Origin: Halorhabdus tiamatea SARL4B
GTDB taxonomy: Archaea > Halobacteriota > Halobacteria > Halobacteriales > Haloarculaceae
DNA length: 64,000 bases
Direction of reading: 5' to 3'
Assembly (NCBI RefSeq): GCF_000470655.1
Contig: NC_021921.1
Span: 372,001 to 436,000 of the forward strand
This document shows positions 1 through 64,000 of the stretch, one piece after another. The translations under genes and the position numbers were made by a program. How positions within the stretch are numbered: the stretch's first letter is position 1; every line of letters begins with the position of its first letter. The notes beneath the pieces are model-generated. The model was not told the DNA's origin. It ran no database searches and was given only the letters and a program-made list of their open reading frames with translations.

Positions 1-649
1 GCGTGTCGACGTTCTCGGTGACGGCCCGCGTCAGCGGGATGTCGTAGCCGTCCTTGGTGCCGTCGGCGTCGATGGAGTTGACGAATAGCTCGCCCGCGCC
101 ACGGTTCTCGGCCTCGCGAACCCACTCGACGACGTCCATGCCGGTCCCTTCGCGGCCGCCCTTGACCGTGGCCTCGAACCAGACCGATTCGCCGTCGATC
201 TGCTCGTAGTACTCGCCGGCCTCGTCGTAGCGCCGGCGGGCGTCGACGGAGATGACGATGCACTGGTTGCCAAAGGCGGTCGCGCCTTCTTCGATGAGGC
301 TGGGGTTCTCGATCGCACCGGTGTTGATCGAGACTTTGTCCGCGCCTGCCCGCAGCGTCTCCTTGATGTCCTCGCGGGTGCGAATCCCCCCGCCGACGGT
401 CAGCGGGATGAACACCTCGTCGGCGACGCGCTCGACGGTGTCGAGCATCGTCTCTCGCCCCTCGGCGCTGGCGGTGATGTCCAGGAAGACGAACTCGTCC
501 GCGCCGGCCTCGTTGTACTCCTTGGCCATCTCGACGGGATCGCCCGTGTACTCCAGATCCTCGAAGTTCACGCCCGTGTAGACGGCGGGGTTGCCCTCGT
601 CGTCGAGATCCACGTCGATGCAAGGGATGATGCGTTTGGTGAGCGTCAT
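1..649 (-). CDS. hisF: Imidazole glycerol phosphate synthase cyclase subunit HisF (3' end outside window)
   Basis: Cyclase subunit of the HisF-HisH complex. It converts PRFAR plus ammonia into imidazole glycerol phosphate and AICAR in histidine biosynthesis. The first 216 residues are in the window; the family is about 270 residues, so the C-terminus lies to the left. The start ATG is read on the minus strand at 647-649. The N-terminal TIM-barrel motif RIIPCIDVD carries the first catalytic Asp (residue 12), and ISVDARR near residue 136 carries the second. The phosphate-binding stretch [11 protein letters not shown] is intact. No his neighbour is visible; the next gene upstream is the HicBA pair, so the gene appears to be transcribed on its own. 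Confidence 0.95.
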
Positions 650-828
650 CGGTTCTATTGCTCACTCGGGGGCGGGCCATCAAAAGCGACCCGGAAATTC
701 TAGCGGTCGCCCCGACCGTCAACGCGACGGTGACTGGATTCGTGGAGCCATCAATAAACGCTCAGAAAGCGTTCCCTCCATCAGAAAACAAAATGAAACA
801 GCCAGTCGCTACATATGCGAACCAAGCG

Positions 829-1080
829 CTACAGGTTTTCACTGATCCACTGACACCAGGCATAGAAATCGTTTGCCCCAGACTGCTCGGCGATCGACTG
901 GAGCGTCCCCGTTGGGATAGCATCCGCTGACTTCATTGGGACGGTGACAATACGGACTTCGTCGGTGTCGGGCGACTCGTAGCGGAGCTTCAAGTGACTG
1001 CCAACTCGACCTGTCCGGACGAATCCGTGGTCAATCAGCACAGAAGCGATTTCACGCCCGGAAAACTGTGTCCGCACCAT
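829..1080 (-). CDS. hicA: HicA-like mRNA interferase toxin
   Basis: A protein of 83 residues with the HicA (YcfA) double-stranded-RNA-binding-like fold. These are small ribosome-independent mRNA-cleaving toxins. The core GRVGSHLKLRY holds the conserved Gly-Ser-His, whose His is the catalytic residue in characterised HicA proteins. The usual VTVPMKS-type strand and the helix GTLQSIAEQSG follow. The start ATG directly abuts the stop codon of hicB (TAG then ATG with no gap), so the two are surely co-transcribed. The order antitoxin-first is the reverse of the commonest bacterial hicAB order but occurs elsewhere. The intact catalytic motif suggests an active toxin. Confidence 0.85.
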   Translation of the reverse strand: MVRTQFSGREIASVLIDHGFVRTGRVGSHLKLRYESPDTDEVRIVTVPMKSADAIPTGTLQSIAEQSGANDFYAWCQWISENL

Positions 1081-1341
1081 CTACTGCATGAACTCGGGAA
1101 GTTCCGTATCGCCCGACTCAACGTCGTCAAGTCCCCACTCTTCGAGGTCTTCGTCGGTGACTGGCTTTCCGGCACCCTCATGGCACGCAAGCGCCTCGGC
1201 AAGCATCTGGAGTGCTTCTGCTTTCGTCTCGCCGAAGGAGGCAACACCACTTTCCAGATCACGAGCGGTAATCCGCCCATCATCCTCGTGGATGAACTCC
1301 ACGCCTTCTTCGGGAGACTTGTCTCGTGTTGCACTCGCCAT
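1081..1341 (-). CDS. hicB: HicB-like antitoxin
   Basis: A protein of 86 residues with the HicB partial RNase H-like fold: EGVEFIHEDDGRITARDLESGVASFGETKAEALQ is the typical strand-turn-helix in which HicB binds HicA. The ATG at 1339-1341 is chosen over an upstream in-frame codon at 1467, because it lies about 25 bases after a CTTATC box and starts at the conserved domain. The tail (residues 60-86) is very acidic. No separate helix-turn-helix or ribbon-helix-helix domain is evident, so direct operator binding is uncertain despite the repeats upstream. It forms a two-gene unit with hicA. Confidence 0.85.
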   Translation of the reverse strand: MASATRDKSPEEGVEFIHEDDGRITARDLESGVASFGETKAEALQMLAEALACHEGAGKPVTDEDLEEWGLDDVESGDTELPEFMQ

Positions 1342-1351
1342 ACGTTGTGTA

Positions 1352-1403
1352 GATGGACCGAAGAGATAAGTGTTCGGTTGATGGACTGTATTGACCGTCC
1401 ATC
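1352..1403 (-). promoter_or_regulatory. hicBA promoter with GATGGAC repeats
   Basis: On the minus strand a CTTATCTC box (1361-1370) sits about 25 bases before the hicB ATG, fitting a leaderless haloarchaeal promoter. Flanking it is an inverted repeat, GATGGAC at 1380-1386 and GTCCATC at 1397-1403, separated by 10 bases. A third copy, GATGGAC, lies at 1352-1358 between the box and the start. This arrangement suits an operator for autoregulation by HicB or the HicAB complex; that role is inferred. Confidence 0.45.
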
Positions 1404-1498
1404 GATGATCCAAGGGCGTTTCCGACGCTTCTGTGACGCGGTATTCGTGTCCTGCTGGCACCGACAACTCGAAGTGCGACCCGCCGAAAGACGCTCGT

Positions 1499-1690
1499 AT
1501 GAGCGACGATCACGACACCGAGGACCGCCCCGAGTACGACCCGACTGATCCCGCGCCGCCGTCCCGCGAGCCGCCACTCCGCAGCACGGCTCCCCAGGGC
1601 GACTACACCATCGAACAGGTCGGCACTGGAATCGCCATCGCCGCCGTCGGCCTGCTGGCGACGTTCGGCCTCGCGCTGCTTCTCGCCTGA
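1499..1690 (+). CDS. Small haloarchaeal membrane protein
   Basis: A protein of 63 residues: a polar, proline-rich acidic N-terminus of about 40 residues, then one hydrophobic helix (GTGIAIAAVGLLATFGLALLLA) reaching the C-terminus. It is probably a tail-anchored inner membrane protein with the N-terminus in the cytoplasm. The ATG at 1499 is chosen because the 22 residues upstream in the same frame are atypical in composition. It converges with purL, 13 bases apart. It resembles short haloarchaeal proteins found next to purL (I recall DUF7550). The function is unknown. Confidence 0.7.
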   Translation: MSDDHDTEDRPEYDPTDPAPPSREPPLRSTAPQGDYTIEQVGTGIAIAAVGLLATFGLALLLA

Positions 1691-1703
1691 GTCGGCCGTC
1701 GCG

Positions 1704-3896
1704 TCAGTCCAACTCGTCTTCGAGAACTGACCGCAGGTCGGCGATCGCCGCCGCGTCGTAGCTGACTGATTCTTCACTGACGCTGAGGTCGAGCGTCCCC
1801 GAGTCGTCGGCTTCCCCGATCTCGACGACCGGAGCGACGCCGTCGAAGGCGGCTTCGACAGCAGCGGGATCGGTCGTCTCGATGACCGCCCGGCCCGGCT
1901 GTTCGTGACAGAGCGCGCCGACCGGGTCGGCCGCGTCGATCGTCACATCCGCGCCGGCGTTGTCGTGGATCATCTCCGCGAGCGTGACCGCAAGTCCGCC
2001 GTGACTGACGTCGTGGACGGCGAGGGTGTCCTCGTGATCGGCCACGTCGGCGAGCGTCTCGATGAACGTTGCTGGATCGTCGGGCAACTCGGGGAATCGG
2101 TCGCTGCCACCCTCGGCCAGTAGTTCGGACCCACCGAGACGGACCTCGGCGTCGCCGCCGAGCGCCAGGTCGCCGACGAGGACGAGCGTTCCCTCGCCCG
2201 AGAGCGACATCGGCGGGGCGGAAAAGCCGGGCTTGGTGCCGACCATCGTCAGCGTCGGCGTCGGGGGGATCGGTCCCGTCGAGGAGTCGTTGTACAGCGA
2301 GACGTTCCCGCCGACGACCGGGACCGAGAGGTCCGAACACACGTCGGACAGGCCATCCACGATGCCCGCGAACTCGCCGTAGACCTCGGGCTTCTCGGGG
2401 TTGCCGGCGTTGAGACAGTCGACGGCCGCAAGCGGCGTCGCGCCCTTGGCGGCGATGTTGGTCGCGTTCTCCAGGCCGGCCGCGAACGCCCCCTCGTAGG
2501 GCGCAGCGTCCGTCCAGTTGGGATCAGCGCCCGCCGAAATCGCGAGGCCCGTGGCCGTCTCGCGGCTATCACCGCTCGACCGTTCCGCGGACCTCCGGTC
2601 CGCGCGCGCCTCCCGGAGCGCCAGCAGCGCGGCGTCGTCGCCCGGCCGCATCGCCGTCCGGACCTGGACCTCGTGATCGTACTGGCGGTAGACCCACCGC
2701 TTGCTCGCGGTGTTCGGACTCGCCAGGACGGTCTCGACAGCGTCTGCGAGGTCGACGCCGGGTCGATCCGTCTCGGGCTGTTCGGGCTCGACGACCGCCA
2801 GGTCCGCCAGCGGTGCACCCTCGCCGACGAACTCGGCGGGGACATCGACGGCGACCTCGCCATCGCGGGTGCACGTGTAGTTCGGGTCCTCGGTCACCTC
2901 GCCGATGACGGCGGCTTCCAGATCGTAGCGTTCGGCGAGTTCCTGGACGCGGGCGACGTGCTCGTCCGTCACCTCGTAGACGATCCGCTCCTGGGATTCC
3001 GAGAGCAGGATCTCAGTGGCGGTCATGTTGGGTTCGCGTTGCGGGACGTCGTCGAGGTCGATGTCCGCGCCGAACCCGCCCTTGGCGACGAGTTCGCTCG
3101 ACGCGCCACCGAGTCCCGCCGCACCGAGGTCCCGGGCCGACTCGACCAGGTCTTCCTCGATGAGCGCCTCGTTGGTCTCGATGAGGAGTTTCTCGCGGTA
3201 GGGGTTGCCGACCTGGACCGCGCTGCGGTCCTCTGTCTCGGCGTCCTCGGCGATGTCCTCGCTGGCGAAGGAGGCCCCGCCGAGGCCGTCCCGTCCGGTC
3301 GAGGCTCCGACGAGGACGAGGTTGTTGCCCGCCGCCTGGGCCTCGGCAGTGATGAGGCGGTCGGCCGAGAGCATGCCCACGCAGGCCACGTTGACCAGTG
3401 GATTCTCCTCGTAGTCCTCGTGGAAGGTGGTGCTCCCGGCGACTGTGGGAACGCCGATGGAGTTGCCGTAATCGGAGATGCCCTCGACGACGCCATCGAG
3501 CAGGTACCGGGAGTGTTCGCGCTCGAAGTCGCCGAAGTAGAGGCTGTCGGTCAGCGCGATGGGGAACGCACCCATCGAGAGGATGTCACGGACGATGCCC
3601 CCGACGCCGGTGGCCGCGCCGTCGTAGGGATCGACGAAGGAGGGGTGGTTGTGGCTCTCGATCCCCATCGCGAGGTAGGTGTCCTCGTCTTCGGGCAGCG
3701 CCACGACGCCGGCGTCGTCGCCCGGCGGGACGACGACGTGCTCGCCGTCGCTCTCGAAGCGCCCCAGCAGCGGGCGCGAGGAGCGATACGAGCAGTGCTC
3801 GCTCCAGAGGTTCTCGAACAGCGCCGCCTCCGCCGCCGTGGGGTCGCGGTCGAGTTCCTCGACGACGACCGCCCGGTCCGAGTCGGAAAGGGCCAT
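1704..3896 (-). CDS. purL: Phosphoribosylformylglycinamidine synthase subunit PurL
   Basis: Large subunit of FGAM synthase (step 4 of purine biosynthesis), working with PurS and PurQ, neither of which is in this window. The protein has 730 residues, the size of the archaeal/Gram-positive PurL. The N-terminus [13 protein letters not shown] carries the signature SEHC. The ATP-binding segments [23 protein letters not shown] and the second-half VGGNVSLYN are intact, as is the C-terminal [15 protein letters not shown]. The ATG at 3894-3896 is preferred to an upstream in-frame codon at 3986, because the extra 30 residues are not PurL-like. It diverges from the SLC13 permease gene. Confidence 0.96.
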
Positions 3897-4020
3897 TACC
3901 GGCCTCTCGCCACCGCCAGCGTTTATCGCTTTCCATGCCGTCGCGAAGGGGGCGAGCCGTAGTGGGGCCCGAGACGCGCACCGCACAGTGCTTAAGCAGC
4001 CACCCCGAATCGATCATGGC

Positions 4021-5871
4021 ATGGCTGTTGCAGGGATTCCGTTCGAGGCGACGCTCGTCTTCGGACTCATCGGCGTTGCACTGGTCCTGTTCGTCTCGGA
4101 GGTGATCCCGAACGACGTCACCGCGATCGGGGTCATCGTCGCGCTGGCTGCACTGGGTCCGACCATCGGCCTCACGCCGAGAGACGCGATCGCCGGCTTT
4201 GCCAACCCCGCGACGATCACTATCGTCGCGATGTACATGTTGAGTGCTGGCATCCAGAATACGGGGATTGTCCAGCGCCTTGGCGTCTCATTGGCGGGGT
4301 TCGTCCGGGGCGACGAGGGGCGGGCGTTGCTGGCGACCGTCGGCACGACCGGCCCGATCGCCGGCTTCGTCAACAACACGCCTGTCGTCGCCGTGTTCAT
4401 CCCGATGATTACCGATCTGGCCGAGCAGAGCGACGTCTCGCCGTCGAAGCTGCTGTTGCCGCTGTCGTACGCGGCGATTCTCGGCGGGACGCTGACGCTC
4501 GTGGGGACGTCGACGAACATCCTCGCCAGCGACTTCACCCGCCAGCTCATCCCCGGCCGAAACGGCATCGGCATGTTCGAGTTCACGCCGCTTGGCGTGC
4601 TCATCCTCGTCGTCGGCCTCGCGTACCTGCTGACGATCGGCCGCCGACTCACGCCGGCTCGGATCCCGGTCGACGCCGACCTGGTCTCGGCGTTCGATCT
4701 CGAGGAGCACCTCTCGCAAGTTCGCGTCCCGGCGGGATCGTCGCTCCTCGACGAACGCGTCGCCGACGTCGACGCACGCGAGGACGTCCCGGTCGACGTC
4801 CTCCAGCTTCGCCGGAACGGCGAGGCCTACGCCGTCCCGGACACCGACCAGCGGATCGCCGCCGGCGACGTCCTCGTCGTCAACGGCCCACGTACCGACG
4901 TAACTCGGTTCCGCGACGCGTTCGACCTGCGTCGACTCGTTCGAGAGGACGTCTCCGACGGGACCTTCGATGACAGTCCGACCGGGAACACCCTCGCCAC
5001 GGCGGTCGTCCCTGATGATTCAACGTACGTCGGGGAGACGCTCGCGGAGGCCCGACTCGAGGAGTTTCACCGGACGACCGTGCTCGCGGTCCGGCGCGGC
5101 CGGGAACTCATCCGGGGAGACCTCGACAGCGTTACCGTCAGTCCGGGTGACCTCCTGCTGGTCCGGCTGTCGCCGACCGCGATCGAATACTTCGCGGAGT
5201 CGGGTGATCTCGTCGTCACAGAAGAGAGTGCCTCCGGACGGATCGACGAAGTGGAGCCACAGGCAGCCGCACCGCTTTCGCCGAAGACGCCGCTCGCAGT
5301 CGCGATCATGGCCAGCGTGATCGGCGCGGCGGCGCTGAATCTCCTGCCGATCGTGATCGCTGCCCTCGGGGGCGTCTTCGCGATGATCGTCACCGGCTGT
5401 CTGTCGCCCTCGGACGCCTACGACGCCGTCTCCTGGAACATCGTCTTCCTGCTGGCGGGCGTGATCCCGCTTGGCTTCGCGATGGAAGCAACCGGCGGCG
5501 CGACAGTGCTCGCCGATGCGCTGGTCGCAACTGAGGCGTTCCTCCCGCTCGTTCTCGTCATGCTGCTGTTTTACCTCTTCACCGGGCTCCTGGCGAACGT
5601 CATCACCCCCGTTGCGACCATCGTGTTGATGATCCCGGTGGCCGTCGATGCGGCCGGACAGATGGGGGCCGACCCCTTTTCGTTCCTCCTGGCAGTGATG
5701 TTCGCCTCGGCGACGTCGTTCATGACACCGGTGGGCTACCAGACCAACCTGATGGTCTATGGCCCCGGGGGCTATCGGTTCTCGGACTTCCTGAAGGTCG
5801 GTGGGCCGTTACAGCTGCTGCTGGCGGTCGTGACGACGGTCGGCATCGCGACGATGTGGGGGCTCACCTGA
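4021..5871 (+). CDS. SLC13 family permease with two RCK_C (TrkA-C) domains
   Basis: A protein of 616 residues. It has an N-terminal membrane half with about six helices, including the family motif VNNTPVVAVFIPM and the GTSTNILASDF loop. A central cytoplasmic region (about residues 220-410) holds two RCK_C-like regulatory domains. A second membrane half contains GLLANVITPVATIVLMIP and TSFMTPVGYQTNLMVYGPGGY. This is the layout of SLC13/DASS carriers that import sulfate or dicarboxylates with sodium. The substrate cannot be told from sequence. The ATG at 4021 starts the first helix. It is followed closely by the phosphoesterase gene on the same strand. Confidence 0.88.
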   Translation: MAVAGIPFEATLVFGLIGVALVLFVSEVIPNDVTAIGVIVALAALGPTIGLTPRDAIAGFANPATITIVAMYMLSAGIQNTGIVQRLGVSLAGFVRGDEGRALLATVGTTGPIAGFVNNTPVVAVFIPMITDLAEQSDVSPSKLLLPLSYAAILGGTLTLVGTSTNILASDFTRQLIPGRNGIGMFEFTPLGVLILVVGLAYLLTIGRRLTPARIPVDADLVSAFDLEEHLSQVRVPAGSSLLDERVADVDAREDVPVDVLQLRRNGEAYAVPDTDQRIAAGDVLVVNGPRTDVTRFRDAFDLRRLVREDVSDGTFDDSPTGNTLATAVVPDDSTYVGETLAEARLEEFHRTTVLAVRRGRELIRGDLDSVTVSPGDLLLVRLSPTAIEYFAESGDLVVTEESASGRIDEVEPQAAAPLSPKTPLAVAIMASVIGAAALNLLPIVIAALGGVFAMIVTGCLSPSDAYDAVSWNIVFLLAGVIPLGFAMEATGGATVLADALVATEAFLPLVLVMLLFYLFTGLLANVITPVATIVLMIPVAVDAAGQMGADPFSFLLAVMFASATSFMTPVGYQTNLMVYGPGGYRFSDFLKVGGPLQLLLAVVTTVGIATMWGLT

Positions 5872-5899
5872 GTGGATCGAGCTGGGGGAGATAGCCGAC

Positions 5900-7339
5900 G
5901 TGGACGAAGACGTTATCCCCCAGCGCGAGCACGACGAAACGATGGGAGAGGTCCACGGTTCGAACGCCTACAACAGGACCGCCAACAATGACGGGAACGC
6001 CACCAGCGGGGCCGGCGGCGATGACGACACGGTCTACTACGCGATCAGCGACCTCCACATCGGCGGGGACGAGCAACTCGAACACGTCGAGTTTCTCGAG
6101 GAGTTGCTGGCCTTCCTTCGGCGGCTCGAAGCGACCGACGAAACGGCCGAACTCGTCATCAACGGCGACGCCTTCGGGCTCTGGGAGTTCACCACCCTGG
6201 AGGGGATCGAGAAGTTCGACGCCCTGGTCGAGCGATACCCGGCCCTGTTCGAGCAACTTCGGGCGACTGGAGAGAGCGTTCAGATCACACTCCTGCCCGG
6301 CAATCACGACCACGAACTCGCCGCCTACGACGCGTACGTCGAGCGCTTCGCCGAGTACAACGTGGCGCTCGTCCAAGAGCAGTCGCTCACCCGTCCCGTC
6401 GGCGACCGGGCGATCCACTTCGAACACGGCAACCAGCGCGACCCGAACAACCGCTTCGAAGATTTCGGCAATCCCCACGAGAAGCCGCTTGGCTATCACT
6501 ACAACACGCTCGTGACGAGCCGGGCCGGCCAGGTCTCGGCTCGCGGCCGGCGCAACTGGCTGAAGGACATCCAGGCAGTCACCCCGACCGAGCGGGTTCC
6601 GGTCTGGTTTCTCTCGAAGTACTTCTACAACGAGATGCACCCGCTGCTCCGGTACGCGGCCGTTCCCTTTCTCCTGCTGTTCAACCTGAGTGCGATCGTC
6701 GCGATCGCTGTCGGGCTGGACCTGGTCGGCGTCTGGTCGCTCCCGACCGAGACTGTCGAAGGAGCCTTCGGCCGGTTTGGGTCTGCCGGCGCGTTCGCGT
6801 TCTCGCTGCTCGCGATCAACGTGGCGATCGTCGGCATTCTCGTGCTGGTCTGGATTCCGCTCCGGTTCATCCTCCAGGATTTCAAGCGGACGATCGACCG
6901 ATTCGGGCTCGTCGAGACCGAGTTCACCGTCGATCCGAGCGAACCCTATCGGGCGGCAGCAACGGATGTCTTCGAGTCGGATCCGGAAACGGCCGTCTTT
7001 TGCTACGGACACACCCACCGGCCAGCCGTCGACGAGCACGACGGTCGGTTGATCGTCAATACGGGGACGTGGCTCAAGCGGTTTCACCGACGGCCAGTGA
7101 TCGCCGGTCTGCTTCCGCCGGTGTTTCACCCCACCTTCCGGTTGAGTATCGTCCGGATCGCTGCCGAAGACGAGGGTGTAGCCGTCGAGTACGAGACGAT
7201 GGACAAGCCAGACCCGGCCAAGACGGACCTGACGTTCACCGAGCGACTCCTGACGGTCGGTCGGGTGCCGGACCCGACGATTCCGGATCGAGTGGTCGCC
7301 ACGGACACGCAAACGACCTCGACATCCCCCGACGAGTAG
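5900..7339 (+). CDS. Metallophosphoesterase with two internal membrane helices
   Basis: A calcineurin-like phosphoesterase of 479 residues. All metal motifs are visible: SDLHIGG (about residue 50), a GD motif in INGDAFGLWE, GNHDHE, and FCYGHTHRP near residue 370. Between GNHD and GHTH two strong hydrophobic helices are inserted (about residues 255-280 and 293-325), so the catalytic halves are split around a membrane anchor. This resembles LpxH-like proteins of archaea whose substrate is unknown. The GTG at 5900 is used because GGGGGAG lies 9 bases upstream; an in-frame ATG at 5942 is the alternative. It starts 28 bases after the SLC13 gene. Confidence 0.85.
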   Translation: MDEDVIPQREHDETMGEVHGSNAYNRTANNDGNATSGAGGDDDTVYYAISDLHIGGDEQLEHVEFLEELLAFLRRLEATDETAELVINGDAFGLWEFTTLEGIEKFDALVERYPALFEQLRATGESVQITLLPGNHDHELAAYDAYVERFAEYNVALVQEQSLTRPVGDRAIHFEHGNQRDPNNRFEDFGNPHEKPLGYHYNTLVTSRAGQVSARGRRNWLKDIQAVTPTERVPVWFLSKYFYNEMHPLLRYAAVPFLLLFNLSAIVAIAVGLDLVGVWSLPTETVEGAFGRFGSAGAFAFSLLAINVAIVGILVLVWIPLRFILQDFKRTIDRFGLVETEFTVDPSEPYRAAATDVFESDPETAVFCYGHTHRPAVDEHDGRLIVNTGTWLKRFHRRPVIAGLLPPVFHPTFRLSIVRIAAEDEGVAVEYETMDKPDPAKTDLTFTERLLTVGRVPDPTIPDRVVATDTQTTSTSPDE

Positions 7340-7457
7340 GTTCGAACGTCGAGGAAGCAAAGCGAGAGACGCTTCCAGCGGACACACGTCCGATCTCACG
7401 TCGAATAGCGGGCGTCAACTTGCAGTGTGTCAGATTCGCCCGGCGGTTTCGGGAAGA

Positions 7458-7465
7458 TTTATATA
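7458..7465 (+). promoter_or_regulatory. TATA box of leuA
   Basis: TTTATATA is a consensus haloarchaeal TATA element. Its centre is about 26 bases upstream of 7488, which places the transcript start a few bases before the ATG at 7492. It therefore rules out the more distal in-frame GTG (7427) as the start codon of leuA. Confidence 0.75.
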
Positions 7466-7491
7466 CGGCGACGCCATCCATCCGGTTGCAA

Positions 7492-8716
<1,225 letters not shown>

Positions 8717-8802
8717 GATGACGCCCACGTCGTTCGCCCCGACCGGGCAGCCGCCGCTTTACGACGTCGTTCTGGACGTTCGTGGACCGATCACACGGAA
8801 CG

Positions 8803-8810
8803 TTTATAAT
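8803..8810 (+). promoter_or_regulatory. TATA box of the ilvB leader transcript
   Basis: TTTATAAT lies in an otherwise GC-rich spacer. Its centre at about 8807 predicts a transcript start near 8833, three bases before the ATG of the short leader ORF at 8836. The transcript would therefore be leaderless and open with the leader peptide, about 235 bases before ilvB. Confidence 0.7.
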
Positions 8811-8835
8811 GAACGACCACAATCGTCAGATACCG

Positions 8836-8922
8836 ATGCGCTCGCTGTCACCCACCGGCGGTCGATCCGGCGACAGCGGCGCGGTCGACCTGCTTCTCGT
8901 CGGTATTGTAGGGGCGCTATAG
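8836..8922 (+). CDS. Putative branched-chain leader peptide upstream of ilvB (28 aa)
   Basis: A short ORF of 28 residues beginning at the predicted transcript start and ending with VDLLLVGIVGAL then TAG. Eight of its last 12 residues are Val, Leu or Ile, the products of the operon downstream. Within this run four of eight use codons uncommon in this GC-rich genome (CTT, ATT, GTA, CTA), whereas neighbouring genes use CTC/CTG, ATC and GTC. The Gly-Ile-Val-Gly-Ala codons form the left arm of a long hairpin that spans the stop codon. This is the layout of bacterial ilv/leu attenuator leader peptides. In archaea such control is not something I know to be established, so the role is inferred. A chance ORF cannot be fully excluded. 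Confidence 0.6.
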   Translation: MRSLSPTGGRSGDSGAVDLLLVGIVGAL

Positions 8923-8935
8923 CCCCGATAGTACC
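8902..8935 (+). promoter_or_regulatory. Hairpin overlapping the end of the ilvB leader ORF
   Basis: The left arm GGTATTGTAGGGGC (8902-8915) and right arm GCCCCGATAGTACC (8922-8935) enclose the loop GCTATA. In RNA the 14 positions give 11 Watson-Crick pairs, two G-U pairs and one mismatch. The left arm is made of the leader codons Gly-Ile-Val-Gly-Ala and the right arm begins at the stop codon, so a ribosome stalled on the Val/Leu/Ile run would influence folding. There is no T-tract right after it, so it is not a simple intrinsic terminator. Confidence 0.6.
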
Positions 8936-8990
8936 ACACTCTCCTCGACGTTCGTATCGCACTTCCACCACCAGCGAGCAGACGCCAGCC

Positions 8991-9074
8991 ATGACACACT
9001 ACCAATCACACGCGCCGGAACGGCGGACAGCCGATCGGCGGCCGACAGCCATCACACGGAGGTATCGACCATGA
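8991..9074 (+). CDS. Basic mini-ORF coupled to ilvB (27 aa)
   Basis: A 27-residue ORF rich in Arg and polar residues (ERRTADRRPTAITRRYRP at its end). Its TGA stop overlaps the ilvB start as ATGA at 9071-9074. The Shine-Dalgarno-like GGAGGT for ilvB (9058-9063) lies inside it. Such overlaps usually mean translational coupling: ribosomes finishing the mini-ORF restart at ilvB. The peptide is unlike its acidic surroundings. It may serve only as a translation relay. It has no recognisable family. Confidence 0.4.
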   Translation: MTHYQSHAPERRTADRRPTAITRRYRP

Positions 9075-10828
9075 GCGAACGCACCACGATCACGGACGCT
9101 GACGAAGCGACCGACGAAGACGAGTCTCACCGAACGGCGACCACGGGCGCTGAATCCGTCGTCATCGCCTTAGAGAAGGCCGGCGTCGAGAAGGCCTTCG
9201 GCGTCCAGGGCGGGGCGATCATGCCCGTCTACGACGCGCTGTACGATTCCTCTATCGAGCACTTCACGATGGCCCACGAACAGGGGGCGGCCCACGCGGC
9301 CGACGCCTACGGGATCGTCTCTGGCGAGCCAGGCGTGGCGTTCGCCACCTCCGGGCCGGGCGCGACGAACCTCGTGACGGGGATCGCCGACGCCTCGATG
9401 GACTCCGATCCACTGATCGCCCTGACGGGCCAGGTCGCGACGGACTTCGTCGGCAACGACGCCTTCCAGGAGACCGACACTGTCGGCATCACCCAGCCGG
9501 TCACCAAGAACAACTACTTCGCGGGCGACGTCGAGACCGTCGGCGACGACGTCGGCGAGGCCTTCGCACTCGCGGAGGCGGGTCGGCAAGGCCCGACGCT
9601 GGTCGACCTGCCGAAGGACACGACGAAAGCTGACCTCGACGTCCAGCCGGGCGAAGCCGAGACGCCCGACACCTACAACCCGCCGGAGAAAGCCGACGAG
9701 GTCGTCGTCGAGGCCGCCGCCGAGGCACTCCAGGCGGCCGAAAAGCCGGTCATCCTCTCGGGCGGCGGCGTCATCAAGGGTGAAGCCACCGACGAATTGC
9801 GCGCGTTCGCACGCACGTACGACATCCCAGTCATCACGACGATGCCCGGGCTGGGCACGTTCCCCGAGACCGACGACCTCTCGCTTGGCATGGCCGGGAT
9901 GCACGGCACCGGGACGGCCAACATGGCGATCACCAACTGCGACGTGTTGCTCGGCGTCGGCACGCGCTTCGACGACCGGCTGACCGGCGGCGTCGAGACG
10001 TTCGCGCCGGACGCCGAGGTCATCCACGCCGAGATCGATCCGGCGGAGATCAACAAGAACATCGAGGCCGACTACCCGCTGCTCGGCGACGCCGAACGCG
10101 TCCTCGAGCAACTCGACGACGCGATGACGGCCGCGCCCGATGCCGAGACGTGGCGCGAGCAGTGTGACACCTGGAAGGCGGAGTACCCGCTGGACTACGA
10201 GATGCCCGAAGACGAGCCGCTGAAACCCCAGTACATCGTCGAGCGCTTCGATGAACTCGCCGACGACGACGCGATCATCACCACGGGCGTCGGCCAACAC
10301 CAGATGTGGGCCGCGCAGTTCTGGACCTACACCGAACCCCGGACCTGGGTTTCCTCGAATGGCCTGGGGACGATGGGCTACGGCGTCCCGTCGGCGATCG
10401 GCGCGAAGACGGCGGCTCCCGATACGGAGGTCATTACCTTCGACGGCGACGGCTCTTTCCTGATGACGATGCAGGAACTGTCGGTCGCCGTCCGGGAGAA
10501 TCTCGATATCACGTACGTGATCCTCAACAACGAGGCCATCGGGATGGTCCGCCAGTGGCAGGACGGGTTCTACGAGGGCCGACGCATGGCCAGTGAGTAC
10601 CAGTGGGTGCCCGAGTTCGACATGCTCGCCGAGGCCTTCGGCGCTCGCGGGTTCCGACTCGAAGAGTACGACGAGGTCGACGACGTGATCGAGGCGGCAC
10701 GGGCCTACGACGGGCCGGCCGTCATCGACGCCATCATCGACCCCGGCGAGGACGTCTACCCGATGGTTCCAAGCGGTGGGGACAACGGGCTGTTCGCACT
10801 GTCGAACGAGCAACTCAACAATCTCTAA
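9071..10828 (+). CDS. ilvB: Acetolactate synthase large subunit
   Basis: Thiamine diphosphate enzyme making 2-acetolactate or 2-aceto-2-hydroxybutyrate, the first shared step of valine, leucine and isoleucine synthesis. The 585 residues show the three ThDP-enzyme domains: the N-terminal domain with the catalytic Glu (HEQGAAHAADAYG) and SGPGATNLVTGIADA; a central domain with VGTRFDDRLTGG; and a C-terminal domain with the ThDP motif GDGSFLMTMQELSVAVRENL ending in NN. About 30 acidic residues precede the domain. GGAGGT lies 7 bases before the ATG. It heads ilvB-ilvN-ilvC-leuC-leuD, preceded by the putative leader peptide. Confidence 0.96.
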   Translation: MSERTTITDADEATDEDESHRTATTGAESVVIALEKAGVEKAFGVQGGAIMPVYDALYDSSIEHFTMAHEQGAAHAADAYGIVSGEPGVAFATSGPGATNLVTGIADASMDSDPLIALTGQVATDFVGNDAFQETDTVGITQPVTKNNYFAGDVETVGDDVGEAFALAEAGRQGPTLVDLPKDTTKADLDVQPGEAETPDTYNPPEKADEVVVEAAAEALQAAEKPVILSGGGVIKGEATDELRAFARTYDIPVITTMPGLGTFPETDDLSLGMAGMHGTGTANMAITNCDVLLGVGTRFDDRLTGGVETFAPDAEVIHAEIDPAEINKNIEADYPLLGDAERVLEQLDDAMTAAPDAETWREQCDTWKAEYPLDYEMPEDEPLKPQYIVERFDELADDDAIITTGVGQHQMWAAQFWTYTEPRTWVSSNGLGTMGYGVPSAIGAKTAAPDTEVITFDGDGSFLMTMQELSVAVRENLDITYVILNNEAIGMVRQWQDGFYEGRRMASEYQWVPEFDMLAEAFGARGFRLEEYDEVDDVIEAARAYDGPAVIDAIIDPGEDVYPMVPSGGDNGLFALSNEQLNNL

Positions 10829-10830
10829 CA

Positions 10831-11448
10831 ATGAGCAGTGGAGAACTCCCTGGGCCGGCCCCCGACGAGCGGATGCGACCCGAGGGGCGGCGCAACACGC
10901 AAGGTATTCGCATCGACCCGGAAGCCGAAGCGACCCACCAGCCCCGGATGGCCGTGCTGTCGGCCTTAGTCAAACACGAGCCCGGCGTCCTCGCGGAGGT
11001 CTCGGGCCTGTTCAGCCGCCGGCAGTTCAACATCGAGAGCCTCACCGTCGGGCCGACGACCGACGACGGCGTCGCCCGGATGACGATCGTCATCGAGGAG
11101 GCCGAGCCGGGCATCGAGCAGGCCAAAAAGCAACTCGAGAAACTCGTTCCGACGATCGCCGTCGAGGAACTACAGCCCGAGGCGATGCGGCGGGAACTCG
11201 CTCTCATCAAGGTGGCCGCCGAGAAGCCCGACGACGTCCAGTCGGTCGCGGAGATGTACGGCGGTCAGGCCGTCGACGCCTCGACTGACGCCGTGACCGT
11301 CGAGATCACGGGCAGCAAACAGAAGATCGACGCCGCCGTCGAGGCCTTCGAGCAGTTCCACGTCGAGGAGGTCGTCCGCACCGGCGCGGCCGCGCTCGAA
11401 CGCGGTGCGGAGACGATGGACGCAAACGGATACGTGAGCGAGGAGTGA
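10831..11448 (+). CDS. ilvN: Acetolactate synthase small (regulatory) subunit
   Basis: Regulatory partner of IlvB that confers end-product (valine) feedback. It has 205 residues: an acidic lead of about 40, then an ACT domain (LVKHEPGVLAEVSGLFSRRQ, NIESLTVGPT) and the ALS_ss C-terminal domain (ALIKVAAEKPDDVQ). The ATG is two bases after the ilvB stop, so the two are co-translated and made in step. Confidence 0.94.
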   Translation: MSSGELPGPAPDERMRPEGRRNTQGIRIDPEAEATHQPRMAVLSALVKHEPGVLAEVSGLFSRRQFNIESLTVGPTTDDGVARMTIVIEEAEPGIEQAKKQLEKLVPTIAVEELQPEAMRRELALIKVAAEKPDDVQSVAEMYGGQAVDASTDAVTVEITGSKQKIDAAVEAFEQFHVEEVVRTGAAALERGAETMDANGYVSEE

Positions 11449-11516
11449 CGTGCGGGCCACAGTAACACGATAGATTGAACACCGACCCATCCGGAAACGA
11501 AGACGACACACTACCG

Positions 11517-12527
<1,011 letters not shown>

Positions 12528-12540
12528 GCGACGCGACACA

Positions 12541-12588
12541 ATGAAATCACGCTATCGAACCCAGACGACGGACAGAGGACGAGTATGA
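12541..12588 (+). CDS. Basic mini-ORF coupled to leuC (15 aa)
   Basis: A 15-residue ORF ([15 protein letters not shown]) in the ilvC-leuC gap. Its TGA overlaps the leuC start ATG (ATGA at 12585-12588). It has the same design as the mini-ORF before ilvB: short, Arg-rich and stop-start overlapped. It may relay ribosomes to leuC. A chance ORF is possible at this length. Confidence 0.3.
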
Positions 12589-14006
12589 GTCAGGGAACGC
12601 TGTACGACAAGGTGTGGGATCGCCACAAGGTAACGCAACTCCCCAACGGGCAGGACCAGCTGTTCGTCGGGCTGCACCTCATCCACGAGGTGACCAGCCC
12701 GCAGGCCTTCGGCATGCTCCGGGAGCGCGACATCGAGGTCGCCCGGCCGGATCTCACCCACGCGACGGTCGATCACATCGTGCCGACGAGCGACCAGTCC
12801 CGGCCCTACAGCGACGACGCGGCCGAGGAGATGATGAGCGAACTCGAGGAGAACGTCCGCGAAGCGGGCATCCAGTTCTCGGACCCGACGACGGGTGATC
12901 AGGGTATCGTCCACGTCATCGGCCCGGAGCAGGGCATCACCCAGCCCGGCAAGACCATCGTCTGTGGCGACAGCCACACCTCGACCCACGGTGCCTTCGG
13001 CGCGCTGGCCTTCGGCATTGGCACCTCCCAGATCCGGGACGTCCTGGCCACCCAGTGCATCGCCATGGAGAAACAGAAGGTCCGGAAAATCCAGGTCGAT
13101 GGCGAACTCGGCCCGGGCGTCGAGGCCAAGGACATCATTCTGGAGATCATCCGCCGACTTGGCACCGACGGCGGCGTCGGCTACGTCTACGAGTACGCCG
13201 GCGAGGCCATCGAGAACCTCGACATGGAAGGCCGGATGAGCATCTGCAACATGTCCATCGAGGGCGGCGCTCGCGCGGGCTACGTCAACCCGGACGAGAC
13301 CACCTACGAGTGGATGGCAGAGACCGATTACTTCCAGGAGAACCCCGAGGCCTTCGACGAGCTGAAGCCCTATTGGGAGTCCATCCGCTCAGACGAGGAC
13401 GCCGAGTACGACGACGTGGTCCACATCGACGCGAGCGAACTCGAGCCGGTCGTCACCTGGGGAACGACCCCTGGCCAGGGCATCGGGATCAGCGAGCCGA
13501 TTCCCGCCCCCGAGGACCTGCCTGCGGACAAACAGGAGACCGCCCGGCGCGCCCAGGAACACATGCGCGTCGAACCCGGCGAGACGATGGCCGGCTACGA
13601 CATCGACGTCGTCTTCCTGGGTTCGTGTACGAACGCACGCCTGCCCGACCTGCGACGGGCGGCGGCGATCGTCGAGGGTCGGGAGGTCGACGACAGCGTC
13701 CGGGCGATGGTCGTCCCCGGCAGCCAGCGCGTCCAGCAGGCTGCCGAGGAGGAAGGCCTTGCCGATATCTTCCGCGAGGCCGGCTTCGAGTGGCGCAACG
13801 CCGGCTGTTCGATGTGTCTGGGCATGAACGAGGACCAGCTGGAGGGCGAAGAGGCCTCCGCCTCCTCATCGAACCGGAACTTCGTCGGTCGTCAGGGCTC
13901 CAAAGACGGCCGGACGGTCCTGATGAACCCCCAGATGGTCGCCGCGGCGGCGATCACCGGGGAAGTGACTGACGTGCGCGAACTCCCGGAGGTGACCCCG
14001 GCATGA
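12585..14006 (+). CDS. leuC: 3-isopropylmalate dehydratase large subunit
   Basis: Aconitase-family subunit holding the [4Fe-4S] cluster; with LeuD it isomerises 2- to 3-isopropylmalate. It has 473 residues, the bacterial LeuC length. The start region is [10 protein letters not shown], and [24 protein letters not shown] is the substrate and cluster region. Cluster Cys residues lie in [17 protein letters not shown] and [13 protein letters not shown]. Its end overlaps leuD by four bases (ATGA at 14003-14006). Confidence 0.96.
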
Positions 14007-14617
14007 GTGACTTCGACGCCGACATCCCCGAAGTGCGCGAGGTGGCTGGCACTGGCGTTCCCATCCGCGGGAACGACATCGACACCGACCAGATCATCCC
14101 CGCGCGCTTCATGAAGGTCGTCACCTTCGACGGTCTGGGGCAGTTTGCCTTCTTCGACGTCCGCTACGACGACGATGACAACCAGAAGGACCACCCGATG
14201 AACGAGGATCGGTTCAGCGACGCCAACGTGATGGTGGTCAACGACAACTTCGGGTGTGGCTCCTCACGCGAGCACGCCCCCCAGGCGCTGATGCGGTGGG
14301 GGATCGACGCGTTCATCGGCGAGTCCTTCGCCGAAATCTTCGCGGGCAACTGTCTCGCGCTGGGGATGCCGACCGTGACGGCCGATCACGAGACGATCGC
14401 CGACCTCCAGGACTGGGTCGAGGCGAATCCCGACGGCGAGATCGACATCGACGTCGCCGGGGAGACCATCACCTACGGCGATCGGACGGTCGACGTCACT
14501 GTCGACGACGCTCAGCGAAAGGCTCTGGTCGAGGGGATCTGGGACACGACCGCACTGATGAGTGCAAACGAGAACGAGATCGACCGGACGGCACAGTCGT
14601 TGCCGTACGTGCAGTAG
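14003..14617 (+). CDS. leuD: 3-isopropylmalate dehydratase small subunit
   Basis: Swivel-domain partner of LeuC. It has 204 residues of the longer bacterial LeuD type: [33 protein letters not shown], then [39 protein letters not shown]. The start overlaps leuC. It is the last gene of the forward branched-chain unit; leuB, often next in haloarchaea, is instead at 23.7-24.6 kb on the other strand. Confidence 0.95.
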
Positions 14618-14646
14618 ACCGACTTACCGGCGGTCTTCGTTGTTTT
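14616..14646 (+). terminator. Possible terminator between leuD and the HalX gene
   Basis: AGACCG (14616-14621) and CGGTCT (14631-14636) form a 6-bp stem, followed by TTTT at 14643-14646. It begins at the leuD stop and lies between two convergent genes only six bases apart. Archaeal termination depends mainly on T-runs, and this one is short. Confidence 0.35.
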
Positions 14647-15163
14647 GCCCTAACGCAACGTCGAAGATATCTTCATCGTCGAGCTCGGCCGCGAGCTCGT
14701 CGAGTTCGCGTTTGAGCTCCGCAAGTTCCGTGGACGGTTCTTCCGTTTCCACCGCCGTGTCGCGCTCGCTTCGGGAGCGAGCGAGTGCATAGAAGCGTGA
14801 AAGGAGCTTCGCGTAGCGGACACGACGCTGGAGGCGATCGACAGTCGAACGGATCGTCTCCGTCTCAGCGACCTGCTCGAGAACCGCATCTGCCGTTTCG
14901 GCAGTCGGATTCACACTGGTGCCGTACTGGAGTAGCTGTGCGTCGGGCGAACTCGTTTCGACGATTGCGGTCAGATCAGCCACCGATAGCGATTCGAATG
15001 CCGGATCGAAGATGACGACAGTAACGCTTTCATCGAGACTCGTTTCGGTCTCTTGGACTGTCGTCGCGGTCCGAACCGGCCATTGATCCCGGAGCGTTGC
15101 CGTCAACGACGCTACGAGGTCTTCATCCGGAGAGCTGACCAACACGGCCTGGATCGGGGCCAT
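14624..15163 (-). CDS. HalX-domain protein with degenerate receiver domain
   Basis: A 179-residue protein. Residues 1-115 look like a response-regulator receiver (IQAVLVSSPDEDLVASL, VTVVIFDPAFESLSV), with an Asp at the expected phosphorylation strand but no clear conserved Lys in the last strand (LLQYGTSVNPTAET). Residues 120-150 (VDRLQRRVRYAKLLSRFYALAR) match the haloarchaeal HalX helix pair. The tail is a charged Glu/Asp/Lys coiled-coil-like segment. HalX proteins are presumed signalling adaptors or regulators. ATG 15161-15163 is chosen at the domain start. It lies directly downstream of the KaiC-like gene on the same strand. Confidence 0.7.
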   Translation of the reverse strand: MAPIQAVLVSSPDEDLVASLTATLRDQWPVRTATTVQETETSLDESVTVVIFDPAFESLSVADLTAIVETSSPDAQLLQYGTSVNPTAETADAVLEQVAETETIRSTVDRLQRRVRYAKLLSRFYALARSRSERDTAVETEEPSTELAELKRELDELAAELDDEDIFDVALGQNNEDRR

Positions 15164-15228
15164 CGTATCGACGGGTTCCACGGCGACAGATAAAAATGAT
15201 CGGACTTCTCTCAAACCGTGCTCGGTCC

Positions 15229-15825
15229 TCACTCGAGGTCGGCGTCGGTCCGGACCGTCGCGTCGAACAGCGGCGACAGCGTTTCGAAGACCCGATCCGG
15301 GTGGCCGTGAGCGTCGATGTGGTAGTGAGCCGACCCACCGGCTTCGCTGACGCGCGCGGTGAGCACGTGGAGGAATCGCGACAGCGTTTCCTCGGACTCG
15401 AACTGGAGTAGGTCCGTCAGCGAGTCCAGACAGACGACGATTGTCTCGTCAGTGTCGCCATCGAGTTGGTCGGTCACGGCGCTGCCGATCTCGCGGAGAT
15501 CGACGTCCGGTACCTCGATGACGTCGACGAGTGCGCCGTTCTGGCCGCCGAACCCGTCGGCAGACATCGCGGCCGACCGGCCGCCGTGTGAGACGTCGAC
15601 GAACGTCAGGTCTGTCGTCATCGGGTTGATCGCCTCGCCCCATTCAGCCATGCGGCCGCCCGGCGAGGACGCCACCGTGACGCCGACGATCTTGTCGGGG
15701 ACGCCCTCCCGTGTCAGCAACTCCTCGCAACACGCTTCCTTGTTCGGGCTGATCTCCGGCGAGATACACAGGACGTTGTCGGCGTCCTCGGGCAGGTCCG
15801 CTGGTTCGGCGATGTCGAAGCTCAC
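15229..15825 (-). CDS. KaiC/RecA-like haloarchaeal protein (DUF7504-like)
   Basis: A 198-residue protein. VLCISPEISPNKEACCEELLTREG resembles a Walker A region without a standard P-loop, and DETIVVCLDSLTDLLQFESEETLSRFLHVLTARV matches the Walker B strand and following helix of KaiC-like proteins. C-terminal AHYHIDAHGHPDRVFETLSPLFD is typical of the haloarchaeal family I recall as DUF7504. It is probably a non-hydrolysing regulatory relative. The start is GTG at 15823-15825. It sits between the HalX gene and the tiny DUF7503-like gene, a combination seen in haloarchaeal signal islands. Confidence 0.65.
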   Translation of the reverse strand: MSFDIAEPADLPEDADNVLCISPEISPNKEACCEELLTREGVPDKIVGVTVASSPGGRMAEWGEAINPMTTDLTFVDVSHGGRSAAMSADGFGGQNGALVDVIEVPDVDLREIGSAVTDQLDGDTDETIVVCLDSLTDLLQFESEETLSRFLHVLTARVSEAGGSAHYHIDAHGHPDRVFETLSPLFDATVRTDADLE

Positions 15826-15879
15826 GGCGAGTCACCCCGTCCGACTGCGGTGCTCAGTTGTCTCATCTCTAGTCCTACT

Positions 15880-16079
15880 ACCGATTACAATATTAACAAT
15901 TAAGTAAGTTACGGGAGGAGACAGAATATCACGGTCTGAAAGGCGTTGACACGCACACCGAAAAATGAGTATTTCGGTGGCGGAAAACATTTAATATGGT
16001 ATACTATTGTATTAAATATATTCGTATTAGATCATTTTAGAAATGTACTTTTATCTATGCAATCAAGGTTGAGTTGGCT
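15880..16079. promoter_or_regulatory. AT-rich divergent promoter region
   Basis: About 200 bases of markedly AT-rich sequence, unlike the GC-rich surroundings, between the minus-strand DUF7504-like gene and the plus-strand DUF7503-like gene. It contains many TATA-like runs (TTTAATATGG, TATTAAATATATTCG, TTTTATC). TTTTATC near 16050 is about 28 bases before the ATG at 16080, fitting a leaderless promoter. Such AT islands often mark transferred DNA or strongly regulated promoters. Confidence 0.55.
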
Positions 16080-16220
16080 ATGAGCCACTCAGAATCGGAA
16101 GAGACGAGCTTCCTCGCACAGCACCCGCGAATGATGGGCGTCCTGTTCATGCTGCTGGTCCTGTTGACGCAGGTCGGCGCAGCGGCCGGGGCCGTGAGTA
16201 GCGCTAATCCTGGCCCCTGA
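16080..16220 (+). CDS. Tiny single-helix membrane protein (DUF7503-like)
   Basis: A 46-residue protein: a polar Ser/Glu-rich N-terminus, the segment FLAQHPRMMGVLFMLLVLLT that forms one membrane helix, then a small Gly/Ala/Pro-rich tail. I recall very similar haloarchaeal proteins (DUF7503) that sit next to DUF7504 genes, which supports the call. The start is at the predicted transcript start. The stop overlaps the end of the convergent CHAT gene by 17 bases. The function is unknown. Confidence 0.7.
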   Translation: MSHSESEETSFLAQHPRMMGVLFMLLVLLTQVGAAAGAVSSANPGP

Positions 16221-18360
16221 GACGACTAAGCGACGTAGTATTACTCCAGTCCATTCCGTTCTCATGTAGAATTGGGAAGTCTCCCTTCTCACAGAAATGA
16301 TCGAATTCTTCAGAGCTCATATAGACCTCTTCAAGAAAGGCTGTGAGCAATGAATTCGAATCAAATGGACTTACATGCCAATCACGTAGACTTCCGAGTG
16401 AAATGTCTGAAATTGGATAGCCTTGAATATCAAATGACACACCATCGTCGTTAAAATTCGAAATATAGATGCTTAGCGGTGCCCCCGATTGGCTCTCCAC
16501 GATATTCGCGTGCCCGTCACCGATGACCATGTAGCGACTGGCGAGCTGTTCGTCTTCTTCAATCAGTGAGCGAGCAGTCGCTATCGTGAAGCCGGTATTG
16601 AGCAACCGGGCGATATGTTTCCCGATTCTGGTCGCGGTGGGATTCGGGATGTTCGCCAGCGTCACGATGCCGCCGACGGCACCCGCATCGACCAGGGCCT
16701 TGCCCTGCTCGTAGGACTGACAGGCGTTGAGCAAGAATCCGCTGACGTTGACCGACGAGAGCGCGCGGACGTCGAGGTAGCCGTCGCTGCACTTGAACCC
16801 GTTGTCGTCGACGTGGCCGATGTAGTGGAGGAAGTCGGTGTCGCGCTGGAAGACGTCGGCGAGTTCGCCCTGGGTGAGGTTCGCGTGGATCGTGACGTCG
16901 AAGTCGATCCAGTCGCGTGCGCCGTAGACGTCCGAGACGGCGGTTTCGTCGCTCATCGCTTCTTCGTTGACGACGACGTCGACCCGGACGCGTCCGGACT
17001 CGACCGGATCGTACTCCAGCCGGCGGCGGAACATCTCGGGCGTCATCTTGGTCGCGCCCAGCGGAATCCCGTCGCCGACGAACGTCTGCATCAGGCTGTC
17101 GGTCGGATCCGGCCTGAAAACCCGGTCTGTGACGTTGGATTCTCCAGATGTGGCCCCCGAACGTACGTCGGCTGCCCCGCGCACCAACACCGGCTCCTCC
17201 GGCGTCGCCACGCCGTCCCGGAAGAACGCCTCGATGTCCGGCGACGCTTTCGAGAGGTCCTCCGGCTCGATGTCGTCGTCGCCGGTCGCCCGAATCACGG
17301 CGAGGTCAGACGCAAGAAACGGCAACACCCGAACGTTCTCGGGTGCGGGCTGCACGTCGGCGGTCAGCTTCCACTCCGGCCTGGCCGGATCGACGGCCTC
17401 GAAGGGAATCTCGAGGTAGGCTTGCGTCCGCTCGGGAAGTGACAGGTCGTACAACCGCTCGAAGTCGAGGTCGATCCGATCCTCGAGAACCGAGCGCTCG
17501 TGGAGTTCGACGTCGTAGAGCCCCTCCGTTCGAACCACGCAATCGAGTGTGAAGACGTGCTTGAGAATCTTCGCGATCCGCTCCTCGTAGCCGTCTGGCC
17601 CCACGAGGGGAATTGCCTCCCCGTCGGCGTGGAGCTGCGGGCGCTCGCCGGGAACGAGTTCTGCGTCGAGGTAATACGACAGCGGTGCAGCGGGCAGTAT
17701 CCGATCCCAGCGAGGCGGCAATTCGATCGACATCGACGCCGGCGACAGCCGACTTCCGCCCGGTGCGGAAAACTCCTCGCCGAGCTCCACGAGTGGCGGA
17801 TGCCCGCGGAGCGTGGGGAACGATCGCTCCGGCGACGTCGTCTTCAGCGCCGCACGGAACTGCGAGATGGCTCGCATCACGTCGCGTGGCTGCTCGGTCG
17901 TCGTGATCGTCCGGGCCGGTTGTTCGTGATACGACCGGAGTCCGACGACCACCGGAGCGTCACCGGTGGCTCTGAACTCGACGACGTCACCCGTCGCGTC
18001 GACCGTGACTGCCCCGTCGAAGCCGAGATAGAGTTTGAGCTGCACTGAGGAGAACTCGACGACGTACTCGCCGGCTGGCAGCGTTACGCGATCGCCGCCC
18101 GTCAACTGCTCGACGAGATCGAACTCGCCGTCTCTGATCCAGACGCCGACGAGATACGGCGTTCGGAGCACGTCAGCCTCGATCGAGACCGCCCCGTCGA
18201 CCGGGATTGGGAGGGCGTCTTCGGGGGCGGGTTCCGTCTCGACGGGGTCGGGCGTCAGGAACGTGAACTGCCCGCCGTCGATCGGATCGACGACCTGGAT
18301 ACCGGTCGGTGCAGCCAGCGGTTCGAACCGCGGCGTCGAGGAGAGTGGCAGGGTATCCAT
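16204..18360 (-). CDS. CHAT-domain (caspase-like) protein
   Basis: A 718-residue protein. The C-terminal CHAT domain (about residues 400-640) has the catalytic pair His516 in FLHYIGHVDD and Cys547 in LLNACQSYEQG, followed by GAVGGIVTLANIPNP. CHAT proteins are relatives of caspases and separases and often act as effectors of prokaryotic defence or cell-death systems. The N-terminal 400 residues are strand-rich and unassigned, and no TPR or membrane helix is evident. ATG 18358-18360 is preferred over an earlier in-frame codon at 18477 that runs into transposon sequence. GGCTATAGC about 35 bases upstream may be its promoter. A transposon insertion lies 105 bases upstream. Confidence 0.8.
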   Translation of the reverse strand: MDTLPLSSTPRFEPLAAPTGIQVVDPIDGGQFTFLTPDPVETEPAPEDALPIPVDGAVSIEADVLRTPYLVGVWIRDGEFDLVEQLTGGDRVTLPAGEYVVEFSSVQLKLYLGFDGAVTVDATGDVVEFRATGDAPVVVGLRSYHEQPARTITTTEQPRDVMRAISQFRAALKTTSPERSFPTLRGHPPLVELGEEFSAPGGSRLSPASMSIELPPRWDRILPAAPLSYYLDAELVPGERPQLHADGEAIPLVGPDGYEERIAKILKHVFTLDCVVRTEGLYDVELHERSVLEDRIDLDFERLYDLSLPERTQAYLEIPFEAVDPARPEWKLTADVQPAPENVRVLPFLASDLAVIRATGDDDIEPEDLSKASPDIEAFFRDGVATPEEPVLVRGAADVRSGATSGESNVTDRVFRPDPTDSLMQTFVGDGIPLGATKMTPEMFRRRLEYDPVESGRVRVDVVVNEEAMSDETAVSDVYGARDWIDFDVTIHANLTQGELADVFQRDTDFLHYIGHVDDNGFKCSDGYLDVRALSSVNVSGFLLNACQSYEQGKALVDAGAVGGIVTLANIPNPTATRIGKHIARLLNTGFTIATARSLIEEDEQLASRYMVIGDGHANIVESQSGAPLSIYISNFNDDGVSFDIQGYPISDISLGSLRDWHVSPFDSNSLLTAFLEEVYMSSEEFDHFCEKGDFPILHENGMDWSNTTSLSRLRGQD

Positions 18361-18469
18361 GGTGTCTTGATTCGTCGCGACGAGAGCACCGCTATAGCCA
18401 ATACACGTCGACTGCAGCAAAAAGCGTTCTGGAGGGGATAGATCACAGCGGTACAGCGCGGAAGCCCAC

Positions 18470-18479
18470 CCGTTCACGG
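18470..18479. repeat. Target-site duplication, left copy
   Basis: CCGTTCACGG directly precedes the left IS end. An identical 10-bp copy follows the right end at 20142-20151. Tn5/IS50-type elements make 9-bp duplications, so the tenth matching base may be chance. The duplicated sequence is the loop and part of the stem of the TnpB element's left hairpin. Confidence 0.85.
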
Positions 18480-20141
18480 CTGTCTCTTACCCACAAGTCC
18501 TAATCGAGGAGCTGACGAACCAAGACTGGTAGATGGGACGCCGCTCACGGAGTTGGAAGCCAGAACTCGATGAGGATGGACAGCTGTGTGACATGGATGT
18601 TTCCGGGTGGATTCGAGCGGAGTTTCGGTCAGCTGAGTTTGGAGACAAGCGCCTGACTGACCGATTGGTTCAACTTGGGGATGAACTCGGCAGCTCACCT
18701 GCCGAGTCCATCCCCGCTGCCTGCGGAGACTGGGCCTCCACAAAAGCTACATACCGATTTTGCGATAATGACAGTGTGGACCCCAACGAGGTTCTCTCTG
18801 CTCACAAGCAGCAACAGCAATCAAGAGTGAGTCGGTCAGACGAACTCTTGATTGTCTCCGATACCACCGAACTCGTGTTTCCGAGACATCCCTCCAAAGA
18901 GGGCCTCGGCGACATTGGCAATTCTGAAATGGATCTCGAAGGCGTCAAGCTACACTCCACGATCGGAATCAATCCACGCACCCATCGGATGACTGGAGTC
19001 ATCGATCAGCAGGCGCTGATCGAGGACCAGCAGGCTGGTGAGAAGTACGATGCCAACGGCAAAGCAGAGCCGATTCAACTTGACAATGAGCATGAGAAGT
19101 GGAGCCGTGGCGACAGGCAAGCCAGAGACTGGCTTGCCGACGATATCCGCCCGCTGTTCATTCATGACCGAGGCGCAGATTCATTCGCGTTCTACGAAGA
19201 AGTCACCGGAGAGATGGAAAGTGCTGGCTTTATCGTCCGAGCGAATCAAAACCGGCGGATTTGGACTGATGATGGTGAACCTGAAAAACTCTTTGACTGG
19301 AGCAGCGACCTTGCCGAGCAAGGTCGCAAAACAATCGAGATTCAACAGGGAGGTGGGCGCGAAGCGAGAACGGTGGAGTTGTCGATAGCCACTGGAACGT
19401 GTGAGTTGCGCGCACCAAGGAATAATCCTGAGCAAGAGGGTTCAATCGAGGCGAATGTCGTGAGAGTCGACGAGGTCGGTGAAAATGACGACCCGATTCA
19501 GTGGGTGTTGCTCACCACTGAATCGGTCGAAGAGTTTGAAGAGACACTGACACTCATCGACTATTACGGCCTCCGCTGGCGAATTGAAGACTGGCATAAA
19601 GTGCTCAAGAGTGGCTGTAACATCGAAGAACGGCAACTGCAGACTTGGGAGCGGATGGAAGTTCTGTTGAGCATGTATTCAGTAATCGCGTGGAAAGTTC
19701 TGGAGTTACGAGAACTTGCCCGTGGTGATAGTTCAGTATCTCCGGCGGTCCTGCTGAGTGAGGCAGAGTGCACAATTCTGGAAACGAAATTTCCAGAATT
19801 GAGCGACCAAGATGGAAAATCATACGCAGTGAGCGTCGCTAAACTCGGCGGTTATCTTGATCGTGGTTCAGATCCGCCACCAGGGTGGGAGACGATGTGG
19901 AAAGGACTCCAGAAGCTACGCATGTGGGCTGAAGGATACGAACTCGGTGCTGAATGAGCGCGCTTCGCGGCTCATTCAGCGGAACCCGTCGAAATAACGA
20001 GTTCAACTGAGCTTTTCACGCGGCTTCATCGAGACCTCTCTAATCTTGGGCAGATACTGATAGAGATTTGATTGATTTCTTCTTCTCATGCCTGATCTGG
20101 TTGAACTTACGCTATAGTATCGAGTTATGGGTAAGAGACAG
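18480..20141 (+). mobile_element. IS4-family (IS50/Tn5 group) insertion sequence, intact
   Basis: A 1662-bp element. The left end is CTGTCTCTTACCCACAAG and the right end, read inward on the minus strand, is CTGTCTCTTACCCATAAC, so about 15 of the first 16 terminal bases match. The ends closely resemble the Tn5 outer and mosaic ends (CTGWCTCTTATACACA). It is flanked by identical 10-bp direct repeats and encodes one full-length transposase. Clean duplications and an open gene suggest a recent insertion. Confidence 0.92.
18533..19957 (+). CDS. IS4-family Tn5-like transposase
   Basis: A 474-residue DDE transposase. The N-terminus WIRAEFRSAEFGDKRLTDRL and WASTKATYRF match the Tn5 transposase DNA-binding domain. 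DDE residues lie in LLIVSDTTELVF, LFIHDRGADSF and the signature Y-(2)-R-(3)-E-(6)-K in YGLRWRIEDWHKVLK, which is perfect here. The C-terminal domain (DRGSDPPPGWETMWKGLQKLR) corresponds to the Tn5 dimerisation region. The gene fills the element. It is less GC-rich than its neighbours and carries more ordinary codon usage (GAA, AAA, CTG, GTT). It is complete, so probably active. Confidence 0.93.
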   Translation: MGRRSRSWKPELDEDGQLCDMDVSGWIRAEFRSAEFGDKRLTDRLVQLGDELGSSPAESIPAACGDWASTKATYRFCDNDSVDPNEVLSAHKQQQQSRVSRSDELLIVSDTTELVFPRHPSKEGLGDIGNSEMDLEGVKLHSTIGINPRTHRMTGVIDQQALIEDQQAGEKYDANGKAEPIQLDNEHEKWSRGDRQARDWLADDIRPLFIHDRGADSFAFYEEVTGEMESAGFIVRANQNRRIWTDDGEPEKLFDWSSDLAEQGRKTIEIQQGGGREARTVELSIATGTCELRAPRNNPEQEGSIEANVVRVDEVGENDDPIQWVLLTTESVEEFEETLTLIDYYGLRWRIEDWHKVLKSGCNIEERQLQTWERMEVLLSMYSVIAWKVLELRELARGDSSVSPAVLLSEAECTILETKFPELSDQDGKSYAVSVAKLGGYLDRGSDPPPGWETMWKGLQKLRMWAEGYELGAE

Positions 20142-20151
20142 CCGTTCACGG
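20142..20151. repeat. Target-site duplication, right copy
   Basis: CCGTTCACGG immediately after the right IS end, identical to 18470-18479. Removing the IS and one copy restores a perfect 8-bp stem with a TTCA loop. Confidence 0.85.
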
Positions 20152-20260
20152 GTGGGAGGAAGCGCGTAAGCTCCGTGGGGCAAACCACCGACGATGGCAG
20201 GGCGGACTCCCCAACGCTGACACAGAATATATAAACAAGGCGTCCGTATGTGAGAGTGTG

Positions 20261-21517
20261 ATGGAAGTCAAACGCACCGTTCCCGTCAAACTCGATGTGC
20301 CCGAGGAGCGGCGCGACGACCTCCAGCAGACCATCCAGCAGTTCAACACCGCCGCCAACTACACTATCGACCACGGTAAAGGCGACGACGGCGACCTGAT
20401 TCTCAACAAGTCCACCATCCACGACGAAGTGTACCACGACCTCCGGGACGAAACCGACCTCCCCGCAAACCTCGTGGTGCGGGCCTACTCGAAGGCCGTC
20501 GAAGCGATGAAAAGCACCGTCACGGAGTGGGAGAAGGGCAACAGCCGCCCACTCCCCTCGTTCGATGAACCATCCGCAGTCTACGACAAGCGCACGCTAA
20601 CCATCAAAGACGAGTACGCCACGCTCTCGACGGTCAACGGGCGCGTCGAAGCCGCCTTCGTGCTTGGCGAGTACCAGCGGTCGTACCTCGAAGACGACGA
20701 CTACGAGAAGCGGATGGGGACGCTCCACTACCGTCCCGACGAGGATACGTTCTACCTCCACATCGTCATTCAGAAGGAGGTAGACCAGCGTGATGGCGAC
20801 CGTGTGCTTGGTGTGGACTTGAACCTGAAGAACGTCGCCGTGACCAGCACGGGACAGTTCTTCGACGGTGGCGAACTGCTGTGGGGACAGAACCACTATT
20901 TCCGCGTGAGACGGAGCCTTCAGGACAAAGGCACCCGTTCCGCTCGGCAGGCGTTACGGCGACTGTCGGGACGGGAAAACCGCTTCGTCCTGAACCGCCT
21001 GCACAATATCTCGCGTGGAATCGTGGAGGAAGCCCTGCGCCACGACTGTTCGTACATCACCGTCGAAGACTTGACCCACATCCGCGAGCGAATGGACGCC
21101 CACAACGAGCGCCTGAAGCGGCAGATGCACAACTGGGCGTTCCGCGAACTTCAAGAGCAAATTGCGTACAAGGCCGCCGAGTACGGTATCCGCGTTGAGT
21201 CGGTCAACCCTGCCTTTTCTTCGCAGACCTGCTCGAAGTGCGGCCACCAGTCCAGTACGAACCGCGACGGCGCAACGGGCTGGTTCGCGTGCAACGAGTG
21301 TGGGTACGAAGTAGACGGCGACTACAACGCGGCGAAAAACGTCGGCCTCCGTCTGTTAGCTTTACCATCGGGCAAACGTCCCGGTGGGTTGGGCAACGGT
21401 CAGCTTGCCCTGAAGTCGGGGACATTGAACGTGAGCGACGTGTCCAACGTCCACTCCAGCTTGGAGTTTGAACGGGAGTCCACCGACAAGCCCACCGCTT
21501 CAGCGGTGGGTAGCTGA
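20261..21517 (+). CDS. tnpB: TnpB RNA-guided nuclease (IS200/IS605 OrfB)
   Basis: A 418-residue TnpB, a nuclease related to Cas12 that uses a right-end RNA as guide. The N-terminal wedge/REC region (residues 1-180) is followed by a split RuvC nuclease with Asp in [12 protein letters not shown], Glu in ITVEDLTHI and Asp in DGDYNAAKN, all present. The zinc finger is CSKCGHQ ... CNECG. TATATAAA at 20228-20235 places the transcript start at the GTG/ATG pair (20258/20261), so it is leaderless. The coding region extends into the right-end hairpin (last residues ASAVGS), which is usual where the guide RNA overlaps the gene end. It looks intact. Confidence 0.92.
21380..21510 (+). ncRNA. Predicted TnpB guide (omega) RNA scaffold
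   Basis: In characterised TnpB elements the guide RNA scaffold is made from the 3' end of tnpB through the right end, and the sequence just outside the element is the guide. Here the corresponding region contains the strong hairpin at 21491-21510. The guide would then read into the 3' end of the aldolase gene. The boundaries are inferred by analogy only. Confidence 0.3.
21491..21510. repeat. Right-end hairpin of the TnpB element
   Basis: CCCACCGC, loop TTCA, GCGGTGGG: a perfect 8-bp stem. The minus-strand stop codon of the aldolase gene (TGA, 21500-21502) lies in its loop. Confidence 0.85.
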
Positions 21518-22507
21518 CTTGTACAGGCTCTGGCCAGCGCTGCCCGAGACTTCCGCGAGGCCGGCGTAGACCTCGGCGATACGCTCGCGCACGTTTCGGC
21601 CACCGACGCGCGGGTCGAAGCGGTCCTTGTTGGGCGACCACTCGACGTCGTTGAAGAAGGCGTCGCGCTCGTCTTCGACGCCTTCCGGCGGGACGATGTC
21701 GTTCGGCTCCTCCCGATAGAGGTCAAAGAGCGTCCGCGAATACTCGTACTGGTAGCGGGTGTCCTTGTTAACTTTGCAGATCCCTCGGTTCATGAAGTCC
21801 GACAGCTGGTCGGGCTGTAGCCCGGAGGACCCATGCAGGACCAGCGGCGTGTCCAGCCCATGATCCGAGAGCGCCTCGTGGATCTCGGTCGCGAGGTCGG
21901 GCTTGAGGTCGAGGTCTTTCCCCTTGGCGACGCCGTGCTGGGTGCCCACCGAGATCGCCAGCAGGTCGGCACCCGTCCGCTCGACGAATTCGACGGCCTG
22001 TTCGGGGTCCGTATAGAAGGCCTCCTCGGCGACGATCTCGTCTTCGACGCCCTTGATCTGGCCGAGTTCGGCCTCGACGAGGATCTCCTCGTCGGCCTGT
22101 TCGGTCTTCTCGACGACCTTCTTCGAGCGAGCGACGTTCTCCTCGAAGTCCTCGTGTGAGGCGTCGATCATGATCGAGGAGGGGATACCGGACTCGACCT
22201 GCATGTCGATGAAGTCCATGTCCGTCTGGTGGTCCATGTTGAGGAACACGCCGATGTCGTACTGGTCGGCGATCTCCTCGATGTAGGTCCCCATCGCGCG
22301 CAGGCCGGCTTCGGGGTCGCCGTTCCCGGCGAAGCTCGCGGCTCCGCCGCTCATCTGGATGAGGAGGTCCGAATCGGCCTGGTCAGCCCCTTCGATGAGA
22401 CCCATCATCACGTTGGGCTCGGCGACGTTGCTTGCCACGAGGCCGAACCCCTCGTCGAGCGCCTTGTCGTACACCGTTGCGAGTTCGTCTCCGCCGTAGA
22501 ACGGCAT
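21500..22507 (-). CDS. fba: Class II fructose-bisphosphate aldolase
   Basis: Zinc-dependent aldolase cleaving fructose-1,6-bisphosphate to the triose phosphates. It has 335 residues: [17 protein letters not shown], metal-site [49 protein letters not shown] and [12 protein letters not shown] are as in haloarchaeal class II aldolases. The last residues after SLYK (SATHR) and the stop codon are encoded by the right end of the TnpB element, so the native C-terminus has been replaced by a few transposon-derived residues. It lies downstream of 1-phosphofructokinase, consistent with fructose degradation through fructose-1-phosphate. Confidence 0.92.
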
Positions 22508-22609
22508 CAGTAAGTCACCGACTGGACGTTTCGGTGCCGTCGTAATAACGTATGCGGAATATACTGCCGACGGTTTCTCACGCCGCTTGCCCGCGTCCGT
22601 CGGTGCCTG

Positions 22610-23521
22610 TCACTCCCGCATCGACCAGACCCGAACCTGGTCCATGGTCGCCTCGGGATCGAGGTCGTGGACACTCGGTCCCTTGACGCTAACAAGATGG
22701 GCCGAGGTCGCGACGCCGGCCCGCAGCGCCGTCTCGTCGTCCCAGCCCTGCTCGTAAGCCCACAGCACGGCGGCGAACATCGAGTCACCGGCACCGATCG
22801 TGTCGACCACGTCGACGTCGAGCGGCGGTGCGTACAGCGTCTCATCGGGTGTGACTAAGACCGCTCCGTCCCCGCCCATCGATGCGATCACGCGCTCGTA
22901 TCCCATCTCCTGGAGTTGGCGGGCCGCCTCGGCGCAATCGTCGATCGTTTCGACCTCGATGCCGGTCGCTGCTGTGAGTTCCTCGCGGTTGGGTTTGCAG
23001 TATTCGTATTGCCCGTCGAGTTCGACCATCAGTTCGCCGTGGACGTCGAGGGCCGTGTCCCACTCGCCGGCCGACGCGATCCGGTCGACGTCGGCTGCGT
23101 CCATACCCGGCGGCAGGCTTCCGCCGATGTTGATCACCGACGGTTCGTGATCCTGCAGCGTCTCGATCAGTTCGTCGACGGCGTCTCGGTCAGCCGACGG
23201 GCCGGACTGATTGATGTGGTATTCGCTCTCGGGCGTCAGTAGCGTCGTGTTGATCCGGGTTTCGCCCTCGACCTCGATGAAGTCGGTCGGGACATCGTAG
23301 TCGACGAGATCCTGTTCGATGAAGTAGCCGGTGAACCCGCCGATGAACCCCGTCGCGACGGTCTCCTCGCCGAGTGCGCGGACGAACTGCGAGACGTTGA
23401 TGCCGTTGCCGCCGGAGTTGAACTGTGCGTCCGTACTCCGCTGGACGGCGTCGGCCTCGATCTCTTCGTCCATCTCGATCGTCTGATCGACTGCCGGATT
23501 CGGTGTGACTGTCAGTATCAT
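22610..23521 (-). CDS. pfkB: 1-phosphofructokinase (PfkB family)
   Basis: Phosphorylates fructose-1-phosphate (possibly fructose-6-phosphate) to fructose-1,6-bisphosphate, the substrate of the next gene. It has 303 residues of the PfkB/ribokinase fold: NPAVDQTIEM at the N-terminus, the first family signature NSGGNGINVSQFVRALGEE, and the catalytic anion-hole motif DTIGAGDSMFAAVLWA near residue 250. A gap of about 100 bases separates it from fba on the same strand. Haloarchaea take up fructose by a PTS that delivers fructose-1-phosphate; no PTS gene is in the window. Confidence 0.9.
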   Translation of the reverse strand: MILTVTPNPAVDQTIEMDEEIEADAVQRSTDAQFNSGGNGINVSQFVRALGEETVATGFIGGFTGYFIEQDLVDYDVPTDFIEVEGETRINTTLLTPESEYHINQSGPSADRDAVDELIETLQDHEPSVINIGGSLPPGMDAADVDRIASAGEWDTALDVHGELMVELDGQYEYCKPNREELTAATGIEVETIDDCAEAARQLQEMGYERVIASMGGDGAVLVTPDETLYAPPLDVDVVDTIGAGDSMFAAVLWAYEQGWDDETALRAGVATSAHLVSVKGPSVHDLDPEATMDQVRVWSMRE

Positions 23522-23664
23522 GTTCGAGCTCCTCCGGGCCGTCGGCGTGCCGACAGTCCCGTTTTCCCTCTGAGGGTGGCACTACACCGTCTTAAGAAGG
23601 TCGGTCTCGACGTATCGATAGCAATTGCTGGCCCTCAAGCCGCCAGGAAGGCAGGATCAACCGT

Positions 23665-24645
23665 TCAGAGCTCTTCGAGAACGGCGTCCGTGAATTCTTC
23701 GGTCGAGGCGTCCCCGCCGAGGTCGGGCGTGCGCGGCCCGTCTTCGAGCACAGTCTCGACGGCGTTCCGGACGCGCTGGCCGTCCTCGTCGTCGCCGAAG
23801 TATTCCAGCATCATCGCAGCCGAGAGGATCATCGCCGACGGGTTGGCGATCCCCTCGCCGGCGATGTCGGGAGCCGAGCCGTGGACGGGTTCGAACAGCG
23901 CGTTGTCGTCGCCGACGTTGGCGCTGGGCAACATGCCGAGTCCGCCGACGAGACCCGCCGCCAGGTCCGAGAGGACGTCGCCGGCGAGGTTCGGCGTGAC
24001 GATCACGTCGTAGTCTTCGGGGTGCATCACGAGGTGCATCGCGAGCGCGTCGATGAGTGCCTCGTCGTACTCGACGTCCATCTCCTCGGCCACCTCGGCG
24101 GCGGTGTCGACGAACAACCCGTCGGTCGTTCGCATCACGTTGGCCTTGTGGGCGACAGTGATCCGGTCGGCGTCGTGTTCGTCGGCGTACTCGAAGCCGT
24201 ATTCGGCGATCTTTCGGGAGGCCTCGCCGGTGATGAGTCGCGTCAGCGTCGCGACGTCGTCGGTGAGGTCGGACTCGATGCCGGCGTAGACGCCCTGGGT
24301 GTTCTCCCGGACGAACACCAGATCGGTCTCGGGCTTGACGCCGTCGACGCCGGGGTAGGCCCGGGCCGGCCTGACGTTGGCGAAGGCCTCGACGTCCTGG
24401 CGCAGCGGGAGGATGATGTCGGCCGCGAGCTCCCCCGCGGCACCGAACAGCGTCGCGTCCGCCTCGCGTGCGAGTTCGCGGGTCTCCTCGGGAAGGGGTG
24501 TCCCTTCGCGCTCGTAGACGGCGTTGCCCGCGCGTCCCTCGACGAACTCGAAGTCCCGATCGAGCGCTTCGAGGACGTCGATGGCTGCAGGGAGCACTTC
24601 CTGACCGATGCCGTCGCCCGGAATGGCGGCGATCTCTTTCGTCAT
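23665..24645 (-). CDS. leuB: 3-isopropylmalate dehydrogenase
   Basis: Oxidatively decarboxylates 3-isopropylmalate, completing the leucine branch begun by LeuA and LeuCD. It has 326 residues: [41 protein letters not shown] and [19 protein letters not shown], then the NAD-binding loop [23 protein letters not shown] 24643-24645 is chosen because GGGAG lies just upstream; a GTG at 24660 would add five residues. The gene is separated from leuD by about 9 kb of accessory DNA and is inverted relative to it. Confidence 0.94.
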
Positions 24646-24746
24646 GTCGATAGCTCCCACAGGCGGGGAAAAGAGGGTATCGATATGCCTGAGCGATAGG
24701 TCGAAGGCGGTCGCCGGATCGAGAGCTGTCGCTCGTCGGCTCTCGG

Positions 24747-26129
24747 CTACTGAACGTCGGCCAACTCCTCGGCGATACCAGTATAGGACGCCGGAGTAAG
24801 TGCTTCGAGTTCGTCCCTGACAGCCGGATCGACGTCGAGATCCGCAAACAGCGCCTCGAAGTCGGCCATCGTGACCGTTTCACCGCGCGTGTGTTTCTTG
24901 ACGCGCTCGTAGGCGTCGGTGTAGCCCTCCCGACGCAGGATGGTCTGGACGGCCTCGCCGATGACGGCGGGGGTGTCCTCCAGATCCTCACGCATGACTG
25001 TCTCGTTGGGAACGACCTTTCCAAGGCCCGTCTGGAGCTTTTCGTAGCCGATCAGACAGTGGGCCAGGGCCGCGCCGATGTTGCGCTTGACCGTCGAATC
25101 CGAGAGGTCACGCTGGAGTCGGGAGTTGGTGACGTATCCCGCCAGAAAGTCCAGGTCGCTGTTGGCCTTCGAGAGGTTGCCCTCGCTGTTCTCGAAGTCG
25201 ATCGGGTTGACCTTGTGTGGCATCGTCGAGGAACCGGTCTCGCCGTCGACGGTGCGCTGGCCGAGGTAGCGATCGGAGACGTACAGCCAGGCGTCGAGAT
25301 CGAGGTCCAGCAGGATCCGATTGGCTCCCTGGAGCGCGCCGAACAGCGTCGCGAGGTCGTCACACGGGTTGACCTGCGTGGTGAGTGGTTCGTGGTCGAG
25401 GCCGAGCGAGTCGACGAACCCCAGCGCGAAGGTCGGCCAGTCGACGTCGGGGTAGGCCGCGTGATGGGCGGCGTAGGTTCCCGACGCCCCGGCGAGTTTC
25501 CCGGAGAGCCCGTCTGTCGCCCACTGAATTCGGCCGAGCGCGCGGCCGAGTCGCGAGGCGTAGACGGCCATCTCCTTGCCGAAGGTCGTCGGTGTGGCCG
25601 GCTGGCCGTGGGTCCGGGCGAGCATCGGGGTATCGCGATACGTGTGGGCGAGTTCGACCAGGGCGTCCCGGACGTCCCGGAGGGCGGGGAGGAGGACATC
25701 CTCGACGGCGGGTTTGACCAGCAGCCGCTGGGCGAGGTTGTTGACGTCTTCGCTGGTGAGCGCGAAGTGGAGCCACTGTTCGGCCTCGAGACCGGCAGGG
25801 AGTCGCTCTCGGAGGAAGTACTCGACGGCCTTGACGTCGTGGTTGGTCGCGTCGTACGTCTCGGTGCCCTCAGTCTCGATCTGCTTGACCAGGGCGGCGT
25901 CCTCGTCGTCGAAGTCCTCGTAGACAGCGCGGAGTTTCTCGCGCTTGTCGTCGTCGATCTCGAGGGGCGTCGCGTCGAGGTCGGCGAGCGCGAGCAGGTA
26001 TTCGACTTCGACGCGGACGCGGGCGCGAATCAACGCCGATTCGCTGGCGTACGGAACGAGTGGCTCCGTATAGCGGGCATACCGGCCGTCGAGCGGCGAG
26101 ACAGCCGACAGCGGATCGCGATCAGTCAT
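24747..26129 (-). CDS. purB: Adenylosuccinate lyase
   Basis: Cleaves SAICAR and adenylosuccinate with release of fumarate, used twice in AMP synthesis. It has 460 residues; the N-terminus is [20 protein letters not shown], the fumarase-superfamily signature [20 protein letters not shown] is intact, and catalytic His lies in [17 protein letters not shown]. It lies upstream of leuB on the same strand with a 100-base gap. Confidence 0.95.
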
Positions 26130-26222
26130 GGTGGTGGCTCAGACCAGACGGCGAAAAAACTTGCCGATCGGTCGGGGGCGACCGACAGGATTTAGAACGC
26201 CGGCCGGAAATTACCGGGTGCT

Positions 26223-26304
26223 GGTGGGGTGGCAGAGCGGCCTATTGCGCCGGTCTTGAAAACCGGTGGCGCAAGCCTCCTGGGTTCAAATCCCAGCCCC
26301 ACCG
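26223..26304 (+). tRNA. tRNA-Ser (anticodon TGA)
   Basis: An 82-base cloverleaf of class II form. The acceptor GGTGGGG pairs with CCCCACC (26297-26303), with discriminator G. The anticodon stem CCGGT/ACCGG carries loop CTTGAAA, giving anticodon TGA. A long variable arm (TGGCGCAAGCC region) is typical of serine tRNA. The T arm is CTGGG-TTCAAAT-CCCAG. CCA is not encoded. Confidence 0.95.
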
Positions 26305-26526
26305 CCTTCTGCGCGAACGAACGTGAGCGCTGAGCGGTGCAACTGGGATTTGAATCACGGCAGACGCGCGCAGCGAAGCGAGCACGTCTGGCATCGGGTT
26401 CAAACACCGCGGGACAAAGTCCCGCGAGGCTCGCAAACGCTTCGCGTTTGCTCACTCCCGATCGACTCGCTTCGCTCGCCGATCGACGTTTGCCTCGCGA
26501 TGCTCGGCAAACTCCCAGCCCCACCG
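26291..26526 (+). repeat. Duplicated tRNA-Ser 3' end and hairpin-rich spacer
   Basis: TCCCAGCCCCACCG, the 3' end of tRNA-Ser at 26291-26304, is repeated exactly at 26513-26526. The roughly 210 bases between hold no credible gene but several hairpins (GCGGGAC..GTCCCGC; GATCGAC-type with TCGCTTCGCTCG; GCAAACGC..GCGTTTGC) and T-arm-like scraps (GGGATTTGAATC, GGGTTCAAAC). It looks like an att-type duplication left by integration at the tRNA gene. Confidence 0.6.
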
Positions 26527-26615
26527 TCGGACTCTGTTCGTCATCCGATGAGCCCTCTGCACACTCCGATTGACGTGGTCGGTACGCATTTCCATCGGTG
26601 TCACGTGGGTCCGGT

Positions 26616-27650
26616 ATGGATGCACAGGTCAGGGACCACGCATCCCAGCACGACGCCATCGCCGACCTGCCGTTGATCACGGAATCCGCTCGCGTGCGAC
26701 GGGTCACCAAGATGGATCAGGACCGGCGGCCGGAAGTCACCCGGGCGATCAATCGCTGGGTCGCCGAGGTTACCCCGGCGTACACCCCGATCGAGGGGCC
26801 GGCCGACTGGGACGGCTTGCGGGAACGGCTTCTCGCCGACGGGCACCCGGACGTGGCCCGACGCGTCGCGACGCTGGCTCAACGATACGACCGGCCCAAG
26901 CCAATGCTCGCCCGCGTCGAGTTGAACACCGAGTCCGCGGTCGATTTCGTCGCCGGCCAGTACATCGGGTTGCGTTACGATGGGACGTCACGGGCGTATT
27001 CGCTCGCGAGTTCACCGACTCGTGACACCCTCGAAATCTGCGTGCGGCGGGTGCCGGGCGGGCGACTGTCGCCCCGGATCTGTGACGACCTCGCCGTCGG
27101 CGACGAGGTGACTGTCCGCGGACCCTACGGGGAACTCGTCCTGCAAGATTCCTCGCCACGGGACGTCGTCTTTCTCGCGACGGGGACCGGCGTCGCGCCA
27201 CTGAAGAGCATGATCGACTACCTGTTCGAGACCGGTCGCGACGAGTACCAGGGCGAGAAACGCGACGTCTGGTTGTTCCTCGGCGCGGCGTGGGCTGATG
27301 ACCTGCCGTACCGGACGGCGTTCCGACGGCTGGCCCGCGAGCGCGACAATTTCCACTTCGTGCCCTGTCTCAGCCGGGAGCCGTACCTGAGCGACTGGGA
27401 CGGCGAGACGGCGTACGTCCAGCACGCCTTGCTGAAGCATATCGACGAAACAGCGGTATCGACGCCGATGGGGACACTGATCGACGACCGGCTCGAAGAC
27501 GAGCCAGCATCGGACGAGTCCCCGTCGATCGACCCCGGCAACGTGGACGTCTACGCCTGTGGGATCAACGCGATGGTGTACAGTCTGGTCGCAGCAGTCG
27601 AACGACTCGGCGTCCCGGCGAACCGGATCGAATCCGAAGGGTTCGGGTGA
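26616..27650 (+). CDS. FAD-dependent ferredoxin/flavodoxin reductase-like oxidoreductase
   Basis: A 344-residue protein. An N-terminal extension of about 100 residues, unassigned, precedes a ferredoxin-NADP reductase module. This has the FAD-binding motif SRAYSLASSP, the pyrophosphate-binding GRLSPRICDDLAVGDEVTVRGPYG, the NAD(P)-binding GTGVAPLKSMIDYL, and a C-terminal CGINAMVYSL. It moves electrons between NAD(P)H and an unknown carrier. ATG 26616 is chosen; there is no partner gene nearby. Confidence 0.8.
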   Translation: MDAQVRDHASQHDAIADLPLITESARVRRVTKMDQDRRPEVTRAINRWVAEVTPAYTPIEGPADWDGLRERLLADGHPDVARRVATLAQRYDRPKPMLARVELNTESAVDFVAGQYIGLRYDGTSRAYSLASSPTRDTLEICVRRVPGGRLSPRICDDLAVGDEVTVRGPYGELVLQDSSPRDVVFLATGTGVAPLKSMIDYLFETGRDEYQGEKRDVWLFLGAAWADDLPYRTAFRRLARERDNFHFVPCLSREPYLSDWDGETAYVQHALLKHIDETAVSTPMGTLIDDRLEDEPASDESPSIDPGNVDVYACGINAMVYSLVAAVERLGVPANRIESEGFG

Positions 27651-27654
27651 ATTG

Positions 27655-27885
27655 TCACTCGCCGGCGAGACCCGTCATCGGCGACGCGCCGGCGACGATC
27701 GCCCCTGCCGAGAGGATCGCAGCAGAGAGCGTCACGAAGTCTGCACTCGGATTATCAACTGCCAGATTCGCCCCGACGTCCACGATGAACACCGTGACGA
27801 AGAAACTCAGGATCGCGAACACCAGCATTACCAGTGCCGCGATCAGGCCCGCTACCAGTCCACCGAACGAATCGAGTATTGCCAT
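27655..27885 (-). CDS. Small membrane protein with two to three helices
   Basis: A 76-residue hydrophobic protein with helices at about residues 8-36 (GLVAGLIAALVMLVFAILSF onward) and 50-70. It is probably an integral membrane protein. It converges with the oxidoreductase gene, four bases apart. The ATG at 27883-27885 begins the hydrophobic region. No family is recognised. Confidence 0.55.
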   Translation of the reverse strand: MAILDSFGGLVAGLIAALVMLVFAILSFFVTVFIVDVGANLAVDNPSADFVTLSAAILSAGAIVAGASPMTGLAGE

Positions 27886-28062
27886 TGTTGGTATCTCAGT
27901 CAATTGTTCACAAGGGAAACATAAATAGAACGGGGGTATTTCGGACTGACCGTCGAAAAGGTGACTGCCAGTTCGTCCCCGCGTGTTGGTGGCTTCACTC
28001 AGCGAGGACATCGACGCGGACACGACACAACGCCTAACCCGGACCCATCCCTCTCCGTGGAC

Positions 28063-28272
28063 ATGACCGAGTACACCACCGTCTCGATCCCGAAGGAACT
28101 CGCCGAGCGCGTCGAGACCACGATCGAGGGGACGAGTTTCTCCTCGACGAGCGACCTCGTCCGGTTTCTGCTCCGGAGCATCGTGATCCAGCACCAGCGG
28201 TCGGGCGAACTCACCGAGGCCGAATTCGAGGAGATCACCACCCAGCTACAGGACCTGGGGTACCTCGAGTAG
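28063..28272 (+). CDS. Ribbon-helix-helix (CopG-like) transcriptional regulator
   Basis: A 69-residue protein. The strand YTTVSIPKELAERVETTIEG followed by helix FSSTSDLVRFLLRSIVIQHQ is the classic ribbon-helix-helix DNA-binding dimer unit. The C-terminal helix (LTEAEFEEITTQLQDLGYLE) is acidic. It stands alone, and its stop is directly adjacent to the stop of the next, convergent gene. The target is unknown. Confidence 0.75.
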   Translation: MTEYTTVSIPKELAERVETTIEGTSFSSTSDLVRFLLRSIVIQHQRSGELTEAEFEEITTQLQDLGYLE

Positions 28273-28701
28273 TCACTCCAGGCGCTCTTCGGGCGGTTCG
28301 ACGTCGAGGAGGTGGAGATCCCGTGGCGTGCTATCGCGGTCAAACACGGCGATCGAATCCCGGTCCCACGGCGGCACCGCCACGAACAGTACTGCGTGGA
28401 AGTCGTCGGACTGGGCCGGTTCGAGTCGCCCGTCGGGATGCGAGACGAACCGCCCCTGGGTCTGGCCCGCGGGCGTCCCCAGATCGACGCCGAAAACGAA
28501 GTTCAGGGAACTGCCGGCGTCCGGGAGATACAGGTGGGTGAACACCGGCGTCTCGTCGGGCAGATCGAGCGCCGAGAAATCGCCGGCTGGCGTCACCGAG
28601 ATCGAGACCGTGGCTGGGTCCGGAGCGCGTTCCGCTGCCTGCTCTAAGAGGACGTCGACCAGTCCCTCGGTCGCGTAGATGGGCTCCGGATCGGTCGTCA
28701 T
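28273..28701 (-). CDS. Conserved haloarchaeal protein of unknown function
   Basis: A 142-residue soluble acidic protein with no motif I recognise. It is probably an alpha/beta fold (VSISVTPAGDF, LNFVFGVDLGT, FHAVLFVAVPPWD as strands). Its start overlaps the end of the MBL-like gene by four bases (ATGA type), so the two are co-translated and may act together. Confidence 0.6.
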   Translation of the reverse strand: MTTDPEPIYATEGLVDVLLEQAAERAPDPATVSISVTPAGDFSALDLPDETPVFTHLYLPDAGSSLNFVFGVDLGTPAGQTQGRFVSHPDGRLEPAQSDDFHAVLFVAVPPWDRDSIAVFDRDSTPRDLHLLDVEPPEERLE

Positions 28702-29372
28702 CCAAAGAGGAAGTCCTTCGCCGCGTCGAAATAGAGTGCTGGCGTCCGACGTCGCGCCCCGTCTAACGCGTCGGCCAGGGCGTCACTCGCCTCTGTCACG
28801 ACGGGTTCGCCGTGCCCGACGAGAATCCGTTCGGGATCGAACTCAGAGACGCGACGCGGTGGCCTGAGACGGAGCATCGGATGGACACCGAGGCGTTCGC
28901 TGCCCGTCCGGAAGTACGACGCCGTCCCGACTGCTTCGGGAATCACGAGCGTCCCCTCGTCTTCGTCGTACAGGGCGGCTTCTTGCCAGAACCGGGAGTT
29001 CTTGATCGGATAGACGGTGTAGGTGTCCGCGAGCGTCGTCCCGAAGCGCTCGACCGGTGCGGTCATCTCCTCGGCGACGCCGTCCATCCACTCGGGAATG
29101 TACACAGGGACGTCGTGTCGGAGTGCGATAGCGTCGGCGTCGCGCTTGTGGCGATCGAGGAGCACGACGACGCCGGCGACGTCTCCGACGTCTGCGAGAT
29201 GTTCGTCGAGTCCGTCGGCGTCGACGGGGTCGATCAGCCAGACGTCGCCGTCGGCGACCAGCGCGTGGCTCGCTCGCTGCATCGACTCCTCGGGATGGGC
29301 GATCCAGGTCGTCCCGCCCGCCCAGCGGTCGTCTGGATCGAAAGCCGCTTCGCCCGTAGTTTTGAGTGGCAT
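28698..29372 (-). CDS. Degenerate metallo-beta-lactamase-fold protein
   Basis: A 224-residue protein. VWLIDPVDADGLDEHLADVGDVAGVVVLLDRHKRDA follows the MBL-fold order, but the HxHxDH zinc motif is replaced by LLDRHKRDAD. The second half has ILVGHGEPV, the usual last-His segment. Metal binding is therefore probably reduced or lost. Overlaps the next gene by four bases. Confidence 0.6.
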   Translation of the reverse strand: MPLKTTGEAAFDPDDRWAGGTTWIAHPEESMQRASHALVADGDVWLIDPVDADGLDEHLADVGDVAGVVVLLDRHKRDADAIALRHDVPVYIPEWMDGVAEEMTAPVERFGTTLADTYTVYPIKNSRFWQEAALYDEDEGTLVIPEAVGTASYFRTGSERLGVHPMLRLRPPRRVSEFDPERILVGHGEPVVTEASDALADALDGARRRTPALYFDAAKDFLFG

Positions 29373-29462
29373 ACTCGCCAGTAGGGGCTCTGCAGGTATA
29401 AACCGTCAGTCCGCGGACAAACGTGCCGCGCGGGGTTCGGCATGCTGGCCAGTATCGGTCGG

Positions 29463-29762
29463 TCACTCGAGTCGATCTGTGTCGATCTCGACATAGGGTG
29501 GCGTCACAACGAGGAAGCCACGGAAGTGCATCAGGCTCCCGCCTGCATCGCGAACGTCCCGGGCGAAGCCAGCGGCCTGTTCGTTGACGTCGCCGTCGAC
29601 GTGCAATACCAAGACTGCACCGCTCTCGACGAGTTCGACCCACTCCCCGTCGGGCGTCGTCCCGTCGAGGATGTCGAGCACGACGCGCCCCGCGGGAGAC
29701 TCACCGTCCTCGTCCGGCAACTCCGATTCGACCGCACCCAGATCTAGATCGAACTCACTCAT
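29463..29762 (-). CDS. Conserved haloarchaeal protein (DUF5779-like)
   Basis: A 99-residue protein with core GRVVLDILDGTTPDGEWVELVESGAVLVL and MHFRGFLVVTPP, matching the haloarchaeal family I recall as DUF5779. It is soluble and acidic, of unknown function. It precedes the MBL-like gene on the same strand by 90 bases. Confidence 0.65.
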   Translation of the reverse strand: MSEFDLDLGAVESELPDEDGESPAGRVVLDILDGTTPDGEWVELVESGAVLVLHVDGDVNEQAAGFARDVRDAGGSLMHFRGFLVVTPPYVEIDTDRLE

Positions 29763-29861
29763 GTGTCTCAGTGGGTGAGGAGACGGTAAAAATCCACGCG
29801 CTCACGACGACTCACTGATTCGGGGTGGCGTCGTCCGCCGAGCAACGCATCTCCCAATCTG

Positions 29862-30656
29862 TCAGCCGTCGTTCCAGACAGCAAAGTCGGGGTCGACAGT
29901 CCGATACCGGTCCTCGACAGCGTCGAGTCGGTCGACGACGGGTGGCGGCAACTCGACGTCGAGTGCTCTGCGGTTGCTCTCGATGTGTGCCGGTGTTGCG
30001 CTCCGGGGGGTCGGGACAATGTCCTTTTCGTGTAACCAGGCGAGAACGGTCGTGGCGACGGTCTCGTCGATTTCAGCCGCAATTGCGGTCAATTCTGTGT
30101 GATCGAGCAACGCCCCACGACCGAGCGGAGAGTACGCGACGAGTTGCGTGTCGTGATTGGCCGCATCTGCTCGGAGCGCTGCTTGGGGGCAGAGCGGATG
30201 ACACTCGACCTGGTGGGCCCGGATCGGGTCGTCGAGGATCGTGCGTGCCTCGTCGAGCAACGCCGGCGAGAAGTTCGACACGCCAATGGCGTCGATCAAC
30301 CCGTCGTCCCGGAGGGTCTCCAGCGCCGGCAGGGTTTGTTCGGGATCGTAGGTGTCCCGAGGCCAGTGGACGTACAACAGGTCCACCCGATCGAGACCCA
30401 GGCGATCCAGACTCTCCTCGGTCGTGGTTCGGACGGCGTCCGGGGTGAGGTTCCCAGGAGCGAGTTTCGTCGCGACGACGACGTCCTCGCGTGGGACGTC
30501 GCTCTCCGCTAACCCGGCACCGACAGCGCGCTCGTTATCGTACATCTGTGCGGTGTCGAGGAACCGATAGCCGGCGTCGAGTGCCGTCCTGACCGCCCGA
30601 CGACACGCGTCGGCGTCAGTCGGTGTCCCGAGTCCGATTGCCGGGAGATTTTCCAT
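29862..30656 (-). CDS. Aldo/keto reductase
   Basis: A 264-residue NAD(P)H-dependent oxidoreductase of the AKR (beta/alpha)8 family. The catalytic tetrad is visible: Asp in FLDTAQMYDNE with Tyr in the same motif, Lys in VVATKLAP and His in LYVHWPRD. GVSNFSPALLDEA and PTPRSATPAHIESN (cofactor 2'-phosphate region) follow. It is most like the 2,5-diketogluconate reductase group; the substrate is unknown. It diverges from the methyltransferase gene. Confidence 0.88.
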   Translation of the reverse strand: MENLPAIGLGTPTDADACRRAVRTALDAGYRFLDTAQMYDNERAVGAGLAESDVPREDVVVATKLAPGNLTPDAVRTTTEESLDRLGLDRVDLLYVHWPRDTYDPEQTLPALETLRDDGLIDAIGVSNFSPALLDEARTILDDPIRAHQVECHPLCPQAALRADAANHDTQLVAYSPLGRGALLDHTELTAIAAEIDETVATTVLAWLHEKDIVPTPRSATPAHIESNRRALDVELPPPVVDRLDAVEDRYRTVDPDFAVWNDG

Positions 30657-30757
30657 GGCGTCACTCGGTGGGGCGACGGCATAAGGCGTTCCCCGTGGCG
30701 ACAGCGCATCTGGACGGCGTTCCCCAGGTCTTTACGTTCCGGTCCCGACCGAGAAGT

Positions 30758-31372
30758 GTGGACCCTGACACAGTTCGCCACGAGTGGGCCGATCGCTCCG
30801 GCGAGTACTCCCCCGAATATTACGCACACTACGGGCCGAACGACACGAGCGAGGCGATCCGGGCGACCGTCGACCGGTATCTGTCCGACGAGGCGGCCGT
30901 CCTCGAAATCGGCTGCTCTTCGGGTCGTCACCTCGCACACCTCCTCGAAGGAGGCTACACTAACCTGACTGGGGTCGAGGTCAACGACGACGCCTTCGAC
31001 GTGATGGCGGAGTCCTACCCTGAACTCGCGAGTCAGGGCACGTTCTATCACGACACCATCGAAGCGGTGGTCGAGGACTTCGCGGACGGACAGTTCGACG
31101 CTGTCTTCGCCGTCGAGACGCTCCAGCACATCCACCCGGACTCGACGTGGGTGTTTGACGAACTGGTCCGGATCACCGACGACCTCCTCGTCACTGTCGA
31201 AAACGAAGGTGACAGCGACGGGACCGCCGAACCGGACGTGACGTACGTCTCCGAGGACATCCCGCTCTATCACCGCGACTGGCATCGCGTCTTCACCGAT
31301 CGCGGGCTGGTCGAGGTCGACGCCGTCGTCGGCGAGCGGGATACCCGGCGGACGTTCAGAACTGAAGGGTGA
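30758..31372 (+). CDS. SAM-dependent methyltransferase
   Basis: A 204-residue class I methyltransferase. Motif I is AAVLEIGCSSGRHLAHLLEGG, and acidic loop VEVNDDAF and motif IV FDAVFAVETLQHIHPD follow. The substrate is unknown. GTG 30758 is chosen because TTTACG lies about 28 bases upstream, making the message leaderless; a longer in-frame start at 30623 overlaps the divergent gene. Confidence 0.75.
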   Translation: MDPDTVRHEWADRSGEYSPEYYAHYGPNDTSEAIRATVDRYLSDEAAVLEIGCSSGRHLAHLLEGGYTNLTGVEVNDDAFDVMAESYPELASQGTFYHDTIEAVVEDFADGQFDAVFAVETLQHIHPDSTWVFDELVRITDDLLVTVENEGDSDGTAEPDVTYVSEDIPLYHRDWHRVFTDRGLVEVDAVVGERDTRRTFRTEG

Positions 31373-31374
31373 TT

Positions 31375-32088
31375 TTACTCCTCGGCAGTGGCGCGACCGT
31401 CCTCGGCGTACTCCTTGGCAGCGTAGCCGACGGCGACGCCGACAGCGAGTGCAATGGCGGCCGTGATGCCGAGGCCGACCGCCGAGGTCACGCCGTCGAC
31501 GATGAGGTAGACGATCTCGAGATTGATGCCGAGCATGTCGAGTCCGATGACGGCGACGAAGAAGTACAGGATCGCCCTGACGCCGGCCGTGACCCACGCG
31601 CCGTAGTCACTGGTCTGGACTGCCTCGGACGCAGCGGTCTGGTCGGCTGCGTACTCCGCGACGACGATGCCGACCAGTATGACGCCCAAGCCGGCGAGTG
31701 CCCGCGGGAGATACTCGATCAGCGCGCGCAGCCACTCCTCGAGGATCGCAAAGCCGACGTACCGGACCGCGATGAACGCGGCGAAGACGACGACGTAGTA
31801 TTTGACGACGACGCCGAGTGCACTCGCCAGCGACCCGTCCTCTCCGAGGAACGATTCGATCGGCGAGTCGACGAAGACGTCGGCCAACCCGACCTGGCGA
31901 CCGAGTTTTTCGGCCACGCTGCCGAGCACTCCGCCCAGGAACACGCCGACAGCCAGAATGATCACCGCGCCGACGATCCCCGGAAGCTCGGCGATGAGTG
32001 CGTTGATCGCCGACTCCCAGGAGGCAACGAAGCGATCGACGAAAAGCGGTACCGTCTCGATACTCTCGAACGCAACACTGGATAGCAT
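31375..32088 (-). CDS. Membrane protein with MscS-type conserved TM helices
   Basis: A 237-residue protein with about five hydrophobic segments. The repeat around LPGIVGAVIILAVGVFLGGVLGSVAEKL and YLPRALAGLGVILVGIVVAEYAAD is the conserved TM helix module (PF05552-like) of small-conductance mechanosensitive channel relatives. The beta domain of true MscS is missing. It probably affects membrane tension or ion permeability, but this is inferred. Confidence 0.7.
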   Translation of the reverse strand: MLSSVAFESIETVPLFVDRFVASWESAINALIAELPGIVGAVIILAVGVFLGGVLGSVAEKLGRQVGLADVFVDSPIESFLGEDGSLASALGVVVKYYVVVFAAFIAVRYVGFAILEEWLRALIEYLPRALAGLGVILVGIVVAEYAADQTAASEAVQTSDYGAWVTAGVRAILYFFVAVIGLDMLGINLEIVYLIVDGVTSAVGLGITAAIALAVGVAVGYAAKEYAEDGRATAEE

Positions 32089-32162
32089 ACGGACGAGTTG
32101 TGCAGAGGGAGAGATATTAAAGTTTTACAATTCAGTGTGTCAGAAGTAAGTCACACCACGAG

Positions 32163-33188
32163 TCAGGTTCGCTCGTTTCCGATCACCCGGTGCAAAAACT
32201 GTCCAATCGCATCGGGCCCGGCCGGTGGAACGCCGTCGAGTCCGCCCGCTCGCTTTCCCGTGCTCTCAGCGACGTGAGCCGTCGATGTGATCGACTGCGA
32301 AGGCCGGGGCGTTCCCGTCAGCCGTTCCATCGCCGAGCGCTCGCTGTCCGCGCCGAAGACGTGGCCCATGTCGTGGAGTTCGTAGACGGTCGCGTCGACG
32401 TGGGCGTCGGCGAGAGCGTCGGCGAGCAGTTCGGTCTGGTCGACCGGGACGACATCGTCGGCCTGTCCGTGCATCACGAGGAACGGTGGTGTCGTCTCCG
32501 AGACGTACGAAATCGGGCTCGCCAGCCGCGCTTTCTCGAGGTTCTCCGAGACGATGCCACCGATCAGGAGCGATTCGAGGCCGTCACCGTCGAGTTCGCG
32601 GAGATCACTGACACCGTACCAGTCGACGACGGCCTGGACGCGCCCGGACTGCTCGGGTGCGACGCGCTTTTCGACCGCCTCGGCCGGATAGACGTCACCT
32701 GCGAGGTCGGTGACGTCTTCTAGCGCTCCCGCGAGGGCCGCCAGGTGACCGCCGGCGGAGGCTCCCCAGATCGCCACCTCGTCGGCATCGAACCCGTACG
32801 TCTCGGCATTGGCGCGCAACCACCTGATGGCGGCCTTCACGTCGAGAATCTGGGCCGGGAAGACGCCTCGCGGCGTCGGGTTGTCGGGGGCGGGATCGAA
32901 CGGCGAGTCCTCGGGAATCGGGGCCAGCCGGTAGCTCACACTCGCGAATGCGACGCCCCACTCGGCGGCATACCGCTCCAGATCGGGGGTGTTCGCGCGC
33001 GTCGCGTAGGCCCACCCGCCGCCGTGGACGTAGACGACCAGCGGCGGGTCGTCGATTTCGGGAACGAACAGATCGAGTTTCATCGCCCCCGCGTCGCGTT
33101 CCGCGTAGGTGACGCCCTGGTGTGTTTCGACAGGGTTACTTCCGTTTGTCGGCTCCTCCTCGGTCGGCTCACTGTCGGATCGCGGCAT
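32163..33188 (-). CDS. Alpha/beta hydrolase, esterase/lipase of the HSL/BD-FAE type
   Basis: A 341-residue protein. The oxyanion-hole motif VYVHGGGWAYATR, nucleophile elbow WGASAGGHLAAL, acid in LVMHGQADDVVP and base in ELHDMGHVFGAD complete the triad. The C-terminus (about 50 residues, SITSTAHVAE onward) is low-complexity. It is likely a carboxylesterase on small acyl esters. There is no signal peptide. Confidence 0.85.
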   Translation of the reverse strand: MPRSDSEPTEEEPTNGSNPVETHQGVTYAERDAGAMKLDLFVPEIDDPPLVVYVHGGGWAYATRANTPDLERYAAEWGVAFASVSYRLAPIPEDSPFDPAPDNPTPRGVFPAQILDVKAAIRWLRANAETYGFDADEVAIWGASAGGHLAALAGALEDVTDLAGDVYPAEAVEKRVAPEQSGRVQAVVDWYGVSDLRELDGDGLESLLIGGIVSENLEKARLASPISYVSETTPPFLVMHGQADDVVPVDQTELLADALADAHVDATVYELHDMGHVFGADSERSAMERLTGTPRPSQSITSTAHVAESTGKRAGGLDGVPPAGPDAIGQFLHRVIGNERT

Positions 33189-33253
33189 TCGTGACTGACC
33201 ACGAACACACGAACCTTGTAGTTCGGGGTTCGACTCGGCGGTTCGCTTGTCCG

Positions 33254-33886
33254 CTACAGCACACCCTCGCTTTCCAGGATATCCCGGAGTTCGGCCATCG
33301 ACTCGACGACGACGTCACAGGCAGGCTCGACGGCAGGTTTCGGATCGAATCCCACGGCGAGGCCGGCGACTTCGAGCATCGGCAGGTCGTTCGCGCCGTC
33401 GCCGACGGCGACCGTTCGGTCCATCGACACGCCGCGCTCGGCCGCGAAGTCCGCGAGGGCGTCGTCTTTCGTCCCTTCGATCAGCGGCCCCTCGACCTCG
33501 CCGGTGAGTTTCCCGTCCTCGACCGGCAGGCGATTCGAGACGATCGTGTCGACGGTAACGCCCTCGTGCTCCAGGGCGGCAGCGACGCCCCGCTCGAATC
33601 CGCCGGTGAAGATCGCAACCGTGACGCCAGCCGCCCGGAGGGCCTCGATCACGTCGGCCGCCCCGGGGCGGAGATGGACCTGCTCGAAGGCCTCTCGTGC
33701 CCGCTCGTCCTCGAGCCCTTCGAGCAGCGCACACCGCTCCCGGAGGCTCTCGGCGTACTCGATCTCGCCGCGCATGGCCCGTTGGGTGATCTCGTCCATG
33801 CGCTCGGTGACGCCACACTGCTCGGCGAGGAAGGTCGTCATTTCGTCTGACGACAGCGTCCCGTCGAAGTCGAAGGCAACGATCAT
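33254..33886 (-). CDS. serB: Phosphoserine phosphatase
   Basis: HAD-family phosphatase making serine from phosphoserine. It has 210 residues: motif I FDFDGTLSSDE, motif II FTGGFERGV, a Lys motif GTKDDAL and motif III VGDGANDLPMLEVAG. The ATG at 33884-33886 starts the catalytic motif; the longer upstream frame is not SerB-like. It is transcribed singly. Confidence 0.88.
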   Translation of the reverse strand: MIVAFDFDGTLSSDEMTTFLAEQCGVTERMDEITQRAMRGEIEYAESLRERCALLEGLEDERAREAFEQVHLRPGAADVIEALRAAGVTVAIFTGGFERGVAAALEHEGVTVDTIVSNRLPVEDGKLTGEVEGPLIEGTKDDALADFAAERGVSMDRTVAVGDGANDLPMLEVAGLAVGFDPKPAVEPACDVVVESMAELRDILESEGVL

Positions 33887-34033
33887 GCCCGTCGTTTGGC
33901 GAGCCCCGTTTTCAAAGGTCCCGGTTCGGGCTGGCCGACCCGATCGGGGCGAAAACAGCCGCCGCCGCTCTGTGCCACCACGAATCTGCGACGGTCGGAG
34001 CATCACGGACAGCTTAGGCACTTCTAGTATTGT

Positions 34034-34198
34034 ATGTCTCAAACACGACTCTGTATGCCAGAACCCGACGAAACCCAGGGCATTCCGTTGATCGGTGACC
34101 AGTTCCCGGACCTCGAGGTCGAGACGACTGAGGGGACGATTTCGCTCCCTGACGACTACGAGATGTACGACTGGTGGTTCACGCTGAAAGACGAATAA
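34034..34198 (+). pseudogene. Peroxiredoxin remnant with internal deletion
   Basis: A 54-residue ORF. Its first part ([19 protein letters not shown], then SLPDDYE) matches the N-terminus of archaeal Prx6/AhpC-type peroxiredoxins, and its last residues ([10 protein letters not shown]) match their C-terminus. The roughly 150-residue middle, including the peroxidatic Cys, is missing. The junction, at about 34158-34170, has TACGA on both sides, which suggests deletion between short direct repeats. The reading frame survives but the product cannot be a peroxidase. A complete one is encoded at 62.5 kb. Confidence 0.65.
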
Positions 34199-34225
34199 CG
34201 ACCCCACCGAAGCAGTAACGCGCGC

Positions 34226-34924
34226 CTATTCGGATTCGGTGACGATCGCCTCGAAGTTCCCGAAGACCTGTCGTGCGTCGGCCGTTCGTGCGTGATTCTC
34301 CGGTGTGATCGAAGCCAGCACCGACTCGAGTCGGTCGGCGTCGATCTCGCCCTCCTTGTTCTGTACCACCCAGCGTGCGGTCTCGACGTCGTACTCCGGG
34401 TGGAACTGGACACCGTAGGCGTCGCCGACGGCAAACGCCTGGACGCCACGGCCGTTTTCGGCCAGCCGGGTCGCTCCCGCCGGCAGTTCGCTAACAGCGT
34501 CGGAGTGACTCTCGAAGGCGACGAAGGATTCCCCGACGCCCTCGAAAAGCGCGCTCACCCGTACGCGTTCGACGGTCGAATACCCGAGTTCGTACGCCCC
34601 AGTCGCCTCGACGCGCCCGCCGAGTGCGCTCGCGAGCAACTGGTGGCCCCAGCAGACGCCGAGGACGGGAACGTCCGCCTCGACGGCCTGGTCGATCCAC
34701 GCCTCGACCGCCTCGATCCAGCGCCGGTCCTCGTAGACGGCGACCTGCGAACCCGAGATCACGACGCCGTCGTGGCCCCTCCCGTCGTCAGCGGGCTCCG
34801 GGGGTAACTCGCCCTCGCTGACCTTGTACGTCGAGACCGGGACGTCGAGGACTCGCCGGAAGTTGTCCGCGGCCGGCGTCGACCCGATCGAAGCATCCAG
34901 CAGCGCGAGTGACGGCTCGTCCAT
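34226..34924 (-). CDS. Class I glutamine amidotransferase-like protein
   Basis: A 232-residue protein. The nucleophile Cys is in VLGVCWGHQLLASALGG, and the His-Glu pair in YGVQFHPEYD, so the triad is complete. The layout is that of stand-alone GMP-synthase-like GATase proteins. It probably hydrolyses glutamine or a related amide; the partner is unknown. ATG 34922-34924 (MDEPSLALLDASIGST) is chosen; ATG 34951 would add nine residues. Confidence 0.82.
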   Translation of the reverse strand: MDEPSLALLDASIGSTPAADNFRRVLDVPVSTYKVSEGELPPEPADDGRGHDGVVISGSQVAVYEDRRWIEAVEAWIDQAVEADVPVLGVCWGHQLLASALGGRVEATGAYELGYSTVERVRVSALFEGVGESFVAFESHSDAVSELPAGATRLAENGRGVQAFAVGDAYGVQFHPEYDVETARWVVQNKEGEIDADRLESVLASITPENHARTADARQVFGNFEAIVTESE

Positions 34925-35043
34925 ACTATTGAATGAGTCGTACAATTCCATAGGCGTTGTGCTCGCGGCGACCGCTATCGTGCGCGTGATCGTCCGCTCG
35001 CCGGGTCGCAAGGACTTTGCCCGCGCCGGGTGGAGCCTTCGCC

Positions 35044-35541
35044 ATGACCGACGTCCATCCGGACCAGCGCGTCGCGGTCCTGGCCGACTCACAGAACCTC
35101 TATCACACTGCTCAGAGCCTCTATCAACAGAATATCGACTACGAGGAACTCCTCGACGCAGCCGTTCGGGACCGAAGGCTCACGCGAGCGATCGCCTACG
35201 TCATCCGGGCGGACGCCGACGACGAGGAGCGGTTTTTCGACGCCTTGGAGGACATCGGCTTCGAGACGAAGGAAAAAGACATCAAGACGTTCGCCGACGG
35301 CTCGAAGAAGGCCGACTGGGACGTGGGGATGAGCCTCGACGCCGTGACGCTGGCTCCCCACGTCGACACGATCGCGCTGTGTACCGGCGACGGCGACTTC
35401 GCCCGACTGGTCACCCACGTCAGACACGAGGGCGTCCGCGTCGAGGTGCTGAGCTTCGGGGAGTCGACGTCGGAGGAGCTCCTCGACGTTGCCGAGGACT
35501 ACACCGATCTGAGTGAGGATACCGAACGCTTCTTGCTTTAA
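35044..35541 (+). CDS. NYN-domain (LabA/DUF88) putative RNase
   Basis: A 165-residue PIN-like NYN protein. Acidic metal-site residues are in VLADSQNLYHTAQ, WDVGMSLDAVTLA and LCTGDGDFARLV. Such proteins are predicted RNA nucleases. It diverges from the amidotransferase gene. Its tail (EELLDVAEDYTDLSEDTERFLL) is conserved in haloarchaea. Confidence 0.85.
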   Translation: MTDVHPDQRVAVLADSQNLYHTAQSLYQQNIDYEELLDAAVRDRRLTRAIAYVIRADADDEERFFDALEDIGFETKEKDIKTFADGSKKADWDVGMSLDAVTLAPHVDTIALCTGDGDFARLVTHVRHEGVRVEVLSFGESTSEELLDVAEDYTDLSEDTERFLL

Positions 35542-35717
35542 ACAGGACGTTCTTCGCCGGCCGTGCCGACCAATAGTGTCCCGGCCGCCAGCCCGATCGC
35601 GGCGATTCCGGCGACGACGGTCGGAATCACGTCCGTGACACCGATTCCGAGGATGATCGCCGCCGAGAGCACGACCAGCACGAATCCACCACGTTCCCTG
35701 AGCGCGTTTGCAGTCAT
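35538..35717 (-). CDS. Small two-helix membrane protein
   Basis: A 59-residue protein with two hydrophobic helices (FVLVVLSAAIILGIGVT and TVVAGIAAIGLAAGTLLVG). The ATG at 35715-35717 is preceded by TTTAAG about 28 bases upstream, a leaderless promoter. It overlaps the NYN gene end by four bases, convergently. The function is unknown. Confidence 0.6.
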   Translation of the reverse strand: MTANALRERGGFVLVVLSAAIILGIGVTDVIPTVVAGIAAIGLAAGTLLVGTAGEERPV

Positions 35718-35869
35718 TGGCCGGCTATTTCGTCGGGGACGGCTTAAATCGAGCCGTACCCGTGGTCGCTTGCCGTCTCGTTCACCGTTCACAGCGAACG
35801 CCTTCGTCCACTGCTATGCTCGCCACCGGATAGGAGGGATTATGGGTGCCTGTGCCCGAGACGGGGCTA

Positions 35870-36331
35870 ATGGACGAGTGGACCCGCTTGCGACAGATCG
35901 CGGACTATCAGTTCGGTGCCGGCGCGGGCGAAGCGCTGTTCGGTGAGCCCGCGGCGTTGACGGTCACCAGATCGAAGTCGGGCCGGCCGCGGCAGGTCCA
36001 GGCGGCCGATGGGCGTCTGGTCTCGCTGGGACTCGACGGCCGGTTCACACTGGGGCTCGCCGGCGGCCGACGACTCCGAGAAATCCTTGACGCGCCCAGT
36101 GGTCGGGTCGTCGTCGGCGAGGAGAGCGACCCGTTCGTTCGCGAGGGTCGAAACGCCTTCGCGAAGTTCGTACTCGATGTCGGTGAATCGATCCGATCCG
36201 CCGACGAAGTCCTCGTGGTCCGCGAGGACGACACCCTCCTCGGCGTCGGTCGGGCCGAACTCCCGGCGGCGGCGATGGCCGACCTCGCGAGTGGCGTCGC
36301 CGTTTCGGTTCGGGACGGGGCCGGCAAATAG
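35870..36331 (+). CDS. PUA-domain protein
   Basis: A 153-residue protein. The N-terminal segment [19 protein letters not shown] and the C-terminal PUA domain ([49 protein letters not shown]) are as in archaeal stand-alone RNA-binding PUA proteins. It is followed by the NAC and TrmI genes, the order I know from other haloarchaea, so it probably belongs to RNA modification or translation. ATG 35870 is used; GTG 35846, with GGAGGG upstream, is an alternative. Confidence 0.8.
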
Positions 36332-36405
36332 GTCGGTGGACGCGTGAAACAGACTCACGAGGGGACGTCGCCAGGCTTTTGATCGCCCGTCCCGGATCGG
36401 GGAGT

Positions 36406-36789
36406 ATGTTTGGCGGAGGCGGCGGGGGTCTCAACCCGCGCAAGATGAAGCAGATGATGGAACAGATGGGGATCGACCTCGAGGACATCGACGCCGAAGA
36501 GGTCGTCATCAGGACGCCCGACGAGGAACTCGTCTTTTCGGACGCCGAGGTCCAGCGCATGGACGCTCAGGGTCAACAGACCTACCAGGTCGTCGGCGAA
36601 CCCGAGTCCCGCGAGCGCGGCGCTGGCGGTGACGCCGCAAGCGCGAGCGAAGACGACGGCGGGGACGCCATCCCCCAGGAGGACGTCGACATCGTCGTCC
36701 AGCGGGCAGACGTCGGCGAGGACGCGGCCCGCGAGGCACTCGAGGAGGCCGAGGGCGATCTCGCGGCCGCGATCGCCAGCCTCGAGTGA
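36406..36789 (+). CDS. nac: Nascent polypeptide-associated complex protein (archaeal NAC)
   Basis: Ribosome-associated chaperone binding emerging chains. It has 127 residues: N-terminal [20 protein letters not shown], a NAC beta-barrel ([35 protein letters not shown]), an acidic linker, and a C-terminal UBA domain ([38 protein letters not shown]). The stop overlaps the start of trmI (GTGA), so they are co-translated. Confidence 0.93.
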
Positions 36790-37517
36790 GCGTTCTACTC
36801 GTCGGGGAGGGCCGAGAGTACCTCCGCGAACGCGGCGAGACCTTAGAAACCGACCTCGGCGTCCTTGACGTTCCCGAAGACGCCGAGCCGGGAGACACCC
36901 TCGAGACGCATCTCGGGACCGCTTTCGAAGTGCGCGCGCTGCGAGGCCCGGACCTCTTCGAGCACTTCGAGCGGACCGGCGCGCCGATGATGCCCCGGGA
37001 CGTCGGCCTCATCGTCGGCCACACCGGCGTCGCGGGCGGTGACCGCGTACTCGACGTCGGCACGGGGACGGGCGTCCTCTCCGCATACGTGGGCCGAATG
37101 GGGGCGTCAGTGGTGACCTACGAGCAGGACGCCGACTTCGCCGACGTCGCCCGCGAAAACATGGCGCTGGCGGGAGTCGAAGACGCCGTCGACGTCCGGA
37201 CCGGCGACGCGACCGAACACGTCGACGAACTCCGGGAAGACGCGCCCTTCGACGTTCTCACGCTCGATACGGCCGACGCTCCAGCACTCGTCGAGCACGC
37301 GCCCGACCTGCTCGCCGACGGTGGGTTCGTCGCCGTCTACTCGCCGTTCGTCGAAGCCTCCCGGGACGTGGTCGAGACTGCTCGCGAGGTCGGCCTCTCG
37401 GAGATCGAGACTCTGGAGACGATCCAGCGGGAGATGGACTTCGACGACCGTGGATCGCGCCCCTCGACGGCCGGCGTTGGGCACACCGGGTATCTGACCT
37501 TCGGGCGGCTGGTGTAG
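36786..37517 (+). CDS. trmI: tRNA (adenine-N1)-methyltransferase TrmI
   Basis: Methylates A57/A58 of archaeal tRNA. It has 243 residues: a small N-terminal barrel domain, then a class I methyltransferase with [37 protein letters not shown] and [11 protein letters not shown]. The start is GTG overlapping the NAC stop. The TrmI C-terminus [19 protein letters not shown] is intact. Confidence 0.9.
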
Positions 37518-37520
37518 ACA

Positions 37521-37907
37521 CTACTCGACGTCGTACACTGCGATCACCGCAGCGCCATCGCCATCGGGAGAGTGCCAGACGACCGTGATCTCATCACCAC
37601 TTTCGAGTCCGGTCACGGTGATCTCCTCGCCAGCATACAGTTCCGGACCGGGCCATTCGCCGACGGTCCCCGGCGTTCGAATCTCGATTTCGGCCCGTTC
37701 GAGTGCTTCCCCGCCATCGTGAGTAATTGTCACAGTTCCATCCTCGTCGGCCTCGAACTCCAGGTTCACCGCTGGAGCCTGGGTGGCCGGCTCCTGGGAT
37801 CCCATACCGATCACGAACGATCCGAGGACTGCACCGAACAACATGAGGAGGGCGAGTATCGAAACGATACCACGGTTTTCCCGCGGAGACGATGTGCTCG
37901 AGACCAT
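37521..37907 (-). CDS. Type IV pilin-like protein (archaeal pilin domain)
   Basis: A 128-residue protein. RENRGIVSILALLMLFGAVLGSFVIGM has a short charged leader, a possible prepilin peptidase site after Gly, and a hydrophobic helix. The rest is strand-rich and extracellular (FEADEDGTVTITHDGGE, GDEITVVWHSPDGDGA), as in DUF1628-type archaeal pilins. It is probably a minor pilin or pseudopilin; no assembly genes are near. Confidence 0.75.
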   Translation of the reverse strand: MVSSTSSPRENRGIVSILALLMLFGAVLGSFVIGMGSQEPATQAPAVNLEFEADEDGTVTITHDGGEALERAEIEIRTPGTVGEWPGPELYAGEEITVTGLESGDEITVVWHSPDGDGAAVIAVYDVE

Positions 37908-37973
37908 CTGTCGGTCGCTATTGACAGCAGAACTATTAGTAGTGTCGACTCTTCGTGGCGACGTTGTGGCTCG

Positions 37974-38645
37974 TCACACGCTGACGTGCTGGAGCAACGT
38001 CCGGAGTTCCTCGCGGCTCGTCGCCGGATCGAACTCGACGTCGATCTCCTCGAGCACGTCAGTCAGCCGTGTGGGATGCAACCCGCCGGCGAGCAGTATC
38101 GCTTCGTCGTGCCAGATGGCGATCCACCCTTCCATAGGAATCTCGATCTCACCTGCCGGCGTCTCGACGGGGAGTGCCGCCTCGAAGTGCGTGCGTTTCG
38201 CCCGCGTGCCGGTGGCGACTTCGATACGGTCGTCGTCACCCGCTTCGACGTCGACGAGGCCCTCGTCGCGGAGTTGATCGGCGAACTCCTCGCGGGCGGC
38301 ACTCCGGACCTTCGGGAGGGCCATCGCCGGACCGATGCCGGGTGGCAGCGACGGGGAAAACGTCAATCGGGTGGCGTAGAACAGCCGCCAGAGGTGGTCC
38401 GGGCCGCCGGCCGATCGAATCTGCTCCCGTAGCTGATCGTCCTCGAAGCGCAACTCGTGAGCGCGGGCGACCACGCCCGCGAGGCGTGCCCGAACCTCGA
38501 TGCGGGTGTCCCGGAGCGACCAGCCGCCGGATTCGAGCGACTCGAGAGGGACTCTCGGGTACGATCCCTCGTCGGAGTCCCACGGGCGATCCTCGAGCGA
38601 GTCGGGATTCGGTCCGCCGTCAGTCGGGTCCGTGTCCCCAGTCAC
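37974..38645 (-). CDS. Conserved haloarchaeal protein of unknown function
   Basis: A 223-residue acidic protein with no recognised domain. It has a helical middle (IEVRARLAGVVARAHELRFEDDQLREQIRS) and a strand-rich end (THFEAALPVETPAGEIEIPMEGWIAIWHDEAILLAGGLHP). It begins four bases after the TFS stop on the same strand, so it may be co-transcribed with TFS. Confidence 0.6.
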   Translation of the reverse strand: MTGDTDPTDGGPNPDSLEDRPWDSDEGSYPRVPLESLESGGWSLRDTRIEVRARLAGVVARAHELRFEDDQLREQIRSAGGPDHLWRLFYATRLTFSPSLPPGIGPAMALPKVRSAAREEFADQLRDEGLVDVEAGDDDRIEVATGTRAKRTHFEAALPVETPAGEIEIPMEGWIAIWHDEAILLAGGLHPTRLTDVLEEIDVEFDPATSREELRTLLQHVSV

Positions 38646-38648
38646 CGT

Positions 38649-38969
38649 TCAGTGATCGTCCTCGCGCCACTTGTGTCCACACTCGGTACAGGTGAAAAAC
38701 CGGGTTTCGGACTCGTCGGCGGAGCGGATCTGTTTCATCTCCCAGAACGCGCGGTCGTTGCCACACTCCGGACAGTGGGCTTCGGTCGTCGGGCGGGCGT
38801 CTTCCTCGCTCTCGCTCAGGTCGACGATCTCTCCCTCCTGTTGGCCCTCCGTCGTGACCATCCCGCTTTCGCCGTCCGCCTCGCGGGGTTTCTCTGCACC
38901 ACAGCTCCCACAGACCCACATCTCGCCTTCTGTTTTCATCATCGAACCACACTCGTCGCAGAATTCCAT
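38649..38969 (-). CDS. tfs: Transcription factor S (TFS), RNA polymerase cleavage factor
   Basis: A 106-residue protein with two zinc ribbons: CDECGSMMKTEGEMWVCGSCG at the N-terminus and CPECGNDRAFWEMKQIRSADE with CTECGHKW at the C-terminus. The acidic Asp-Glu in SADESETRFF is the TFIIS-type pair that stimulates cleavage by paused polymerase. It matches archaeal TFS in length. ATG 38967-38969 starts the first ribbon. Confidence 0.93.
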   Translation of the reverse strand: MEFCDECGSMMKTEGEMWVCGSCGAEKPREADGESGMVTTEGQQEGEIVDLSESEEDARPTTEAHCPECGNDRAFWEMKQIRSADESETRFFTCTECGHKWREDDH

Positions 38970-39019
38970 ACCCGCGATATACAAGTAGACGAACTTAAGC
39001 CCCCGGTTTGCCGTCGCGT

Positions 39020-39883
39020 TCAAACCAGCCGATCGTCGCTGTTGGACGCCCACTCCTCGCAGGCGTCCATGTCTTCGAGATACCGACCGTGATGGGAACA
39101 GTACGGTTCGAGTCCGTCGTCAGTTCGGACGTAGTTGAACTGCTCGCAGTTGCCACAATAGCGGTCCGGTTGCCCGCGTGTCGGGGCCGACTCGACGGAC
39201 GAGCCGTCAGCAGACGACTCAACTGTCGTCGAACCGCCATCACTGGCGGCCTGGCGCGTGGCACTGAAACTGTCCGAGCGATTGCCCGTCTGCGTCGGCA
39301 CCTCGCCGTCAGGATCGGTCCCGAACAGGCCGATCCCGCCGACGCCGGAAACGCCCGTCTCGGCGGCCTCGACGAGTTTGACCGTCCCCTCCTCGGTGAT
39401 CCGCATCTCGGCGGCCCCGCCAGGCGACTTTCTGGTCTTGAACGTCGCGATCGCGACGAACAGACACCACCCAGTCGTGATCGCCCCGACGAAGTACACT
39501 GCGAGCGTCATCAGCGAGAGCGCCGGATCGGCGGCCGGCGCACCCGGCCACTGCGTCGGGTAGGCGTAGGTAAACAGCGCGACTGCGAAGACTGTCAGAC
39601 TCGCGCCGATCGCGATGGTCGCCCGCGTGAGCCGACTCGTCGGCAAAATTGCGAATAGTCCGACGAACGTTGCGGGCAGACCCACTCCAGCGAGAATGCC
39701 GGCCCACTCGCGTGCGCCGTAGACGCCGAGTCCGAGTGCCGACCCGATTCCCGTTGTCGCCAGGAGAACACCGACGGCAACCAGGCTCAACCCGACTGCG
39801 AACAGCGCCAGACCCGCGAGCACCCGGCGACGGCTCGCGACCGCACCGATCCGCCGCTGGTAGACGTCCGTCAAACTGGCCAT
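39020..39883 (-). CDS. Membrane protein with C-terminal zinc-binding-like motif (DUF7139-like)
   Basis: A 287-residue protein. About five helices lie in residues 20-150 (VLAGLALFAVGLSLVAVGVL onward), then a Ser-rich linker, then DRYCGNCEQFNYVR and PYCSHHGRYLEDMDACEEW, a CxxC...C-H-H...C set that could bind a metal. I recall similar haloarchaeal proteins (DUF7139). The function is unknown. The ATG at 39881-39883 is chosen; an in-frame codon at 39898 adds five residues. Confidence 0.65.
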   Translation of the reverse strand: MASLTDVYQRRIGAVASRRRVLAGLALFAVGLSLVAVGVLLATTGIGSALGLGVYGAREWAGILAGVGLPATFVGLFAILPTSRLTRATIAIGASLTVFAVALFTYAYPTQWPGAPAADPALSLMTLAVYFVGAITTGWCLFVAIATFKTRKSPGGAAEMRITEEGTVKLVEAAETGVSGVGGIGLFGTDPDGEVPTQTGNRSDSFSATRQAASDGGSTTVESSADGSSVESAPTRGQPDRYCGNCEQFNYVRTDDGLEPYCSHHGRYLEDMDACEEWASNSDDRLV

Positions 39884-40058
39884 GCTGGACGATACCACGT
39901 TCTCGTACTAAACAGTGCGTCAGACACCTGTCTTGCGATCGGTGTCAGTTCGGTTCCCGAACGCAGCAGACCGAAACCGTAGCGGGTGTCAGTTCCGAAG
40001 CAACTGGCCGGGTGTCGGTTCCGAAAACACTAATCGCCGCCGCGGCCAAGCGCCCGCT

Positions 40059-40346
40059 ATGGCAGACGACACCGACGAAGAGACAGCGGGACCACCGATC
40101 GAACTCGGTGACGGCCCGGAGGTCGCCGGCGTGCCCCTCGCCCGCATCTCCTCGCGACTCACGTACGGGATCGAGAAGAGTGCGATCCGCCGCCGCGAGG
40201 GCGACACCGAAATCCGAACCCCGGACGGCCCGCAGGCCCTCGGAGACGTACTCGACTCGGTCGACGTCCCGTATTTCGAGCGTCGCCAGGAGTTCGAGAC
40301 GGCGGTTCGTGAGGAGATCGGGGCGGGGCCGGTTCCGACGGAGTGA
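40059..40346 (+). CDS. Conserved haloarchaeal protein (DUF5789-like)
   Basis: A 95-residue soluble protein. PIELGDGPEVAGVPLARISSRLTYGIEKSAIRRREGDTEIRTPDG matches the haloarchaeal family I recall as DUF5789. The ATG at 40059 follows the low-information upstream stretch. The function is unknown. It stands alone between a divergent gene and a 420-base gap. Confidence 0.65.
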   Translation: MADDTDEETAGPPIELGDGPEVAGVPLARISSRLTYGIEKSAIRRREGDTEIRTPDGPQALGDVLDSVDVPYFERRQEFETAVREEIGAGPVPTE

Positions 40347-40501
40347 CGATCGCGACCGGCGCGGGTTTTTGCGGCTACAGTTCAATCGATACGGCATATC
40401 TCTACTCGTTCCAGCAGGATCGGCCAATGAGACGCTCCTGATAGAGTTCGCAAGTCGACAGTGGGAGTTCAAAATCCGGAACGTCAATCGAACGTGAACC
40501 A

Positions 40502-40576
40502 CCTCGGGATCAAGTCGTTCGAGAATCTCCGATTCTCGTGATCACGGAAATCTCCGATTTCCGGACGACCCCGAGG
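40502..40576. repeat. Three-stem inverted-repeat element
   Basis: An outer stem CCTCGGG (40502-40508) with CCCGAGG (40570-40576) encloses two perfect 8-bp hairpins. The first is CGAGAATC-TCC-GATTCTCG (40520-40538) and the second CGGAAATC-TCC-GATTTCCG (40545-40563). Both have the same TCC loop, and the palindrome TGATCA (40539-40544) lies between them. Together they can fold as a three-way junction. It lies in the 424-base gap between the DUF5789-like gene and tRNA-Thr, which holds no credible gene. It could be a structured RNA, a small transposon relic or a protein-binding site. Confidence 0.5.
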
Positions 40577-40671
40577 CACTCGGCCTGTTCCGCCTGTCGA
40601 ACCAAACAAACGAACTCAACGTTCGAATGGTAAGAGACCAGGCGGTCTATCACTTGCGTGCTTATTCTAAA

Positions 40672-40690
40672 CCGGTGGGGGATTTGAACC
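40672..40690 (-). repeat. Degenerate copy of the tRNA-Thr 3' end
   Basis: CCGGTGGGG-GATTTGAACC repeats the plus-strand reading of the tRNA-Thr 3' end (40772 onward), with one base missing, about 80 bases beyond that gene's 3' end. A second T-arm scrap (GATTCAAACCCA) lies between. Confidence 0.6.
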
Positions 40691-40769
40691 ACGTTCGTTT
40701 CGCACCGCTCACTCTCTGATTCAAACCCACGTCGCTCACACTGGGCTCACGTTCGTTCGCCCGTAGAAG

Positions 40770-40844
40770 AGCCGGTGGGGGGATTTGAACCCCCGGCCTA
40801 ATCCTTACGAAGGATTCGCTCTAGCCAGTCTGAGCTACACCGGC
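40770..40844 (-). tRNA. tRNA-Thr (anticodon CGT)
   Basis: A 75-base cloverleaf. The acceptor GCCGGTG pairs with CACCGGC, with discriminator T. The D arm is GCTCAGACTGGCTAGAGC. Anticodon stem AATCC/GGATT carries loop TTCGTAA, giving anticodon CGT. The T arm is CGGGG-GTTCAAAT-CCCC type. CCA is not encoded. Confidence 0.94.
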
Positions 40845-40943
40845 ATTCACGTCCTGGCGCTACCATCACATGGTCCGCAACGACCAGGTGCGTACTCACA
40901 CGTAGTGGCGATGACCGCAATAAGGATTGCGAATCGAAGCCCC

Positions 40944-41924
40944 TTAGCGAGTGATCCGCACGTCGAGGACGACGTTCAACTCGTGGGGAGCGTACGACCG
41001 AACCGTGTGGCGGGTCTCTACTGTCACGTCGTATTCCTCGCCTGCAGCCTCGCGGATCGCCCGCTCACCGGGACCGAACGGATCGTCCTCGTGGGCGATG
41101 TCGTAGTAGTGAATTACGGCCTCGTCGCTCGCGAGGGCCACGGCCGTCTCTAAGAACTCGTCGGCACTGTGAGGGAGGTTCATCACGATCCGGTCGGCCC
41201 AGTCGGTGTATTCCGGGACAGTGTCTCGGACGTCACCTTCGATCGCCGTAATCCGTTCGGCGACATCGTTGTGTCGGGCGTTCTCTCTGAGATACTCGAT
41301 CGCGTCGGGGTTGACGTCGCACCCGACGCAGGTCGCCCCTCGTTTCGCCATCGGGACGACGAAGGGGCCGACGCCGGCGAACATGTCGAACGCCCGCTCG
41401 TCGGGCTCAACCTGCTCGACGACGCGATGGCGCTCGGTCGCCAGCCGGGGCGAGAAGTACACCTCGGCGAGGTCCAAGGCGAATTCACACCCGTACTCGC
41501 GGTGGACGGCCTCGGTGCCGTCGCCGGCGAGGACGTCCCACTCGCGGACGCGCTGCTCGCCTTTGACCTTCGAGGCGCGGTTGGCGACCGTCTCGACTGG
41601 GAGATCCGAAGCCATGATTGCGTCGGCAATCTCGCGTGCGCGGTCGAGATCGTCCTCGTCGACGATTACGACTTCGCCGAGACGCTCGTAACTCGGCTCG
41701 AACCCCAGGACGTCGGCGGGCATCGTCTGGCCCTCGCGGACTGGCGCGTCGTGCTCGACGACAGCGTACTCTTCGGGCACGGCCGCCGGATCGACCACCG
41801 GAATGAAGATTGCATCCTCGACGACGTCGATCTCGTGACCGTCGTCGATCAGATCGCGCTCGGCGAGGCGGGCACGCGTCGCCTCGCCGTCCTTGCGGGG
41901 AACGCGGACGCAGGGCACAGCCAT
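40944..41924 (-). CDS. trm5: tRNA (guanine-37-N1)-methyltransferase Trm5
   Basis: Methylates G37 next to the anticodon, which prevents frameshifting. It has 326 residues: an N-terminal D1 domain (CVRVPRKDGEATRARLAERDLID), a central domain, then a class I methyltransferase with VYFSPRLATERHRVVEQV, FDMFAGVGPFVVPMAKRG, VGCDVNPDAIEYLREN and the catalytic-site loop RIVMNLPHSADEFL. It is typical of archaeal Trm5b. It diverges from dphB. Confidence 0.9.
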   Translation of the reverse strand: MAVPCVRVPRKDGEATRARLAERDLIDDGHEIDVVEDAIFIPVVDPAAVPEEYAVVEHDAPVREGQTMPADVLGFEPSYERLGEVVIVDEDDLDRAREIADAIMASDLPVETVANRASKVKGEQRVREWDVLAGDGTEAVHREYGCEFALDLAEVYFSPRLATERHRVVEQVEPDERAFDMFAGVGPFVVPMAKRGATCVGCDVNPDAIEYLRENARHNDVAERITAIEGDVRDTVPEYTDWADRIVMNLPHSADEFLETAVALASDEAVIHYYDIAHEDDPFGPGERAIREAAGEEYDVTVETRHTVRSYAPHELNVVLDVRITR

Positions 41925-42032
41925 GTCAAGAACTGAGACCGGTCGAGCGGTAAGCCTGACGTTTCACCGTCGCGATCCCGGCGAGCACACCTGGAACGCT
42001 TCGCTTATGCCCACGCCACGCCCAGCAGACCT

Positions 42033-42824
42033 ATGCTCACGTTCGTTGGCCTCGGCCTCTACGACGAGCGCTCGGTCACGCTCGCCGGCCGGGACGCGAT
42101 CCGCGCGGCCGACCGCGTCTTCGCCGAATTCTACACCAGCCGTCTCGTCGGCGCGTCCGTCGACGACCTCGAAGCCTTCCACGACACCGACATCGAGGTC
42201 CGCGACCGGGCAGGCGTCGAACAGGACCCAGAGCCGATCCTCGACGCCGCTCGCGAGGGCGACGTCGTTTTCCTGACCGCAGGGGACACCATGATCTCGA
42301 CGACCCACGTCGACCTCAGATTGCGCGCCGAGGAGCGGGGGATCGAAACGCGGGTGATCCACGGCACGACCGCCCAGGCCGCCGCGAGTTCGCTCACCGG
42401 CCTCCAGAACTACCGCTTCGGCAAGGCCACGACACTCCCGTTCGAGCGCTCACACGGTGGGACGGGAGTCCCAAACAGCGTGATCGAGACGATCGAGGCC
42501 AACCGCGAGCGAGGCCTTCACACGCTCGTGTTTCTGGACATCACTGTCGAGAGTGACCACGAGACATATATGCGGGGCGAGCAGGCGGCCTCGCTCCTCG
42601 CCGAACACTGGCGAGCGGACGCCCTGGGTGTCGTCGTCGCTCGTGCTGGAAGTCCGGATCCAGTCGTCCGGGCGGGTCGTCTGTCGGCGCTCGCGGAGAC
42701 GGACTTCGGCGAGCCACTGCATCTGCTGGTCGTTCCCGGTTCGCTCCATTACATCGAGCGGGACGCGCTGGAAGCTATCGGCGAGGCTCCGGCAGAGGTC
42801 CTCGAAGAAAACGTGGCGGAGTAG
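42033..42824 (+). CDS. dphB: Diphthine synthase DphB
   Basis: Trimethylates the modified His of elongation factor 2 on the way to diphthamide. It has 263 residues, with the tetrapyrrole-methylase fold typical of DphB: MLTFVGLGLYDERSVTLAG, FAEFYTSRLVG, VFLTAGDTMISTTHVDLR, and IHGTTAQAAASSLTGLQNYRFGK. It is full length. Confidence 0.94.
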   Translation: MLTFVGLGLYDERSVTLAGRDAIRAADRVFAEFYTSRLVGASVDDLEAFHDTDIEVRDRAGVEQDPEPILDAAREGDVVFLTAGDTMISTTHVDLRLRAEERGIETRVIHGTTAQAAASSLTGLQNYRFGKATTLPFERSHGGTGVPNSVIETIEANRERGLHTLVFLDITVESDHETYMRGEQAASLLAEHWRADALGVVVARAGSPDPVVRAGRLSALAETDFGEPLHLLVVPGSLHYIERDALEAIGEAPAEVLEENVAE

Positions 42825-42842
42825 CGCGTTACTTGCGAGCGG

Positions 42843-43838
42843 TCAGTCGTCCGCCTCGACGGCGAGGGCGTCCTTGAGGTCGTATTCGGTGCCAGTGATG
42901 ACGTATAGCCCTTCCTCGACGACGGTGAGGACGTCCGGTACCCACCGGAGGACGAGCCAGGTGATGGCGATCAGTGCGAACACCGCGCCGAACTGCGCGA
43001 GAATCCGGTCGCCGATGTAATACGAGACCATGTACGGATCACTCGCCGAAAACAGCGACATGATCAGATCGGGGAAGATATGCAGGCGCTGGTTGCCGAG
43101 CGTGTGAGCGATGAAGACGTTCCGGACGATGTTGAGCACGTAAATCACGCCGATCGCGACGCCTATCGCCTTGGCCTTCTGGCGGAGCGATCCCCGGACG
43201 GCCCCGATCAGCCCGACGAAGATCGACATGCTCCCGATCCCGGTACACGCCAGCCGAATCGTGTAGGTAATCGGGTGTCCGTCCGGCGCATAGAGGAACG
43301 TGTTCCGGTACGGGAAGTGTTTCTCGGGCAGTTCACCACGACCCGTCAGCGTAGAGCCGTCCGAGAGTTCGGTCCCGTCGGGGAGATACGGGTACCAGTC
43401 GCCGAGGCGGTACTGATCGCCGAGCAGCCCCAGCACGAAGTCCGTATGGTTGGTGACGGTCTCGATGAGTGGCCGGCGGACGAACGGCAGTGCGGACAGC
43501 GGGAGAAAGAACAGCAGGGCGAACCCGACCGCTCGCGAGACGACGAACAGCCGCCGGCGGCCGTTAGCGATGAGATAGGCGACGTACAGCGACAGCGGAA
43601 TCGCGAGGACGACACCGACGCCTTCGGTGATCGACTTCTCGGCGAAGACGAAGTAGTGGACGTAGGAGAGCCAGTAGCCGGCGAGGATAATCCACGCGCC
43701 GGCGTAGACGTACTCGGCCCACGCCTCGTCGTAGCGTTCGAGGATCACGCCCGCGAGAAAGGCGAACAGGACGACCCACGCGAGCGTGCCCGCGTACCCG
43801 TTCAGCGCCGCCAGCCAGTCGACGACCGTCCCGATCAT
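42843..43838 (-). CDS. artA: Archaeosortase A
   Basis: Membrane transpeptidase-like enzyme that removes the C-terminal PGF-motif anchor of surface proteins such as the S-layer glycoprotein and links them to lipid. It has 331 residues with about eight helices. The active-site Cys198 is in IRLACTGIGSMS and the catalytic Arg239 in LNIVRNVFIAH, 41 residues apart, the same spacing as in Haloferax ArtA. It is the only sortase-like gene here, and no PGF-terminated substrate is in the window. Confidence 0.92.
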   Translation of the reverse strand: MIGTVVDWLAALNGYAGTLAWVVLFAFLAGVILERYDEAWAEYVYAGAWIILAGYWLSYVHYFVFAEKSITEGVGVVLAIPLSLYVAYLIANGRRRLFVVSRAVGFALLFFLPLSALPFVRRPLIETVTNHTDFVLGLLGDQYRLGDWYPYLPDGTELSDGSTLTGRGELPEKHFPYRNTFLYAPDGHPITYTIRLACTGIGSMSIFVGLIGAVRGSLRQKAKAIGVAIGVIYVLNIVRNVFIAHTLGNQRLHIFPDLIMSLFSASDPYMVSYYIGDRILAQFGAVFALIAITWLVLRWVPDVLTVVEEGLYVITGTEYDLKDALAVEADD

Positions 43839-43908
43839 TCGTTGGTCGTCGTTGGACGATTCCGATTATATGTCTTGCCGTTGGGACGTGCCCGTGTCCG
43901 TGCGGTTC

Positions 43909-44148
43909 TCACCCGGCGTTCGGGCCTGTTTCTTCGACCGTCGACTGGACCACCACGACGATTCCTTCGAGAGCAATGACGACACCGGCGAAGACGAACG
44001 CGATCCACGTTGCGAACCCGACAAGCGTCGCATCGAGACCGTGACTTCCCGCTCCGAGGGCCCCAAGTGTCGACCCGATCCAGGCGAGAAGTATCCCCGC
44101 CGTGACGTACGCTGCCGCATAGATCCGGATGCCGAGCGTGTCTTCCAT
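43909..44148 (-). CDS. Small membrane protein with two helices
   Basis: A 79-residue protein with two hydrophobic segments (AAAYVTAGILLAWIGSTLGALG and LVGFATWIAFVFAGVVIALEGIVVVV) and a short polar tail. It lies upstream of artA on the same strand, 70 bases apart. The function is unknown. Confidence 0.55.
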   Translation of the reverse strand: MEDTLGIRIYAAAYVTAGILLAWIGSTLGALGAGSHGLDATLVGFATWIAFVFAGVVIALEGIVVVVQSTVEETGPNAG

Positions 44149-44266
44149 AGTTGAATTTCAGACAATGAGAAGATAATGCTTGGGGTGACTCGTCGCGTCA
44201 CTCTATCTCGCGGCTCACGGCACCTTGCAGTCGCCGTTCGCTCTGTCCGAGGCGCTCACTCCGCTT

Positions 44267-44452
44267 CCCCGCTCGCTATTACCGAGACTTCGTTCGCTTC
44301 GCTCACTCTGTCTCGCGGCTCGCGGGTCGTGCCTCCCCGCTCGCTATTACCGAGACTTCGTTCGCTTCGCTCACTCTGTCTCGCGGCTCGCGGGTCGTGC
44401 CTCCCCGCTCGCTATTACCGAGACTTCGTTCGCTTCGCTCACTCTGTCTCGC
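44267..44452. repeat. Tandem repeat, 68-bp unit, about 2.7 copies
   Basis: The unit starts GCTCGCTATTACCGAGACTT and recurs at 44271, 44339 and 44407, exactly 68 bases apart. It includes CGTTCGCTTCGCTCACTC and TCTCGCGGCTCGCGGG. Copies are nearly identical. The last copy ends at the stop codon of the VOC gene (44452-44454). Imperfect related words extend left to about 44205. The gap 44149-44451 holds nothing else. Confidence 0.9.
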
Positions 44453-45210
44453 TACCGCTCGACGATCTCGATCTCGTGGCCGTCCGGGTCCTTCGTGAAC
44501 GCGTAGTTGTAGTCACAGGACTCCGGATCGCGGTAGTCCTCGGCGTCTCGCTGCATGAGCGTCTCCCAGGCCTCCTCCAGCGTGCCCTCTTCGACGCGGG
44601 CCGCCAGGTGGCCCCACGCGTCGCCCAGCTCGTAGGACCGGCCGTCGTAGTTGTAGGTCAACTCGACGGACATCGCCTCTTCGGCGGCGTCTTCGGGTTT
44701 GAGGAAGTACAGCCCAAAGGAGTCGTGCTCGCTCCGGCGGAACGTCTCGTACTCGAGGGCGCGCGTGTACCACCCGATCGATCGCTCGATGTCCTCGACG
44801 CGGATCATCGTGTGATCGATGCTCCAGCGCGCGCCGTGGTCGCGCTCGACGATCTCGATCTCGTGGCCGTCGGGGTCCTTCACGAAGGCGTAGCCCGGGT
44901 TCTCCTCGGGCGGGCGGTAGTCCTCGACGCCCTCGTCCATCAGCTCGTAATAGGCTTCCTCGACGTCCTCGACGCGGACGGCGATGTGGCCCCAGGCGTC
45001 ACCCATCGTGTACGACCGGCCGTCGTGGTTGTAGGTAAGCTCCAGCGTCGCGCCCTCGTCGTGGACGTCCGCGGGGCCGAGGTGGACGTTGGTGAACGTC
45101 TCGGCCTCCCAGCGGCTCTGCTCCTCGTAGTCGAAGTGGGTGGTGTACCACGAAAGCGATTCCTCCAGATCCTCGACGCGCATCATGACGTGATCGAGCG
45201 TGCCGTCCAT
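44452..45210 (-). CDS. Two-domain VOC (glyoxalase I-like) protein
   Basis: A 252-residue protein made of two tandem vicinal-oxygen-chelate domains (about 1-125 and 130-252). Each has a start like DHVMMRVEDLEESLSWYT or DHTMIRVEDIERSIGWYT, the ELTYNxDGRSY segment, the His of WGHIAVRVEDV or WGHLAARVE, and the metal Glu in DPDGHEIEIVER at its end. It probably binds a divalent metal and acts as lactoylglutathione lyase-type isomerase on a haloarchaeal thiol adduct; the thiol is inferred. Confidence 0.85.
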   Translation of the reverse strand: MDGTLDHVMMRVEDLEESLSWYTTHFDYEEQSRWEAETFTNVHLGPADVHDEGATLELTYNHDGRSYTMGDAWGHIAVRVEDVEEAYYELMDEGVEDYRPPEENPGYAFVKDPDGHEIEIVERDHGARWSIDHTMIRVEDIERSIGWYTRALEYETFRRSEHDSFGLYFLKPEDAAEEAMSVELTYNYDGRSYELGDAWGHLAARVEEGTLEEAWETLMQRDAEDYRDPESCDYNYAFTKDPDGHEIEIVER

Positions 45211-45277
45211 GTTCGAGTGGTCGGGCGGACAGCCGAAAAACGTGCCGGACGCGGTCGGTTCCTCGTGGATCGAAACG

Positions 45278-45727
45278 CTATCTCGCCGGCGCGACGACTC
45301 CGCGCAGGTCGGGCCAGTAGAACCACCACACGAGTGTCCAGGCGACGAGGGTGCCCAGCGGGACGACGACGTAGCTACCGCGGCGGAAGAATCCCCAGGC
45401 GACCGTGAGTTGCGTCACGCCGACGAGAACGAGCAGGCCGGCCGTCACCCGCGGATCGCCGCGGTCGAACACTTCCAGGGTGACACTCCCGACCGCGAGG
45501 ACGTAAATCGCACCACCGAGCGGCCAGGCGGAGAGAAACGGCGGCGGGCCACTGCCGGTGGCCGAGAGGTACTCCGGGAGGAGCGTGACGTAGAACGCGA
45601 CCGGATCGACCAGTCCCCACGGCATGATCAGCGTCACGTGCCCGCCGCTGAGCAGGACTGTCCAGGGGACGACCAGCAGTCCGAGAACAGCGAGCAGACG
45701 CGTCCGGGCCGCATTGTTCGTTGGCAT
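45278..45727 (-). CDS. Membrane protein (TIGR04206-like)
   Basis: A 149-residue protein with about four helices (LLAVLGLLVVPWTVLLSGG, IYVLAVGSVTLEVF, GLLVLVGVTQLTVAWGFF, LGTLVAWTLVWWFYWPDL). It resembles a haloarchaeal family I recall as TIGR04206. It starts nine bases after the DRG GTPase stop on the same strand, so it is likely co-transcribed. The function is unknown. Confidence 0.6.
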   Translation of the reverse strand: MPTNNAARTRLLAVLGLLVVPWTVLLSGGHVTLIMPWGLVDPVAFYVTLLPEYLSATGSGPPPFLSAWPLGGAIYVLAVGSVTLEVFDRGDPRVTAGLLVLVGVTQLTVAWGFFRRGSYVVVPLGTLVAWTLVWWFYWPDLRGVVAPAR

Positions 45728-45736
45728 CGCCCGGGA

Positions 45737-46849
45737 TCACCGATCAATGACGAGCCGGAGGACGTCCTCGTCGGCGAGTTCGTGATCGCGACCGACCTGC
45801 TGGTCGTCGTGGGCCGCGCTCTCCCCGGAGACACGCGCAAAGCGGAAGCGATCGTCGAAGCGCCCACCGATCTTCTCGCAGGCGTCGCCGACCGTGTCCC
45901 CCTCGGTGAGAATGAGCGGTTCGTCGTAATCGACGCCGCGGCCGGGCTTGTCCATGTAGATCCGGATCAGGCCGAGTTCGTCCCAGATACGCTCGGTCAG
46001 GCTCTCTAAGCCCTTCTCCTTCTCGGCGCTGATGAAGATGGCGTCGTCGGGATCGACGTCGATGTCACGCAGGTCGCTCTTGACGGTGTCGACGTAGCTT
46101 GGATCGATGAGGTCGACCTTGTTGACGGCGACGATCGAGGGCAGGTACTCGCGGTTGTCCATGATCCCGTCGATCAGGCGGTCGATGTCGACCTGTTCGC
46201 CGATCGTCACGTCGGCATTGACGAACTCGTGCTCCCGGAGGACGCTCTTGACCGTCTGTTCGTCCAGATCGAGGTCGACGGAGGCGTTGACGGCGATGCC
46301 GTCCTTGTGTTTCTTGCGGACGTTGACTCGCGGGGGCTCGACGTCCAGTCGGACTTTGTTCTTATATAGTTCCTCGCGGAGGCGCTCGTACTGCTGGATC
46401 TCGAAGGCCGAGAGCACGAAGAGAACGAGATCGGCCGTCCGGACCACCGAGAGGACCGCCTTGCCGTCGCCCCGCCCCCCAGCCGCGCCTTCGATGAGTC
46501 CCGGGACGTCGAGCAACTGGATGTTCGCGCCGTTGTACTGGAGCATCCCGGGGTTGACGTCGAGGGTGGTGAAGTCGTAGGAACCGACCTCGCTGTCGGC
46601 GTTGGTCAGCGCGTTGATGAGCGTCGATTTACCGACGCTCGGGAACCCGACGAGGGCGACGGTCGCGTCACCGGTCTTCTCGACGGCGTAGCCGTCGCCG
46701 CCGCCCGAACTCGACTGGCGCTTCTCGAACTCTTCCTTTTTCTCGGCGAGTTTGGCCTTCAGCCGGCCGATATGCTCCTCGGTGGCCTTGTTGTAGGGCG
46801 TGGACGCGATCTCTTCTTCGAGCTCCTCGATCTCCGCTTGCAGCCCCAT
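45737..46849 (-). CDS. drg: DRG/Obg-type GTPase
   Basis: Translation-associated GTPase of the DRG family. It has 370 residues: an N-terminal helical segment (LQAEIEELEEEIASTPYNKATEEHIGRLKAKLAEKKEEFE), then the G domain with G1 GFPSVGKSTLINAL, G3 LDVPGLIEGAAGGRGDGK, G4 AVNKVDL and G5 ISAEKEKG. A C-terminal TGS domain (LIRIYMDKPGRGVDYDEPLILTEGDTVGDACEKI) follows. It is full length. Confidence 0.94.
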   Translation of the reverse strand: MGLQAEIEELEEEIASTPYNKATEEHIGRLKAKLAEKKEEFEKRQSSSGGGDGYAVEKTGDATVALVGFPSVGKSTLINALTNADSEVGSYDFTTLDVNPGMLQYNGANIQLLDVPGLIEGAAGGRGDGKAVLSVVRTADLVLFVLSAFEIQQYERLREELYKNKVRLDVEPPRVNVRKKHKDGIAVNASVDLDLDEQTVKSVLREHEFVNADVTIGEQVDIDRLIDGIMDNREYLPSIVAVNKVDLIDPSYVDTVKSDLRDIDVDPDDAIFISAEKEKGLESLTERIWDELGLIRIYMDKPGRGVDYDEPLILTEGDTVGDACEKIGGRFDDRFRFARVSGESAAHDDQQVGRDHELADEDVLRLVIDR

Positions 46850-46970
46850 TACCCGACTCTCGGCCGTCCCGACTCAAAAGCGCTTCCGTCCGCGTCGCGG
46901 GGTGTGGTGACGCTCGTGGGCGCGCCGGACTTCGATACACTCATCCGACGGCGGACCGACACAACATGTG

Positions 46971-47171
46971 ATGTCAACCGCGTCTCGCCTCCGGGACAGC
47001 ACGCAGATCCTGCTCCCGGCCGACGCTATCGACGGCCTCTCAGAGGACCTCACGGATCGGTTCACCGTCACGATCCGTCGCGAACAGTCACGGGTCCGTA
47101 TCATCGGCAGTCCCGTCGAGATCAAGCAGGCGAGCGCGTTTTTAACCCGGAACGGCGTCGCTGTCGAGTGA
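46971..47171 (+). CDS. Small conserved haloarchaeal protein (VNG_1110C-like)
   Basis: A 66-residue protein (MSTASRLRDSTQILLPADAI at the start) with no known domain. I recall similar proteins annotated VNG_1110C family, located between the DRG gene and the L11 gene, which is the position here. A GTG three bases upstream (46968) is a possible start. It is acidic and probably soluble. Confidence 0.65.
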   Translation: MSTASRLRDSTQILLPADAIDGLSEDLTDRFTVTIRREQSRVRIIGSPVEIKQASAFLTRNGVAVE

Positions 47172-47276
47172 CCGGTGCCACTGTGGTCTGACCGGCGCGC
47201 TGCGGCGAGGTGCGGTCGCCGATCGCGCGCCGGCTCGAAAAACAATTCTTAAATCCACGCCGACGGACATCCGTGT

Positions 47277-47765
47277 ATGGCTGGAACGATTGAAGTACTC
47301 GTTGCTGGCGGACAGGTCGACCCTGGTCCACCGCTCGGGCCCGAACTCGGGCCGACTCCTGTCGACGTGCAGGCCGTCGTCGGAGAGATCAACGATCAGA
47401 CCGAGGCGTTCGATGGCACAGAAGTACCTGTAACTGTCGAGTACGAGGACGACGGCTCGTTCTCTATCGACGTGGGTGTCCCGCCGACCGCGGCGCTCAT
47501 CAAGGACGAGGCCGGCTTCGAGACCGGCAGTGGCGAGCCCCAGGCGGACTTCGTCGCCGACCTCTCGATGGAGCAGGTCAAGACCATCGCCGAGCAGAAG
47601 CATCCCGACCTGCTTTCCTACGAACTCAAGCAGGCCGCAAAGGAGATCATCGGCACCTGCGTCACGCTGGGCGTCACGATCGAGGGCGACGACCCCCGCG
47701 AGGTCGCGGCGAAGATCGACGACGGCGAGTACGACGGGATCCTGGCGGACGAAGCGACAGCGTAG
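47277..47765 (+). CDS. rpl11: Large ribosomal subunit protein L11
   Basis: Binds the GTPase-associated centre of 23S rRNA. It has 162 residues: TIEVLVAGGQVDPGPPLGPELGPT, the typical PPTAALIKDEAG and a C-terminal TCVTLGVTIEGDDPREVAAKID. CTTAAATCC about 25 bases upstream gives a near-leaderless start. In Halobacterium L11 precedes L1-L10-L12 directly; here a reversed histidine kinase gene intervenes. Confidence 0.96.
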   Translation: MAGTIEVLVAGGQVDPGPPLGPELGPTPVDVQAVVGEINDQTEAFDGTEVPVTVEYEDDGSFSIDVGVPPTAALIKDEAGFETGSGEPQADFVADLSMEQVKTIAEQKHPDLLSYELKQAAKEIIGTCVTLGVTIEGDDPREVAAKIDDGEYDGILADEATA

Positions 47766-47777
47766 TCCGCCAGGGCT

Positions 47778-47804
47778 CGAGACGCGAGCAGAGCGAGCGT
47801 CTCG
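47778..47804 (+). terminator. Hairpin after rpl11
   Basis: CGAGACGC and GCGTCTCG form a perfect 8-bp stem with an 11-base loop, 12 bases after the L11 stop. There is no long T-tract, so it may stabilise or end the message. Confidence 0.4.
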
Positions 47805-47928
47805 GTGTTCTCGTCGACGCGGCCGAAGCGTAGCGAGGCCGTCCGCACCGGACGATTTCCACTGGTTTTCGGGGGAGTTCCCGCCCCGTGGTCGATACCG
47901 GCGAGGCGAACCTGTACAGCGCGCGAGA

Positions 47929-49638
47929 CTATGGTTCGACGTCGTCCGCACCGTCTGGTATGTCCCCGTCGTCACCAGCGGCCGCCGGTGAATCGGGAGC
48001 CGGGACGTGAATCGAGACCGTCGTCCCGCGATCGACGCCGGTCGAGACCGTGACGGTGCCGCCGATCTGGGCGAGCAACCAGTTGACCAGCCAGACGCCG
48101 AGGCCGCTGCCGTGGTCGATCGAGGTCTCCTCGAGCTGGTTGGTCAACAGTGCTTCTTCGACCATCGGAATGCCGGGGCCGTTGTCTTCGACGTCGATGC
48201 GGACTTCTCCAGTGGTTTCGACCTCTTCGGGCGCAACCTCCTGGCGGGAGACCGACACCGCGACTCGCCGATCCGACTCCGGCAGGTCGTTGTGGAGGAG
48301 TGCGTTCCGGACGATTTCCTCGACGACGATCGGCAGCGTCGCCGAGTCAAGCGCCCAGGCCGTCTCTGGCAGGTCAGTTTCGATCGTGGCCGCCGAGAAC
48401 TGCGAGGTCAGGACGTCGAGGCGACTCTCGACGATCGAGACGACCTCGACTGGTTCGAGCGCCTGTTTCGGCTTCGTGAGTAGATCGTCGTAGAGCGTCC
48501 GGGCGTGCTCGCTCGTGTTGATGAGCCGGAGGGCCGTCGAGCGGATCTTCTCGAGGTCGGATTCGACGGCCGGCGAGACGTCCTCCTCGGCCAGCGCCCG
48601 CTCGGCGTGGGAGGTGACGACGTTCATGTCGTTGCGGAGGTTGTGCCGGAGGACGCGATTCAGGACCCGAAGCTGGGAATCGCGTTGCTTGAGCATCGTC
48701 GAGACCGCGTTGAACCGGTCGCTCATCCGTTGCCACTCGTCGATGATACCCAGATCGAGATCCGTCCGATATTCGCCGGATTCGAGCGCCTTGAGCGCGT
48801 CGCTCAGTTCTTGAATCTGTGCGAACGTCGTTCGTGACACCCAGAGGCCGACCACCGCGATCGAGAGCAGCGCGACGATGATGCCGCCGGCCTGCATCAT
48901 CGTCGCGACCCGCAACTGTCGGGCGATCGACGCGGTCGACCGGGCGACGCTGACGGTCCAATCGGTCCGTGGGACCGTTTCGTTCGCCGTGATCGGATCG
49001 CGAACGGTGCCGTGGTCGCTGAACAGCGTCTGGCCGTCGGCTGTAACCGTGACGAACTCGTTCGCGCGACTGACCTCGGTGACGTTACCGAACAACGTTG
49101 TCGGGCCGATCTCGAGGTTGCCGGTGAAAACGCCCATGGGAAATCCGTCTGGGCCCAAAATCGGAACCGCGATCCGAATGACGTAGTCGCCATCCAGCGT
49201 CTGATCGACGTCACTCACGTACGTCTCCCCGGCGAGCGGTCGCTGCATGAATGTCCGCGAAGAGTAATCGTTATTGACGATGGCGGCCCGTTCCGCCGAG
49301 GTGAGGTCCGAGCCAGCGATCGAAACGAGCGCACCCTCGGCGCTGTAGACGCTGGCGCTGTCGAAGGCAGTCCGGTCGAGAAACGTCTCGAGCGATCCCG
49401 TCTGCTGGAATGTCCCAGCCGAGACGTCGATCGTCGTCGCCCAGAGTTCGACGGACGTCGTCGTTGTCTCGAGCCAGGTGTCGATTCGATCTGCGACGAC
49501 AGTGGCGGTCTGTTCGACCGCCTGTTGCTCCTGGGCACGCACGTCGTTTTTGTGTAAGGTAAAACCGACGAATATCGTTCCGGACAGAACCAGCGCAATA
49601 ACGATCAGGACGCTAGCCAGGGTTGTCCGGAGGCGCAT
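47929..49638 (-). CDS. Membrane sensor histidine kinase
   Basis: A 569-residue protein. One N-terminal helix (about 8-28) is followed by a Cache-like extracellular sensor (about 30-270; WATTIDVSAGTFQQTGSL, DGDYVIRIAVPILGPDGFPMGVFTGNL), a second helix (GGIIVALLSIAVVGLWV) and a HAMP-like linker. The H-box is of the haloarchaeal type, RVLRHNLRNDMNVVTSHAE, with the phosphorylated His, then HATPase boxes IVRNALLHND, DVEDNGPGIP and GSGLGVWLVN. There is no receiver domain and no response regulator adjacent. It lies reversed between rpl11 and rpl1. Confidence 0.9.
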   Translation of the reverse strand: MRLRTTLASVLIVIALVLSGTIFVGFTLHKNDVRAQEQQAVEQTATVVADRIDTWLETTTTSVELWATTIDVSAGTFQQTGSLETFLDRTAFDSASVYSAEGALVSIAGSDLTSAERAAIVNNDYSSRTFMQRPLAGETYVSDVDQTLDGDYVIRIAVPILGPDGFPMGVFTGNLEIGPTTLFGNVTEVSRANEFVTVTADGQTLFSDHGTVRDPITANETVPRTDWTVSVARSTASIARQLRVATMMQAGGIIVALLSIAVVGLWVSRTTFAQIQELSDALKALESGEYRTDLDLGIIDEWQRMSDRFNAVSTMLKQRDSQLRVLNRVLRHNLRNDMNVVTSHAERALAEEDVSPAVESDLEKIRSTALRLINTSEHARTLYDDLLTKPKQALEPVEVVSIVESRLDVLTSQFSAATIETDLPETAWALDSATLPIVVEEIVRNALLHNDLPESDRRVAVSVSRQEVAPEEVETTGEVRIDVEDNGPGIPMVEEALLTNQLEETSIDHGSGLGVWLVNWLLAQIGGTVTVSTGVDRGTTVSIHVPAPDSPAAAGDDGDIPDGADDVEP

Positions 49639-49724
49639 GTAAGGGTATACGCTACGGTGGGCGTGTGACGATGTAAATGTAGCGAGACGTGGATCGACGG
49701 GGCCGTTAGATTCGGTTCGACGGG

Positions 49725-49819
49725 TTTAAGTGTCGCTTCGGCGTCGTATCAGAGGAGACAGGCAAGTGCCTGTTTCACTGACCCGTAGCAGCCCAACGGG
49801 CGTACTACGGAGGTGGACA
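49725..49819 (+). promoter_or_regulatory. Promoter and structured leader of the L1-L10-L12 operon
   Basis: TTTAAG at 49725-49730 predicts a start near 49750, giving a leader of about 70 bases, unlike the leaderless genes around it. The leader holds CAGGC-AAGT-GCCTG and CCCGT...ACGGG stems. In Halobacterium the equivalent leader, of similar length, mimics the 23S rRNA site of L1, and L1 is thought to repress its own translation; this site is probably the equivalent. GGAGGT at 49808-49813 is the ribosome binding site. Confidence 0.6.
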
Positions 49820-50458
49820 ATGGCAGATCAGGACATAGAGAACGCAGTAACTCGTGCACTCAGCGATGCACCCGAGCGGAACTTCCGCGAAACGGTGGAT
49901 CTCGCTGTCAACTTGCGCGACATCGATCTTGACGACCCGTCGAACCGTATCGACGAGAGTATCGTACTCCCATCCGGGACTGGCCAGGAGACCGCGATCG
50001 TGGTCTTCGCAGAGGGCGAGACCGCGATCCGGGCCGAGGAGGTCGCCGACGACGTCCTCGACGGTGACGAACTCGAGGACCTGGGCGACGACGAAGACCA
50101 GGCGAAGGATCTCGCCGAGGAGACCGACTTCTTCGTGGCGGAAGCCGCGATGATGCAGGACATCGGTCGCTACCTCGGGACGATCCTCGGGCCGCGCGGG
50201 AAGATGCCCGAACCGCTTCAGCCCGACGACGACGTCGTCGAGGTCGTCGAACGGATGAAAAACACCGTCCAGGTGCGGAGTGGCGACCGGCGAACCTTCC
50301 ACACGCGAGTCGGAGCCCAAGACATGGACGCCGAGGAGATCGCCGACAACGTCGACGTGATCCTCCGTCGACTCCACGCCGACCTGGAGAAGGGGCCGCT
50401 GAACCTGGATTCGGTGTACGTGAAAACGACCATGGGGCCGGCCGTGGAGGTGGCCTGA
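49820..50458 (+). CDS. rpl1: Large ribosomal subunit protein L1
   Basis: L1-stalk protein, also the likely translational repressor of its operon. It has 212 residues: [63 protein letters not shown] and [11 protein letters not shown]. Its stop shares one base with the L10 start (TGATG). Confidence 0.96.
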
Positions 50459-51513
50459 TGAGCGCCGAATCCGAACGCAAGACCGAACACATCCCCGAGT
50501 GGAAGCGCGAGGAGATCGACGATGTCGTCGAGATGATCGAATCCTACGACAGCGTCGGTGTCGTCGACCTGACGGGCATCCCGAGCCAACAGCTCCAGGA
50601 CATGCGCCGGAATCTCTACGGCACTGCGGAGCTGCGCGTCAGCCGGAACACGCTCGTCGAGCGTGCCCTGGATGAGGTCGACGAGGGCCTCGAAACGCTC
50701 GTCGAGTTCGTCTCGGGCCACGTGGGTCTCATCGGGACCAACGACAACCCCTTCAGCCTCTATCAGCAACTCGAAGCCTCGAAGACGTCGGCCCCGATCA
50801 ACGCCGGCGAGGTCGCGCCGAACGACATCGTGATCCCCGAGGGCGACACCGGGATCGATCCCGGGCCGTTCGTCGGTGAGCTTCAGAGTGTCGGCGCGAA
50901 CGCCCGCATCCAGGAAGGCTCGATCCAGGTGCTCGAGGACTCGACAGTGCTCGAGGCTGGCGGGGAAGTCTCGGCCGATCTCTCGAACGTGCTGGCCGAA
51001 CTCGGCATCGAGCCCAAGGAAGTCGGGCTCGATCTCCGGGCCGTCTACGCCGAGGGCGTCCTCTTCGAACCCGAGGATCTCGAACTCGACATCGAGGCGT
51101 ACCGCAGCGACGTCCAGGCCGCAGCCGGTCGCGCCCGGAACCTCTCGATCAACGCCGTCTACCCGACGGCCGAGACCGGGCCGGCACTGCTCCAGAAGGC
51201 CCGCGGCGAGGCAAAGAGCCTCGGCGTGCAGGCCTCCATCGAGAGCCCGGACCTGGCCGACGACCTCGTGAGCAAGGCCGACGCACAGGTACGCGCACTC
51301 GTCGGTCAGATCGACGACGAGGCGGCCCTGCCCGAAGAACTACAGGGCGTCGAGACCGATACTGCGTCCGAGGAAGCCACAGCGGAACAGGCAGACGATC
51401 AAGCGGAAGACGACGTCGAGGACACCACTGACGACGCCGACGATGCCGAAGACGGCGACGACGATGAAGACGGCGGCGACGGTGGCGACGCACTCGGCGC
51501 GATGTTCGACTAA
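50458..51513 (+). CDS. rpl10: Large ribosomal subunit protein L10 (P0)
   Basis: Base of the ribosomal stalk; binds rRNA and several L12 dimers. It has 351 residues: [41 protein letters not shown] and [15 protein letters not shown] are typical. The C-terminal 50 residues are a very acidic, low-complexity region ending [13 protein letters not shown], the archaeal/eukaryal P0 tail that recruits GTPase factors. It overlaps rpl1 by one base. Confidence 0.96.
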
Positions 51514-51531
51514 CTAACGGAGGAGACAACT

Positions 51532-51873
51532 ATGGAATACGTTTACGCAGCACTCATCCTGAACGAGACTGGCGAAGAGCTCAACGAAGACAACCTGACG
51601 GACGTACTCGAGGCAGCCGGCGTCGACGTCGAGGAGTCCCGCGTGAAGGCCCTCGTGGCCGCACTCGAGGACGTCGACATCGACGAGGCCGTCGAAGAGG
51701 CTGCCGCCGTCCCCGCAGCGACGGGCGGCGCGGCCGGCGGCGAAGCCGAAGCCGCTGACGACGAGGATGACGAGGAAGCCGACGAGGAAGAAGCAGCCGA
51801 CGACGACGAGGACGACGGCGACGACGAGGACGAGGAGGCCAGCGGCGAGGGCCTCGGCGAACTCTTCGGGTAA
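51532..51873 (+). CDS. rpl12: Large ribosomal subunit protein L12 (P1)
   Basis: Flexible stalk protein of archaeal P1 type. It has 113 residues: [20 protein letters not shown] forms the dimer domain, then a hinge of Ala/Glu/Asp and the conserved tail EGLGELFG. It follows L10 by 18 bases with GGAGG before the ATG. The hinge is extremely acidic. Confidence 0.96.
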
Positions 51874-51886
51874 CGACGAGTCCGTC

Positions 51887-51891
51887 TTTTT
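51887..51891 (+). terminator. T-tract after the L1-L10-L12 operon
   Basis: TTTTT, 14 bases after the L12 stop, preceded by GC-rich sequence. T-tracts are the core of archaeal intrinsic termination. Confidence 0.45.
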
Positions 51892-51931
51892 CGACGTGTA
51901 GGACGCTCCAGCCAGCGGCAGCACGATGTCG

Positions 51932-52897
51932 TCACTCGAACGACCGGTCCGGATCGCCGGCGACGACTGTGTCGAGCAGTAGTTCCTGGAAGCCGTCCGC
52001 GTCGACGGACGTGATTACGTCAGTCCGGGGTTCCCGATCCGTGATCCCGTGTGTGTCGACGATCGTCGAGCCCCGCGTCAATCCCTCGCGTTCGTCCACG
52101 TCGACGACAGCGGCCTCGCGCTGCTCGATCAGTTCCGGGAAGACAGCGACGGCACTCGCGAGCGCGTCCGGTTGGGCTGTCCCCGCCCAGTAGGCGTCGT
52201 CTCCGGCCCCTTCGGCGTCCGGCCGGAAGACCGTCTCGTAGAACGCGGCAAACTCGGAGTCCCCAGCAGCGTCGGTGATACGCGCCTCCGCACTCCCATC
52301 GAGTGTGCCGTCCCGCAGGGTAAGCCCCCAGTCGACCAGCGTGACCGCGAGTTCGTCGAGCACGATCTTCGCGGCGTCGGGGTCGGCCCAGACGTTGAAC
52401 TCAGCGGCCGGCGTGACGTTGCCCGCGGAGTGGACGTTCCCGCCCATCACGACGACGTCCGCGAGAAGTTCGCCCAACTTCGGCTCGCGTTCTAGCGCGA
52501 GCGCGACGTTGGTGAGCGGGGCCAGACAGACGAGCGTGATCTCGCCCGGGTGTTCGCGGGCCGCCTCGACGATGTACTCCGGGCCGAACCCCGCGGCCGA
52601 TGGGACGTCCGTCTCGGGGACGAGATCCGGGCCGAGCCCGCCCTCGCCGTGGACGTCGGTCGCGTGATCGTGGTCCTTGACCAGCGGCGATCGTGCGCCC
52701 TCGTAGACGGGAATCTCTCCGGCGACGTCGGCGAGATCCAGCGTGTACTTCGCGTTCTCGACCTGGCGATCGAAGGCGACGTTGCCGGCGGCGATCGTGA
52801 GTGCCTCGACGTCGACGCGGTCCGAGAGCACGGCGAGCAGGATGGCGAGCGTGTCGTCGGTTGCGGTGTCGGTGTCGATGATGACGCGATCTGCCAT
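51932..52897 (-). CDS. Inosine/uridine-preferring nucleoside hydrolase
   Basis: Cleaves ribonucleosides to base and ribose. It has 321 residues: the calcium-binding motif IIDTDTATDDTLAI at the N-terminus, LTIAAGNV, LAPLTNVALAL, VVMGGNVHSAGNVTPAAEFNVWADPDAA. Only 55 bases separate it from the ribokinase gene upstream on the same strand, so the pair can release and phosphorylate ribose. Confidence 0.9.
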   Translation of the reverse strand: MADRVIIDTDTATDDTLAILLAVLSDRVDVEALTIAAGNVAFDRQVENAKYTLDLADVAGEIPVYEGARSPLVKDHDHATDVHGEGGLGPDLVPETDVPSAAGFGPEYIVEAAREHPGEITLVCLAPLTNVALALEREPKLGELLADVVVMGGNVHSAGNVTPAAEFNVWADPDAAKIVLDELAVTLVDWGLTLRDGTLDGSAEARITDAAGDSEFAAFYETVFRPDAEGAGDDAYWAGTAQPDALASAVAVFPELIEQREAAVVDVDEREGLTRGSTIVDTHGITDREPRTDVITSVDADGFQELLLDTVVAGDPDRSFE

Positions 52898-52952
52898 GGT
52901 CGAGATTTCGAGGCGCGACGTAGGTGTCTTTCGTCACGGGGCCGGACGGCTG

Positions 52953-53876
52953 TCACTCGTCCGCTCGGAGATCTTCGATCGCCGCCCGCGTGGGTAGCGA
53001 CGGTGCTGCGCCGGTCTGTGTCGTCGCGAGCGCCCCGGCAGCGGCCCCGACGTCCAGCGCGTCTCGAAGCCGGAGGCCGTCACCGAGTGCCGTGGCGAAC
53101 GCGCCGACGAACGCGTCCCCGGCCCCGGTCGTGTCGACAGGATCGACCGCGTAGGCGTCGAGTTCGATCGTCTCCGATGGCGTACTCGCGAAGACACCCG
53201 CCTCGCCGAGCGTGACGACGACCACCTGCTCGTCGTGTGTGCGCAGGGCCGCGGCCGTCTCGACGAGTTCGTCCTGCGAGAGTTGTCCCTTCGAATCCCC
53301 GTCGGCATAGAACAGCGCCTCCGTTTCGTTCACGACGAGAAAGTCGACGCGTTCGAGCAGGTCCTCCCGGACGGTCTCAGCGGGTGCCGGGTTCAGGACC
53401 GTCCTCGCGCCCTGCGCGTGTGCCTGCTCGAAGAACGTCCGGATCGTCGGCTGGGGAATCTCGAATTGCGAGAGCACGACCGCGTCGTCTTCCATCCCGA
53501 CGTCACCGACGTCTGCGGGGGCGAGCGCCGCGTTAGCCCCGGGCACGGCGACGATGGCGTTCTCCGAATCGGCGTCGACAGTGATGAGGGCGACCCCGGT
53601 CGAGGTGTTCGAGGCACGGTGGACGCCAGCTGTCGAGAGCCCGTCTTCGGTGTCGAGATCAGCCAGCAGCTCCTCGCCGAAACGGTCGTCGCCGACGGCC
53701 CCGATCAACTCGACGGCCGCGCCCGATCGCGCGGCTGCGATCGCCTGATTGGCACCTTTCCCGCCCAGGCCAAACGAGGCGGACTCGCCGGGTACTGTCT
53801 CGCCAGGCTGTGGCCGCCGTTCGAGTCGGACCGCGATGTCCTGATTGATGCTTCCAGCGACGTAGACGTTGCCCAT
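52953..53876 (-). CDS. rbsK: Ribokinase (PfkB family)
   Basis: Phosphorylates ribose to ribose-5-phosphate. It has 307 residues: GSINQDIAVRLERRPQPGETV at the N-terminus, FGLGGKGANQAIAAARSG, and the catalytic motif DTTGAGDAFVGAFATAL near residue 250. It pairs with the nucleoside hydrolase, giving a nucleoside salvage/degradation unit. Confidence 0.9.
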   Translation of the reverse strand: MGNVYVAGSINQDIAVRLERRPQPGETVPGESASFGLGGKGANQAIAAARSGAAVELIGAVGDDRFGEELLADLDTEDGLSTAGVHRASNTSTGVALITVDADSENAIVAVPGANAALAPADVGDVGMEDDAVVLSQFEIPQPTIRTFFEQAHAQGARTVLNPAPAETVREDLLERVDFLVVNETEALFYADGDSKGQLSQDELVETAAALRTHDEQVVVVTLGEAGVFASTPSETIELDAYAVDPVDTTGAGDAFVGAFATALGDGLRLRDALDVGAAAGALATTQTGAAPSLPTRAAIEDLRADE

Positions 53877-54265
53877 ACCCCGACTTTGCCCGGAGTGCCG
53901 AAGAATGCTTGCCTCTCGATTACAGGACTATCGACGGACGGCGTACCCGTCGCAGTCCCGTCGCTGCCGCGGCCTGCGTGAGTGATCGCATCGCGTTCGA
54001 CTGGCTGGTGCGTCGGCACAGTACCGATCCCTTCGACTGCGATAATATTGTCTATACTATACAATACGACCCTATTCATGAATCGTACATATGAGTACGT
54101 ACTACTTAAAAGACCCTGATTACCGGGGTCGGTTATATCAAAGTAATTCAATGCCCCGTCAATATACACAATGTACAACACTACGGTCCCGGAGGATATT
54201 GTGAGTTCTTTCCAATACTATGGGAACACTTATGTGCGAGCGAGCGATACGAACGGGCGACACCA
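53877..54265. promoter_or_regulatory. Divergent intergenic region with AT-rich palindromes
   Basis: A 389-base gap between rbsK (minus) and the rhodanese-MBL gene (plus). The left third is GC-rich without features. From about 54040 to 54240 it is AT-rich and holds TATTGT-N9-ACAATA (54046-54066), GTAC-rich repeats near 54088-54103, and GACCC...GGGTC around 54112-54130. TTATG-type boxes near 54228 could drive the plus gene. No gene is convincing. The palindromes suit a regulator of the sulfur operon; this is inferred. Confidence 0.45.
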
Positions 54266-55459
54266 ATGGCTGACGTTGACTTCCCCGAACCCGAGCAGTC
54301 GGCACCGACGATCGAGCCGAAGGCGCTCAAGCAGCGAATCGACGACGGCGAGTCGGTCACCCTCCTCGACGTGCGTACCGGGAGCGACTACGAGGAGTGG
54401 CACATCGATGGCGAGACCGTTGAGACGATCAACGTGCCCTACTACGAGTTCCTCGACGACGACATCGGCGACGGCGTCTTCGAGTCGATTCCGGACGGTG
54501 GAACGGTTACCGTTATCTGTGCGAAGGGAGAGGCGAGCGAGTACATCGCCGGCGTGCTGAAGGACCGGGGCTACGACGCCGAAAGCGTCGCGCTCGGCAT
54601 GAACGGCTGGGCGGAGATCTACGAGGCCGTCGAAGTCTCGGGCTACGACGGCCCGGGCACCGTCGTTCAGTATCAGCGGCCCTCGAGCGGTTGTCTGGGC
54701 TACCTCGTCGTCGACGACGGCGAGGCCGCGGTGATCGACCCGCTTCGGGCCTTTACCGACCGCTACCTGGACGACGCCAAAGAGCACGGGGCCGACCTCC
54801 GCTACGCACTCGATACACACGTTCACGCCGACCACGTCTCGGGGATTCGCGCACTCGCCGAGGCGAGCGTCGAGGCCGTCCTGCCCGCCGCGGCGATCGA
54901 CCGCGGCGTCGAAGACGCAGACGACCTGACTGGCGCCGAAGACGGCGACGTCTTCACCGTCGGCGACGTCGAAATCGAGGCGATCCACACCCCCGGCCAC
55001 ACGACCGGCATGACCTCCTATCTCGTCGGCGACGCCCTGCTCGCGACCGGCGACGGGCTGTTCGTCGAGAGCGTCGCCCGGCCGGACCTGGAGGCCGGCG
55101 ACGCGGGCGCTGAAGACGCGGCCCAGCAGCTCTATGAGACGCTGCAGGAACGCATCCTCACGCTGTCCGACGACGTCCTGATCGCCGGTGGCCACACGAG
55201 CGACGCGGCCGAACCCGCCGCCGACGGCACCTACACCGCGACGCTCGGGGATCTCCGGGCGGAGATGGACGCCCTCTCGATGGACGAGGCGGACTTCGTG
55301 GAACTGATCCTGGCGGACATGCCACCCCGGCCGGCCAACTACGAGGACATCATCGCGACCAACCTCGGCCAGCACCGGATCGACGACGAGGAGGCCTTCA
55401 GCCTCGAACTCGGGCCGAACAACTGCGCGGCCAGCCAGGATTCACTGGCCGGAGACTGA
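54266..55459 (+). CDS. Rhodanese-metallo-beta-lactamase fusion (persulfide dioxygenase-like)
   Basis: A 397-residue protein. A rhodanese domain (about 20-125) comes first, with the active loop VICAKGEASEYIAG carrying its Cys. An MBL domain follows with THVHADHVSG (HxHxDH), the metal-site EAIHTPGHTTGMTSYLV, and LLATGDGLFVES. Such fusions handle sulfane sulfur: the MBL half oxidises persulfide to sulfite and the rhodanese transfers sulfur. It is the first gene of a forward sulfur cluster. Confidence 0.85.
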   Translation: MADVDFPEPEQSAPTIEPKALKQRIDDGESVTLLDVRTGSDYEEWHIDGETVETINVPYYEFLDDDIGDGVFESIPDGGTVTVICAKGEASEYIAGVLKDRGYDAESVALGMNGWAEIYEAVEVSGYDGPGTVVQYQRPSSGCLGYLVVDDGEAAVIDPLRAFTDRYLDDAKEHGADLRYALDTHVHADHVSGIRALAEASVEAVLPAAAIDRGVEDADDLTGAEDGDVFTVGDVEIEAIHTPGHTTGMTSYLVGDALLATGDGLFVESVARPDLEAGDAGAEDAAQQLYETLQERILTLSDDVLIAGGHTSDAAEPAADGTYTATLGDLRAEMDALSMDEADFVELILADMPPRPANYEDIIATNLGQHRIDDEEAFSLELGPNNCAASQDSLAGD

Positions 55460-55468
55460 TCGGAGAGC

Positions 55469-55960
55469 ATGTTCCCGGACCCTATCGTCCTGTCGCTGTT
55501 CGAGACGCTGTTCCCGGAAGGGATCACTCGCTACGCCGTCGGCGGGCTGTTCGTCGGCCTCGGAACCGCCATCATCTACGCGGCCACCGCCATCGCTCCC
55601 GGCGCGAGTTCCTTCCTCGAGTCGACGCTGACGTACGTCTCGGATCGCTCGCGCTTTCAGCAGTACCGCGCCTCGCGTGACTGGCGGATCGTCTTCACCG
55701 TCGGGATCGTCCTCGGGGCGGCCGTCTACGCCCTCATATGGCAGGGCGAAGCCTGGACGACCGACGTCCAGCCCTGGCGACTCCTGGCCGGCGGGATCCT
55801 CGTCGGGATCGGCACCAGACTCGGCAAAGGCTGTACGTCCGGGCACGGCGTCTGCGGGATCGGGTCGCGCTCGAAGACGTCGCTGGTCGGCGTGATCACC
55901 TTCCTGGGCGTCGCCATCGCGACGGCCCAGGTCGTCATGGCACTGGGGGTGAGTCCCTGA
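55469..55960 (+). CDS. YeeE/YedE family sulfur transporter, first half
   Basis: A 163-residue membrane protein with about four helices. The motif GKGCTSGHGVCGIGSRS carries the conserved Cys pair used by YeeE/TsuA to pass thiosulfate. It is a half-size protein; the following gene supplies the other half, its start overlapping this stop (TGATG). Confidence 0.85.
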   Translation: MFPDPIVLSLFETLFPEGITRYAVGGLFVGLGTAIIYAATAIAPGASSFLESTLTYVSDRSRFQQYRASRDWRIVFTVGIVLGAAVYALIWQGEAWTTDVQPWRLLAGGILVGIGTRLGKGCTSGHGVCGIGSRSKTSLVGVITFLGVAIATAQVVMALGVSP

Positions 55961-56409
55961 TGGCGGGCGCGAACGACCCCGACAGCGGGCGGCACCCGCT
56001 GTTCATGCCGGTGATCCTCCTCGGCGGACTCGTCTTCGGCTTTGGCCTCGCCGCGAGTCACATGGCACGCCCGGAAGTCGTGCTGGACTTCCTCCAGCTC
56101 ACCGATCTCGGCCTGCTGTTCGTGATGTTCGGCGCGGCAGTCGTTTCGGGGCTGGCCTTCGTGGTGATGCCACGCCTTCGCGAGCGTGCGCCGCTGACCG
56201 GCGACACCTACGGCCGCCGGCTGAAGTCCTTCGATCGGAACGTCCTGATCGGCGGGGCGATCTTCGGCCTCGGCTGGGGGATCTCCGGTGTCTGTCCGGG
56301 GTCGGGCTACGCGAGCCTGGGGATCGGCAACTGGCCGATCCTGCTCGCCATCGCCGGGATGTTCATCGGCGCGTACCTCCAGGGCGTCTGGCGCGAACGA
56401 ACGAACTAA
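55960..56409 (+). CDS. YeeE/YedE family sulfur transporter, second half (DUF6691-like)
   Basis: A 149-residue membrane protein with about four helices; FGLGWGISGVCPGSGYASLGIGNW is the family Cys motif. With the previous gene it would make one pseudo-symmetric thiosulfate or sulfane sulfur channel. Its start overlaps the previous stop. Confidence 0.85.
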   Translation: MAGANDPDSGRHPLFMPVILLGGLVFGFGLAASHMARPEVVLDFLQLTDLGLLFVMFGAAVVSGLAFVVMPRLRERAPLTGDTYGRRLKSFDRNVLIGGAIFGLGWGISGVCPGSGYASLGIGNWPILLAIAGMFIGAYLQGVWRERTN

Positions 56410-56434
56410 GCGCGTTCTCTATTTGCTGCATTCT

Positions 56435-57592
56435 ATGGATCCAGCCACGATTGCACTGTTCGTCGTCGCAAGCCTCGCGAGCCTGTTCATGGCGTGGGTC
56501 ATCGGGGCGGGATCGAGCGGCGCGACACCGTTTGCCCCTGCCGTCGGGGCCAACGCTATCTCGACGCTCCGGGCGGCCTTCGTCGTCGGTGTCCTGGGCT
56601 TTCTCGGCGCGGTAACCCAGGGTGGGAACGTCTCGGAAGCTGTCGGGAACGGCCTCGTCGAGGGAGTGACACTCCCGGCGACGGGCGTCATCGCCGTCCT
56701 GTTGATCGGCGCGGGGCTGATGGCGATCGGGATCAAGACCGGCTACCCGATCGCGACGGCCTTCACGGTGACCGGCGCAGTGATCGGCGTCGGCCTCGCG
56801 ATGGGCGGCGATCCGGCGTGGGCGAAGTATCAGGAAGTCGGCGCGCTGTGGGTCCTGACGCCGATCGGCGGCGGCGCGGTCGCGTTCGCGATCGCTCGAA
56901 CGCTCCCCCGCCCGGACGTGCCCGAGGACGTGAGCGTGCCCATCCTGGCCGCGATCGTCGGCGCAGTGGTCGTCAACCTGGAGTTCGCGTTCCTCGGGAG
57001 CGTCGGCGGGACGATCGCGACTGCGGGCGGGCGCGTGGTGCCAGCGGGTGGCCGTTTTTCGGTGCCGCTGGTTACCGGCCTCGCCGCCGTCGCGAGTGCA
57101 CTCGTCGTCCGGTGGGACGTGGGCCGCGATCTGACTGGTGGACTTCGGCGTTTCCTGCTCGCGCTCGGCTCGCTCGTGGCGTTCTCGGCCGGCGCGAGTC
57201 AGGTCGGGCTCGCCGTCGGTCCGTTGCTCCCGCTCTTCGAGGGGCAGTCGATGGTCCCCACGTTCGCGATCCTGCTCGGCGGCGGGCTTGGCATCCTGGT
57301 GGGCTCCTGGACCGGTGCACCGCGGATGATCACGGCCCTCTCCCAGGAGTATGCTTCGCTGGGCCCGCGGCGCTCGATCGCGACGCTCGTCCCGTCGTTT
57401 CTGATTGCCCAACTCGCGGTCTTGCTCGGCGTCCCGGTCTCGTTCAACGAGATCATCGTCAGCGGGATGGCGGTGGGCGGAGCCGACGTCAGCGGACGAA
57501 AGCTGACGATAACTGTTCTCGCGTGGGTCGGCTCGCTCGCGCTGTCGCTGGGGCTCGGCTATGGCGCTGTCACTGTCCTGCGAATCGGTTAA
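56435..57592 (+). CDS. PiT-family inorganic anion permease
   Basis: A 385-residue protein with about ten helices. It has the PiT repeats AGSSGATPFAPAVGANAIS and, in the second half, a divergent counterpart (FSAGASQVGLAVGPLLPLFE). PiT carriers usually take up phosphate, but the CysP branch carries sulfate. It lies 25 bases after the YeeE pair and in a sulfur cluster, so a sulfur anion is a reasonable substrate. This is inferred from context. Confidence 0.75.
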   Translation: MDPATIALFVVASLASLFMAWVIGAGSSGATPFAPAVGANAISTLRAAFVVGVLGFLGAVTQGGNVSEAVGNGLVEGVTLPATGVIAVLLIGAGLMAIGIKTGYPIATAFTVTGAVIGVGLAMGGDPAWAKYQEVGALWVLTPIGGGAVAFAIARTLPRPDVPEDVSVPILAAIVGAVVVNLEFAFLGSVGGTIATAGGRVVPAGGRFSVPLVTGLAAVASALVVRWDVGRDLTGGLRRFLLALGSLVAFSAGASQVGLAVGPLLPLFEGQSMVPTFAILLGGGLGILVGSWTGAPRMITALSQEYASLGPRRSIATLVPSFLIAQLAVLLGVPVSFNEIIVSGMAVGGADVSGRKLTITVLAWVGSLALSLGLGYGAVTVLRIG

Positions 57593-57598
57593 GAAGAT

Positions 57599-58438
57599 TC
57601 AGGCGACGCGCTTCGGTGGGACGAGCATCACGTTGCCGTCGGCCTTCGCGACGACGTCCTCGGAGACACTGCCCAGCAGGAGTCGACGGAGTCGACTGTG
57701 GCCTCGCGAACCGACCAGCGTCGTCGTCGGATCGTGGTCGTCCTCGGCAGCGAGGATCTCCTCGACGGGATCGCCCTGGCGGACATCCAGGCGCGTCTCG
57801 ATGTCCCAGTCCTCGAGTCTCCCGGCCAGTTCGTCGAGCCGATCGCGAGGGTCGTCATCCGGCTCCGGGTCGGCGGGCGTCTGGACGTGAACCAGCGTCG
57901 CTTCCTCGGCCGCGTGCCGGAGATAGGAGAACGCCTCGAAGGCCTCCTGGGCGTTCTCCGAGAAGTCAGTCGCGTACAGCATCCGCTGGAAGAGGTGTTC
58001 TTCCAGGACGGCAGGATCGTCCGTCGCCCGCTGGATCCGATTGACGAGCAGCGGCGTCACCGACGTCCGCGCGAGGTTCCGGGCTGTCGAACCGATGAAG
58101 CGATTCTCCAGTGGACTCGATCCGCGCGAGCCGACGATCGTGAGACTCGCACCGACCGACTCCGCGAGCCCGTTGATCCGGCGATGGGGTGTCCCGCGTA
58201 CGACGTGGGTTTCGACGTCGAACCCGGCATCTTCGAACGTTTCCCGGTAGCGATCGAGTGCTGTCTGGCGTCGTTTCTCGAAGTTCATCCCGGGCATCCC
58301 GGCGTGGACGTTCGACGGGACGACTGTCACGAGGTGGAACGCCTCGACGCCGATCCGCCCGAGACACTCCAGACACGTCTCGTTGGCGATCGCTGCTTCA
58401 CTTGCCTCTGAGAGGTCCGTTGCGTATACGGCCTTCAT
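57599..58438 (-). CDS. Universal stress protein with two UspA domains
   Basis: A 279-residue protein of two tandem UspA domains (about 1-145 and 150-279). Each has a start like KAVYATDLSEASEAAI or RMLYATDFSENAQEAF and an ATP-binding motif: GSRGSSPLENRFIGSTARNLAR in the first and GSRGHSRLRRLLLGSVSEDVV in the second. It converges with the PiT gene, six bases apart. An AT-rich TATAATATTG lies just upstream of its start. Confidence 0.88.
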   Translation of the reverse strand: MKAVYATDLSEASEAAIANETCLECLGRIGVEAFHLVTVVPSNVHAGMPGMNFEKRRQTALDRYRETFEDAGFDVETHVVRGTPHRRINGLAESVGASLTIVGSRGSSPLENRFIGSTARNLARTSVTPLLVNRIQRATDDPAVLEEHLFQRMLYATDFSENAQEAFEAFSYLRHAAEEATLVHVQTPADPEPDDDPRDRLDELAGRLEDWDIETRLDVRQGDPVEEILAAEDDHDPTTTLVGSRGHSRLRRLLLGSVSEDVVAKADGNVMLVPPKRVA

Positions 58439-58817
58439 ACAGACCGCTTGGAGACGCGACTATAATATTGCTTTGATTGTTCAAGACTATTCGGTCGAGG
58501 ATGGCGGCCACCCTTCATGACCCTGGTGGCCGACGACGCCAACGACGCGGCGACCAGCCACGAACCACAGCATCCGGAAACCGGACTAAATCGCCGGTAA
58601 TTCCAGTTTCAGCCGAGCTAACGCGAAGCCAGAAACGCGCACTGTGCGTCGATGTACTATATCTGAATAAGTTATGAAAATATTCTAGTCGGTTACGTAG
58701 CAGATACGTGTTTGTAATATTGTGCAGACTGTTCAAAAGCGTTTTACCCACCCGTAGAATATGGGGTATTGAAGGGATGATCCAAATACATACACGATCG
58801 ACTGCGAGGGGAGAGCG
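58439..58817. other. Intergenic region with hairpin, no gene
   Basis: A 379-base gap between the UspA gene and the tiny membrane gene. It contains a hairpin CGGCCACC (58505-58512) with GGTGGCCG (58525-58532) and an AT-rich stretch (58655-58790) with several TATA-like words (ATATCTG, TAATATTG, GTTTTACCC). No ORF here is convincing. It serves as a divergent promoter region. Confidence 0.4.
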
Positions 58818-58967
58818 ATGCTAGGGTTGGGATCGGGAGCCCAAATACTGCAGGCAGGGACGCTCGTGGGGGCAGTGTTGCTCGAGGCAGCCGTCCTCTA
58901 TCTGGGGTACGGCGCGCTCTCGAGTGTCCTCGCCGAACCGCTCGTCGAACGCATTCGTACACTCTAA
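58818..58967 (+). CDS. Tiny single-helix membrane protein (DUF7512-like)
   Basis: A 49-residue protein with one long hydrophobic segment (AGTLVGAVLLEAAVLYLGYG) and a short charged end. It lies three bases before the TauE/SafE gene with GGGGAG in front of its own ATG. I recall such small proteins (DUF7512) paired with TauE/SafE genes in haloarchaea, so it may be a subunit of the exporter. The role is inferred. Confidence 0.65.
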   Translation: MLGLGSGAQILQAGTLVGAVLLEAAVLYLGYGALSSVLAEPLVERIRTL

Positions 58968-58970
58968 CCC

Positions 58971-60008
58971 ATGGAACTGTTCGGACTCGCCGCGAGCATG
59001 CTACTGCTGTTCGTCGGCTTTGGCTTCATGGTCGGCGTACTGTTCGGCTTCTTCGGAATGGGCGGATCCTTCCTCGTGACGCCGGCGCTGATGATCATGG
59101 GCTTCGAGACGACCACGGCCGTCGGGAGCGGGATGGCCTTCGTCTTCGGGACGGCCGTCATCGCGACGCTCAAACACCGTGATCTCGGCCAGGTCGACTA
59201 CAAGCTCGGCGGCCTCATGATCGTCGGGACGACGGCCGGCATCGAGGTCGGGCGGATCGGACTGTACTTCCTGCAAGATCGGGGACTTGCGGGCCTGATC
59301 GTCGGCGTCACGTACGTCGTCCTGCTTGGCGGCGTCGGCCTGTTCGTCACGCGGAACGCGCTCCGCAACGATGGCGACGAATCGATCGAGGAGCAACACG
59401 ACGCCGACGCTGAGATCGAGCCGGACGACATTCCGGACATCGCCAAGAAGATCCAGTCTTACACCGTCCCGCCGATGATGACGATCGGTGGCGGGATCAA
59501 GGTCTCGCTGTGGATGGTGCTCGGCGTCGCCTTCGCGACCGGGCTCCTCTCCGGATTCCTGGGCGTCGGCGGCGGCTTCATCCGGATGCCCGCGATGTTC
59601 TACCTGATCGGGGTACCCGTCCCGATCGCCGTCGGAACCGACCTCTTCGAGATCGTCTTCTCGGGCGGCCTCGGGTCGTTCCTCTACGGACTCGAAGGCG
59701 GCGTCGATCTCTCGATCGTCGCGCCGCTTTTGGCGGGGAGCGCACTCGGCGCTCGAATCGGGTCGACAGCCACCAGCCTGGTCGACGAAAGCGAGATCAA
59801 GATCTACTTCGGGCTGATGCTCGTCGGCGGCTCGATCGCCGTCGCGCTCCGTCAACTCGGCAACGCCTTCGGGAGCGACGCCCTACAGGTCGTGAGTTTC
59901 GGCCTGATCATGCTCTCGGCCCTCGCAGTGGGAAGTGCCGTCATCTACAGTGCAGTCAGTGCGATCAGAGCGGACACGCAGACGGCAGACGTCACTCCGG
60001 CTGACTGA
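58971..60008 (+). CDS. TauE/SafE family sulfite exporter
   Basis: A 345-residue membrane protein with about eight helices in two halves. The family motifs are GVLFGFFGMGGSFLVTPALMIMG and GLLSGFLGVGGGFIRMPAMFYLIG. A charged loop of about 60 residues lies between the halves. These proteins export sulfite or sulfonates. It completes the sulfur module with the persulfide dioxygenase, whose product is sulfite. Confidence 0.88.
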   Translation: MELFGLAASMLLLFVGFGFMVGVLFGFFGMGGSFLVTPALMIMGFETTTAVGSGMAFVFGTAVIATLKHRDLGQVDYKLGGLMIVGTTAGIEVGRIGLYFLQDRGLAGLIVGVTYVVLLGGVGLFVTRNALRNDGDESIEEQHDADAEIEPDDIPDIAKKIQSYTVPPMMTIGGGIKVSLWMVLGVAFATGLLSGFLGVGGGFIRMPAMFYLIGVPVPIAVGTDLFEIVFSGGLGSFLYGLEGGVDLSIVAPLLAGSALGARIGSTATSLVDESEIKIYFGLMLVGGSIAVALRQLGNAFGSDALQVVSFGLIMLSALAVGSAVIYSAVSAIRADTQTADVTPAD

Positions 60009-60071
60009 TCACCAACCCGAGTTCGTACGCGCCAGTCGAGTCGACGCGCCCGCCGTCGGATCGTCGACTCG

Positions 60072-61604
60072 TTACAATTCGTTCTTACGCGCCGCTCGCC
60101 GGATCGCCGTCGCGCGGTCGCGGATCGCGTCGCGTTCGCGCTCGTCCTTGTCGTCCCAGTGGCTGTAAACCAGTCCCATCCGGTGGTTCGACCGGAGGCG
60201 GTCCTCGTTGCGCCCCAGAAAGTCCCAGTACAGCGCGTTGAACGGACACGCGTTCTCGCCAGTCGTTTTCGTCTTGTAATACGGACAGGTACCGCAGTAA
60301 TCGCTCATCCGATCGACGTAGTTGCTTGTAGCCGTATACGGTTTCGTCGAGAGGACGTCGCTGGCGAACGTGCCCATCCCGACGACGTTGGGCGTCGTCA
60401 CCCAGTGAAAGGCATCGACGTAGGCGGCGTGAAACCAGCGATTGAGTACCTGTGGATCGACGCCGAACGTGGTCGCGACGTTCGAAAGCACCATCAGTCG
60501 TTCGATGTGATGGGAGTACCCGCGACGGCGAACCCCGTCGATCACGTCCGCGAGACAGGCCATGTCGGTCTCGCCAGTCCAGAAGAAGTCGGGTAGTGGC
60601 TCGGTCGCGTCGAGTTGATTGGCCCCGGCGAGCCGGTCCTGCTCTCGGCGGTAGACGTGCCGCATAAATTCCCGCCACCCGAGCACCTGACGAACGAACC
60701 CTTCGACGCTGTTGAGCGGTGCACTCTCACGCTCGTATGCCTCGATCGCCCGCTCGATCACCTCACTGGGATGGAGCAATCCGAGGTTGAGACTCGTCGA
60801 GAGCAGGGAGTGACTCATCGCCCAGGCGTCCCGGCGCATGGCGTCCTGATACGGGCCGAAATCTGTCAGTCGATTCTGACAGAAGTCCTCGAGCACGTCG
60901 AGGGCTTGCTCCCGCGTCACTGGCCACCGAAACGGCTCTGGGTCGGCCCAGGATCCGCCGTATGGGGCCTCGTCGTATCCACCGTCGAAGCGGTCGGTCA
61001 CCCACTCGCCCACCTCGCGCGTGGTCTCGTCAGGTTCGAACGCGGGTGGCTCCGGTGGGGACCACTCGGCGGGCGGGGTCTCGCGGTTGTCCTCGTCGTA
61101 GTTCCACTCGCCACCGACCGGTTCGCCGTCGTCCATCAGATAGCCGGTCTCCCGGCGCATGTACCGGTAGAAGTCCTCGTGGCGGTAACCGTCGGCGTCC
61201 CTGTCGGCATCCCACTCATCGAACTGCGCCTGCGAGCACCGAAAGCGGTCGTTCTCGACGACGTTCAGGTGGCCGCCGGCGTCGGCGACGAGTTTTTGCA
61301 GTCGTTCGGATCCACCGCCAGCCGGACGCATGAGTGTGAGGTCGTCGTGCGGGTACTCCTCGAAATAGGCTGTCAGTCCGTCCTCGAATGTCTCCACCTG
61401 ATAGTACCGTACTTCCCGCCCGCCCTCACGAAGTTCGTCCCGGAAGTGTCGCATCGCGCTGAAAACCAGCACGAGCTTGTGCGGATGATAGGGCAGGCGC
61501 TCGGCGAACGATCGCGCTTCGATCAGCAGCACTGGTTCGTCGGATCGCTCGGCAACGGGGCCGCGCTCGCCCGAGAGCTGATCACCAAGGACCCAGACGG
61601 TCAT
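60072..61604 (-). CDS. Cryptochrome/photolyase of the iron-sulfur (FeS-BCP) type
   Basis: A 510-residue protein of the deoxyribodipyrimidine photolyase-related family (PhrB, prokaryotic 6-4 photolyase type). The N-terminal Rossmann domain is MTVWVLGDQLSGERGP and the helical FAD domain holds VLGWREFMRHVYRREQ and HIERLMVLSN. Cys ligands for a [4Fe-4S] cluster lie in YCGTCPYYK and ACPFNALYWDF, plus a more distal Cys. It would use light to repair UV lesions, fitting an organism of sunlit brine. It is full length. Confidence 0.87.
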   Translation of the reverse strand: MTVWVLGDQLSGERGPVAERSDEPVLLIEARSFAERLPYHPHKLVLVFSAMRHFRDELREGGREVRYYQVETFEDGLTAYFEEYPHDDLTLMRPAGGGSERLQKLVADAGGHLNVVENDRFRCSQAQFDEWDADRDADGYRHEDFYRYMRRETGYLMDDGEPVGGEWNYDEDNRETPPAEWSPPEPPAFEPDETTREVGEWVTDRFDGGYDEAPYGGSWADPEPFRWPVTREQALDVLEDFCQNRLTDFGPYQDAMRRDAWAMSHSLLSTSLNLGLLHPSEVIERAIEAYERESAPLNSVEGFVRQVLGWREFMRHVYRREQDRLAGANQLDATEPLPDFFWTGETDMACLADVIDGVRRRGYSHHIERLMVLSNVATTFGVDPQVLNRWFHAAYVDAFHWVTTPNVVGMGTFASDVLSTKPYTATSNYVDRMSDYCGTCPYYKTKTTGENACPFNALYWDFLGRNEDRLRSNHRMGLVYSHWDDKDERERDAIRDRATAIRRAARKNEL

Positions 61605-61689
61605 CGAAGACCTCTCCCGCGGTGCATACGCGTCTGTTCGGAATCGAGATGGGTAAAGGCACGCCCGCAGTGGTTGTGGTTACTGGTTC

Positions 61690-61773
61690 GATGGGAGATC
61701 GACTCCCCGGGTTCGAATCCCTTGGTCCTCCGCTCCTCCCTTCGGTCGTCGCTACGGACGCGGCGGGAGTTCG
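61690..61773. repeat. tRNA-derived relics downstream of tRNA-Arg
   Basis: CGGACGCGGCGGGA at 61755-61768 repeats the 3' end of tRNA-Arg (61895-61908) exactly and continues TTCG after one extra base. Left of it GGGTTCGAATCCC (about 61710-61722) is a T-arm-like word in plus orientation, without a matching acceptor. The 61605-61894 gap also has the hairpin GATAGAC...GTCTATC around TCGCTTCGCTCG; no gene is seen. Confidence 0.55.
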
Positions 61774-61894
61774 CCGAGTGAAACGAGGCGAACGTCGATA
61801 GACTCGCTTCGCTCGTCTATCGGGACTGAGCGAACGCGGCGCGTTCGCGAAGGTCGCCGCGGCCGCTGAGTGACGAACGAAGTGAGGAACGAAG

Positions 61895-61967
61895 CGGACG
61901 CGGCGGGATTCGAACCCGCGATCGAGAGGTTAGGAACCTCTCGCCCTATCCCCTAGGCCACGCGTCC
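61895..61967 (-). tRNA. tRNA-Arg (anticodon CCT)
   Basis: A 73-base cloverleaf. Acceptor GGACGCG pairs with CGCGTCC, with discriminator G. The anticodon stem GAGAGG/CCTCTC closes loop TTCCTAA, giving anticodon CCT. The T arm is GCGGG-TTCGAAT-CCCGC. CCA is not encoded. Confidence 0.95.
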
Positions 61968-62041
61968 TGGCTGGGAATGGGGAGAGGTCGAAGAAAAACT
62001 GTTGGGTTTGATGGCGCTCGACCCACCGGACGCCAACTCGC

Positions 62042-62320
62042 TCAGTTATCTTCCGTGTTGGTCTCGGTCATCGTTTCCCGCTCGGTATCCGCCGCGCCGA
62101 ACTCGTCTTCGGTGCCCTCGTCCGAACCGCCGCCCTGAATCTCTTCGAGTTCCTGTTCGACCTGTTCGCGCCCCTTCTGGAACTCGCCGATGGCCTGACC
62201 GCTCGAGCGAGCGAGTTTCGGAATCTTGTTCGCCCCGAACAGGAGGACGGCAAGCAACAGGAGGAGGAGTACCTCCGGCCCGCCGGGGATACCCAGTTGC
62301 AGGATGGTTGTTTCGATCAT
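62042..62320 (-). CDS. tatA: Twin-arginine translocase subunit TatA
   Basis: Pore-forming subunit of the Tat pathway, the main export route of folded proteins in haloarchaea. It has 92 residues: a short exterior end, one membrane helix (PGGPEVLLLLLLAVLLFGANKIPKLARSSGQAIGEFQKG), an amphipathic helix, then a very acidic tail. Confidence 0.92.
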   Translation of the reverse strand: MIETTILQLGIPGGPEVLLLLLLAVLLFGANKIPKLARSSGQAIGEFQKGREQVEQELEEIQGGGSDEGTEDEFGAADTERETMTETNTEDN

Positions 62321-62461
62321 CGCTATCTGATTCTTACCTACTGTCTATTATAGTCTTTTTGCTAGTCGCCGCGTTGTCGGGGTGGTCGCTCGTCCACGAC
62401 TGCGGACACAGTTGTCGAGAGCGGTACACCTTTCGGTGGCTCATCCGTATGCTGACACGCA

Positions 62462-62938
62462 ATGGTATCCGAAGGCGACACTGCCCCTGACTTCACCGCA
62501 CCACTCGCGAACGGCGACATCGGCTCCGTTACCCTCTCGGAGCATCTCGACGACGCGCCGCTCGTGCTGGCGTTCTTCCCGGGCGCGTTCACGAGCGTCT
62601 GCAGCCACGAGATGGCCGCGTTCCGCGATCGCATCGCGGAGGTCGAGGACGCCGGCGCGACGCTGTACGGCATCAGCGTCGACTCGCCGTTCGCGCTCAA
62701 CGAGTTCCGCGAGAAGCTCGAACTCCCGTTCGACCTCATCAGCGACGCCGAAAAGGAGATCGTCGACGCCTACGACCTCACGATGGACTTCGACGACCTG
62801 GGCGTCTACGACGTCGCCAAACGCTCGGTGTTCGTCATCGACAAGGACGGCGAGGTCACCTACGCGTGGGTCAGCGACGATCCCGGTGTCGAGCCGGACT
62901 ACGACGAAGTGATCGAAGCCGCAGCCGACGCAGCCTGA
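62462..62938 (+). CDS. Peroxiredoxin (AhpE/BCP type)
   Basis: A 158-residue thiol peroxidase. The start is MVSEGDTAPDFTAPLANGDIG; the peroxidatic Cys is in FFPGAFTSVCSHEMAAF with the usual Pro and Thr positions. No second Cys is apparent, so it may be a 1-Cys enzyme. It is the intact counterpart for peroxide removal, unlike the deleted remnant near 34 kb, though of another subfamily. Confidence 0.9.
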   Translation: MVSEGDTAPDFTAPLANGDIGSVTLSEHLDDAPLVLAFFPGAFTSVCSHEMAAFRDRIAEVEDAGATLYGISVDSPFALNEFREKLELPFDLISDAEKEIVDAYDLTMDFDDLGVYDVAKRSVFVIDKDGEVTYAWVSDDPGVEPDYDEVIEAAADAA

Positions 62939-62983
62939 TCGCGTAGCCGACCGATTTTTCTCGACCGCGCCGTTTGGGTCCGT

Positions 62984-63820
62984 ATGAGCGACGCGACAGA
63001 CCCCACAGGAGACAACGACGATACCGAGGGCCGGATTTACGATTCAGCGAGCGACCACGCGTTTCCGGACGAGCGGCTCAACGAGGTCTTGACGTACATC
63101 AACGGTGACGCCGAAATCCAGGCGTATCTCTCCGCACAGAACGTCAATCCCGTCGCGCGCAAACAGTACAACGACCACGGCGAGAAACACATCGAGATCG
63201 TCCGCAACCGCGCGCTGTGTCTGTACGACCTGCTCAAAGAGGGTGGCGTGACGTTCAACGGCGCACGGCAGCAGGGACTCGACGAGGCTGACGAACCGGT
63301 CATCGTCGCTCTGGCGGCGACGCTACACGATATCGGTCACGTCGTCCATCGGGACGATCATCCCTACTACTCGATCCCACTCGCGGCGGACTTGCTGGAT
63401 CGGGTCCTCCCGGAGTTGCCCTTCTACGACGTGGCCGAGGCGGTTCGGCTCAAGGGCGAAGTCCTCCACGCAATCCTGGGTCACGACACGGCAGAGGAAC
63501 CACTGACGCTCGAGGCCGGCGTCGTCCGCGTGGCCGACGCGCTCGATATGGAGAGCGGGCGCTCGCGATTCCCCTACGAACAGGGTGGACGTGGGATCAA
63601 CACGGTCTCCAGCCAGGCCATCGAGGCAGTCAACCTCCGGCCCGGCGATAGCGTGCCGGTCCTCGTCGAGATCGAGATGACCAACGCCGCAGGCGTCTAC
63701 CAGGTCGACAACCTCCTGAAGGCGAAACTCCGGGACTCGGGACTCGAGGAGTTCCTCCGGATCGTCGCCGTCAACACCCGCCAGGACACCGAGCGGATCG
63801 TCGAGCGGATCGAACTGTGA
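62984..63820 (+). CDS. HD-domain phosphohydrolase
   Basis: A 278-residue protein. The metal-binding HD motif is LAATLHDIGHVVHRDDHPYYS, with an upstream His in NDHGEKHIEIVRNRAL and a further Asp in RVADALDME. HD proteins hydrolyse nucleotides or phosphodiesters; the substrate is unknown. The tail (LRIVAVNTRQDTERIVERIEL) is conserved in haloarchaea. Confidence 0.85.
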   Translation: MSDATDPTGDNDDTEGRIYDSASDHAFPDERLNEVLTYINGDAEIQAYLSAQNVNPVARKQYNDHGEKHIEIVRNRALCLYDLLKEGGVTFNGARQQGLDEADEPVIVALAATLHDIGHVVHRDDHPYYSIPLAADLLDRVLPELPFYDVAEAVRLKGEVLHAILGHDTAEEPLTLEAGVVRVADALDMESGRSRFPYEQGGRGINTVSSQAIEAVNLRPGDSVPVLVEIEMTNAAGVYQVDNLLKAKLRDSGLEEFLRIVAVNTRQDTERIVERIEL

Positions 63821-63885
63821 CCGACTCTCACAACGAATCCAACACCGGACGGTTTTAGAGTGGCGCGCCCCTATTTCCTATTGTT

Positions 63886-64000
63886 ATGGGCTTCGGAAGC
63901 TACGATGAAACCGAGCAGGAGAATCAGGCCAGTGGATCGGACATCGACGACAGCGAGAGCGTCGACGTCGATGCGACCGACCACGACGGGGACGTGAGCT
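63886..64000 (+). CDS. Conserved haloarchaeal protein (DUF5786-like), 5' part
   Basis: Only the first 38 codons are in the window. MGFGSYDETEQENQASGSDI is the typical start of the short haloarchaeal family I recall as DUF5786. GGTTTTAGAG about 30 bases upstream fits a leaderless promoter. The function is unknown. Confidence 0.65.
   Translation, partial: MGFGSYDETEQENQASGSDIDDSESVDVDATDHDGDVS

Follow-up and report, generated by a model that had tools for sequence, protein, structure and literature searches.

A probable 54-bp SMR-like cassette nested in a transposase-less IS200/IS605 remnant in Halorhabdus tiamatea

Results

The hairpin cluster at positions 40502-40576 of the window, by which we mean the whole 64,000-nucleotide stretch of the Halorhabdus tiamatea SARL4B genome analysed here, is very probably a 54-bp SMR-like cassette nested in a transposase-less remnant of an IS200/IS605 element. 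A first-pass annotation had described these bases as a single three-way-junction element. Its building blocks are all present: twin 8-bp hairpins with TCC loops (40520-40538 and 40545-40563), TGATCA between them, and a 7-bp closing stem formed by CCTCGGG at 40502-40508 with CCCGAGG at 40570-40576. Such order had been judged unlikely by chance, in agreement with our finding that none of 20 dinucleotide shuffles of the window contained two perfect triloop hairpins (8 bp or longer) within 30 nt of each other. Single hairpins of this kind numbered 10 in the real window, against a mean of 3.35 per shuffle in the 20 shuffles. What had been read as one element is actually two, one inside the other, and the three-way junction is the IS605 hairpin stem plus an inserted hairpin pair. 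The closing stem exists as described but is not special to the pair; its strands are the arms of an older palindrome around two footed hairpins. The conserved unit is also longer than the noted 75 bases, spanning approximately 40494-40600, from GTGAACC (40494) to CCTGTMGA (40600). The features are as follows; the limits given for the outer element in the window are taken from relatives.

40494..40595, minus strand: putative terminal-only IS200/IS605-type element (PATE-like), with termini shared with the full IS
40502..40508, plus strand: 5' arm of the IS605 terminal palindrome, CCTCGGG, read from the sequence; the eighth base, A40509, is mutated from G, and relatives have the plain palindrome CCTCGGGGTCAAGCCCCGAGG
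40510..40514, plus strand: TCAAG, the ancestral IS605 hairpin loop and left flank of the cassette insertion, from plain relatives
40515..40568, no strand assigned: 54-bp twin-hairpin cassette (SMR-like mobile repeat), from covariance model R1
40515..40541, plus strand: hairpin unit 1, TCGTTCGAGAATC-TCC-GATTCTCGTGA, with covarying pairs including the foot pair 2-26
40542..40568, minus strand: hairpin unit 2, inverted, TCGTCCGGAAATC-GGA-GATTTCCGTGA on the minus strand, from the sequence and its covarying stem
40569..40576, plus strand: 3' arm of the IS605 terminal palindrome, CCCCGAGG, from the sequence and relatives
40596..40600, plus strand: target remnant GTCGA; other copies have GTAGA (TCTAC on the opposite strand), which is kept at the left end of relatives

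The cassette is built from two hairpin units of about 27 nt with the consensus TCGT-NCGRRAATC-nnn-GATTYYCG-TGA, the second lying on the opposite strand. Each unit pairs U1-A27, C2-G26 and G3.U25, followed by a bulge and 8 bp, and the TGATCA of the annotation is the join of TGA and TCA where the two units meet. Across 21 aligned cassettes, 98.4% of cells are paired, and 62 double-change cells were counted against 18.6 in shuffles, while slid controls failed. Homologues with compensatory changes, the check that the annotation had proposed, were thereby found by covariance model and alignment, and its suggestion of selection for shape holds. The partner of position 2 (C or G) is position 26 in its own hairpin (GC 12, CG 6, GU 3), and each hairpin is therefore its own unit. 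A closing stem belonging to the pair was considered and rejected: position 2 covaries with position 26 of unit 1 (column 28) and not with position 53, which lies at the far end of the cassette and is always G.

The annotation further stated that the two hairpins keep loop and length, which the wider alignment contradicts. The triloops are hypervariable, lengths of 54, 56, 58 and 60 occur, and the conserved parts are the stems and feet. Since the two loops match each other in no more than 2 of 33 cassettes, the identity of the TCC loops in the window copy means little and, judged from these sequences, is a coincidence; selection for identical TCC loops was rejected. Cassettes score nearly equally on both strands and lie in either orientation in coding and non-coding DNA. 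Model R1 finds one copy in the window, scoring 70.7 bits on the plus strand and 63.2 bits on the minus strand.

We compared the outer element with its relatives. Second copies, which the annotation had suggested looking for, amount to 14 full or partial matches in the same genome, and the element is present in 7 of 7 Halorhabdus genomes. Read in the tnpB orientation (minus strand), it runs from AGGCGGAACAGGCCGAGTGCC at the left end to GGTTCAC at the right end. Two copies in the same genome (G000) bracket a full transposon, G000:C2:2181603-2183732, which encodes a TnpA Y1 transposase (PF01797, 4e-40) and a divergent tnpB (PF07282, 1e-16) and carries the palindrome with a hairpin pair at both ends. 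In the window copy, the left-end outer sequence is fused to the right-end outer sequence, with no gene between them and no transposase. Searching the genus with the flanks of twelve copies, joined together, recovered empty sites. For the full transposon, the empty site in a relative reads CACCGACAGAG joined to GTAGATCG and contains GTAGA once; therefore, the left-end target is TCTAC and is not duplicated, as expected for IS200/IS605. At the window copy this target has changed to GTCGA, and no empty site of that copy itself was found in the genus genomes.

The hallmarks of IS200/IS605 elements were each found: a Y1 gene between matching ends of the intact copy (absent from the window copy itself), a fixed short target 5' of the left end without target duplication, and the subterminal palindrome CCTCGGGGTCAAGCCCCGAGG at both ends of relatives. 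Terminal-only copies also exist without the cassette (L035 and L045, 53 bp; L029, 46 bp). PATE remnants of Haloquadratum arise by deletion between two similar palindromes (PMC3119063), and the window copy resembles them in its fused left and right ends, near-terminal palindrome, lack of target duplication and core deletion between direct repeats. It differs from them in that the palindrome loop holds a cassette and the target family in Halorhabdus is TCTAC. On all of these sequence features, the outer element classifies as IS200/IS605-type and PATE-like. Two near-identical terminal palindromes would have recombined, with loss of the tnpA-tnpB core, to leave the outer remnant; intact relatives are at hand. 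The earlier suggestion of a transposon end was thus about half right, as the parent is an IS200/IS605 transposon and the locus holds two nested mobile sequences, not one.

Insertion of the inner cassette was visible among eighty tnpA relatives, nearly all haloarchaeal. Downstream of tnpA, at the left end, 52 loci have the plain palindrome CCTCGGGG-TCAAG-CCCCGAGG (8-bp hairpin, TCAAG loop), and at six a further 51-56 bases stand precisely between TCAAG and CCCCGAGG. A seventh carrier, L116, is visible and partly unresolved. Five of the seven left-end cassettes are related to that of the window, and L153 and L162 carry another kind of hairpin pair at that very base. Right ends are plain at about 52 loci and bear a cassette at nine. 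The TnpA of Halobellus clavatus L097 is 100% identical to that of H. tiamatea, and its ends are plain. At one genomic site, Natronococcus A-GB7 is plain and A-GB1 has a cassette of 58 extra bp; the next 110 bp are identical, as are 53 of 60 bp outside, and the strains differ also by a second, unrelated 56-bp hairpin pair. The absence of the cassette from most relatives points to insertion, with loss conceivable in single cases, and the Natronococcus pair is the strongest case. Neither this pair nor the plain palindromes indicate target duplication by the cassette. By this comparison, an inverted REP-like hairpin pair entered the IS605 palindrome loop precisely after TCAAG, between (R)RG and C.

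Cassette-bearing contigs assigned to Haloquadratum were also seen (L108 and L164). Twin-hairpin cassettes of unrelated sequence (45-56 bp) sit in IS605 palindromes, in tnpA or in the tnpB 3' region at L061, L063, L065, L137, L145, L148, L153, L162 and L150 (1057-1112). The intact transposon has a third cassette, at L046 2794-2847 (G000:C2:2181793-2181846), in the tnpB 3' end or wRNA region, between GGAAGGTG and CGACGGC; at this position the plain relative L097 matches RF02657 (below gathering score) and L046 has no match.

The target rule, (R)RG before the insertion and C after it, was derived from 22 distinct flank contexts that are not all independent, representing about eight unrelated sites. 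Position -1 is G in 22 of 22, position -3 is a purine in 22 of 22, and the base after the insertion is C in 20 and T in 2. Nesting goes further: a 52-bp pair of another type lies between GATC and ATCAC of the cassette in the L010, L011 and L261 copies, and at L259 the cassette is itself inside another type of hairpin pair.

Many relatives also have cassettes within tnpA, in fixed positions: site A follows YEILS (11 carriers in the codon alignment) and site C follows SAHPK, with another cassette after FVWCPK (site B) and a third after FVWC. The inserts in tnpA are nearly all multiples of three bases (L162 and L167 break the frame); loop cassettes measure 54, 56, 58 or 60. Some copies at site A keep the reading frame open, and most bring in TGA. 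We observed this in-frame TGA at L113, L126, L127, L129, L131, L144 and L147; the rest of tnpA stays open in the stop-bearing copies except L147 and is conserved, with a dN/dS of about 0.08 downstream. As this value (0.08) equals that of uninterrupted copies and the insertions look recent, it proves nothing on function.

Carriers of site A cassettes are scattered over the tnpA tree among close non-carriers (L126 and L107 are 96.7% identical; L151 and L117, 99%). No linked SNPs were found near the site except at two positions of the first codon after it, which is CTC in 11 of 11 carriers (p=0.001); these positions belong to the target. The scattered, unlinked carriers speak more for recurrent insertion at a target sequence than for gene conversion. 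All site A cassettes share the stems GAGAGAC/GAAAATC, which gene conversion easily explains and which descent or insertion would also fit; either route may apply.

The covariance model detected the cassette in 7 of 7 Halorhabdus genomes and, within the order, in 76 of 81 sampled genomes, five being listed without a match. Outside the order, four of the other genomes sampled from the phylum had it, and no sampled genome elsewhere did. These four, G033, G043, G051 (f16 g65) and G162 (f31 g101), have weak to moderate matches (E 4e-6 to 2e-8, 2-9 per genome). Of 40 sampled strong distant matches, 14 have tnpA or tnpB within 1.5 kb, compared with 0 of 20 controls; the fraction is biased upward because the 40 are the top of the list from a model built partly on IS605 copies. 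Several further distant matches lie in the same palindrome, GGGGTC..CACTTGACCCC, and no genes are close by. About a third of the sampled distant matches are away from recognisable IS605 elements, many of them in hairpin-rich intergenic arrays. Separately, large branched intergenic arrays of nested hairpin pairs occur at L013, L014, L020, L025, L033 (G005, G006), L219-L229, L232 and L233, in the context GAGGAGCG followed by TGGTTCG..GACAGCGAG and without recognisable IS605 genes.

Discussion

Comparison of relatives thus documents a cassette with precise insertion, a target preference, hairpin feet under selection, polymorphism and no target duplication. How it moves is a more tentative matter. 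By analogy with IS200/IS605 and REP/BIME elements, it is most likely a REP-dimer- or BIME-like passenger carried as single-stranded DNA by a Y1 (HUH) transposase, for example the IS605 TnpA acting in trans, a reading to which we give, on its own, somewhat less than an even chance. Such movement has been proposed for REP/BIME elements (PMC3733652; PMC8266576, PMC6006769) and for PATEs. At L046, cassettes flank tnpA as passengers in both ends. No Y1 match was found in G003 and G005, yet both of these genus genomes hold cassettes; therefore, some other enzyme may move them, or the mover may since have disappeared. The cassette probably parasitises, and often disables, IS605 elements, and it probably harms its host transposon, as proposed for SMR-A. 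The intact transposon of H. tiamatea may tolerate cassettes, since both of its ends and the right-end side carry them.

Homologous recombination or gene conversion among IS605 copies, in place of transposition of its own, is a less likely but serious account of how the cassette spreads. It would explain why one-site cassettes keep the same stem pair and orientation, and deletions joining two cassettes (L165 and L168) fit it. However, the carriers at tnpA site A lack linked flanking SNPs beyond the target codon, and one and the same cassette is found at about eight unrelated sites that share the RG-before-C target, as well as in the centre of another cassette. We regard as unlikely the broader proposal that twin-hairpin cassettes are a class of archaeal micro-parasites that home to palindrome dyad centres (IS605 loops and other cassettes) and to fixed transposase-gene sites between RG and C, nearly always in frame, with stop-bearing copies functional through RNA- or ribosome-level bypass or removal.

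The annotation had also offered a structured RNA, and one transcribed from 40494-40600, such as part of a TnpB guide RNA (wRNA), would draw on the covariation, on the position of the cassette in the right-end hairpin of wRNA-type loci, and on the right-end palindrome that adjoins a haloarchaeal RF02657 match (below gathering score) in the intact relative L097. The search of 39000-42000 gave no match to RF02656 or RF02657 (wRNA / sotRNA) and nothing in Rfam at gathering level apart from tRNA-Thr. A solo wRNA guide was rejected, as the solo element has nothing of the conserved wRNA body that lies between tnpB and the right end. Moreover, cassettes score nearly alike on both strands and sit in either orientation, and the empty sites, polymorphic presence, lack of target duplication and many unrelated contexts mark mobile DNA; we consider the RNA quite improbable. 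The intergenic position between a DUF5789 gene and tRNA-Thr might recall a bidirectional terminator or mRNA-stability hairpin, but copies lie in transposase genes, in hairpin loops and on a second replicon, no T-run follows and the neighbouring genes are unrelated, leaving this with very little probability. Template switching can make perfect palindromes; a slippage or chance origin is nevertheless refuted and has practically no probability, since 76 of 81 genomes in the order share the cassette, which shows compensatory changes and a constant target.

For the nested mobile cassette that we favour, the closest known system is SMR-A of Haloquadratum walsbyi (HqIRS42/43/55; PMC3119063). Both are tiny and gene-less, have inverted ends, make no target duplication, and target near-terminal palindromes of IS605-type transposons and PATEs. 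The mobiliser of SMR-A is unknown (PMC3119063). SMR-A is about 110 bp with prominent ITRs, whereas the cassette has 54-60 bp and 7-nt imperfect feet; most SMR-A events are outside ORFs and in-frame tnpA insertion is not described for them (PMC3119063), whereas the cassette enters tnpA in frame. Compared by description, the two differ in length and ITR form, and we therefore file the cassette as SMR-like and not as SMR-A. To judge from its sequence, it is an SMR-like new variant: it works like SMR-A at half the length, its anatomy is resolved, and it is found within coding sequence as well. Our search of the open literature found no haloarchaeal papers on such repeats besides PMC3119063.

REP dimers or BIMEs with RAYT (TnpA_REP) and CGTC-tagged REPs, which have no known transposase, share the inverted hairpins of about 27 nt, conserved feet, high copy number and stems of about 8 bp (PMC3733652; PMC8266576). 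The cassette differs in having triloops instead of 4-5 nt (CGTC type), the foot TCGTNCG..CGTGA, a home in Archaea and a concentration in IS605 elements rather than intergenic dispersal. Its foot, TCGTNCG, is not the GTAG tag, and no RAYT gene was found beside cassettes; only IS605-type Y1 genes were seen in the genus. Rickettsia palindromic elements (RPE) and the bypass palindromes of Magnusiomyces (cited in PMC6649704) are also palindromic units inside coding genes, often in frame; here the host genes are transposases and several inserts have an in-frame stop.

A vague, one-species class of IS605-attacking repeats thereby gains an anatomy, a target rule, an order-wide range and natural before/after pairs, and which enzyme moves SMR- and REP-type repeats therefore becomes testable in tractable haloarchaea. 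The case also presents a transposon parasite of 54 bp whose insertions into transposase genes come in multiples of three bases. It is also a clear example of how palindrome-within-palindrome nesting yields look-alikes of complex RNA junctions.

Other repeats were seen in the window. A partial copy of the tRNA-Thr 3' half (ccggtgggggatttgaacc), att-like, lies at 40672-40768, about 100 bp from the tRNA-Thr gene (40769-40844), as is also the case next to tRNA-Ser. Beside tRNA-Ser (26223-26306), a second pair of 8-bp triloop hairpins, CGCGGGACAAAGTCCCGCG and GCAAACGCTTCGCGTTTGC, occupies 26408-26451 within a stretch repeating pieces of the tRNA 3' part; it resembles a degenerate relative of the GTGGGAC..CGAACGGCGC pair nested in L010/L011.
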